Part shown: one piece after another, positions 1-27,868 of the stretch
Layout: every line of letters starts with the position of its first letter
Numbering within the stretch: the stretch's first letter is position 1
Virus record (IMG/VR): IMGVR_UViG_3300037258_000206
Location: 1 to 27,868 of that record
Length of the DNA stretch: 27,868 bases
Strand: one strand, 5' to 3'
Source: a virus
Program-made: the position numbers and the translations under genes
Notes under the pieces: generated by a model
Database searches by the model: none
Told to the model about the DNA's origin: nothing
Seen by the model: the letters and a program-made list of their open reading frames with translations, nothing else

Positions 1-1568
1 GGTCCACTATCTGTTGCCGACAACGCGCTTCTGTCATGTGACGTTTTTAGGTTGGTAACCGTAGCGCCCACCCACGTTACGAGAATGGGTCCAAGATACG
101 GAACCGCCCATTGCGTAATCGGGGTTCCGTGCCCTGTTCCATCGAATTGAGTACCAGTAGTAGGAGCCGTAGTTGAAACCTGATAGTTGAACGTGTTGTA
201 GCCACGACAGTTAAGAACAAACCAATGCGTGATGGTGCCGCCCGTGTAAACAGGAAGAACGTTGGCGTTTCCAAGCATATCGCAATTGTAGAACTCTATG
301 TTTGAGCATCCCCCCGATAGCGCGGCAGCATACGGTTGGACTCCTCCGGTAAAAACGTACGTTCCAATAAGGTCGGCTCCGGTAACGCTAACGGAGTCTG
401 CCGCGTCGTGCACCACTATCCCCGCTCCCAAAGCAACGTCCGATGGATTCTGCCCGTTGCTCGCATACATACCCCCGGTAACGATGACGTTGGACGCCAC
501 GCCGATCTGCAGCCCAGAGTCGTTGAACCCAACGCATTGCGTGCCAGTGATATAGACGCCCTGGACATTCGTTACCACCGCCCCAGTGTTTCCGTCAATG
601 ATGATGCCTGCCGACGCCGGGGCCGTGGAGTTGTTAGTGCGGGCACAGTAGGTGTTGGTAATCCACACATCGTTTATCGTACCAATGTTGGTCGGCGGAC
701 GAACGATAATCGAGTTGACCCACGATTGGATTGCACAACCGAGGATATAGATATTGTTGGTTCCCTGTAAGATGGAAACGCCAGTGTCAAAGTCGGAAAT
801 ATGGCAGTTGGTAATGTAGACTTCATCACATTGCTGTATGACGATGCCGGTGCAGCCGGTGGGGCCGCCGCCGCTCCCCTGAGACTGCTGTCGTATAATA
901 TTTTGAAGAAGAAACCCCTGGGATGCTCCAAAGAATATCTGCACGGAGTTATCATGCACGTTTTGGTCGATGGTGCAGTAGGCCAAGCCGCAGAACAGAG
1001 CTTTGGCCGTCAACCCGACAACGAACGTCTGAGGGCAGTTGGTGAACGTGCAGTAAAACGCCGTCGTAACCGACCCGGCGTTGTCGGCGTTAATCGCGAT
1101 GCCAGAGGTAAGACCGTGGTTGTAGGTTATCTGTAAATCACGGAACCTGATACCCCCGTTGTTGGTTCCTACTTGTCCGGCGTTCGAAACATCGAACGTA
1201 TCCGTGTTGCTATTCTGAAAGATTTGCACGCCAGCCGACGAGCCTTGAATAATGAGTCCGCCAAAGTTTCCTCCGGGCGCGCTGGTCCCAACGATGTTTA
1301 CCGTTCCCGCGTGCTGGTAGGAACCAGTCGGGATAAACACCTGTCCCCCATTGCTGGCGATGGCGTCGTTAACCGCAGCCTGAAGGAAGGCGACGTTGTT
1401 CACGCCGGTTTCCGTAGGGCTGTAACCGTAGGTGGCCGCATTAAACAGAGTCGCCGGAGTCGTCGCCCCATCCTCGATAGCCTGAAGCACGTAGGCGAAG
1501 TTGTCGTTAACTGCGTTCGCATCAGCGACGGTATTCGGAACAAACGTGTTTGGAATAACGAGTGTCAT
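1..1568 (-). CDS. Tailspike / tail fibre with pectate-lyase-like beta-helix, 3' end outside window
   Basis: The frame is open from an ATG at 1568 to the window edge (522 codons, no stop), so the C-terminus is missing. Near residues 50-75 it reads like the pectate-lyase superfamily entry motif: NNVAFLQAAVNDAIASNGG followed by a VFIPTGSY segment. Many short repeating Asn/Thr/Val-rich strands follow (for example VYITGTQCVGFNDSG), as expected of a right-handed beta-helix. In phages such proteins are trimeric receptor-binding or polysaccharide-degrading spikes. The start codon overlaps the stop of the upstream gene (ATGA) and AGGA lies just upstream. Being last in the tail cluster fits a spike. 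Enzymatic activity is not shown, because the catalytic part may lie outside the window or be absent. Confidence 0.8.
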   Translation of the reverse strand, partial: MTLVIPNTFVPNTVADANAVNDNFAYVLQAIEDGATTPATLFNAATYGYSPTETGVNNVAFLQAAVNDAIASNGGQVFIPTGSYQHAGTVNIVGTSAPGGNFGGLIIQGSSAGVQIFQNSNTDTFDVSNAGQVGTNNGGIRFRDLQITYNHGLTSGIAINADNAGSVTTAFYCTFTNCPQTFVVGLTAKALFCGLAYCTIDQNVHDNSVQIFFGASQGFLLQNIIRQQSQGSGGGPTGCTGIVIQQCDEVYITNCHISDFDTGVSILQGTNNIYILGCAIQSWVNSIIVRPPTNIGTINDVWITNTYCARTNNSTAPASAGIIIDGNTGAVVTNVQGVYITGTQCVGFNDSGLQIGVASNVIVTGGMYASNGQNPSDVALGAGIVVHDAADSVSVTGADLIGTYVFTGGVQPYAAALSGGCSNIEFYNCDMLGNANVLPVYTGGTITHWFVLNCRGYNTFNYQVSTTAPTTGTQFDGTGHGTPITQWAVPYLGPILVTWVGATVTNLKTSHDRSALSATDSG

Positions 1569-3427
1569 CGTTTTCCTAACTGGCTAAAGCTGCCGGTTAT
1601 GCCCGAGAAAATCCAAGGCAGTTGTGAGGTGTAACCCCAGCTTGCCGCATCCCACGTCGCCTGGTCCCAAATCGCCCCGAGGTTGCCGATGCCCGTTTGA
1701 ATCCCCATCGAAAACGCCTCAGCCTGGATACCCGGGGAGTTGACGGTCGGCAACGGCACCGATGCCCACGGCGCGCGACTCCACAAACCGACGTTCCAAA
1801 TGAGGTAGTCGTAGGGGTTACCCGGCAGTTGGTTCGTTACGTCGATGCGCGAGGCTGGAGCGTTCCACGATGCGCGAGGGGCCGGGAACACGCTCCAAAG
1901 CGTGTTGTCCCAAAGCGAGAAGTCCCAGGTCGCGAGGTTCGTCTGCGATGCCGTCACGTTCTCGGTGAAGGTTTGCTCCAACTGATAGTCGGTCTGCACC
2001 GTTGCGGTTCCGGCAAAGAACACCGGATACTGAATCTCGGGGTAAATGCGGTGAAGCGACTTTACCGAGCCCGGCTCGCCGAGCTTAAAAAACTTCGTGG
2101 CGACCCAGGTCGTGACGTTTGAACCAAGGTCAGTATTGTCCGTCGAGTCATCCCAGATCGCCACATTCCACGCACAGGCATCCCACAGGGAATCTTGCGT
2201 GGCAGTGTATGGGTCCCAAGTGTAAACGTGACCGCTGTTGCCGCCGACCAACGACGCCCACGGCGAAGGGTCGCCCGGCGCGTTAATAAGTGTCGCGGAG
2301 TAAATCGGAACGCCGAGTTGCAGTACCGTCCACCCACCCAGGTTCGTATCGTAGATGAGTACCGTATCATTAACACCAGCCACCTCCGATGAGTAGACCA
2401 CCTGGTAGCGGTCGTTATACATCCATGCGAAGTAGGAACTACGGTCCCCCACCATTGGGTATCCCGGCGTGAAGGCGTCGCGCTGGAACCACGGCTGCAC
2501 CTTGAGCGAGAACGCCGTCGGCTGCGTCTGCGAAAAGGGGTTGAACGAGTAGGCGTTGTTGTTGCCAATCCCGTAGAGCACCGAGTTCTGCGTGAGAATC
2601 GTGTAGCCCGCAATCAGTCCGTCGTTATCCATGCGAACGTCCTGCTGCGAGTAGTTAGCCGGACCCGTGCCGTAGACGAGCGAGAAGCCGTAGGGAAGGG
2701 CGACGACAAGTTGCGCCTGCGCGCCGCTGCCGATAACGCCGAACCCCTGCACCGGCTGGCCGAAGTCGAATACGCTGTAGCCCGCGATGGCCTCGAACGA
2801 ATCGCCCGTGATGAATCCCTGTCCCGTGCTCATCACCTGGTTGGGGAACTTCTTGAGCCCGCCGAACCACACCACGCCGTTAATGAGCGCGCACCACCGC
2901 GCGCCGTGGGCGTTCTTCCATCCCTTGGGCGTGTAGATTTGCGAGCCATCGTAAATGTACGGACCCTTCACGCCATCGCAGATAACCGCAACGTCGGTGA
3001 GCCCTGGCGCCGCTGTATCCGGGTACGGATTCGCCTGCGGGTCCGACGCGGTGACGATAGACCACGGTTTGCTGCCCGTGCCGAGGGAACCGAGAATCTT
3101 CCCTTGGTCGAGGTCGAATAGTTGGTCGTTACATTGCGCGAGCGTCTGCGTCGAGGTAATCTCGTTCCCCGCTTTCACGAACTGCGAAAAGCGGTAGAGC
3201 CCGATGACGGGAGCGGGCTGCGCGAGGCTCTTATAGAGCGTCATTCCACGACGCGACTCAAAGCCTCCATCCGGGCGCAGGTAGCCGTTGAGCGCCTGCG
3301 TCAACTCATTGTCGGCAAGCTCCTGCGGCGCGCCCTTGACGTTGAGGCCGCCGCTAAAATCATAAATGGAAAAGTCGTTCTGCCCCGCCGTATCGCGACG
3401 CAGTTTTCCTGTGCGGCTATACGGCAT
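1565..3427 (-). CDS. Putative tail hub / tail-nozzle or DNA-stabilisation protein
   Basis: A 620-residue protein between the head-tail adaptor gene and the tailspike. The N-terminus (FSGGLNVKGAPQELADNE, then N-GYLRPDGGFESRRG) resembles the opening of podoviral tail hub proteins such as P22 gp10-type or T7 gp12-type proteins, where a GGLN...E...N...GG...R.G pattern is common. The rest is Trp-, Asn- and Tyr-rich and probably mostly beta. These proteins plug the connector channel and carry the spikes. The ATG at 3427 follows the upstream stop by 3 bases and has no obvious SD, so translational coupling is likely. It ends by ATGA overlap with the tailspike gene. The assignment rests on position and N-terminal pattern only. 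Confidence 0.6.
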   Translation of the reverse strand: MPYSRTGKLRRDTAGQNDFSIYDFSGGLNVKGAPQELADNELTQALNGYLRPDGGFESRRGMTLYKSLAQPAPVIGLYRFSQFVKAGNEITSTQTLAQCNDQLFDLDQGKILGSLGTGSKPWSIVTASDPQANPYPDTAAPGLTDVAVICDGVKGPYIYDGSQIYTPKGWKNAHGARWCALINGVVWFGGLKKFPNQVMSTGQGFITGDSFEAIAGYSVFDFGQPVQGFGVIGSGAQAQLVVALPYGFSLVYGTGPANYSQQDVRMDNDGLIAGYTILTQNSVLYGIGNNNAYSFNPFSQTQPTAFSLKVQPWFQRDAFTPGYPMVGDRSSYFAWMYNDRYQVVYSSEVAGVNDTVLIYDTNLGGWTVLQLGVPIYSATLINAPGDPSPWASLVGGNSGHVYTWDPYTATQDSLWDACAWNVAIWDDSTDNTDLGSNVTTWVATKFFKLGEPGSVKSLHRIYPEIQYPVFFAGTATVQTDYQLEQTFTENVTASQTNLATWDFSLWDNTLWSVFPAPRASWNAPASRIDVTNQLPGNPYDYLIWNVGLWSRAPWASVPLPTVNSPGIQAEAFSMGIQTGIGNLGAIWDQATWDAASWGYTSQLPWIFSGITGSFSQLGKR

Positions 3428-3430
3428 GGG

Positions 3431-4147
3431 TTAGAACCACGGTGGGCTTCCCGATGGGTAACTGTACGTCCGCACGTCAGTAACCTGGGCGCTCTTGGGG
3501 ACTGAGCGACGCGCCATCGAGTCTTTCAACTTCTGGATGCGGTCCTCGTACTGCGGCGCGAAAATATCCTTGCTCTCGTCGCCGCGCTGTACCGCCTCCA
3601 GCATACGGCAGCACGTCCACAGGATGACGGCCTCCTGCGCTTGCGTGTCGAGATTAGTGAACGACGCGGCGGAGGTGTCCGCCCAGAGTGTCGGCCGTGC
3701 GCGGTAATAGATATTTATTTGCCCGACAACAGCGGGCGGATAAATCTGAATCGAGATAACGCCGCTCGAATCCTTGTACGCCATCCAGTAGACCGGGTTG
3801 CCGTAACCCACGCCCGGGAAGCCCGCGCATTGGTTCATAAACTGCGTCGGCTCCAACTGGAACATGGGATAAACGATTGCCGTACTTGGCGCGGGCACCA
3901 GCGGTCCCGTCGAGAACGACATGGAGTAAACGTCCTGCACGTCCTCGGGAAGGTCTAGCGTCTGCTGTCCCGTGGTCGTAACAATCGGAAGGTATAGGCG
4001 AATCCCGCCCAACTCCGCTTCGACCTGCTCGACGCCCGCGTTGAGGAACGTAAGAACCTGGGTTGGAGAAAGCGCGGTCGGCTCGTTGGTGCGGAGTTGC
4101 ACCATCGTAATCGCCGCCGATGCGGAATACCCGGTCGGCGCGGCCAT
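3431..4147 (-). CDS. Putative head-tail adaptor (connector) protein
   Basis: 238 residues. The start is the ATG of a TAATG overlap with the preceding small gene. The N-terminal half contains TALSPTQVLTFLNAGVEQVE followed by a Leu-Pro-rich strand section (TTTGQQTLDLPEDVQDVYS). This helix-then-beta layout is typical of the podoviral adaptor or gatekeeper proteins that dock under the portal. The middle has short Tyr/Pro strands (YRARPTLW) and the C-terminal third is helical. Its place directly before the tail hub and spike genes supports a head-tail joining role. A function beyond that cannot be read from the sequence. Confidence 0.55.
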   Translation of the reverse strand: MAAPTGYSASAAITMVQLRTNEPTALSPTQVLTFLNAGVEQVEAELGGIRLYLPIVTTTGQQTLDLPEDVQDVYSMSFSTGPLVPAPSTAIVYPMFQLEPTQFMNQCAGFPGVGYGNPVYWMAYKDSSGVISIQIYPPAVVGQINIYYRARPTLWADTSAASFTNLDTQAQEAVILWTCCRMLEAVQRGDESKDIFAPQYEDRIQKLKDSMARRSVPKSAQVTDVRTYSYPSGSPPWF

Positions 4148-4323
4148 TAGCGACGCGCCATTCTACGCGACTTCTTGCGCGACGACTTGCGCTTATTGCC
4201 GCGGAAGAGGCGCGCTTCATGCGCCATCTTCCGGCATTTTGCTTTCTTTTTGGGGTCGCGACCAGCGGCGCCGTAGCATCCCCGCACGGCGTTGAGCGAC
4301 TTTTGTGCGGAAGCCCACGGCAT
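4147..4323 (-). CDS. Small Lys/Arg-rich protein (58 aa)
   Basis: ATG at 4323, TAA at 4149-4147. The stop shares its last base with the ATG of the adaptor gene (TAATG). The translation begins MPWASAQKSLNAVRGCYG and then becomes strongly basic (KKKAKCRKM, RGNKRKSSRKKSRRMARR). The two cysteines could bind a metal but there is no full motif. It lies 3 bases after the stop of another basic mini-protein. I recognise no family. Tight coupling on both sides argues that it is translated. The charge suggests nucleic-acid contact, perhaps with packaged DNA or RNA, which is inference. Confidence 0.6.
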   Translation of the reverse strand: MPWASAQKSLNAVRGCYGAAGRDPKKKAKCRKMAHEARLFRGNKRKSSRKKSRRMARR

Positions 4324-4326
4324 GAG

Positions 4327-4557
4327 TTACCGCTTCGCAGTCTTACGGCCGCGATGGTGGCGCTTCGCCGCAATCTTTTTCATATTCTGAGCGAATACGG
4401 CGCGCTTTTTCGCGAGGCCGCCCTTAGCTTTTGCCTTGGCGATTTTCTTGGAGGTCGCCTTACCAAATGCGCCCTTCGTCCCCTTGGCCTTCATGCGGGC
4501 CGAGGCTTTTTGAATCCAGCGGCCGCCCTTGCGGCTACTCTTCCGCTTCTGGCTCAT
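4327..4557 (-). CDS. Small basic, Lys/Ala/Gly-rich phage protein (76 aa)
   Basis: The ATG at 4557 is chosen over a TTG nine bases upstream. The N-terminus MSQKRKSSRKGGRWIQKASA leads into MKAKGTKGAFGKATSKK and a Lys/Ala tail ending HHRGRKTAKR. A W-I-Q-K-A stretch followed by K-G-T-K-G-A-F resembles small basic proteins seen among head genes of many phages, whose role is not settled. It overlaps the preceding gene by 23 bases and is followed after 3 bases by a second basic protein. With 30 or more basic residues and almost no acidic ones it would bind DNA or RNA non-specifically. That function is inference from composition. Confidence 0.65.
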   Translation of the reverse strand: MSQKRKSSRKGGRWIQKASARMKAKGTKGAFGKATSKKIAKAKAKGGLAKKRAVFAQNMKKIAAKRHHRGRKTAKR

Positions 4558-4783
4558 GGGCACCAACGTCGTAGGGGTTGTCTGGGAGGCGGCGCGCGTT
4601 TACCGTATGCACGCCAAGCTCGCGCCCGTGTGCCTCGCCCATCACGCCCGAACAGAACACCTCACCGCCGCGAGTAGGGTCGCGGTCAGACCAGGAGGAA
4701 CGGTCATCAGACGTGAGAGGCCCGCGGGGCCGGTTATCCGGAGGAATCGAGGTAACGAGCCCCGCGAACTTTTTGCGCGCCAT
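4535..4783 (-). CDS. Hypothetical protein (82 aa)
   Basis: ATG at 4783, TAG at 4537-4535. It begins MARKKFAGLVTSIPPDNRPR, has a Ser/Asp/Arg-rich middle (SDDRSSWSDRDPTRGG) and ends in an acidic tail (PEAEE). No family recognised. It starts 4 bases after the stop of the 260-residue gene and its 3' end overlaps the next gene by 23 bases. The upstream coding sequence supplies no clear SD, so coupling is probable. The reading frame is preferred over the other frames because it fills the space between two good genes. Confidence 0.5.
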   Translation of the reverse strand: MARKKFAGLVTSIPPDNRPRGPLTSDDRSSWSDRDPTRGGEVFCSGVMGEAHGRELGVHTVNARRLPDNPYDVGAHEPEAEE

Positions 4784-4787
4784 GAGG

Positions 4788-5570
4788 CTATTCGACCTCC
4801 GCCATTTCCGAGGCGGTCACCATCGCGCCATCCAGGCGCTGCGGCGCTTCCTTGGGAATTTCGCGGATAAACTCTACGAACCCAAACGCGTTTTCGCGCG
4901 TCTGCGGGCGGCCATCCTCGACCGTGCGCCACACCGGATTCTTCTTGCGAGCCCAACGTAATGCCAGGCGTTGCACTTCCTCCGAGCGCGTGGTGTCGTC
5001 GGACACGATCTGCCCGCGACCGTTATCCTTGGTCGCGTTCATCCGCTCGTAGTTACCGCAGTACAGGTCCCAAATGCCCTCGTCCACCTCTTCGACGGGC
5101 GGGTTGTTTGGGTCGTTCGCGGGAGCGGGGGCGACGACGTAGCGCCGACCGTTGAACGGGATGATGAAGTTCGCCGGCTCGATCACGTCCTCGTAAATCG
5201 AGAGATCGCGACCCTTCTCGGCGGCCTTGTAAAGATTTTCAGCGTTGCCGTAAGCCTTGCGAAGATTCTCGCCCTTGGGGCCTTTATACATCATCGCTTC
5301 TTCCGCGCCCTGAAGCGAGGAAACGGGGACGACGCAAACGCGCCGCTCCTTCGTGCGAGAGTGATTGACCACGAATACATTGGGGCGACGCTTGGGCGTG
5401 TTGAACGGCGTCTGTAGATTGGCCTCGCCGGAGAGTTCGCCGAGCGGGTTCTGATTCAGCGCGAACAGCATATCGGCTTCGGGCGTCGCGTTGGGAGCGT
5501 TGAGTTTTCGCTCGTTCCAATCGTTGTTGACTTGCGCGGTGAACTGTTCAGGGGTGAGAGTCTTAGGCAT
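4788..5570 (-). CDS. Uncharacterised structural-cluster protein (260 aa)
   Basis: ATG at 5570 with a strong GGAGG SD about 5 bases upstream. The N-terminal part is polar and Asn/Gln-rich (TPEQFTAQVNNDWNERK). A central region (FVVNHSRTKERRVCVVPVSS) looks like paired strands. A Pro/Glu linker (PANDPNNPPVEEVDEG) precedes a helical C-terminal part. I do not recognise the family. It lies between the capsid decoration-like gene and the basic proteins and adaptor, so a head or connector accessory role is possible. A hairpin abuts its SD (see the intergenic hairpins at 5581-5664). Confidence 0.6.
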   Translation of the reverse strand: MPKTLTPEQFTAQVNNDWNERKLNAPNATPEADMLFALNQNPLGELSGEANLQTPFNTPKRRPNVFVVNHSRTKERRVCVVPVSSLQGAEEAMMYKGPKGENLRKAYGNAENLYKAAEKGRDLSIYEDVIEPANFIIPFNGRRYVVAPAPANDPNNPPVEEVDEGIWDLYCGNYERMNATKDNGRGQIVSDDTTRSEEVQRLALRWARKKNPVWRTVEDGRPQTRENAFGFVEFIREIPKEAPQRLDGAMVTASEMAEVE

Positions 5571-5580
5571 CGTTTCCTCC

Positions 5581-5664
5581 TGCCGCTATCGTGCGGCAAC
5601 GTGCAAAGATTGGTGGGGGCAGCGGATGACGCTCACGCCGCCCCCGGTAGTAGCCCGCGCTACT
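5581..5664 (-). other. Three intergenic stem-loops ahead of the 260-aa gene
   Basis: Three perfect inverted repeats lie in the 92 bases between two late genes. TAGTAGC-CCGC-GCTACTA at 5647-5664 overlaps the upstream stop. GGGGGC...GCCCCC spans 5615-5645. TGCCGC-TATCGT-GCGGCA at 5581-5598 sits directly against the GGAGG SD of the next gene. No long U-tract follows on the minus strand, so these look more like mRNA-stabilising or translation-modulating hairpins than an intrinsic terminator. Confidence 0.5.
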
Positions 5665-6964
5665 AGTAGCCGCCGACCCAGACGTTAACCAGGGCTGGCG
5701 TAGTTGTGCTCGCAGCCAGTGCGCCGAGCGCGATGCCCAGGCACGCACCTGGTTGCGGAGTCGGTGCGGGCGACGCTTGAACGAGCGACGCATACGAACC
5801 GATGACCGGCAACCCGGTATCCTTGAACGCGACCGTCGGCGTCGTCCCTGGCTCAACCGCGACGTAGCCGATGATGCCGAGTGCGGTCGGGCTCGTTCCC
5901 GCTGCCGTTCGGTCAATCGCGTAGAGCGTTGCGCCGGTCGTGAGCGTGAACGTGATGTTGTTGTAGTTCGCCGTGGTGAGCGTCGCAACGCCCGACGTGT
6001 TGGAACCCGCCGAGGATTCCGCCGTCCCCCAAACGCCGTTGGGAGCGATGGCAGATACCTTGTAGGTCCACGTTGTGCTGCCGCTCGCGCCTCCATTGGT
6101 CACGGTCGGAGTCGCCGCCGCCGCAAGCCGCTGGAAGAACTGCGTGGCCGACGTATTCGGGTCAGCCACGATTCCAGTATCGGTGAACGTGTTGCTTCCC
6201 GCCGGAACGTAACCGATGACGCCAACCGAAGAAGGTGTACCAGCCGCCGAAGTACGGACCACGATGTAACCCACCGCATCGGCAACCGGAACCCACGCGA
6301 GCGTAATCGAGTTGAGATACGTCAGCGTCGCGTTACCGTTCGTAACGTCAACCGCCGTGCCGAGCGCCGAGTAAGTGCCGTTCGCACTAACCGCGACCAG
6401 CGCGTACTTGTTGTCGCTGGCACCGGTGGTACCGTTGGTCGTGGAGGTCGGGGTCGGGGCCGCTGCCGGAGGCTGGAAGGTCGTCAGACCACCTTGGCCG
6501 TCCGAGCAGAGCAACGAACCGTAGGCGATGGCCGTGGTGCTCGCCGTGCAGAGCGCCTGAGCCGGACCCACGTTGACGATTTGCGGAATCTCTGAACCCG
6601 CTTGCGCGTTCGACACGTTCACGATGCCGTAGGTAAACGGCGCATGAGGGGTGGCGTAGCCGTTACTTACGACCCAATAGCCACCGCCGGCCTGATTGGC
6701 CGCCGTGATTCCGTTGGGAAGCGAGCGAGGCAGAACGACCAGGTTGCCCTGAATCGCGTAACCCGTGCCGCTACCGTTTGGCTGGTAGAGGTTGGTCGCG
6801 TCGGCGGCGCCCTGCGCGAACGGTTCGAGCGTCGGCGTACCGACCATTGGAACCGGCGTGGTGCCCGCCGTGATGACGCCTGCTCCGCCAGGCAGGATGC
6901 TCGTAACCCCGGTTGGGTTGCCCGAGCTCATGTTGATGTTTAGGAGTTGACGATATACGCCCAC
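5663..6964 (-). CDS. Putative capsid decoration / head fibre protein with two Ig/FN3-like repeats
   Basis: 433 residues from a GTG at 6964. GGAGG lies 9 bases upstream and the previous stop is 2 bases away; an ATG 11 codons in is the alternative. Residues about 1-170 plus the last 40 (GACLGIALGALAASTTTPAL, then VNVWVGGY) resemble small beta-barrel capsid decoration proteins with the pattern G-S-L-L-C-S-D-G-Q-G-G...G-I-A-L. Two related repeats of about 90 residues appear to be inserted between them. Both have a Y-x-V-S/A-x-NG strand, a V/I-D-R/T-S/T-A-A-G-T turn, V/I-I-GYV and a closing F-x-DTG. The protein is Ala/Thr/Gly-rich with little charge, typical of exposed virion proteins. It follows the capsid genes, supporting a capsid surface role. 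Confidence 0.55.
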   Translation of the reverse strand: MGVYRQLLNINMSSGNPTGVTSILPGGAGVITAGTTPVPMVGTPTLEPFAQGAADATNLYQPNGSGTGYAIQGNLVVLPRSLPNGITAANQAGGGYWVVSNGYATPHAPFTYGIVNVSNAQAGSEIPQIVNVGPAQALCTASTTAIAYGSLLCSDGQGGLTTFQPPAAAPTPTSTTNGTTGASDNKYALVAVSANGTYSALGTAVDVTNGNATLTYLNSITLAWVPVADAVGYIVVRTSAAGTPSSVGVIGYVPAGSNTFTDTGIVADPNTSATQFFQRLAAAATPTVTNGGASGSTTWTYKVSAIAPNGVWGTAESSAGSNTSGVATLTTANYNNITFTLTTGATLYAIDRTAAGTSPTALGIIGYVAVEPGTTPTVAFKDTGLPVIGSYASLVQASPAPTPQPGACLGIALGALAASTTTPALVNVWVGGY

Positions 6965-6966
6965 GG

Positions 6967-7197
6967 TTACTTGCCTCCCCAGAGTTCGTCGTACTGGCCC
7001 TTGTGGAGCGGCGCGCCGCCGCCCTCGAACTGTAGGCCTGCTTCGGACTGGATGGCCTTGTCGTCGCGAGCGTCGCCAATCGGACCGTCGATGTCCGCGT
7101 TCATCGGGACGTTGAACTTGCCGTTGTCGTAGTCGGGACCGACTGCCTTGTTGTGCTTGACGCCGGGGCTCCCCGGACGACCGCGTTTCATACTCAT
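6967..7197 (-). CDS. Small capsid-cluster protein (76 aa), unknown
   Basis: ATG at 7197 with a strong SD (AGGAGG, spacing about 6). The N-terminus is MSMKRGRPGSPGVKHNKAVG, basic and Gly/Pro-rich. The rest is acidic and disordered-looking (NADIDGPIGDARDDKAIQ) and ends HKGQYDELWGGK. No family recognised. It lies directly between the major capsid gene and the decoration-like gene, so it may be a minor capsid or assembly factor. That is inference from position. Confidence 0.55.
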   Translation of the reverse strand: MSMKRGRPGSPGVKHNKAVGPDYDNGKFNVPMNADIDGPIGDARDDKAIQSEAGLQFEGGGAPLHKGQYDELWGGK

Positions 7198-7213
7198 GTT
7201 TTTCCTCCTAGCC

Positions 7214-8257
7214 CTACAGGTTGCTCAGGTCGTTGATCGGGCCGTACCAACCGTTGAGGCGCGGTTCGTCCGATGCGAACTGGAAGGCGATGACGTAACG
7301 GCTCGTCTTGGACAGCACGTTCGGGGTGTCAATCCACGGAACGTAGTCGAAGCCCTTGAACCCGAAGTAGTGCATCCGGGTGTGGTTCATGTTGAGGAAG
7401 TAGTAGTTGTAACCCAGATAGGTGTTGCCACCCGTGGCATACGTCGTCGCGGGGAAGTGGTTGTCGCCAACGACTTCGGCTCCGAGAAGATGCGGGTTGC
7501 CGAGATACGGGTTGGCCGAGTCGCCAGGGCTTACCCGAATCATCGAATCCATCGTGAACATATAGGACGACACGCCCTGCTGGTTCACAAAGATATGGGT
7601 CGGCGCGGCGTCACCGATGACGCAGGCCGTGTATTCCCGCAGCATCTGCGCCCGGGAGGTGTCGTTCGTCGCCGTACCGAGGCCGCTGGAAGCCAGCGAA
7701 ATCACGTTGCCCTGCCAGGTAGCAAGGCTGTTCGTCCCGGTTCGCGCGATGTTTCCGTAGACGTTGTAGAGTTGACCGTTGTCGGACGCCTCGATGACGC
7801 CGAGCGTCGGGTAGCCCGTGCCGGAGTTGGCGCCCTTCGTGAGCGAGGTGAGGTCGCCAGCGATGAGGTCCGAGAGGGAGGCGATACACGCCTGCACCTG
7901 GAGCGTGAGGTTGTCCACACGCATATTCGGGCCACGCACTAAGCGAAGCGTCTGATAGTCGATGGTGACCGCGGCCTGATACCACGACCAGGGGAACGCG
8001 GCAACCGAGAGGAGCGACTGCGGGCCGGATGCCAGCGTGTCGTACTGACCAAAGGATTGAGCGGTCTGGTTCTTCGCCGTCAAAAGCGGCAGGGCGAGGT
8101 ATCGGCCCTCTTCGTCACGCACCGCCGAGTCGTAAGCGACCTTCGGGACGCGCGCGGATTGGAAAACGTTGTCGGTAACGTATGGGGTAAAACTTTCGGC
8201 GAGAACGGCGGCTTCTTGGTCGTAGCCGCCCGCTGCTGGGCCTACTACTACAGCCAT
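7214..8257 (-). CDS. Major capsid protein (HK97-like fold expected)
   Basis: 347 residues starting MAVVVGPAAGGYDQEAAVLA. Position after the scaffold and before decoration-like genes, its length, and the alternating helix/strand composition fit a major head protein. A C-terminal half rich in Tyr, Asn and Phe (LGYNYYFLNMNHTRMHYFG) and a closing strand R-Y-V-I-A-F-Q-F are typical of capsid proteins of small podo-like phages. The ATG at 8257 has GAGG about 8 bases upstream. It is overlapped by the end of a possible 11-codon leader peptide. A candidate promoter (TTGACA at 8512-8517, minus strand) lies 230 bases upstream. I could not align it to a named family without a search. Confidence 0.7.
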   Translation of the reverse strand: MAVVVGPAAGGYDQEAAVLAESFTPYVTDNVFQSARVPKVAYDSAVRDEEGRYLALPLLTAKNQTAQSFGQYDTLASGPQSLLSVAAFPWSWYQAAVTIDYQTLRLVRGPNMRVDNLTLQVQACIASLSDLIAGDLTSLTKGANSGTGYPTLGVIEASDNGQLYNVYGNIARTGTNSLATWQGNVISLASSGLGTATNDTSRAQMLREYTACVIGDAAPTHIFVNQQGVSSYMFTMDSMIRVSPGDSANPYLGNPHLLGAEVVGDNHFPATTYATGGNTYLGYNYYFLNMNHTRMHYFGFKGFDYVPWIDTPNVLSKTSRYVIAFQFASDEPRLNGWYGPINDLSNL

Positions 8258-8283
8258 CGCTTCGACCTCGGGGTATTCCGCAT
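8248..8283 (-). other. Possible 11-codon leader peptide overlapping the capsid start
   Basis: ATG at 8283 with a good SD (TAGGAG, spacing 8) opens the peptide MRNTPRSKRWL. Its TAG stop lies 10 bases inside the major capsid gene, in another frame. Terminating ribosomes would be placed next to the capsid ATG, which suggests coupling. The peptide is short and could be chance. Confidence 0.3.
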
Positions 8284-8321
8284 AAGAAAAACTCCTAGCT
8301 AAAAGACGGTGTTAGCGTCGT

Positions 8322-8489
8322 TTACGCCGGAGTGTCTGTCGCCTGACCTGGGCCGCCTTTCGGGGTTATCCGGTCCGGCATACGAGGTCCGAGCTTCACG
8401 GCTTCGGTTACCTGGCGGCGAGTGTCTGCGGGCGAGTGGGGCTTGCGCTTATCCACCGCGAGAAGCAGGTCGCCTCCGTTGACAGACAT
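8322..8489 (-). CDS. Hypothetical small protein upstream of the capsid gene (55 aa)
   Basis: ATG at 8489 with AAGG 9 bases upstream; TAA at 8324-8322. It starts MSVNGGDLLLAVDKRKPHSP and is Pro/Gly/Arg-rich at the end (RITPKGGPGQATDTPA), probably disordered. It lies on the late strand between the inserted plus-strand glycosyltransferase gene and the capsid gene, filling an otherwise empty gap. No family recognised. The SD and the continuous late-strand arrangement support it. Confidence 0.5.
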   Translation of the reverse strand: MSVNGGDLLLAVDKRKPHSPADTRRQVTEAVKLGPRMPDRITPKGGPGQATDTPA

Positions 8490-8517
8490 TGTGCGTTACC
8501 TTGCAGGCGGCTGTCAA
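8488..8517 (-). promoter_or_regulatory. Candidate late-strand promoter for the capsid gene
   Basis: A consensus TTGACA (plus-strand TGTCAA at 8512-8517) is followed after 18 bases by CACAAT (4 of 6 to TATAAT). Transcription would start near 8481, inside the 55-aa gene, and serve the major capsid gene. The same TTGACAG is present in inverted orientation at 8479-8485, giving a 7-bp inverted repeat 25 bases apart. Prediction only. Confidence 0.3.
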
Positions 8518-8529
8518 GCGTCGTACTAT
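8501..8529 (+). promoter_or_regulatory. Candidate leaderless promoter of the glycosyltransferase gene
   Basis: TTGCAG (8501-8506) and TACTAT (8524-8529) are exactly 17 bases apart. Only 6 bases separate the -10 from the ATG at 8536, so transcription would begin at or next to the start codon. No SD precedes that ATG. The same geometry recurs at the GTG starts at 24433 and (minus) 22900. The -35 match is weak. Confidence 0.45.
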
Positions 8530-8535
8530 CAACGC

Positions 8536-9585
8536 ATGAGAATCCTGGTTGGTACAGGCGACCCGCTCGGCACGCAAGGAACGCATTGGTGGCGACAAGT
8601 TATGCCGCTCACGCGCCTGGGCGGCGAGCATACCGTCCTCTTCACCGACGGCCAACCTCGGGAGTTCTTCCGTAGCGCCGACCTGGTTTTTCTCATTCGC
8701 GTGAGTATGCCAGCGACCATCGAACTTGTGCGGGCGCTCCGCGAAAGCGGGCCTCCCGTGGTTATGGACTTTGACGACAACCTCCACTCAATGCACGCCG
8801 ACAATGAGGCAACCCGCCTCTATAGCAACCACAAGTCGGGGACACGCATCTTCGAGGAGGCGTTGACTCTCGCCAACGTCGTGACGGCTTCTACCGAGCG
8901 GCTACGCACACAATATTATCCGTTCCGCAAGGATATTCAGGTCTGCCCCAACTTCATGCCGAGCGACATTTTCGACCGTCTTGCCCCAAAGCGCATCGAC
9001 GGTCTGCCAAAGCGCACCGGAGAGATTCGGGTCGGGTACGTCGGCGGCTCAAGCCACGGCGCGGACCTCGCGATGGCCTACACCCCGCTCCGCAAACTCT
9101 GCGCGCGGCACCCCAACGTCAAGCTCGTCTTTTTCGGGCAGCAACTACCCCCGCTCTACAAGCCCCTCCGGGACCGGATTGAATACCACGAATACGTCCT
9201 GCCGAAGGAGGGGGAACGGAACTACGAGTTCATGGACCGCTACTTTGAGCGGTTGCGGACCCTCGACCTTGACGTAGCGATAGCGCCCATCATCCCCTCG
9301 TCCTTCAACGCCGCGAAGTCCTACCTCAAGGCGCTGGAGTACGGTTCGTGCGGCTACCCGGTGGTTGCCAGCAGTTTCGGGCCTTATCGTGAGTACGCGA
9401 AAATGGGCGGCCCGATTGTGACCGCCTTTGATGAGGGCGAATGGCTCCGCAACTTATCGCGGCTAGTGGAGGATGCGGAGGCGCGGCGCGACCTTGCGGA
9501 GCGCAACGCCACCTTCATCCGCGAGCGATGCTCGACTAATCCTTGGCCGCGAGTGCTGGAGTCTTTGACGCTTTTACCGGCTTAA
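8536..9585 (+). CDS. GT-B glycosyltransferase (GT4-like)
   Basis: 349 residues from the ATG at 8536; a GTG far upstream would add an Arg-rich unnatural N-terminus. It opens with MRILVGTGDP, a Rossmann-type first strand. The second domain starts at IRVGYVGGSSHGAD (residues 164-177). The donor-site region near 250-280 reads APIIPSSFN, then KSYLKALEYG, then YPVVAS, matching the E-x7-E-type helix and strand of family GT4 glycosyltransferases. It probably transfers a sugar from a nucleotide donor to a phage or host surface molecule. It lies on the opposite strand to all its structural neighbours and overlaps the convergent gene by 50 bases. It has its own candidate promoter, so it behaves as a self-contained accessory gene. 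Confidence 0.8.
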   Translation: MRILVGTGDPLGTQGTHWWRQVMPLTRLGGEHTVLFTDGQPREFFRSADLVFLIRVSMPATIELVRALRESGPPVVMDFDDNLHSMHADNEATRLYSNHKSGTRIFEEALTLANVVTASTERLRTQYYPFRKDIQVCPNFMPSDIFDRLAPKRIDGLPKRTGEIRVGYVGGSSHGADLAMAYTPLRKLCARHPNVKLVFFGQQLPPLYKPLRDRIEYHEYVLPKEGERNYEFMDRYFERLRTLDLDVAIAPIIPSSFNAAKSYLKALEYGSCGYPVVASSFGPYREYAKMGGPIVTAFDEGEWLRNLSRLVEDAEARRDLAERNATFIRERCSTNPWPRVLESLTLLPA

Positions 9586-9733
9586 CCGGCTCCGGCTTTT
9601 CCGTCGCTTCGTGGAACGTCGAGGGCGGGCAGACCAACACGAACTTCGTGCGCGTCCGATTGAACGGGCTCTCCTCGATGGTCGTGATAGCCGTGAAGTG
9701 CTGCTCCTTATCGAATCCGCAACGGCACTTCAC
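9536..9733 (-). CDS. Small protein with N-terminal CxC (65 aa)
   Basis: The start chosen is the GTG at 9733, which forms a GTGA overlap with the upstream stop; GGAAG lies about 10 bases ahead. The translation is MKCRCGFDKEQHF, then ITTIEESPFNRTRTKFVLVC, then a Pro/Lys-rich tail. Cys residues at 3, 5 and about 38, with His near 12, could make a small metal site. The order Cys-rich turn, strands, Cys resembles a degenerate zinc ribbon. A TTG further upstream is an unlikely start. Its 3' end overlaps the convergent glycosyltransferase gene by 50 bases. Confidence 0.55.
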   Translation of the reverse strand: MKCRCGFDKEQHFTAITTIEESPFNRTRTKFVLVCPPSTFHEATEKPEPVKPVKASKTPALAAKD

Positions 9734-9996
9734 GCTTGCGCCACTTCCTTGCCTGGCGGGGTCCAAATCGCGCCGAAGTCGCCCTCGGGCGGCTGCTCCA
9801 CAAGCGGCTTTTTCAGGAAGTCGTCCACGATTTTAGCGGCAGTCGCGCGCATGGCGAGAACCTCCGCCTCCTTCTCGTCGGGCTTAATCCGTTCGAGCAG
9901 AATCACGCAAAGGTTCGCGCGCTCCTGTTCGGGCGTCATTTGAGGCGGGCCCAGCATCTGCTGGGGCATCTGTCCATGCTGATTGGAATTGGGCAT
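9730..9996 (-). CDS. Hypothetical helical protein next to scaffold (88 aa)
   Basis: The ATG at 9996 has an excellent SD (GGAGG, spacing about 5), giving MPNSNQHGQMPQQMLGPPQM and then an amphipathic helical segment (ERANLCVILLERIKPDEKEA). An in-frame ATG at 10038 makes an ATGA overlap with the scaffold stop and would add 14 basic residues (MSNFERKFKRKGGI). Either or both could be used. The Pro/Gln/Met N-terminus and helix-rich body suggest a scaffold-associated or minor head protein. No family recognised. Confidence 0.6.
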   Translation of the reverse strand: MPNSNQHGQMPQQMLGPPQMTPEQERANLCVILLERIKPDEKEAEVLAMRATAAKIVDDFLKKPLVEQPPEGDFGAIWTPPGKEVAQA

Positions 9997-10034
9997 TATT
10001 CCTCCTTTTCGTTTGAACTTGCGTTCAAAGTTGC

Positions 10035-11480
10035 TCATTGCCGCGCGTTATAGGCGGCGAGTTGGCGCTGGTATTGCGCGACCTGTTGCGCGTAGACTTT
10101 CGGGGGAACCGGAGCCCCGTTCACGCGCGTCGGCGGGGGCACGGGCTTCTTGGGGGCGGGCTGCGCGGGGGCAGAGTGCGTCCCCGCCGGGACCGCGGCG
10201 GCGTTCTGCGTGATTACCTGGCGCTCAACCGCGGCGGCCTGCGCCACGGCGGCAACCGCCGGCGACGCGGACGCTTCCTCGCGCTCGCGCCGGTAATCGC
10301 CCCACGCCATCGCCAGCGTGAGCGGGTTGTCCGGGTAGATTGAAGCGTAACCGTAATCGCGAGCCAGATTGGCCGCGTGCTGGAAACGCTCGTTGTCCCG
10401 CGTTATGTCGCCCGTGAACTCGTCGGGGAATCGGCGCGCGAGCTCCTGGTGCGCGCTCATCATAATGTTCGTCCGCCGCTGCATCTCGCGCTCGGCGCCG
10501 GCCCGCTGCGCTTCCCGCTGGTTCTCGGTCTGCGCTAACCCCTGGACGAGGTTCGTCACCTCTTCGATGCGCTGGGCGAGCGGGTTGTAGACCTGCGCCA
10601 TGTACGGGTCCTCTTCCGCGCTGAGCACCGGGATGGGAGGCGGTTGCGGCGCGCCGTTCTGCGTCGGCTGCTGTTGCGGTGCGGCCTGCTGCGGAATGAG
10701 GGGTTGCCCCTGAGCACGGCGTTGCGCGGCCTCGGCCACGAACTGCGCGAACTCGGGGTCGCGAACGCCCATCGTAATGAGCGGCAGTAGATTCTGGAGC
10801 GTGCCGTCCGCCACTAACGGCTCAAGCGCCTCGCGCGCCTTGCCGAGGAACATGGACTTGCGCGTGTAATCCGCCCGGCGCATGTAACCGGACTTCACCT
10901 GCTGCGCTATTTCCTTGGGCGCACGGACGGTGAACTTCTTGTCGAGCGTCGGGTCCTCGTACTCCAACTCTTCGTAGTCGGCCCACGGGTCCGGGATGCT
11001 ATCGGCGACGGCATCCGCGGCGGCCTCTGCCCGCGCTTCGGGCGTCGAAACATCGGGCGCCGCTGCCACGGGGGGAGGAGCGGCAGCATCAGGGGCGACG
11101 GCCTGTGCGATCGGAGCGCCTTGCGTTTCCTCTGCCACAAAACGCCCCGACTTCTTATCGCGCTGCTTCACTTCGGCGGCAGGCGGTTCGGCCTCGCCGG
11201 AAATCTCTGCTTTGGCGGCGGCCAGCGCATCCGTCGCGCCTCCCGCTTCAGCCGCGTCGGGGAGCGGAATACGACCGCTGGGGTCGCTGATTATCGGCTC
11301 GCCGGTTTCGTCATCGAGCGCCTGCGTACCGCGGGAGAACCCCGGCACCATCGCGGCGGCCTCTACCTGGCTGGCCTTCGAGAGCGGTATCCCGCCCTGC
11401 TTCTCTAACTCCTCGGCACGTTTCTCAACGAGCCGCTGCGCCTCTTGTTTAACGTCGGCGACTGATGGGGGTCCTGGCAT
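10035..11480 (-). CDS. Putative scaffolding protein
   Basis: 481 residues, rich in Ala, Glu, Gln and Pro. Long low-complexity linkers (for example PIAQAVAPDAAAPPPVAAAP) flank a helical core that includes APKEIAQQVKSGYMRRADYT and IEEVTNLVQGLAQTENQREA. This composition, plus the position between portal and major capsid genes, is typical of phage scaffolds that template procapsid assembly and then leave or are cleaved. The ATG at 11480 has a strong AGGAGG SD. An intrinsic terminator lies just upstream in its leader, so its level may be set separately from the portal genes. It ends by ATGA overlap with the next frame. Confidence 0.7.
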   Translation of the reverse strand: MPGPPSVADVKQEAQRLVEKRAEELEKQGGIPLSKASQVEAAAMVPGFSRGTQALDDETGEPIISDPSGRIPLPDAAEAGGATDALAAAKAEISGEAEPPAAEVKQRDKKSGRFVAEETQGAPIAQAVAPDAAAPPPVAAAPDVSTPEARAEAAADAVADSIPDPWADYEELEYEDPTLDKKFTVRAPKEIAQQVKSGYMRRADYTRKSMFLGKAREALEPLVADGTLQNLLPLITMGVRDPEFAQFVAEAAQRRAQGQPLIPQQAAPQQQPTQNGAPQPPPIPVLSAEEDPYMAQVYNPLAQRIEEVTNLVQGLAQTENQREAQRAGAEREMQRRTNIMMSAHQELARRFPDEFTGDITRDNERFQHAANLARDYGYASIYPDNPLTLAMAWGDYRREREEASASPAVAAVAQAAAVERQVITQNAAAVPAGTHSAPAQPAPKKPVPPPTRVNGAPVPPKVYAQQVAQYQRQLAAYNARQ

Positions 11481-11495
11481 CTAAAATCTTCCTCC

Positions 11496-11532
11496 TAAGA
11501 AAAGTGGCCCCGCCTCAAACGGGCGAGGCCAC
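11496..11532 (-). terminator. Intrinsic terminator/attenuator upstream of scaffold
   Basis: On the minus strand a 12-position stem with two mismatches (GTGGCCTCGCCC against GAGGCGGGGCCAC, arms at about 11504-11532) is followed directly by TTTTCTT (11497-11503). It sits between the 40-aa basic protein and the scaffold SD, within one operon. Partial termination or RNA-end protection is therefore more likely than a full stop. Confidence 0.65.
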
Positions 11533-11550
11533 CTAACGATCGTCTACGGA

Positions 11551-11673
11551 CTAACCCTTACGCTTGCCGCGACGCGATGCCTTACGGCCTTTCTTGTGAC
11601 CACCTTTCTTCATTGCCTTGAAGTGCTCCAGGTGTCCACCTTTCTTACCCTTCTTGCCTTTCTTGCGAGCCAT
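11551..11673 (-). CDS. Very basic mini-protein (40 aa)
   Basis: ATG at 11673 with a GGGGGTGA SD about 8 bases upstream; TAG at 11553-11551. The sequence begins MARKKGKKGKKGGHLEHFKA and ends RKASRRGKRKG. More than half of its residues are Lys, Arg or His, with only one Glu. It resembles in style the two basic proteins at 4147-4557. It is flanked by the proline-rich gene upstream and an intrinsic terminator downstream. A nucleic-acid-binding or DNA-condensing role is inferred from charge only. Confidence 0.65.
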   Translation of the reverse strand: MARKKGKKGKKGGHLEHFKAMKKGGHKKGRKASRRGKRKG

Positions 11674-11724
11674 CTATACTTCACCCCCTTTCCTTGCCAA
11701 AACGGCGTCCATCAAATGCAGGTC

Positions 11725-12171
11725 TTACGACCCACTATCGGGCGGCGGCTGCACGTCGGCATCTGCCGAAGTGAAGTGCGCGTCCGTATCCCCACCACTC
11801 GATTCGCCAGGCTCGTTGGTAGACGTTGGAGCGCCTCCACCGTCGCCCTTCGTCGTGTAATGGGAGAGCAATTGCGTCATCGTTTCAACAAGGGAATATA
11901 AAACCGCCGCCGTCTTTGGCGTCTTGGCAAACGTCGGGTGTTTTATCGCGAGTTTGAGTTGCCGACAACTTGCGTCTACGAGTTGCCAGCCTGCGGGAAG
12001 TTCACTCGGTAAATCGTTGTAAAGCGCGGCAAACTGCGGTGGTGGGCCTTGTGATGGCGCGGGGCCTGGCATCATGGGGCCAGGCGGCGGAGCCATAGGT
12101 GGGGCCATCGGGGGTGCCGGGGGTGCACCAGGCGGACCCGGCGCTCCGGCTCCCGGGGGCATCATTGCCAT
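11725..12171 (-). CDS. Proline-rich protein between portal and scaffold (148 aa)
   Basis: ATG at 12171, AGGAG SD with good spacing. Residues 1-45 are a Pro/Ala/Met/Gly tract (PPAPPMAPPMAPPPGPMMPG). Residues 46-105 look folded and helical (FAALYNDLPSELPAGWQLVD, then CRQLKLAIKHPTFAKTPKTA). The tail is Ser/Asp/Gly-rich. No named family recognised. The position suggests a portal-proximal or scaffold accessory protein. The Pro tract is probably extended and may bind another virion protein. Confidence 0.6.
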   Translation of the reverse strand: MAMMPPGAGAPGPPGAPPAPPMAPPMAPPPGPMMPGPAPSQGPPPQFAALYNDLPSELPAGWQLVDASCRQLKLAIKHPTFAKTPKTAAVLYSLVETMTQLLSHYTTKGDGGGAPTSTNEPGESSGGDTDAHFTSADADVQPPPDSGS

Positions 12172-12217
12172 TGCGGCTCCTTTTTAGACCGCGCCATCGC
12201 GGTTATCTTAGCGTATC

Positions 12218-14278
12218 TCATGCTGCTTGGGAAGATTTCCTCTTTGAGCCAGGCTTCTTCGGCGTGCTTCCCGGATTAGTTTGGCCCGGAAGTTGCCCCG
12301 TTACGAGCCATGACTTTGTTGGGTCACCAGGGTTTTTCAATGCTTCCATGATTCTACGCTCAGTCGCAGAGGCAGAGTCTATTAAACCGAGTTCCTGAAG
12401 TTGCTTAAGAATATCGGGCATCGTTACCAGCGTGCGTCCAGTCGAAAGTAGATTCAAGGCCATGTTGAACTTTTGCGACGGCGTTCGCGATGAGCCTGGC
12501 TTGGACTCGACGCGAAGCGGCGCGGTGAAGTACGAGCCCAACAGCGGTATCGAATCCATTACGCCCGCGTCGTTCTTCAACTGCACCAGGTGCGGCGTCG
12601 TGTAGTAGCGCGTCATCAACTCCAAGAACTGCTCGCCGAGTTTGACCATCGCTTCCTCGATGCGATGCAGCGCGTCGTTGAAGCGCACGCCCGCGGCTTC
12701 CTGATACATCGACACCGTTTCCGCGCTCTGCTGGCCCTTGAACTTGGCCTGCCCGCTCGCAATTTCGTTGAGCCCGCTAATCTCGCGAATCTCGCCCTTA
12801 ACGTACTGCAAAAGCTGCATGACGTACTGCGGCATATCGGGTCCTGGCTCGCGTTTTCCGTAGCGCAAACTCTGCATCGTTTCGCGCTGAATCGCGCCGG
12901 GTGCGTTGGTTATATCCTCGTCGGCCATTTCGTCGCCAAGAGGCAGGCGCCATATAGGATTCGACGTGAGGTTCGCCGCGTCGTACATGAGCGAAATAAG
13001 GCGAATGTAGTATTCGTAGCCGTCCGCGATAAGGTCTATGTCGCTCAACCCCCAGAATTTCTCGGGGTCCGGGTACGCCTCAATCTCGATGAACGGGAAA
13101 TAGCCGAGCGGATTCATCCGGTCCTCGGCATTAAACTCCTCATCGACGGTGATTACGAGGCGACCCTCGGGGTAAAGCGGGTAGTCCACCTTGTGCTTGA
13201 TGACTTCGACCGCTTCGGCTTCCCACAGTATTCGCAGGCCGCCCCACAACTCCGCGTCGCGCACAACGTCAACGTAACTCTGCGGCCACTCATAAACGAC
13301 GTTGCCTTCGGTGATAATGCGCTTGACGACTTCGCTTGTGCCGTCCTCGTACTCAACGCGCTTCGTCTGCACGGCTGGCTCGCCAGCGACGGTGAACAGC
13401 ACCTTCTCAACGGGAATCTTCTTGCGTGGTCGCGTCCAGAACTCGCGCACCACGATGCCTGCCGTGCCGCCCGCATTGTCGGGTGGATTGGCCGTCGCGG
13501 CGAACGGCGGGTTGTTGACCGTTCCCCCGGTCGGCATTGCCATCTGCGTCGGAGGCGAAAGCACCTCGCCGCTCGTTTCGTCGTAACCGCCCTGCTCATT
13601 TCGCTTGGCGACAATCTTCTGTCGTAGCTTCGGCCACCGCGCGAACACCTTGTTTGGCGACTCGCGGTACTCGTACATCACCACTTCGGCGTCGTCTATG
13701 CAGGTCGCATTGTCATCGGCGTATACCTGAAGGCCGGACACGACCACCAGGTTCGCGCGGACCTCGCCGCCCGGGCCGTACATTTCCGGCACCAGGCGAA
13801 GGAAATTCTTTTTGACGACCCGCGACCCAAGGATGGCGTTGCGGACCTTCCCCTGCCAGAATCCCTCGGTATAGGCCTGGTCGAACGCCGCCGTCGCTAT
13901 GTCCGCGATGCGCTGGTCCTGGACGCGGTAGGCGCCGTAGGTTACCCGGGGGCGGTTGTCCGAGAGGATGGACGCCCATTGAATCGGGATGGTCGTGACG
14001 AGCGGGAACTTCTTGCCGAGCTTCCATTTCGGGCGGTTGCGCCACCAGGGCGTCCCACCGCGGTAGAGGCTGAGCGAGCGCGTCATCTCCTCGGTGACGG
14101 GCTGCTTCTCGCGCTTGAGGACGGCGCTCGCGTTCCGACACCACTCAATAAGCGGGTCGTTATCTTCGTCGCGGGAATCGTAGGCGGTCGAGCGGGTGAA
14201 CGGCGATGGGGGCGACTCAACAAGCCAACCGCCAGGGCTGGGCGCTAATCCCGAAATCGACGGCCCGAATACGCTCAC
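12218..14278 (-). CDS. Portal protein
   Basis: 686 residues, the length of podoviral portals (the P22 portal is of similar size). It starts at the GTG at 14278, which overlaps the upstream stop (GTGA). Typical portal stretches include an N-terminal region with W-W-R-N-R-P-K and IPIQWASILSDNRPRVTYG. A hydrophobic/acidic section follows (LGYFPFIEIEAYPDPEKFWG). Next is a helical section around SDIDLIADGYEYYIRLISLM, and then EIREISGLNEIASGQAKF, the conserved late-domain pattern in which S-G-x-x-x-x-x-x-G-Q recurs. It forms the dodecameric DNA channel at one capsid vertex and recruits the terminase. It lies downstream of the terminase genes and upstream of scaffold, the canonical order. Confidence 0.85.
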   Translation of the reverse strand: MSVFGPSISGLAPSPGGWLVESPPSPFTRSTAYDSRDEDNDPLIEWCRNASAVLKREKQPVTEEMTRSLSLYRGGTPWWRNRPKWKLGKKFPLVTTIPIQWASILSDNRPRVTYGAYRVQDQRIADIATAAFDQAYTEGFWQGKVRNAILGSRVVKKNFLRLVPEMYGPGGEVRANLVVVSGLQVYADDNATCIDDAEVVMYEYRESPNKVFARWPKLRQKIVAKRNEQGGYDETSGEVLSPPTQMAMPTGGTVNNPPFAATANPPDNAGGTAGIVVREFWTRPRKKIPVEKVLFTVAGEPAVQTKRVEYEDGTSEVVKRIITEGNVVYEWPQSYVDVVRDAELWGGLRILWEAEAVEVIKHKVDYPLYPEGRLVITVDEEFNAEDRMNPLGYFPFIEIEAYPDPEKFWGLSDIDLIADGYEYYIRLISLMYDAANLTSNPIWRLPLGDEMADEDITNAPGAIQRETMQSLRYGKREPGPDMPQYVMQLLQYVKGEIREISGLNEIASGQAKFKGQQSAETVSMYQEAAGVRFNDALHRIEEAMVKLGEQFLELMTRYYTTPHLVQLKNDAGVMDSIPLLGSYFTAPLRVESKPGSSRTPSQKFNMALNLLSTGRTLVTMPDILKQLQELGLIDSASATERRIMEALKNPGDPTKSWLVTGQLPGQTNPGSTPKKPGSKRKSSQAA

Positions 14279-14394
14279 GCCTTAATACTCTCCACGTCGT
14301 ACCCGAGTGCTTTTAGGATGCGAAAGGCCTCGTCGCGCTGCCTCATCAAGGACTTAAGAAACTCATGCTTCCCCTTGCGGCACACGGCGCACAT
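14275..14394 (-). CDS. Small CxxC protein overlapping the portal start (39 aa)
   Basis: ATG at 14394, TGA at 14277-14275, which overlaps the portal GTG. The sequence begins MCAVCRKGKHEFLKSLMRQR and ends ALGYDVESIKA. Cys2 and Cys5 with His10 could form half a zinc site. The rest is one amphipathic helix. AAGG abuts the ATG; a GTG at 14403 is an alternative start. It fills the gap between two good genes with overlaps, so it is probably real. Function unknown. Confidence 0.5.
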   Translation of the reverse strand: MCAVCRKGKHEFLKSLMRQRDEAFRILKALGYDVESIKA

Positions 14395-14413
14395 CCTTAC
14401 CACGGGGCGACCG

Positions 14414-15139
14414 TCATAAATCTCCCGGTCTGTCAGAAACTAGGCGGTGAGCTTTTTCTTCCACTTGGCGTGCCAACTTAGCGCGGCGATTCTCCGCCTG
14501 CTCCCTTTGGGCCTTCTCGACGGCCTTGGGCGTGCCGCGGTCCCAATGCACGAAGTCCCGCGTCAATTCGTTGTAGTGCTTGCGGCTGCGGATATGCGTC
14601 CCGCCCGTTACCCGCTGCCCGTCCACTATCCCCGTATCCTTGCCGGGTATCGTCACGGCGTAGCGGTCGTAGTGCGCGTCCCCGGGCTGCATCTGCACCG
14701 TCATCACCTTCTCGATGACTTCGGCATCGGCAAGCGGCGCCCGCCGCCGTCCGCAGGCGAGGTGGACGGATTGCCCTCCGTCCTTCGACCAATGCGCCTT
14801 CAGGCAGTCGCAAAACTGAGAGCGCGGCTCCTGGGATACGACCCAGCCGACAATCTCCATCCCCTGCATAACCGGGCGATACCGCTCCAGAATGTACGGC
14901 GTGACGACCCGCTCCCGAGAGTAGGGAACATCTATCTCCCCCTTGGCAACGGTGCGGTCCGGGGCGCACGCCTTGGCGACCTGCTCCGTGGTAAGCGGGG
15001 CGAGCTCCGCGCGCTGGCGCAACCCAACGCTGTACGGAAGCCCGCTCCGCTCTTTGAAGAACGATTCGGTTGTGAGGACGTTGCCGCCGGGACCGCGAGG
15101 GTCGAAGATACGGCGGATGAGGTCGCGCAACTTAGCCAT
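14414..15139 (-). CDS. Unknown protein with central Cys/His cluster (241 aa)
   Basis: ATG at 15139. It contains C110-x-C112, then H116, and VHLACG with H126 and C129, a possible zinc site in a region of otherwise ordinary sequence (YILERYRPVMQGMEIVGWVV before it). The C-terminal third is Arg/Lys/Glu-rich and helical. It lies between the GroES-like gene and the portal. No family recognised. A head-assembly or DNA-packaging accessory role is possible from context only. Confidence 0.6.
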   Translation of the reverse strand: MAKLRDLIRRIFDPRGPGGNVLTTESFFKERSGLPYSVGLRQRAELAPLTTEQVAKACAPDRTVAKGEIDVPYSRERVVTPYILERYRPVMQGMEIVGWVVSQEPRSQFCDCLKAHWSKDGGQSVHLACGRRRAPLADAEVIEKVMTVQMQPGDAHYDRYAVTIPGKDTGIVDGQRVTGGTHIRSRKHYNELTRDFVHWDRGTPKAVEKAQREQAENRRAKLARQVEEKAHRLVSDRPGDL

Positions 15140-15191
15140 CGCAGTCGTCAGAATCCTCGCCGTTTTCGTTGAATGGGTCGTTGCTATTCAT
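15132..15191 (-). CDS. Possible acidic mini-gene (19 aa)
   Basis: ATG at 15191 lies inside the last codons of the GroES-like gene. The TAA at 15134-15132 lies 8 bases inside the next gene. The peptide is MNSNDPFNENGEDSDDCDG, very acidic. No good SD. The double overlap suggests a coupling bridge between two genes 44 bases apart, but chance is a fair alternative. Confidence 0.25.
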   Translation of the reverse strand: MNSNDPFNENGEDSDDCDG

Positions 15192-15717
15192 CGCCGCTGT
15201 ACGCCGCCGCTTCCAGGGTTTCGCCGTTGAACGCAGGCAGAGCGGGCTCACCCACGCGCATCTTGACGCCCGTGAATACTCCGATAACATGACTTTGCGT
15301 AATGATGCGGTACTCTTTGCCGCGCAGAAATATTTTGCTTCCCGCGTACTTCGCGCCCATTACCACCATGCCGCGGTCGAACGGCATCGGAACCGAAGAG
15401 GGCGCCATCCAGACACCTTCGCCCGTTTCGTCGTCCACCATCACCAATCGTGCGGCCTCGTTCGTGACCTTCTCGGTAGTCTTAATGAGAATGGCCTGGT
15501 CGGGCGAATCGAGTCGGTGCCCGCTGCCCTTGTTGATGATGAGGCCAGCGAACCAGCCCATTTCGGTTTCCTTCGCTGCGTCATCGCTGCGGACAATCTC
15601 GATTCCGCTCGCTCGCGTTTCGTCAACCCACAACACTTCCAGCAATAGCCGGTCGCCGTGAGGGATGAGCGTAAGCGGGTCCTGCTCCTCAAGAGATACG
15701 ATACGTTGTTCTTCCAC
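15184..15717 (-). CDS. GroES-like co-chaperonin
   Basis: 177 residues from the GTG at 15717 with a perfect AGGAGG SD. Residues 18-65 follow the GroES order: L-x-P-x-G-D-R-L-L-L-E, then DETRASGIEI (mobile-loop approach), then a D-D-A-A-K-E-T turn, then MGWFAGLIINKGSG. Residues 116-148 match the GroES C-terminal part: RGMVVMGAKYAGSKIFLRGK, then EYRIITQSHVIGVF, compared with the Y-G-G-x-x-V-x-x-x-G-K-E-Y-L-I-x-x-x-x-D-I-L-A-V pattern. About 50 residues are inserted between these halves and about 28 extra follow. Phage T4 gp31 is a known precedent: it caps host GroEL to fold the capsid protein. Its place in the head operon suggests a similar role. Confidence 0.75.
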   Translation of the reverse strand: MEEQRIVSLEEQDPLTLIPHGDRLLLEVLWVDETRASGIEIVRSDDAAKETEMGWFAGLIINKGSGHRLDSPDQAILIKTTEKVTNEAARLVMVDDETGEGVWMAPSSVPMPFDRGMVVMGAKYAGSKIFLRGKEYRIITQSHVIGVFTGVKMRVGEPALPAFNGETLEAAAYSGDE

Positions 15718-15725
15718 TATTCCTC

Positions 15726-16286
15726 CTAGAGATTTGCAAGATCGAAAATCGTGGGGCTATGAATAGACTTTGCCTGCTTGTGCATATTGCAACTATGGCA
15801 CAGGGGTTGCAGATTAAGAGCATAGTTGCTTCCACCTCGCGCCAACGGAACCTTATGGTCTTTGGTTATCTTGTCGCGGCGCTTACAATACGCGCACTTA
15901 TTTCCATAAGCATCCAATATTTCTCGCCACTCTTTCGCCGTGTGTGAACCGACAGCACCCTTGCGTTTAGCCGTTTTTACTGAATAGTGATGAGCTGTTC
16001 GTTCAGGGTTTTTCTTTTTCCATTCCCTTCCACGCGCAAGGCACACCTCTCGATTTTCCCAATAGTAACGTCGTGCAGCGGCACATAACTTGTCCTTATT
16101 TTTAGCGCGCCACTTGGCGCCATACGCCAGAGAGTGTTCCTTGTTGTCCCGCCTGTACTTAGTACTTTTTTCTCGGGACAATTGAAGGTTAGCCCAGTAC
16201 CGCTCTTTTTGCCGTTCTCGGCATCTACGCTGCATTTCGTCGTAATACCCTTGCCCGTAGGTGGCAACCATTTCCGCCTTAGTCAT
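15726..16286 (-). CDS. HNH endonuclease inserted after the terminase gene
   Basis: 186 residues. Residues 1-115 are Arg/Lys/Tyr-rich and helical, with no named domain. Residues 118-172 form an HNH module: C131-x-x-C134, K-D-H144, then GGSNYALNLQ, C163-x-x-C166 and H169, i.e. a zinc-stabilised beta-beta-alpha-metal nuclease. Such genes are free-standing homing endonucleases common beside terminase and portal genes. The ATG at 16286 overlaps the terminase stop (ATGA). Codon use is more A/T-rich than its neighbours, a sign of recent arrival. Its last residues (FDLANL) echo the terminase end (PDIANL). Confidence 0.85.
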   Translation of the reverse strand: MTKAEMVATYGQGYYDEMQRRCRERQKERYWANLQLSREKSTKYRRDNKEHSLAYGAKWRAKNKDKLCAAARRYYWENREVCLARGREWKKKNPERTAHHYSVKTAKRKGAVGSHTAKEWREILDAYGNKCAYCKRRDKITKDHKVPLARGGSNYALNLQPLCHSCNMHKQAKSIHSPTIFDLANL

Positions 16287-18283
16287 AAATTAGCAATGTC
16301 CGGTTCATTGCGTCGGCTACGCCTTGATGACGAGCCTCGCCTAAATGCGGCGAAGTTGTCAACCTTTTCTGCCACGGGTTCTTCTTTCTTGCGCCCGCGC
16401 AGTTTTGATAAGCCTGTCCACGGGTCGCCCGCAATCGCGACTGCAATCGCCAGGGCGTCGTAGTGGTCGTCGTGCCCGCTGTCGGCCTTAATCGCTCCCG
16501 TTGCCTGGCGTCGCACCGTCTGCAACTCGTTGAGCGTCGGTATGTCGCGAATCGTTATCAACGGCTCGGGGCGGTTCGTCATCGGGTCGCGGTGGCAAAT
16601 CAACTCCACCATCGCGTCGTCCATAATCGGGCGCGTCTTTTGATTCGTGTCCCAACCCGGATATTTCGTCGGCTCCGGGAAGTCTGAGTCCAATCGCTTC
16701 CACTCGTAGTAGTTTCGCATCCCGGAGTCGATGCACTCGCGGATGATGCGGAAGCCCGAACCCTGCAACTCAATCCCCGTGTACGCATGGTTGTACCAGC
16801 GATAGAGGTACATCAACTGTTCGCGGAATGTGTGCTCGTCAACGCGCGCCTCATACGTCGCAACCACGGAGTAGTCGCTCAGTCGAAGCACCTGCGCCAC
16901 CCACGCATCGGCGTCCTTGCTTGCGTAACGAACGCCGGTATCCACGCCCATCGTGTATTTCTCGCCCTGTTGCGGCGGCGCGTACAGACGCATCTCTTGC
17001 CAATCACTATGAAATGTAGAATCGAGATAAATGCCGCGAATCGAATCCTCGCGCAGAATCCCTTTGTACGGCGTATCGCGTCCCTGCTTCACCACAACGT
17101 CTAAGCACTCGCGGTCAAACGGCGACTTCTGATAGTTGACGAACGACCCTGCGATTGTGTCGGGGAACTCCTGGCGGAAGATGAGCAGCTTCAACTCTTG
17201 CGACGGCTGCTTAATGGAGTCGATCTTCCATCGGCGCCAATAGAGGCGGAACGCGGATACGCCTTGCTCGGCATATTGCATCTCTTCCTCACAACTATAT
17301 TTCGGATTCTTCCCGAGGTCCGACATTAACTCGTCAAGGTCGGCCTTGCGGATGCGCGGCAACTCTCCACGCGGGTTCTCGTTGCGCGTCGTATATTCGT
17401 CGTGGATGCACCAACGCGAGAACGCGGGAACCCACGTCTTGAGATTGTCGGGCTGGCCGTACTTTCCGGCGAATATTTCCGCGGCAGTTACGTTCACCAT
17501 CGTTTCGAGGCGCTTAACCCAGCGCGGATTCTCCTCCGCCGCTTCCATCATCATCGGGTAGTAGTCGTCGTCAAAACCGTTGGCGGTCGTGTCGATGATG
17601 ACCGCCGATTCTTTTCGCAGGCCCATGCCGGTGAGCAAGCCCGAGTTTACCTCTTCTTTACGTGCGTCATCCATGAAGGCGTACTCGGATATGATGACGA
17701 GGTGCGGCGTCGTGCCACGCATACCGGACGGAACGGTTATCTGCAACTCCGAGTTAAGACCCGCGTTGTAGATACGCTCGGCGGCGTTAGGGTTCTCGAA
17801 CACGATATGCTTCATGTTCTGAATCCGGCGCATCGGTTGCATATGCGGCGGCAACCCGTTTACCATCGTACCGAGAATCGTCGCCTTCGCCGCGGCTACG
17901 TCCTCGTCGTTCACCAAGACGATCGACTTGCGGTTCGGGTGAAGAATGTTGTGCAACGCCTCGCCGAGGCACCAAGAGGTCCACCCGATTTGACGCGGCT
18001 TATCCTCGACCACGCGCTGCGGATACCCCTGTCGGCGTTGCGACTCGATACAGACGCTAAGAATCGCCTGCCCTGTGAACGGCTCCATCGAAACAAGGTT
18101 GCCGTCCTTGTCGGCAATCTTGAAGTAGTTGGTTATCGCAAATGGTGCGCTGCCAAGGAACTGCTGCGTTTCGGCCAGACGCCAATGGTGAACTTCGTGC
18201 TGCTCGGGTGCGTCACGCCCAAACTTGGAGCGGAAGAACTCGCCCGTCGAATAGAGTTCGTCCGGGCGAAAGAGTCCACTCAC
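16283..18283 (-). CDS. terL: Terminase large subunit (packaging ATPase and nuclease)
   Basis: 666 residues from the GTG at 18283 (GTGA overlap with the upstream gene). The ATPase domain has a Walker A-like KPRQIGWTS at about 95-103, Walker B HLVIISE at 194-200 (catalytic E200) and a coupling motif DTTANG at 231-236. The nuclease domain has GVDTG (D448), GIELQGSG (E505) and GHDDHYDA (D605/D606/D609), the three acidic clusters of the RNase H-like fold. It pumps genomic DNA through the portal and cuts concatemers. The C-terminal tail is Arg/Ser-rich. It is followed by the inserted HNH gene. Confidence 0.92.
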   Translation of the reverse strand: MSGLFRPDELYSTGEFFRSKFGRDAPEQHEVHHWRLAETQQFLGSAPFAITNYFKIADKDGNLVSMEPFTGQAILSVCIESQRRQGYPQRVVEDKPRQIGWTSWCLGEALHNILHPNRKSIVLVNDEDVAAAKATILGTMVNGLPPHMQPMRRIQNMKHIVFENPNAAERIYNAGLNSELQITVPSGMRGTTPHLVIISEYAFMDDARKEEVNSGLLTGMGLRKESAVIIDTTANGFDDDYYPMMMEAAEENPRWVKRLETMVNVTAAEIFAGKYGQPDNLKTWVPAFSRWCIHDEYTTRNENPRGELPRIRKADLDELMSDLGKNPKYSCEEEMQYAEQGVSAFRLYWRRWKIDSIKQPSQELKLLIFRQEFPDTIAGSFVNYQKSPFDRECLDVVVKQGRDTPYKGILREDSIRGIYLDSTFHSDWQEMRLYAPPQQGEKYTMGVDTGVRYASKDADAWVAQVLRLSDYSVVATYEARVDEHTFREQLMYLYRWYNHAYTGIELQGSGFRIIRECIDSGMRNYYEWKRLDSDFPEPTKYPGWDTNQKTRPIMDDAMVELICHRDPMTNRPEPLITIRDIPTLNELQTVRRQATGAIKADSGHDDHYDALAIAVAIAGDPWTGLSKLRGRKKEEPVAEKVDNFAAFRRGSSSRRSRRNEPDIANL

Positions 18284-18849
18284 GTTTTGCTTGTCGCAAT
18301 CCGAACGTACTGTTCGAAGCTGCCAAGGTCGGGGCCGCCGTCACCAATCTCGCGAGCCTGCTTTATCGCATTGAGCGAGGCGGCGGGGTTGTCGCTGTAC
18401 GCCCACCGTGCGAGGATGCGCGCCACGGCGGCGTCGCCGAGGTGGCGTCGGCGAAGGTCGTCACCGAGGCTACTTGTGGGAACGCCCGCCTGCACGTCGG
18501 CGATAAGGTCTGCACGACGCGCGACGGCATCTTCTCGCGACACGCCATACACCTCAACCAACGCACCAACTTCGTCGCCTTTATTCTCTGCAAGGAAGTC
18601 AAGGAAGTGGTCGTAACGCGCTTGACGCATCCGGCCATGAAGGCGGCGTTGCTCCTCATCTTCCTTCTTGCCTTTCTTGGTGGGCGTTTTCTCTTCGGCG
18701 GCGGGCACGGTCCCGGCGAGCGTGCGGTACGGGTCAACGCGGTGCTCATGCGGATGGCGCGTGCCAACCGGAACCGGCATCGGCAATAACTGCCCCATCT
18801 TCTCAACGTCGGGCGTCGGCACGGACTCCGGTTTACGTTTGCGCGGCAT
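18280..18849 (-). CDS. Putative terminase small subunit
   Basis: 189 residues directly upstream of terL with a GTGA overlap. The N-terminus is basic and disordered (MPRKRKPESVPTPDVEKMGQ, followed by a Lys/Glu-rich linker). Residues about 70-150 are helical (YDHFLDFLAENKGDEVGALV, YGVSREDAVARRADLIADVQ) and could include a helix-turn-helix. The C-terminus (SLNAIKQAREIGDGG) may bind terL. Small subunits recognise the packaging site. The call rests mainly on position and helix pattern. The ATG at 18849 lacks a clear SD and overlaps the upstream gene by 17 bases. Confidence 0.6.
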   Translation of the reverse strand: MPRKRKPESVPTPDVEKMGQLLPMPVPVGTRHPHEHRVDPYRTLAGTVPAAEEKTPTKKGKKEDEEQRRLHGRMRQARYDHFLDFLAENKGDEVGALVEVYGVSREDAVARRADLIADVQAGVPTSSLGDDLRRRHLGDAAVARILARWAYSDNPAASLNAIKQAREIGDGGPDLGSFEQYVRIATSKT

Positions 18850-19117
18850 TTCTATTTTTGATTACATCAAGAACGCTCGCGACGGCACATTGGATATTAA
18901 ACACAACTAAGTCGCCCAGTTCTTTCACCGGCCTATGCATATCTCCATCGGAGATAAAGACCTTACATTTAACCGCTGTTTCTGGTGGAGGGCAAACGTC
19001 GTAAGCTATTACCCACCCTTGAAATCCGGAATCAAGCATGGTTTCGCATCGCTGCCATCCGGTGAACCTAAGAGGCTCCGGTATCTTTATCAGATCTGAA
19101 AAGTCTAGCATTGTCAT
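18833..19117 (-). CDS. Hypothetical protein (94 aa)
   Basis: ATG at 19117, with a second ATG two codons later, starting MTMLDFSDLIKIPEPLRFTG. The body alternates strands and short helices (GWVIAYDVCPPPETAVKCKV, FISDGDMHRPVKELGDLVVF) and looks like a small soluble domain. Codon use is slightly less GC-rich than its neighbours. It overlaps the terminase small subunit gene. No family recognised. Confidence 0.6.
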   Translation of the reverse strand: MTMLDFSDLIKIPEPLRFTGWQRCETMLDSGFQGWVIAYDVCPPPETAVKCKVFISDGDMHRPVKELGDLVVFNIQCAVASVLDVIKNRNAAQT

Positions 19118-19123
19118 CTTAAC

Positions 19124-19483
19124 TCATTCGACGTTCGGAATCGGTTGGTCACCGAGGGAACCGAAGCCGCCGCCGTCATCGCCCGGGTCGCTCGCAACGA
19201 GTCCTTGTCGGCGGGCCTCACGCTTGGCTTCTTCGGCGTCATCGAGGACGGTGGTGGTGCGTTCGGTTTCTTCCCCGCCCGTTGTCTGGCGGTTCTTTAT
19301 CGCCCAGTAGCGGTTGAATATTTCGGTTGCGCGGTCGGTAATGATGCCGTCAATCTTAGCGGCCACCTCAAGCGCGTTAGCCTCGCGGATATGGTTGCGC
19401 GCCGTCAGAGCGTTGGTGACACCCCACCCCAGGAGCGCCAGGAACGCCAACGCCCCAAAGAGCAGCGTCACGAATATCGTCAC
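19124..19483 (-). CDS. Single-pass membrane protein with charged tail (119 aa)
   Basis: GTG start at 19483 (GTGA overlap, AAGG SD with spacing 4). Residues 3-25 are a clear hydrophobic segment (FVTLLFGALAFLALLGWGV). A helical region (HIREANALEVAAKIDGI, TDRATEIFNRYWAIKNRQ) and an acidic/Gly tail follow. The N-in, one-helix, coiled-coil layout resembles an inner-membrane spanin subunit or a holin-like lysis protein. No endolysin is visible nearby, so the lysis role is only a possibility. Confidence 0.6.
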   Translation of the reverse strand: MTIFVTLLFGALAFLALLGWGVTNALTARNHIREANALEVAAKIDGIITDRATEIFNRYWAIKNRQTTGGEETERTTTVLDDAEEAKREARRQGLVASDPGDDGGGFGSLGDQPIPNVE

Positions 19484-19890
19484 GTGGCCTTGTCGAGGAG
19501 GGCAGCGGTTGCGTTCTCGCTTTCTTCAAGCAACTCGGGAATAAGATGTTTCCTGAATCCGGGGATATGGGCGCTTCCCGCCATTCCAAGCCTGGGTGCG
19601 GTGATAATCTCACGCATTAGTTTTGCTGCAACCCTTCCGCTGGCATATTTACCAAGGGCTTCAATGCGGTCGCAAAGCGCGAGCAGCGCCCTCTTACGCT
19701 GCCGCAACTCTGCGATCTCTAGGGCGGCTTCCCGGCACGCCTTTGCGGCAAACTCATGCGTTGCGGTTATCCCGAGCGTCACCGTGTTTTGGTTGGCAAC
19801 GACGAACGGGGCCAACTCGCGGTCGGCTTCGGATTCTCCGGTTAAGTATTCGGCGCTTTGCAGCAGCCGCGCCTCTAAATCATCAGCCAT
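19480..19890 (-). CDS. Hypothetical helical protein (136 aa)
   Basis: ATG at 19890 with a strong AGGAGG SD. The sequence MADDLEARLLQSAEYLTGES leads to a long helix (AKACREAALEIAELRQRKRA, then LLALCDRIEALGKYASG), probably a coiled coil, and an amphipathic C-terminal helix (HLIPELLEESENATAALL). Phage proteins with this look (short helical, E/A/L-rich, similar to Ead/Ea22-like accessory proteins) are common, but the family is not clear. It is coupled to the membrane protein by a GTGA overlap. Confidence 0.6.
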   Translation of the reverse strand: MADDLEARLLQSAEYLTGESEADRELAPFVVANQNTVTLGITATHEFAAKACREAALEIAELRQRKRALLALCDRIEALGKYASGRVAAKLMREIITAPRLGMAGSAHIPGFRKHLIPELLEESENATAALLDKAT

Positions 19891-20215
19891 TATTGCCCTC
19901 CTGCGCGCGTTTGATTTCGCGCATTACTTCTCGCGTCACGTTGTCGGACAGCCGCCGGCGGCGGCTTTCGCTTGGGGGTTTCTGCCACGGAGCGACAGGT
20001 TCTTTGCCCACTGCGGACCAGCCCTTGAGCGTCAAGTTCAGCCGTTGCTTCTTATAGCGCCCGTCGATTGTAAGGCTGCCAGCATCGACGTTCGCCGCCG
20101 CGTACCAATCCACGGCGTAAAGGGTGGCGCGCATCCGCCCGGCCAGTTCTCTCTTGGTCGGCCACCAGCCCACCTCAATCAAAAACTTGGCGGTATGCCT
20201 TAGAATATGCATCAT
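19883..20215 (-). CDS. Hypothetical protein, possibly DNA-binding (110 aa)
   Basis: Tandem ATGs at 20215 and 20212, with AAGG just upstream. The frame stays open further up, but that part is antisense to the zinc-ribbon gene, so I placed the start here. It reads MMHILRHTAKFLIEVGWWPT, then KRELAGRMRATLYAVDWYAA, then VDAGSLTIDGRYKKQRLNLT, with an Arg-rich helical end. The N-terminal part could be a winged-helix-like fold. It diverges from the plus-strand zinc-ribbon gene across about 30 bases. Confidence 0.55.
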   Translation of the reverse strand: MMHILRHTAKFLIEVGWWPTKRELAGRMRATLYAVDWYAAANVDAGSLTIDGRYKKQRLNLTLKGWSAVGKEPVAPWQKPPSESRRRRLSDNVTREVMREIKRAQEGNNG

Positions 20216-20245
20216 GCCTTCGGAACGAGCGCGGTCCGGCCAAAG

Positions 20246-20665
20246 ATGAGGCGCAGTCGAGGAGCGGCCTTGCCAGCGACTCCCTTGATTCGCCGGTGTC
20301 CCGTTGACGGGACTCTCTTCGAAGCGAAAGGGCGTCGGACGTTTTGCCAGCCGTCGTGTAACGACAGGTTCCACAATGCTCGGCGCGTCGTCCGCAATGG
20401 TCGCCGCGTTCACAAGGAACCCTCTCCCACTCTCATCGACACCGCACGCGAGATTGAAGCCGTCGAGTGCGAACGCTGCGGCTCGCCGTTTGGGAGGGAC
20501 TGGCCGCTGCCGCGCTGTCTGAGTTGCGAGGTGCAGTACCGCTTGGAGATTGAATCAAAGCGCGACGCGGGTCGCCGCAGGACGCAAGCCAAACGCGAGG
20601 AGCGCCTCGTTATCCACCTCACCCGCATGGCGGCTCAGGCCGAGGCGCTCGTAGACGTAGAATAG
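20246..20665 (+). CDS. Two-module zinc-ribbon protein on the opposite strand (139 aa)
   Basis: The ATG at 20246 is preferred; an in-frame ATG at 20207 would overlap the divergent gene. Residues 18-47 follow the phage zinc-finger pattern C-x-x-D/C-G-x-x-F...C-x-x-x-C...A-R-R (C18, C34, C38). Residues 75-94 form a second ribbon C-E-R-C-G...C-L-S-C. The C-terminal half is a charged helix. It is the only plus-strand gene between the glycosyltransferase and 22.9 kb. It ends 3 bases from the minus-strand stop at 20671. Likely nucleic-acid or protein binding; target unknown. Confidence 0.65.
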   Translation: MRRSRGAALPATPLIRRCPVDGTLFEAKGRRTFCQPSCNDRFHNARRVVRNGRRVHKEPSPTLIDTAREIEAVECERCGSPFGRDWPLPRCLSCEVQYRLEIESKRDAGRRRTQAKREERLVIHLTRMAAQAEALVDVE

Positions 20666-20668
20666 CGG

Positions 20669-20869
20669 CTATACTCCCTGCGCCATCAGGCTAGAGGCGG
20701 TATAGCTCATCGAGGAACTGTTCCCGATAGAAGTCGAGTAGTTGATTCCATTTACGTTAGCAGTTTGGCTCGCATACGTTGGAGAGACCCCGCCAGGAGT
20801 ACCGTTTATGTTCAAGGGAAAGGGAGCCGTATTTTTCGCCCGACTGGACGTATCCCAGGAAGGCGCTAG
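20669..20869 (-). CDS. Frameshift extension (-1) of the 77-aa protein, 66 residues
   Basis: This frame has no ATG or GTG start and only an in-frame TTG without SD. It continues the upstream gene if ribosomes slip -1 at C CCT TTC (20869-20875). It then reads LAPSWDTSSRAKNTAPFPLN, then INGTPGGVSPTYASQ, then a Ser/Asn/Thr-rich end (STSIGNSSSMSYTASS) and stops at TAG 20671-20669. That stop is 3 bases from the convergent zinc-ribbon stop. The composition resembles exposed virion proteins. The fused product would be 143 residues. Alternatives are a TTG-started separate gene or a decayed reading frame. Confidence 0.55.
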   Translation of the reverse strand, partial: LAPSWDTSSRAKNTAPFPLNINGTPGGVSPTYASQTANVNGINYSTSIGNSSSMSYTASSLMAQGV

Positions 20870-20890
20870 AAAGGGCGGACGAGCACCTCT
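20837..20890 (-). promoter_or_regulatory. Programmed -1 frameshift signal
   Basis: In order on the minus strand: an internal SD-like AGAGG (20890-20886); exactly 10 bases; the heptamer C CCT TTC (20875-20869, X XXY YYZ in frame); the stop TAG (20868-20866); then a two-part stem CGCC/GGCG enclosing CTGG-GATACGT-CCAG (20865-20837). An internal SD 10 bases ahead of the slip site plus a downstream stem is the arrangement of bacterial dnaX. The 3-base spacer to the stem is short. Confidence 0.55.
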
Positions 20891-21099
20891 ACGTCGTCCA
20901 ACTTGTCCGTGTACTCTTCAGGCAGACTGCGCGCCGCGAGCATGGCGACGTGTTCGGCGCTGGCGGCCAGAACGCGCGTCGGTTGCACGATGATGATGGA
21001 CTTCGGCGTTTCGCCGGCCTCAATCTGGTCCTTGGTCGCGTTGGGGTGATAGAGCACCGCGTACTCAAACAGTTTGCCGCTCTTGTCGGACTTAGCCAT
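20866..21099 (-). CDS. Small unknown protein, zero-frame product of a putative frameshift gene (77 aa)
   Basis: ATG at 21099 with a strong AGGAGG SD (spacing about 9). A longer open frame upstream is in the territory of another gene and lacks support. The sequence MAKSDKSGKLFEYAVLYHPN, then IEAGETPKSIIIVQPTRVLA, then AEHVAMLAARSLPEEYTDKL, then VEVLVRP-F suggests a small alpha/beta domain (strand, strand, helix, strand). Similar short proteins with this strand-helix-strand plan occur among phage head or tail accessory genes. The stop codon follows immediately on a canonical slippery heptamer. I do not recognise the family. Confidence 0.7.
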   Translation of the reverse strand: MAKSDKSGKLFEYAVLYHPNATKDQIEAGETPKSIIIVQPTRVLAASAEHVAMLAARSLPEEYTDKLDDVEVLVRPF

Positions 21100-21155
21100 T
21101 TGTTCTTCCTCCTGGTTATTGCCGCCAGAGGCAAGGCGCCTGGGCGGAGTTCTGA

Positions 21156-21446
21156 TTAGGCACGGGCGGCCTGGTATAGTTGTCGTCGCCTCTTGCGCGG
21201 TTCGCACGCCGTATGTGTCAGCAGTTTCTCTCGAAGGCGCGCTCTGGCGGACACCATCCGTGTGCGGCCAATATCCACCCGCGTACACGCTGGCATCGTT
21301 AGCTCGCGCTCCGTGAGGTAGGCGCACTCGCTCTCCCCGCCATCCCGGCAGTAGTTGACGAGCGGAAAACCCAGGTCGCACTCCAGCCACCCGCTCCACT
21401 CTTCGCCGCCGTCAAGCGCCTTCGGCAACGTTCGCGCGCGTTTCAC
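21156..21446 (-). CDS. Hypothetical protein (96 aa)
   Basis: GTG at 21446 in a GTGA overlap with the KGG-motif gene; TAA at 21158-21156. It reads MKRARTLPKALDGGEEWSGW, then LECDLGFPLVNYCRDGGESE, then a basic C-terminal half (SARARLREKLLTHTACEPRK). Four or five Cys residues are spread without a standard spacing. No family recognised. Other frames through this stretch are longer but lack a start with SD or coupling. Confidence 0.5.
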   Translation of the reverse strand: MKRARTLPKALDGGEEWSGWLECDLGFPLVNYCRDGGESECAYLTERELTMPACTRVDIGRTRMVSARARLREKLLTHTACEPRKRRRQLYQAARA

Positions 21447-21775
21447 GTTGAACTTTTCTTGGCGGCATTTTCGGCGCGGCGTTTCCCACCTAGCGAGCCG
21501 ATGCGGCGGTAATGCTCCAGTCCCATCTTCTCGCTCGTCGCCTGTCCTCCGCGCCGTCCGACCTCGACCATATCGCGGCCCGCGGGGGATTCGATGACGG
21601 TCGAAGGCGCCACCGCATCCGTGGGCTCAACCTGAATCCCGCCGCCCTTCGCCCGCTGGCTGGCAATCATCTCAGCCGCCAAACGCTCATACCGATTCCG
21701 GCGAACCGCAAGCACCACACCCAACGGCAGGCACTTCTCCCACCAAGAATACGCGCGGCTATCATAAGCACCCAT
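21443..21775 (-). CDS. KGG-motif protein, first gene of the late arm (110 aa)
   Basis: ATG at 21775; AGGAGG lies about 13 bases upstream and a short 7-codon frame starts between them. Residues 10-25 are moderately hydrophobic. Residues 73-98 (GRRGGQATSEKMGLEHYRRI, then GSLGGKRR) match the KGG/YciG-like repeat, where G-R/K-x-G-G...x-x-R-x-I-G-x-x-G-G recurs. These short repeats are found in stress-related and phage proteins and may bind nucleic acid. It is the gene nearest the long untranslated leader and heads the chained minus-strand genes. Confidence 0.55.
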   Translation of the reverse strand: MGAYDSRAYSWWEKCLPLGVVLAVRRNRYERLAAEMIASQRAKGGGIQVEPTDAVAPSTVIESPAGRDMVEVGRRGGQATSEKMGLEHYRRIGSLGGKRRAENAAKKSST

Positions 21776-22480
21776 CAAACGGCATCCCCCTCCTATAGCT
21801 TGCTACAAACCCTATCACAAGCAACCACAAGCGCGCAAGGGGGCGACTCCTTTCAAAAAAAACACACCACGCGCGCGAAGTGAGTTTCTCCACCTCAAAC
21901 CACTTCTCTAAAATATTTTCGTCCGCTACCAATCTCTCGGCTCTCCAACCCCGCGAGCCTCCAATCACGCCAGGCCTCGAAGGTTCCCACCCGGGGAGAG
22001 GAACCTCCTCGCCAAGGTGACTGCCTGGCGACGGAGACCGCCCTCTGGTGACGGTAGTCTCGAGGGCGCTGCGTTTCTCTTTGTCGGCGCGGGTTCTTCG
22101 CTTGCGGCGTCCGTGCGGCTGTCGCGGCGATTGTGGTCGCTGACCTGCGCGCGTGGGCGCTGGTGCCCTTCCGCTGCTCGCCGTTGGCTCGCTGTCTCGC
22201 GGAAGGTGCGCCACGTTGTGGCTCCTCGTCTTCGGACTCGAACAGTAAACGGAATTGGTTTAAACGCGCGCGAGGCGGTTTCGCTTCGCTGTTCGCTCGT
22301 GGCCTATGAGGTGGCCCGTTCTGCGCCTGTCCGCCTTAACGACCCGCTATGCCGTTCGCCGGCGCGTCGGTCGCTCGAAGGTAGGAAGGTGGCTTCTGGT
22401 TCGGGCTTCGTTCTTGGCAGAATCGGGAGCTCGGAAAGAGAAGTTGCGCCAACCCTACCACAACCGCCCAAGAATGACAA
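21776..22480. other. Gene-free structured intergenic region
   Basis: No convincing gene on either strand over about 700 bases; the open frames have Arg/Ser/Pro-rich nonsense compositions. It holds several perfect stem-loops: AGGTTCC/GGAACCT (21981-22006), GAGAC/GTCTC (22034-22061), an overlapping CGCCCTC/GAGGGCG (22039-22068), and CCTTCCGC/GCGGAAGG (22167-22206) with partial outer pairing to 22212. Bases 22071-22200 contain only two A on the plus strand. It could be the late leader RNA, a non-coding RNA or a replication origin. Nothing seen decides between these. Confidence 0.6.
21855..21906 (-). terminator. Possible terminator in the late leader
   Basis: The minus strand carries a bulged 10-bp stem (GAAGTGGTTT paired with AAAC-T-CACTTC, arms within 21878-21906). 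It is followed 15 bases later by eight T (21855-21862). The gap is too long for a textbook terminator, but a weaker GC-rich hairpin lies between. If active it would regulate entry into the late genes. Confidence 0.35.
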
Positions 22481-22502
22481 GAGGGCGCTCGCGCGCCCCC
22501 TC
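22471..22502 (-). terminator. Probable terminator of the VRR-NUC transcript
   Basis: A GC-rich hairpin (GAGGGGGCGC-GCGA-GCGCCCTC on the minus strand, 22481-22502) is followed by a T-rich but interrupted tail, TTGTCATTCT (22471-22480). It lies 36 bases beyond the stop of the minus-strand nuclease gene. Confidence 0.45.
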
Positions 22503-22537
22503 GGGTTTAACTTCTCTACGGCTCAACCGCGCCTATA

Positions 22538-22900
22538 CTACCACGGTTTGCGTTCTGCCTGCAAGCGACGCTGCTCGGCACGGAGGCGCTTGGCTCGCGC
22601 GTTGCAATGCTTACGGGCGTTGAATTGCTCAAGCTTCTTCCCGTCCGAAACGAAGCAACGGATGCCCTTGCTCTGCAAGAAAGAAAGGCAACGAACCTGC
22701 GAGTCCTTGAGCCCCTGAAGGTGCCCGTGCCTGTTGCGAGGCTTGACCTCGACTGCTATAACCTCGTCGCTGTCGCGGCGGTAGCAGATGAAATCGGGCC
22801 AACCCCGCTTGGTAGCGACCCACCCGCTTTCATCGGCGAGAGCGCGGAAAGCGCGCTCGTGAGGGTTCTCTCGCGTATCGTCCCATGTGCGTTTTCTCAC
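22538..22900 (-). CDS. VRR-NUC (PD-(D/E)XK) nuclease
   Basis: 120 residues if it starts at the GTG at 22900. That codon lies 6 bases after a TACAAT -10, so the mRNA would be leaderless; upstream in-frame codons would read through the promoter. The core matches VRR-NUC domains: ENPHERAF helix, GWVATKRGWPDFIC (P35, D36), VIAVEVKPR (E51, K53), DSQVRCLSFL (Q68) and KGIRCFVSDG. VRR-NUC proteins are structure-selective nucleases; phage versions probably process replication or recombination DNA. The C-terminal 25 residues are Arg/Lys-rich, likely for DNA contact. It diverges from the RHH regulator gene. Confidence 0.8.
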   Translation of the reverse strand: MRKRTWDDTRENPHERAFRALADESGWVATKRGWPDFICYRRDSDEVIAVEVKPRNRHGHLQGLKDSQVRCLSFLQSKGIRCFVSDGKKLEQFNARKHCNARAKRLRAEQRRLQAERKPW

Positions 22901-22901
22901 C

Positions 22902-22930
22902 TTTACATTGTAGCACGAACGTGCTACGGT
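22902..22930 (+). promoter_or_regulatory. Leaderless promoter of the RHH gene
   Basis: TTTACA (22902-22907), a 17-base spacer and TACGGT (22925-22930) are followed after 7 bases by tandem ATG codons at 22938 and 22941. There is no SD. On the other strand TACAAT (22912-22907) lies 6 bases from the nuclease GTG, so two promoters overlap back to back. Confidence 0.5.
22910..22927. promoter_or_regulatory. Operator-like inverted repeat
   Basis: GTAGCAC-GAAC-GTGCTAC is a perfect 7-bp inverted repeat. It fills the spacer of the plus-strand promoter and overlaps its -10, and it also overlaps the -10 of the minus-strand nuclease promoter. A repressor bound here would block both. The adjacent RHH protein is the natural candidate. 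Confidence 0.6.
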
Positions 22931-22937
22931 CATTCGC

Positions 22938-23102
22938 ATGATGACTAAAGGCAAGCCGACCGGGATTCGCTGGACCGATGCCGAGCTCGCGCTGCTCGAT
23001 AATGCAGCCGCGATCGCCGGCGAAAAGCGGACGTCTTATATCCGCCGCGCGGCGCTATCTCAGGCAAAACGAGACATTAGGACCGATCGCGCGACGGTTT
23101 AA
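22938..23102 (+). CDS. Ribbon-helix-helix DNA-binding regulator (54 aa)
   Basis: ATG at 22938 (or 22941), TAA at 23100-23102. MMTKGKPTGIRWTDAELALL is a strand followed by a first helix. A turn (AAIAGEKRT) and a second helix (SYIRRAALSQAK) follow. This is the CopG/DUF1778-like RHH plan, where the strand (IRWTD) contacts DNA bases as a dimer. The mini-protein size is typical of phage or plasmid copy-control and antitoxin-type repressors. No toxin gene is adjacent, so a transcription regulator is more likely. It sits next to a perfect inverted repeat inside its own promoter, which implies self-repression. Confidence 0.65.
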   Translation: MMTKGKPTGIRWTDAELALLDNAAAIAGEKRTSYIRRAALSQAKRDIRTDRATV

Positions 23103-23120
23103 GACCGCTAGAGGCACTTT

Positions 23121-23187
23121 GAACCAACCACCGCGATATAGATGCCAACCGCTTTCAAGCAACCGCGAAACTATTTCAACCAACCAC
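23121..23187 (+). repeat. Cluster of CAACC repeats
   Basis: CAACC occurs five times in 61 bases (starts at 23125, 23146, 23160, 23177, 23181), often continued as (A/G)C-CGCG, G-CG or AC-TTGCG. The cluster abuts the -35 of the 23.2-kb promoter. It could be activator or repressor sites or degenerate iterons. Confidence 0.4.
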
Positions 23188-23216
23188 TTGCGCGCGCGGC
23201 TAGGGCTTGCTATAAT
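23188..23216 (+). promoter_or_regulatory. Strong early promoter
   Basis: TTGCGC (23188-23193), a 17-base spacer and a perfect TATAAT (23211-23216). Transcription would start near 23223, giving a leader of about 43 bases before the ATG at 23266. It drives the chain of six tiny genes ending at the terminator at 24355-24399. Confidence 0.75.
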
Positions 23217-23232
23217 GTACTCACACAACACG

Positions 23233-23263
23233 CGGGCAGAAGCCCGGAAAGGTTAGGAAACCT
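23233..23263 (+). promoter_or_regulatory. Leader hairpins; the second presents the SD in its loop
   Basis: CGGGC-AGAA-GCCCG (23233-23246) is followed by AGGTT-AGGA-AACCT (23250-23263), three bases before the ATG at 23266. The AGGA loop is the only SD candidate, so ribosome access depends on the state of this stem. Confidence 0.5.
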
Positions 23264-23265
23264 GA

Positions 23266-23439
23266 ATGAAGCGACAACCCGTTATCGGCACCCTCGACTC
23301 GCATATCTCGCAAATGCGCCTCGCCGCTGATAAGCATCTCGCGGACCGCATGAACGAGAGTGAACGCCAATCCTGGGCCGAATCCAAGGTCGCCGAATAC
23401 CTCCGCAAAGGCATCCTTGCCCTCGCAGGTGCGCGATGA
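23266..23439 (+). CDS. First gene of the early operon, unknown (57 aa)
   Basis: ATG at 23266, TGA overlapping the next ATG. It reads MKRQPVIGTLDSHISQMRLA, then DKHLADRMNESERQSWAESK, then VAEYLRKGILALAGAR: an almost wholly helical, amphipathic mini-protein. No family recognised. As the first gene after a strong promoter with an unusual SD-in-loop leader it may be an early host-takeover or regulatory protein, which is inference from position. Confidence 0.6.
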   Translation: MKRQPVIGTLDSHISQMRLAADKHLADRMNESERQSWAESKVAEYLRKGILALAGAR

Positions 23440-23597
23440 CGAGCAATTATCACGAAACCACATACACCTTCGCCAAGTCCGCCCCGCGTGCGATCGAGCT
23501 CGCCTGCACCTGCGGCTATCGCGGAACGGCAGAGAGGGAGCGCGAGGCACGAAAGGCGCTTGCGAAGCATACCTCAGAAGCGCGGAGGGCGAAATGA
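23436..23597 (+). CDS. CxC mini-protein (53 aa)
   Basis: ATG at 23436 in an ATGA overlap. MTSNYHETTYTFAKSAPRAI is followed by LACTCGYRGTAERE and a basic helix (ALAKHTSEARRAK). C-T-C-G with the His near the end may bind metal, or form half a zinc-finger hairpin whose second Cys pair is replaced by a helix. Ends by ATGA overlap with the next gene. Function unknown. Confidence 0.6.
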   Translation: MTSNYHETTYTFAKSAPRAIELACTCGYRGTAEREREARKALAKHTSEARRAK

Positions 23598-23800
23598 AAG
23601 GCGACGGCAACCAGGCAATCCGCGACCTTGAAAACAAGGTGCTACGGCTGGCTAACGAGGCGGGGCGCTGCTCCGTCCTGTCCTGCGACGAGAGGAATAA
23701 CGGCTACGTCAAGGCGCGAACTGCTGGAACCCTCTACGACGTTCCCCTTTGCACAGCGCACCACGACGCTAGACGCGCCAAGGCAAGGAAGGGGCGCTAA
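23594..23800 (+). CDS. Zn-binding-like mini-protein (68 aa)
   Basis: The ATG at 23594 has an ideal SD (GGAGG, spacing 5) and an ATGA overlap. It begins MKGDGNQAIRDLENKVLRLA, a helix. Then come a Cys pair with CSVLSC spacing and, 30 residues on, CTAHHD, giving C-x4-C...C-x2-H-H, a plausible zinc site. The tail is Lys/Arg-rich. An in-frame extension upstream runs through the previous gene and is not used. Confidence 0.6.
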   Translation: MKGDGNQAIRDLENKVLRLANEAGRCSVLSCDERNNGYVKARTAGTLYDVPLCTAHHDARRAKARKGR

Positions 23801-23970
23801 TGCCAGCAGATCAACGCGAACCCTGCGCCGCCAAGCTTTACTCAACTGCCCGTGGTTTTTACCCGTGCCCAAATCCCGGCAACAATGCGTGCCCCAAATG
23901 TGGCAAACCTGTCTGCGGCGTCCATTGGCAATACGGGCGCGAGTGGCGTCACCGCTGCGAGGGGTGCTAA
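23800..23970 (+). CDS. Cys/His-rich zinc-ribbon mini-protein (56 aa)
   Basis: TAATG overlaps at both ends. MPADQREPCAAKLYSTARGF precedes CPNPGNNACPKCGKPVCGVH and ends HRCEGC. The eight Cys and two His form pairs C-P-K-C and C-x-x-x-H/C-E-G-C, a compact zinc ribbon or treble clef. No enzyme domain. Proteins like this in phage early regions often bind host proteins or nucleic acid; the target is unknown. Confidence 0.65.
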   Translation: MPADQREPCAAKLYSTARGFYPCPNPGNNACPKCGKPVCGVHWQYGREWRHRCEGC

Positions 23971-24203
23971 TGCCGCTGCACCATAAACCGACCGCCGCCG
24001 ACGTTCGCGCCTCGTTCGAGCGATTCGCGCGCCTCGCGCCAGGGACGAACGCCACGCTCGACGCCGACGCCGGCGAGCCAACGTACTACCGCATCACCGG
24101 CAGCCGCACCCCGCTCGACGGCATCACCTACGCGGGCCACGCGCGGATGCTCGCCACCATCGAAGCGTATATCGAAGCCCGCACCGAAGGCGCGCGAACG
24201 TGA
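23970..24203 (+). CDS. Hypothetical protein (77 aa)
   Basis: ATG at 23970 in a TAATG overlap. MPLHHKPTAADVRASFERFA, then DADAGEPTYYRITGSRTPLD, then HARMLATIEAYIEARTEGAR suggests helix, strands, helix. No family recognised. A longer in-frame extension runs back through two other genes and is not credible. It ends in a GTGA overlap with the next gene. Confidence 0.6.
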   Translation: MPLHHKPTAADVRASFERFARLAPGTNATLDADAGEPTYYRITGSRTPLDGITYAGHARMLATIEAYIEARTEGART

Positions 24204-24313
24204 CGCCCCAAAGCGCGGCACGCGGCTGCGAGGACCACGACGAAAGCGAACCCTGGTGTGCGCGATGCCCCGATAATGGCGAGGCGCCGCTGCGAGAGGA
24301 GGAAGGCGAGTAG
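24200..24313 (+). CDS. Acidic Cys-containing mini-protein (37 aa)
   Basis: GTG at 24200 in a GTGA overlap; TAG at 24311-24313. It reads MTPQSAARGCEDHDESEPWC, then ARCPDNGEAPLREEEGE. Three Cys and a His (C10, H13, C20, C23) could hold one zinc. It is the last gene before the terminator. Translation is inferred from coupling only. Confidence 0.5.
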   Translation: MTPQSAARGCEDHDESEPWCARCPDNGEAPLREEEGE

Positions 24314-24354
24314 GCGCGCGGAACGTCCGAATCACCTTCGGAAGCACTAGTGGG

Positions 24355-24399
24355 GAAGAGGCTCGGCAAAAAGAACGCCGGGCCTCTTCATTTTCCCTT
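24355..24399 (+). terminator. Intrinsic terminator of early operon 1
   Basis: A 13-position stem (GAAGAGGCTCGGC against GCCGGGCCTCTTC, one U-G wobble) with a 9-base A-rich loop is followed by ATTTTCCCTT. A smaller hairpin, TCCGAA/TTCGGA, lies upstream at 24326-24342. The terminator tail runs straight into the -35 of the next promoter. Confidence 0.85.
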
Positions 24400-24426
24400 G
24401 CGTTCGTGTCGCCATCGTGCTAAAAT
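24398..24426 (+). promoter_or_regulatory. Leaderless promoter of early operon 2
   Basis: TTGCGT (24398-24403), a 17-base spacer and TAAAAT (24421-24426). The GTG start at 24433 lies 6 bases beyond the -10, at the expected transcription start. The -35 shares TTGCG with the promoter at 23188. Confidence 0.7.
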
Positions 24427-24432
24427 CGTGTC

Positions 24433-24693
24433 GTGAACCTAACCGCTAAACGTGCGATTGCCAAACACGAAGGGCGCTGCATAGGGTGCTTCCGCCGAAA
24501 GGCTGCTCCTTGCCGAATCCGGTGTCGCAAGTGCCTCAAGGTGCAACGCGAAGCGGCGGTTCTCCGTAGCGCCCGGCGACAAAACGGGGCGCAGAAGCTC
24601 TCGCCCGCTTCACAAGGTGGCGAACACGAAAAGGCGGGAGGCTCGTCTACAAACGCGCCTCTCGCCCCTCTTTCGAATGGAACTCCGAAATGA
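24433..24693 (+). CDS. Zinc-ribbon protein, leaderless (86 aa)
   Basis: GTG at 24433 at the predicted transcript 5' end, with no SD. MNLTAKRAIAKHEGRCIGCF, then RRKAAPCRIRCRKCLKVQRE gives C16-x-x-C19...C27-x-x-x-C31-x-x-C34, a short Cys-rich basic module likely to bind zinc and nucleic acid. The remainder is Ser/Gly/Pro-rich and probably disordered. It resembles phage HNH-like or transcription-associated mini zinc proteins but has no catalytic HNH. It is coupled to the next gene by ATGA. Confidence 0.65.
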   Translation: MNLTAKRAIAKHEGRCIGCFRRKAAPCRIRCRKCLKVQREAAVLRSARRQNGAQKLSPASQGGEHEKAGGSSTNAPLAPLSNGTPK

Positions 24694-24917
24694 ATAATAC
24701 GGCAAACACGCCGACCGCGCAACCCGCCGAGCGTGTTCTGCATGGCGAGGTGGTTGGCGTGAACGCGATTCAGCACGCCGCCAACCCGCCGAAATACCGG
24801 GTTGAAATCTCGGTCGGGGCGGGCACCGAGGCCACCCTCTACGTCACCCTCGACTTCGCGCCCGCGCTGTGGGAGGCTTACGACGTTATCCTCCGACGCC
24901 CCGAGGTGGCGGAATGA
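24690..24917 (+). CDS. Hypothetical beta-rich protein (75 aa)
   Basis: ATG at 24690 (ATGA overlap). MNNTANTPTAQPAERVLHGE leads to strands VVGVNAIQHAANPPKYRVEI and TEATLYVTLDFAPALWEAYD. Likely a small beta-barrel or OB-like domain by strand pattern. No family recognised. Early-operon member of unknown role. Confidence 0.6.
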   Translation: MNNTANTPTAQPAERVLHGEVVGVNAIQHAANPPKYRVEISVGAGTEATLYVTLDFAPALWEAYDVILRRPEVAE

Positions 24918-25081
24918 AGGCGCGGATACGCCTCGCGCTCACGGGCTGCGAGATAGATATTAGGAATGCCGACATTCAACCCGACGCCGACCTCTCGACG
25001 GGCGGCGTAAACCTGCGCGATGCAACGATGACGCTCACCGCCGATTGGGGCCGCTGGCTCGTCACCGAGGAGAAGCCATGA
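24914..25081 (+). CDS. Hypothetical mini-protein (55 aa)
   Basis: ATG at 24914 (ATGA overlap, GAGG about 9 bases upstream). MKARIRLALTGCEIDIRNAD, then VNLRDATMTLTADWGRWLVT looks like alternating strands. A TTG in frame further upstream is less likely. No family recognised. Confidence 0.55.
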   Translation: MKARIRLALTGCEIDIRNADIQPDADLSTGGVNLRDATMTLTADWGRWLVTEEKP

Positions 25082-25200
25082 GTAGCCTCGACAAGCGCCG
25101 CGCCCGCAGCGCCGCCCTATCGCCTACCGCAGAGTTGAAGGGCATAATCTTCCTTATTGTCTTTATCGGGATTTGCTTCGCTATAGCAAAACCATGGTAG
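25078..25200 (+). CDS. Single-pass mini membrane protein (40 aa)
   Basis: ATG at 25078 (ATGA overlap), TAG at 25198-25200. The basic N-terminus (MSSLDKRRARSAALSPTAEL) is followed by a hydrophobic helix (KGIIFLIVFIGICFAIA) and KPW. By the positive-inside rule the N-terminus faces the cytoplasm. Tiny membrane proteins in phage early operons may affect host membrane or exclusion; the role here is unknown. The HNH gene overlaps its end. Confidence 0.55.
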   Translation: MSSLDKRRARSAALSPTAELKGIIFLIVFIGICFAIAKPW

Positions 25201-25733
25201 GCGTCTGCCTATGTGGCTGTGGCGAGCCGACTAGCGTCGCGAAGAAAAACGACGGCGTATATCGTAAGGGAGAATTCTTCCGCTACCGTATAGGACACCA
25301 CAAGCGTTTACGCTCTAGCCAGATTCCAGATGGTCTGCTGTACGACCCCAAGGATGCAAGGATTATCGCAGGTCATTACTGGGGCATTGACGGCTCGGGC
25401 TACGTCGCGACCAAAATAAACGGTAAAAGTGTGCGCCTCCACACCATTTTGGTCTGCTTACAACGGGGCCAAGTTACTGACCATATGAATGGGAATAAGC
25501 TCGACAATCGCCGCTGCAATCTTCGGGCCGTTTCGCCACGGATTAACTCTTACAACAGTCCGGTACGAAAGAACTCTAAGTCAGGCGTTAAGAACGTCTA
25601 CCTTTACCCGGCAGGCACCAGGGGTTGCCCGCGCAATCGTTATGTCGTACAAGTAAAGTACCGCGGCAAGATAGTTACGCTAGGAACGTTTTACGACCTG
25701 GCTACTGCCGCGAGCGTTGTTTCCAAGTGGTGA
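25194..25733 (+). CDS. HNH endonuclease with C-terminal AP2 DNA-binding domain
   Basis: 179 residues from the ATG at 25194, which overlaps the previous stop in another frame. The N-terminus has CLCGCGEP, a zinc-knuckle-like start. Residues 82-111 carry the HNH_3-like core (LHTILV, then DHMNGNKLDNRRCNLR). Residues 130-172 carry an AP2-type domain (SGVKNVYLYPAG, YVVQVKYRGKIVTLGTF, DLATAAS). HNH-AP2 fusions are a known class of phage homing endonuclease. Codon use is more A/T-rich than the flanking genes, and it splits a tightly chained operon. Both are signs of insertion. Confidence 0.85.
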   Translation: MVGVCLCGCGEPTSVAKKNDGVYRKGEFFRYRIGHHKRLRSSQIPDGLLYDPKDARIIAGHYWGIDGSGYVATKINGKSVRLHTILVCLQRGQVTDHMNGNKLDNRRCNLRAVSPRINSYNSPVRKNSKSGVKNVYLYPAGTRGCPRNRYVVQVKYRGKIVTLGTFYDLATAASVVSKW

Positions 25734-25771
25734 CGGCAGTATATCTCCGGCTACGACATGAGGAACCCATA

Positions 25772-25897
25772 ATGACTATTTGTAAGGCTTGCGGAAAATA
25801 CCGCGTCTACGCCTTAATGCATCCAGACAAAATGTTGTGGCAAGAAACCTGCTTAATTTGCGTATATGCGGGGCAGTCTGCGAGCGATAGAACATGA
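25772..25897 (+). CDS. Zinc-ribbon mini-protein (41 aa)
   Basis: ATG at 25772, AGGA SD with spacing 7; TGA overlaps the next ATG. MTICKACGKYRVYALMHPDK, then MLWQETCLICVYAGQSASDR holds C4-x-x-C7 and C27-x-x-C30, a complete two-knuckle zinc ribbon. It is the first gene after the HNH-AP2 insertion. Like the other Cys-rich mini-proteins here it may bind DNA, RNA or a host protein. Confidence 0.65.
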   Translation: MTICKACGKYRVYALMHPDKMLWQETCLICVYAGQSASDRT

Positions 25898-26685
25898 TTG
25901 AGATAGAGCAACGCATCCGCCACGCGGCAACCACGGCCGACCTCCGAGCCGCCGCTTCCGAACTGTGGAAGAAGCACGCGCCATCCCTCTTCGACCCGCA
26001 CGACGAGCGCCACGGGTTGCGCGTAAGCGATGCGGGCGCTTGCGTTCGCGCGCTCTGGAACGAGGTTCACGGCGTCACCGAAAAGGCGTTCCCCGCCGAC
26101 GTGCAACTCTTCAACCTGGACGACGGCACAATGGGCGGCGCGTGGTTCGCGTGTTTGCTCGCGGCGTCGCTCGAAGCCGATGAATACTGGGTTGACTTAG
26201 AGCCCGAGGTTGAGCACGACGGAACGCCCGGCCATATCGACCTTTACTTTGCGTGGCTATGCGTTGATGGCGTGCCCAGCGTAACGCCTGGCTACGAACC
26301 TGGCGTCGTAGAGTTTAAGCGCACGAACTGGAGCGGCACGCTCGACCACCCCGAGAAGTCGAAGCGGTATCACATACTGCAAGCCGCGAAGTACGCAGCC
26401 GCGAAGGGCGTCGAGGATTTCGCCGTCGTTACGGTCGGCCCCGCAGCACGCGGCGCGAAGATGCGCGCGGACTGGTTTAAGACGGGCGATTGGCAGCACG
26501 CGGTAATCGGCGAATGGATGCGCCTCTCTGCCGCGCTTGGCGACAACGAGCCCGTAGGCGACCCGGACGCGCCCTTTAGGTGCAAAGGTTGCCCCGTCAT
26601 AAAGTGCGACCGGAACCCCGCCTTCGTAGATACCACGCTACTCGCTAAACTGGAGGAATCTTATGCACAACGAAACGCCGGGTAG
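25894..26685 (+). CDS. Cas4/RecB-like PD-(D/E)XK nuclease with Fe-S cysteines
   Basis: 263 residues. Nuclease motifs in order are GHID (D116), VVEFKR (E140, K142) and ILQAAKYA (Q163, Y167). Four cysteines in the Cas4/AddB arrangement, one N-terminal (C50 in AGACVRA) and three C-terminal (C230, C233, C238 in RCKGCPVIKC), suggest a 4Fe-4S cluster. In Cas4-type enzymes this module gives 5' or 3' ssDNA exonuclease activity. No Cas1/Cas2 or repeat array is present. It overlaps the RecT-like gene by 23 bases, so a role as the exonuclease partner in phage recombination is most likely. Start: ATGA overlap at 25894. Confidence 0.8.
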   Translation: MIEIEQRIRHAATTADLRAAASELWKKHAPSLFDPHDERHGLRVSDAGACVRALWNEVHGVTEKAFPADVQLFNLDDGTMGGAWFACLLAASLEADEYWVDLEPEVEHDGTPGHIDLYFAWLCVDGVPSVTPGYEPGVVEFKRTNWSGTLDHPEKSKRYHILQAAKYAAAKGVEDFAVVTVGPAARGAKMRADWFKTGDWQHAVIGEWMRLSAALGDNEPVGDPDAPFRCKGCPVIKCDRNPAFVDTTLLAKLEESYAQRNAG

Positions 26686-27640
26686 CGCAATCGTTATTCG
26701 ACGCGACGACCCGCCTCGCAGCCCGATTCTCGCCGAGGCAAAACCGCTTCGCTACTCGCTGCCGGAACTCAAGCAGGTCGGCGAGATTATGTTTGCGAGC
26801 GGTATGTTCCGCGACCTCAAATCCGTGCAGCAGGCTATGGTGAAACTGCTTGCGGGCGCGGAACTCGGCTACGGCCCGTTTCGGTCGCTCGAAGCGTTCC
26901 ACGTTATCGAAGGGAAGCCGTCCGAAACGGCGGCGGAGATTAGCGCCCGCATCAAAGCGAGCGCAAAATACGACTACAACCACTTTTGGATAAACGCCGC
27001 GCGCGAACGACTGGACCCGATTAAGGACGCCTCTAGCGAGGTTTTCGGCTGCGTTATCGTTGTCGAAGAGATGAAGGGAACCTCCTGGAAGGAGCGCGAG
27101 CCTGTCGTATTTACGCTAGACGACGCCAAGACGGCGGGCCTGCTCGGGAAAGACAACTGGCGCAAGTATTCCCGCGATATGCTTTTCGCCCGCGCCATCT
27201 CTGCGGCAGGTCGCCAGCATTGCGCGGACCTGTTCGGCGGACCCGCGTACACCCCCGACGACCTCGGCGCGAACGTCGTGATCGACGCCGCCGGCAAAGA
27301 GTCGTTAGCGCCCGCGCGGCAGCGATCTGTCGAAGCGAAGCAGACGCTCGAACACGCGGAGCCCGAGGTTTCGCTTGAGGAGCGCATGACGAAGGGGCGA
27401 CAAAGCATCGCCATCTTCTGCCGTAACCGCGGCATCACGGATGAAAGGCGGCACCGCGTTTCCAGCGTGCTGTTCGGTCGCAACTCCACTAAGGAGCTTA
27501 ACCTCGCCGAGCTTCAAACGCTCTCGCGCATCCTCCAGGCATACGCCAAGGCTGAGATGCAGAACGAGCCGGAAGAATCGTTCGAGGCTTGGGCGACCTG
27601 GCAACGCGACGAAGCGCAGATAGTGGAGGGCGCAGTATGA
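26663..27640 (+). CDS. RecT-like single-strand annealing protein
   Basis: 325 residues from the ATG at 26663 with a GGAGG SD. The core matches RecT-family patterns: VQQAMVKLLAGAELGYGPF, then EAFHVIEGKPSETAAEIS, then a strand section, then FTLDDAKTAGLLGKDNWRKY, then DMLFARAISAAGR and a G-G-P-A-Y-T-P-D-D end. The C-terminal third is helical and variable. These proteins bind and anneal ssDNA made by a partner nuclease, here the overlapping upstream Cas4/RecB-like gene. Without a search I cannot exclude a related annealing family (Redbeta or Erf), but the D-D-A...W...ML..RA pattern favours RecT. Confidence 0.7.
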   Translation: MHNETPGSAIVIRRDDPPRSPILAEAKPLRYSLPELKQVGEIMFASGMFRDLKSVQQAMVKLLAGAELGYGPFRSLEAFHVIEGKPSETAAEISARIKASAKYDYNHFWINAARERLDPIKDASSEVFGCVIVVEEMKGTSWKEREPVVFTLDDAKTAGLLGKDNWRKYSRDMLFARAISAAGRQHCADLFGGPAYTPDDLGANVVIDAAGKESLAPARQRSVEAKQTLEHAEPEVSLEERMTKGRQSIAIFCRNRGITDERRHRVSSVLFGRNSTKELNLAELQTLSRILQAYAKAEMQNEPEESFEAWATWQRDEAQIVEGAV

Positions 27641-27868
27641 TTTACGTTTTGGAAACTGGCGAGTATTCAGACTACCAATATCACGCGCTTTACCAGGGTC
27701 CCGACGATATTGACCTAGAGAAAGCCTATGGCGAAGCGACGGGCGCGGCGGGGAATAGAGTTGAGTCAGGGTGGCTTTGCCCAAATAGTGCCTCCTGGGG
27801 CCTATTAAATGGGCGGCGACCCGATTTTGTGGGCAGCGCAAAGGGGCGCCCTTCCCAATGGGAGGCCC
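27637..27868 (+). CDS. Hypothetical protein, 3' end outside window
   Basis: ATG at 27637 (ATGA overlap, GGAGG SD with spacing about 7), open to the window edge (77 codons). It begins MIYVLETGEYSDYQYHALYQ, then GPDDIDLEKAYGEATG. The start resembles small phage proteins opening with a strand, then S-D/Y turns (Y-V-L-E-T-G-E-Y-S-D), seen near recombination or replication genes. Family and function unknown, C-terminus not visible. Confidence 0.6.
   Translation, partial: MIYVLETGEYSDYQYHALYQGPDDIDLEKAYGEATGAAGNRVESGWLCPNSASWGLLNGRRPDFVGSAKGRPSQWEA

Follow-up and report, generated by a model that had tools for sequence, protein, structure and literature searches.

Phages that encode their own co-chaperonin are already known. 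In bacteriophage T4, gp31 is described as replacing GroES on GroEL and folding the capsid protein gp23, a task in which GroES cannot substitute for it (PMC3012670). According to the account in PMC6318259, the mobile loop of gp31 has 22 residues compared with 16 in GroES, and gp31 is presented there as having no roof loops. The Cpn10(1) and Cpn10(2) proteins of Arabidopsis are also described as roofless (PMC4242682). The sequence-only reading from which this analysis started regarded phage co-chaperonins as known but not common. They are in fact not rare: in the description given in PMC9599517, the HTVC023P-type pelagiphages have 13 core genes, co-chaperonin GroES among them, the genes shared by the Pervagoviridae include cpn10 (PMC8776804), and CHAB-I-5 phages are reported with an annotated co-chaperonin as well (PMC10149686). 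A co-chaperonin gene near the genes for the terminase large subunit (TerL) and the portal is likewise known, in Xanthomonas phage PBR31. In our judgement, the role of the GroES roof has been poorly separated from that of the rest of the lid.

The window, that is, the whole stretch of DNA that was analysed, comprises 27,868 bases and is a virus record of IMG/VR. A GroES-like gene had been placed at 15184-15717, and this position is correct, the strand being minus: the minus frame is open over the full length, and the plus frame is broken by an internal stop. The co-chaperonin open reading frame is real. The gene and its parts are as follows.

15184-15717, minus strand: co-chaperonin gene of the Cpn10/GroES type, 177 aa, GTG start at 15717 and stop at 15184
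15722-15727, minus strand: Shine-Dalgarno-like AGGAGG, read directly from the sequence, 4 bases before the co-chaperonin GTG
15559-15618, minus strand: mobile-loop segment (residues 34-53), exceeding that of E. coli GroES by about 6 residues, with I-E-I for the I-V-L of GroES and mostly low model confidence
15394-15513, minus strand: enlarged roof hairpin (residues 69-108); the stretch separating G66 from V109 has 42 residues compared with 8 in GroES, with three predicted strands and a DDET turn
15187-15270, minus strand: C-terminal tail (residues 150-177), variable and of low model confidence

The window protein matches Pfam Cpn10 (PF00166) with 28.4 bits (E=1.8e-6) where the curated cut-off is 21.1; the strongest single piece of a six-frame scan reached 19.2 bits for Cpn10, under the Pfam cut-off. 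In PHROGs the match is co-chaperonin GroES with E=9e-4. Nine GroES models of NCBIfam match with E down to 1.3e-9, and the protein stays under every one of their cut-offs, the best score being 37.9 bits compared with 96 for GroES proper (PRK00364). Since it lies above the Pfam Cpn10 cut-off but far below those for GroES in NCBIfam, we classify it as a divergent member of the Cpn10 family and not as a GroES ortholog. Its identity to E. coli GroES in their alignment is 22%.

Relatives were collected from viral contigs by searches with TerL and portal and then with alignments of both; L-numbers denote these contigs or loci. When six relatives were given to the Pfam search, Cpn10 matched four of them, with E as low as 1.5e-10. 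Over the 15 distinct family members, PHROG 3188 (co-chaperonin GroES) was matched by 10 and Pfam Cpn10 was found at E<=0.1 in 9, so Pfam overlooks part of one co-chaperonin clade, namely the 6 members without such a match. When the profile of the 15-member family was compared with a profile of eight GroES sequences, the score was 97.6% with E 3e-12, and the seven most divergent members alone gave 96.7% with E 4e-10; because of these two scores, the divergent members are considered Cpn10 by kinship. Also, the family profile matched the sequences of solved Cpn10 structures with E=5e-9. Both conserved halves of GroES, which the sequence-only reading had recognised, are present in the window protein: the first contains 'IPHGDR' (18-23), the loop 'ASGIEIVRSDD' and 'GSGH' (64-67), and the second contains 'VPMPF' (109-113) and 'KEYRIITQSHVIGVF'. 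The Pfam and profile-profile E values given above show that they are not due to chance. The profile search proposed in that reading as a check thus came out on the side of Cpn10, and the structure search had the same outcome, with no different beta fold favoured.

In the predicted structures, the Cpn10 beta-barrel fold is clear despite the moderate model confidence. An AlphaFold2 model of the window protein was made from eight sequences (pLDDT 63.7, pTM 0.52) and a second one was headed by L008 (pLDDT 58.5, pTM 0.50). When searched against the PDB with Foldseek, ranks 1-33 of the window model were all Cpn10 chains, T4 gp31 among them, and ranks 1-34 of the second model were Cpn10. VIA-align gave Z 12.1 for Thermus Cpn10 (1wnr; rmsd 2.9, 82 residues), Z 10.3 for GroES of 1aon (rmsd 2.8, 87 residues) and Z 8.8 for T4 gp31 (rmsd 4.9, 90 residues). 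Among the first 50 BFVD matches, the named ones were viral co-chaperonins or chaperonins.

Roof lengths were compared over the segment equivalent to G46-K55 of E. coli GroES, which we take to be the roof hairpin. It has 8 residues in all 12 proteins compared, E. coli GroES and 11 named phage GroES, a set that favours ordinary GroES, the 11 coming from 90 phage records found with an E. coli GroES query. The same segment has 42 residues in the window protein, 44 in L008, 45 in L010 and 52 in L070, and in 15 of 15 distinct family proteins the roof is longer than that of GroES, by 14 to 45 residues. Three strands lie within it in both models. An insertion of 50 residues had been proposed from the sequence, and the measured excess is 34 residues in the roof (42 compared with 8) and 6 in the mobile-loop segment, where V31-G64 has 33 residues and V17-G44 of E. 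coli GroES has 27. The accompanying idea of a modified cap is strengthened, since the insertion coincides exactly with the roof hairpin. For the five closest members, identity averages 60% over the roof; the core strands of the first half reach 80-82%, the second half 73% and the tail 49%. The L008-L006 pair gives a pN of 0.11 and a pS of 0.56 for the roof segment. From these values and the 60% identity, the roof is under purifying selection and is no free linker.

The clade-wide enlarged roof is an element new to us, and no paper on an enlarged phage co-chaperonin roof was found in our literature search. A single-protein scan for further viral co-chaperonins gave one relative; among the top 50 BFVD matches, 13 have at least 125 aa (up to 183), and other enlarged roofs may occur among the BFVD proteins. 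Because of these long matches and the bias of the comparison set towards ordinary GroES, we do not claim that the roof is unique, nor do we claim that it is unpublished.

The low-confidence stretches of the window model comprise most of residues 36-51 in the mobile loop and 154-177 in the tail. Low pLDDT across most of the mobile loop fits a loop that would be disordered when free. The tail is about 28 residues long, as first proposed. In the divergent seven (for example L067 1498-2043 and L018 5947-6504), the mobile-loop segment exceeds that of GroES by 16-24 residues in the three members measured, and it carries a conserved NPxDPxAxPxVExRG-like pattern that is unusual for a mobile loop. When the co-chaperonin genes of L008 (6884-7528) and L011 (8328-8927) are compared, the first 53 or so codons are identical in DNA and the rest has a pS of 0.25-0.6, which points to a recombination breakpoint inside the gene.

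The head-gene setting noted in the sequence-only reading is borne out, with portal, terminase and major capsid genes neighbouring the co-chaperonin gene.

18280-18849, minus strand: 189-aa gene upstream of TerL, no informative family match; its position suggests a small terminase
16283-18283, minus strand: TerL, 666 aa (Pfam Terminase_6N, 24.9 bits compared with 22; PHROGs)
15726-16286, minus strand: HNH/endonuclease VII-like gene between TerL and co-chaperonin, at other sites in relatives
14414-15139, minus strand: conserved 241-aa gene, function unassigned, between co-chaperonin and portal
12218-14278, minus strand: portal protein (SU10/P22 type), 686 aa
10035-11480, minus strand: possible head scaffolding protein (weak match, PHROG 3927, E=3e-4)
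7214-8257, minus strand: major capsid protein, 347 aa (PHROG 9953, E=1e-16; NCBIfam capsid_maj_Podo, 79.1 bits compared with 80)

Some other features of the neighbourhood were observed. Between the scaffold and major capsid genes, a glycosyltransferase gene runs on the other strand (8422-9585 in the window); it is kept in L008 (13034-14182) and L009 (14324-15472). Further away, the plus strand at 25894-27640 carries a Cas4-like exonuclease gene and a RecT-like annealing gene, a weak and a clear match in PHROGs, respectively. HNH genes related to that of the window occur at varying sites among the head genes, in L005 (5856-6473), L006 (2281-2823), L009 (16678-17256) and twice in L059 (2905-4110 and 6292-7173); such shifting sites resemble the behaviour of free-standing homing endonucleases.

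The co-chaperonin was found in 16 of the 23 related uncultured contigs (9/11 and 7/12), a count from which the near-identical L002 was left out. The seven records without it are mostly short (4.4-15 kb). One record of 40 kb stops inside TerL, before the expected place, and L007 begins within the 241-aa gene; for the others, the ends of the contigs and the positions of the matches suggest that most, if not all, of the seven stop near the place where the co-chaperonin would be expected. Two gene orders were observed. In the first, the 189-aa gene, TerL, co-chaperonin, 241-aa gene and portal all have the same direction (window, L008, L009, L010, L011, L041, L056 and L057). In the second, the 189-aa gene and the co-chaperonin are followed by TerL in the opposite direction, the 241-aa gene and the portal (L004, L005, L043, L048, L051, L059 and L065), and the co-chaperonins of these records are the divergent seven. 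L006 lacks the TerL end. The co-chaperonin stays in the packaging and head region in every record that has it, adjoining the 189-aa gene or TerL, and the portal is downstream wherever the locus extends that far. On the other hand, TerL is opposite to the portal and head genes in L004, L005, L043, L048, L051, L059, L063 and L065 and codirectional in the rest of the clade, an arrangement that indicates an inversion or relocation of TerL within the clade.

Beyond the clade, tblastn of the window protein and those of L008 and L005 against 50,697 phage records gave only weak matches in place of close relatives among named phages. With the window protein three records were obtained, two labelled Listeria phage and one faecal Bacteriophage sp. 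The two Listeria phage matches were rejected as relatives, as they look like plain GroES and are suspected to be bacterial sequence; a Manatee Spring piece from the L008 search (E=0.5) was also rejected, being without family support. Two scans of bacterial genome contigs, with A1 and the portal as queries, gave no relatives. By TerL, the closest named phages have 24% identity or less. Pfam Cpn10 was found in none of five phage records (four of the five matched by TerL, and MW202795); the A9 profile also had no match in these five, a result that is uninformative because the profile missed the co-chaperonins of PBR31 and T4 too.

We consider it likely that the gene product is a phage-borne co-chaperonin of Cpn10 type, which would replace host GroES on host GroEL for the folding of phage proteins; in the simplest reading it is a lid for host GroEL produced together with the virion proteins, and the window protein most likely caps host GroEL. 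The profile and fold matches support this, as do the low-confidence mobile loop, the selection on the roof, the constant place in the packaging and head region, the lack of a GroEL gene in all 23 records and the T4 precedent. Several points count against it. The protein is far under the GroES cut-offs of NCBIfam, 6 of the 15 members have no Pfam Cpn10 match at E<=0.1, and incomplete contigs may conceal a GroEL gene of the phage. The model quality is only moderate, being worst in the roof and the tail. Also, the place of the GroEL-binding tripeptide holds I-E-I in the window protein and I-E-L, I-V-V or L-I-P in the closest relatives, so that three of the five closest members carry Glu in the middle; the L-I-P is that of L010.

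The same tripeptide, which is not strictly kept, would also suit a protein of Cpn10 fold that has been recruited into the virion or its assembly (as an accessory of the head, the portal or packaging), has lost the capping of GroEL and uses the roof and tail, both of them additions, as binding parts. The tight setting of the gene among the TerL, portal and capsid genes agrees with such a role, as does the count of GroEL genes, 0 in 23 records (0/11 and 0/12; the records may be incomplete), though the host supplies a GroEL. We nevertheless regard this as unlikely. All through the core the Cpn10 pattern is retained, with a long low-confidence loop where the mobile loop belongs; the phage Cpn10 of tested function, T4 gp31, acts on GroEL as described in PMC3012670; and PBR31 has a co-chaperonin of normal length at a similar place. 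The altered loop and roof would also allow the protein to be a decoy or regulator that binds host GroEL but blocks or redirects host folding rather than serving phage clients, which we judge very improbable, as the location in the packaging and head cluster in every carrier record suits virion production better than early takeover. We give practically no weight to a different beta fold with superficial likeness to GroES, such as the GroES-like domain found in MDR alcohol dehydrogenases: MDR oxidoreductases do come next in the fold lists and the MDR reductases are the best non-Cpn10 fold, but at Z 7.1 and below they trail the Cpn10 chains by up to 5 Z units, Pfam, PHROGs and NCBIfam give nothing but Cpn10/GroES with E under 0.05, and the profile-profile alignment spans both halves.

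If the protein is a co-chaperonin acting on host GroEL, seven copies would form a dome, whose disordered mobile loops, six residues longer than in GroES, would bind host GroEL at the apical domains of its ring. This dome would take over from host GroES during virion production, and the closed chamber would then fold at least one protein of the phage, from its head, portal or terminase. With 42 instead of 8 residues per subunit, the roof would make a large beta-rich crown over the central opening, which may either close and deepen the dome or give a surface for a phage partner. As the capsid protein of 347 aa is small enough for the normal GroEL-GroES chamber, the client may be a different protein and the enlargement may have a reason other than size; the portal and TerL, at 686 and 666 aa, would be large for a chamber. 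We suggest, tentatively and with more doubt than belief, that in this podovirus clade the roof has become a conserved beta-rich crown of 22 to 53 residues per subunit that closes the lid or recruits a phage partner, linking folding inside the chamber of the host with the assembly of the head or with packaging, and that this makes a third kind of lid alongside GroES with its small roof and gp31 with none. If this is true and the protein is heptameric, the crown would comprise about 150-370 residues per ring. The enlargement may alter what the chamber folds or what docks on the lid. The natural series of roofs, from +14 to +45 residues within one phage clade, offers ready variants for studying how the size of the chamber, its closure and the choice of clients depend on the lid.

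When compared with GroES and Cpn10 in general, the window protein shares both halves, the fold, a loop at the place of the mobile loop and a hairpin at the place of the roof; it differs in the larger roof, the longer mobile loop, an extra N-terminal arm and the 28-residue tail. The HTVC023P-type pelagiphages, the Pervagoviridae and the CHAB-I-5 phages have a phage co-chaperonin in common with it, a likeness drawn from their published descriptions. Phage PBR31 (MT119766) is similar in that its co-chaperonin gene is just upstream of TerL and portal, with one small gene between, and in its mobile-loop segment of 32 residues compared with 27 in GroES. However, the PBR31 protein has an ordinary 8-residue roof, 107 aa and a strong Pfam match (64.7 bits). 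T4 gp31, to which the sequence-only reading had likened the protein, is also phage-encoded and has the same fold, and its gene is away from the head genes in T4, unlike that of the window. The likeness holds for the mobile loop, which by the published description of gp31 is about six residues longer in both, but it does not extend to the roof. As gp31 is described as roofless (PMC6318259) and the roof here is enlarged, the window protein falls outside the gp31 type, and its cap appears to be modified in the opposite way.

Follow-up and report, generated by a model that had tools for sequence, protein, structure and literature searches.

A previously undescribed family of small proteins from tailed phages very probably carries a conserved programmed -1 frameshift, and, judging by comparison among relatives, the frameshifting itself is very likely real. 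The member from which this analysis started lies in an IMG/VR record of 27,868 bases (hereafter the window, meaning the whole stretch of DNA that was analyzed), where all elements of the gene are on the minus strand (Table 1). A preliminary description had proposed products of 77 and 143 residues from this one gene, pointing to a slippery heptamer, an adjacent stop codon, an AGAGG element 10 nt ahead, a two-part stem and a -1 frame open for 66 codons; each of these elements is present as claimed, and the two predicted products are supported by comparison, with the slip site, 3' structure and open -1 frame kept in relatives. The -1 frame closes 3 bases from the end of a convergent plus-strand ORF (20207-20665). 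This ORF encodes two Cys-rich zinc-ribbon-like stretches and is likely a real gene, the surrounding region being otherwise minus-strand.

Table 1. Elements of the frameshift gene in the window, with the predicted junction peptide of one prophage relative.
Feature	Position	Strand	Details
Frame-0 ORF, 77 aa	21099..20866	-	ATG 21099, TAG 20868-20866; protein end ..VLVRPF
3' end of the ORF		-	GTC CGC CCT TTC TAG
Slippery heptamer CCCTTTC	20875-20869	-	read C CCT TTC; TAG immediately next
Frame-0 stop TAG	20866..20868	-	adjoins the heptamer
SD-like AGAGG	20890-20886	-	spacing to heptamer exactly 10 nt
Predicted two-part stimulatory stem	20865-20837	-	-14.2 kcal/mol
-1 frame extension, 66 codons	20869-20672	-	stop 20671-20669 (TAG); full predicted frameshift product 143 aa
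C-terminal tag S-Y-T-A-S-S-L	20687..20707	-	encoded in -1 frame
Predicted junction peptide, window			..RPFLAPS..
Predicted junction peptide, Spirosoma sordidisoli TY50 prophage (L099)			spans ..VVIRPFLSAATF..

DNA-pattern and profile scans identified 65 distinct homologues after removal of duplicates. The DNA pattern described the C-terminal strand (Y-x-D-x-L-D-x-V-E-V-x-V-R-P-F) and required CCN TTY, leaving the choice of Pro codon and the stop free; it returned 25 viral contigs, nearly all of them homologues. An alignment-based scan, in which one of two patterns used the N-terminus only, returned 67 viral-contig loci (the contigs being partly those of the DNA pattern) and four loci from bacterial genome contigs, among them the chromosome of Spirosoma sordidisoli TY50, where the homologue lies in a prophage. 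A further, diverged prophage copy, which only the profile search recovered, lies in another genome from that bacterial family; it retains CGC CCT TTT TAG together with a GGGGGTTGGACCCCC stem, and its -1 frame has 110 open codons. Single-sequence scans of the viral and genome contigs gave no match, no relatives were found on plasmids, and the annotated phage collection contained a single relative, at 44% identity, in a 735-kb uncultured phage (two records); its ORF ends in ..VRPF at C CCT TTT TAA, and its -1 frame runs for 188 codons, into collagen-like repeats. The aligned homologues are 33-63% identical to the window protein and are carried by diverse phages of 28 kb to 735 kb as well as by prophages of cultured bacteria, with a single copy in each of the 16 records tested. 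The 77-aa protein is missing from the available DNA of terminase relatives at 45% identity (L004-L006). Searches of Pfam and PHROG gave no significant match for the window protein, and none for a set of 24 members; the family is absent from both as searched, NCBIfam lying outside the scope, and we found no description of it in the literature, most subscription journals and bioRxiv preprints being outside coverage.

Conservation of the slip site extends to its individual nucleotides. Among the 65 homologues the heptamers are CCCTTTT (27), CCCTTTC (20), TCCTTTT (5), CCCTTTG (5), ACCTTTT (2) and GCCTTTT (2), together with TCCTTTC, GTCTTTT, CCCTTTA and GCCCTTT once each; the strict form CCCTTTN occurs in 53 and N CCT TTN in 63, the rest having a relaxed first base. 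A stop codon follows the slip site directly in 61 homologues, 60 of which have CCTTTN. The slip-site Pro is encoded by CCT in 63/65, compared with 20% elsewhere in the domain (binomial, 1e-41), and the stop is TAG in 49, TAA in 10 and TGA in 6, against TAG in 88 of 454 other ORFs (Fisher, 6e-19). Similarly, C precedes CCT in 53/65, compared with 24% for Arg third bases elsewhere. Members in which Phe has become Leu retain TTTG or TTTA (CCCTTTG or CCCTTTA), indicating that the bases are held rather than Phe, and the slippery bases mostly persist where R, P or F has been lost (VSPF, VKPF, VCPF, RSF, RPL). Only 1 of the 454 other ORFs in the same loci has an NCCTTTY-stop ending. That sole case is a 197-aa ORF in L082, distinct from the family gene, which ends A CCT TTT TAA.

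Four of the 65 homologues depart from this arrangement: L026 and L047 have one codon between site and stop, L094 has no site, and L012 has lost the stop. In L012 (332-661, plus strand), TTC TTG replaces the stop and frame 0 extends for 42 Ser/Thr/Asn-rich residues, possibly representing a fusion without frameshifting. In Escherichia coli, the H_HH.U_UU.Y class, to which C_CC.U_UU.C and C_CC.U_UU.U belong, ranks with the most efficient -1 motifs for which slippage has been measured, and U_UU.Y comes second among the tetramers (PMC4066793); a variable first base combined with a fixed TTTY would be explained by this efficiency.

Stable RNA structure is confined to the 45 nt immediately 3' of the heptamer, where folding has a mean z of -1.70 relative to shuffles (n = 60, p = 2e-8) and the first paired base lies a median of 3 nt downstream of the site; z is about 0 in the three 45-nt windows that follow and in the one upstream. 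The window's own stem does not stand out (z = -1.41 in its 45-nt window, relative to dinucleotide shuffles). H-type pseudoknots can be drawn in some members, e.g., L057, and were not significant family-wide. The upstream SD-like element that had been pointed out is indeed present in the window; a core SD occurs in only 18/60 relatives, with weak enrichment (p = 0.03), so the element is probably auxiliary, and the conserved stimulator appears to be the 3' stem. Because the members are related, these p-values overstate independence.

The preliminary description had named conservation of the heptamer and of the overlapping frame in relatives as a check, and the overlapping frame is indeed retained: all 62 usable members have an open -1 frame of 44 codons or more (median 71), compared with 8/62 for the +1 frame and 5/62 for frame 0 under the same test. 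The extensions are fast-diverging, yet they have a common end, a tag of the form [YF]-x(1,2)-A-x(1,3)-[LIVM] within the last 26 residues of 49/62 (consensus forms Y-x(1,2)-A-x-x-[LIV] and [ST]-Y-x-A-x-x-[LIV]). The same tag occurs in a mean of 10.3 and a maximum of 19 shuffled tails (500 shuffles), in the first 26 residues of 7/62 extensions, and in 1/454 other ORFs, which thus revealed no other tagged protein. For one close pair, L041 and L048, the extensions are 67% identical with a pN/pS of 0.56 (lower-identity pairs, being forced alignments, were left out); the pair speaks for the explanation preferred here, but the value is only moderately low, and that counts against it. About 20% of the extensions have no tag, including those of an RPL subgroup (L069, L071, L073, and L074) and the collagen-like tail of L002, and the tail of the Spirosoma prophage, at 176 aa, is different. 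The RPL subgroup has its RPL end at CCCTTTG-TAG beside a Sak4-like AAA gene; its extensions lack the Y-x-A tag and differ from the others, with SYPNxxQGDITLK in two.

AlphaFold2, run with an alignment that did not contain the 735-kb phage row, predicts a confident alpha/beta fold for the 77-aa domain (beta-alpha-beta-alpha-alpha-beta; pLDDT 91, pTM 0.74), with a last strand (residues 70-76) that reaches the slip site at its end. Fold searches returned no significant match, the best being E = 0.15 (PurS) in the PDB and E = 0.075 among viral structures. In the extension, pLDDT is 88 in residues 51-60 (the tag region) and 56-66 in the linker, with a short helix at 58-62; because confidence is low except in the tag region, the model points to a short linear motif on a flexible tether. 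Pfam searches of 10 extensions detected no Ig-like domain and found collagen repeats in one (8e-9). The earlier suggestion that the extension is a display or anchoring domain thus survives in part: anchoring is retained in modified form, as a predicted disordered linker with a conserved short tag at its end, and a display domain is not borne out.

We searched for a conserved gene neighborhood and found none. The neighbors vary widely, and among the first 25 matching families listed they are mostly DNA-metabolism genes and sometimes packaging genes: Sak4-like proteins, clamp loader, RusA-like and RuvC-like resolvases, DNA polymerases, RecT/Bet, SbcCD and GroEL, with terminase and portal in a few small phages. 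In L097 (6528-10618) the frameshift gene sits exactly between the large terminase (TerL) and portal genes, and in L044 and the window it is upstream of TerL. The window portal matches the types of SU10 and P22, both of them short-tailed phages. Among the neighbor matches listed there are no tape-measure or tail genes, save one weak tail-fiber match. The view that the gene lies outside the tail-chaperone setting is therefore upheld, with no tape-measure family among these matches, whereas its description as a late or structural gene is not, the neighbors being those of DNA metabolism and, in places, packaging. Chaperonin genes were also noted: in L067 and L093 the frameshift gene directly follows a phage GroEL gene, and the window has a GroES-like gene (15184-15717, minus strand; Cpn10, E = 2e-6) amid head genes. 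The window also contains, amid minus-strand structural genes, a plus-strand 387-aa ORF (8422-9585) that is glycosyltransferase-like by eye.

Several other explanations for the extension have been weighed. It could be an independent gene that overlaps the first and is translated from a start of its own, at the in-frame TTG of the window (..CCC TTG AAC..) or similar, possibly by ribosomes that reinitiate past the TAG. Phages commonly show reinitiation close to a stop, an ATG, GTG or TTG falls within the first 15 codons of 28/62 extensions, and an SD-like motif precedes a candidate start in the first half of 11. The remaining 34 extensions have no start codon in their first 15 codons, however, start positions are not shared, and those of L017 and L019 have no ATG, GTG or TTG anywhere; the window extension has no early ATG and no SD-like sequence before its in-frame TTG. 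Moreover, all of the open frames extend back as far as the slip site, and a separate gene would not account for the near-invariant CCT, the 3' stem or the fixed TTTY, which makes this reading highly improbable. Transcriptional slippage and stop-codon readthrough are both known ways of bypassing a stop, and we regard them as slightly less probable still: the T run, at just 3-5 bases, is shorter than polymerase slippage typically needs, and readthrough misses the conserved tag because frame 0 closes again a median of only 13.5 codons past the stop.

That RPF is kept for protein reasons, with the heptamer a by-product and the -1 frame accidentally open, draws on the conservation of R, P and F (each at least 90% in the alignment) and on a C-terminal DNA pattern that itself demanded CCN TTY. 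Against this, synonymous choice is extreme, variants losing R, P or F mostly keep the slippery bases, the -1 and +1 frames differ as 62/62 to 8/62, and the tag is found in 49/62 where 10 are expected; in addition, one alignment-scan pattern was N-terminal only and the diverged prophage copy came from the profile search. Chance is accordingly exceedingly improbable. Alternatively, the frameshift may be real and its role known, the protein being an analogue of tail-assembly chaperones (lambda gpG/gpGT type) whose extension recruits a tail protein. The logic is shared, that of a small tailed-phage protein with a low-level -1 extension (PMC5009743), but the neighbors listed are DNA-metabolism, chaperonin, terminase and portal genes with no tape measure, the window portal is of SU10 or P22 type, and the alpha/beta fold and the sequence have no significant match in the PDB and PHROG, respectively; we consider such a role very unlikely.

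Programmed frameshifting at a stop-adjacent site would operate as follows. Most ribosomes would stop at the frame-0 stop and release the 70-77 residue alpha/beta domain, while the 3' stem would pause a fraction of them on C CCT TTY, where a one-base backward slip would move the Phe tRNA from TTY to TTT and the Pro tRNA from CCT to CCC. The slipped ribosomes would append 44-190 residues, usually a variable disordered linker and the conserved tag, and the tag may then dock the domain, at limited stoichiometry, to a partner, so that untagged and tagged subunits would stand in a fixed ratio. Slippage in the host and its efficiency are what we infer from the sequences, and the idea that the tag acts as a docking peptide, tethered to only some copies of the protein, has about an even chance of being correct.

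The slip site is kept across proteins that share only some 35-60% identity, across phages from 28 kb to 735 kb and across unrelated gene neighborhoods; retention of one slip site at such divergence implies that the relative amounts of the short and long products matter. The 65 natural variants constitute a comparative set for testing frameshifting at stop-adjacent CCCTTTY, and the conserved peptide could serve as bait for the partner and thereby for the function. To our knowledge, the conserved frameshifts described from tailed phages are for the most part those of tail chaperones and of some extensions to capsid or tail proteins. It is as plausible as its opposite that this widespread, unnamed tailed-phage family, with a frameshift fixing the ratio of bare to docking-tagged domain and with ties to genome replication or packaging instead of tail assembly, gives tailed phages a third conserved frameshift system, next to those of the tail chaperones and of the capsid/tail (Ig-like) extensions.

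Tail-chaperone, capsid/tail and Ig-like frameshifts have been described in phages (PMC5009743, PMC10885494), and the family resembles each in part. Like lambda G/GT, it pairs a small phage protein with a -1 slip near its end and a predicted minority, C-terminally extended form, and its site is conserved despite divergence of the protein sequence; unlike lambda G/GT, it is not beside a tape-measure gene, is unrelated in sequence, has no PHROG or Pfam match, has a stop adjoining the slip site (61/65) and carries an extension predicted to be a disordered linker with a tag. The Ig-like extensions of T3 and A2 and T7 10B likewise involve two products of one gene with a shared N-terminus, but here the host protein is a 70-aa domain and not a major capsid or tail protein, the extension has no Ig-like domain, and one slip site is used family-wide across unrelated phages. 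In bacterial dnaX (tau/gamma) a -1 frameshift similarly sets the ratio of two forms, and many family members adjoin phage clamp-loader or recombination genes; the dnaX frameshift shortens its product, however, whereas that of the family would lengthen it, and there is no sequence relationship and no ATPase match, of clamp-loader or other type, for the 77-aa domain. Finally, the heptamer with a 3' hairpin or pseudoknot, sometimes accompanied by an upstream SD-like element, is shared with transposases of the IS3/IS911 type, from which the family is set apart by the lack of a transposase and by a different product architecture.
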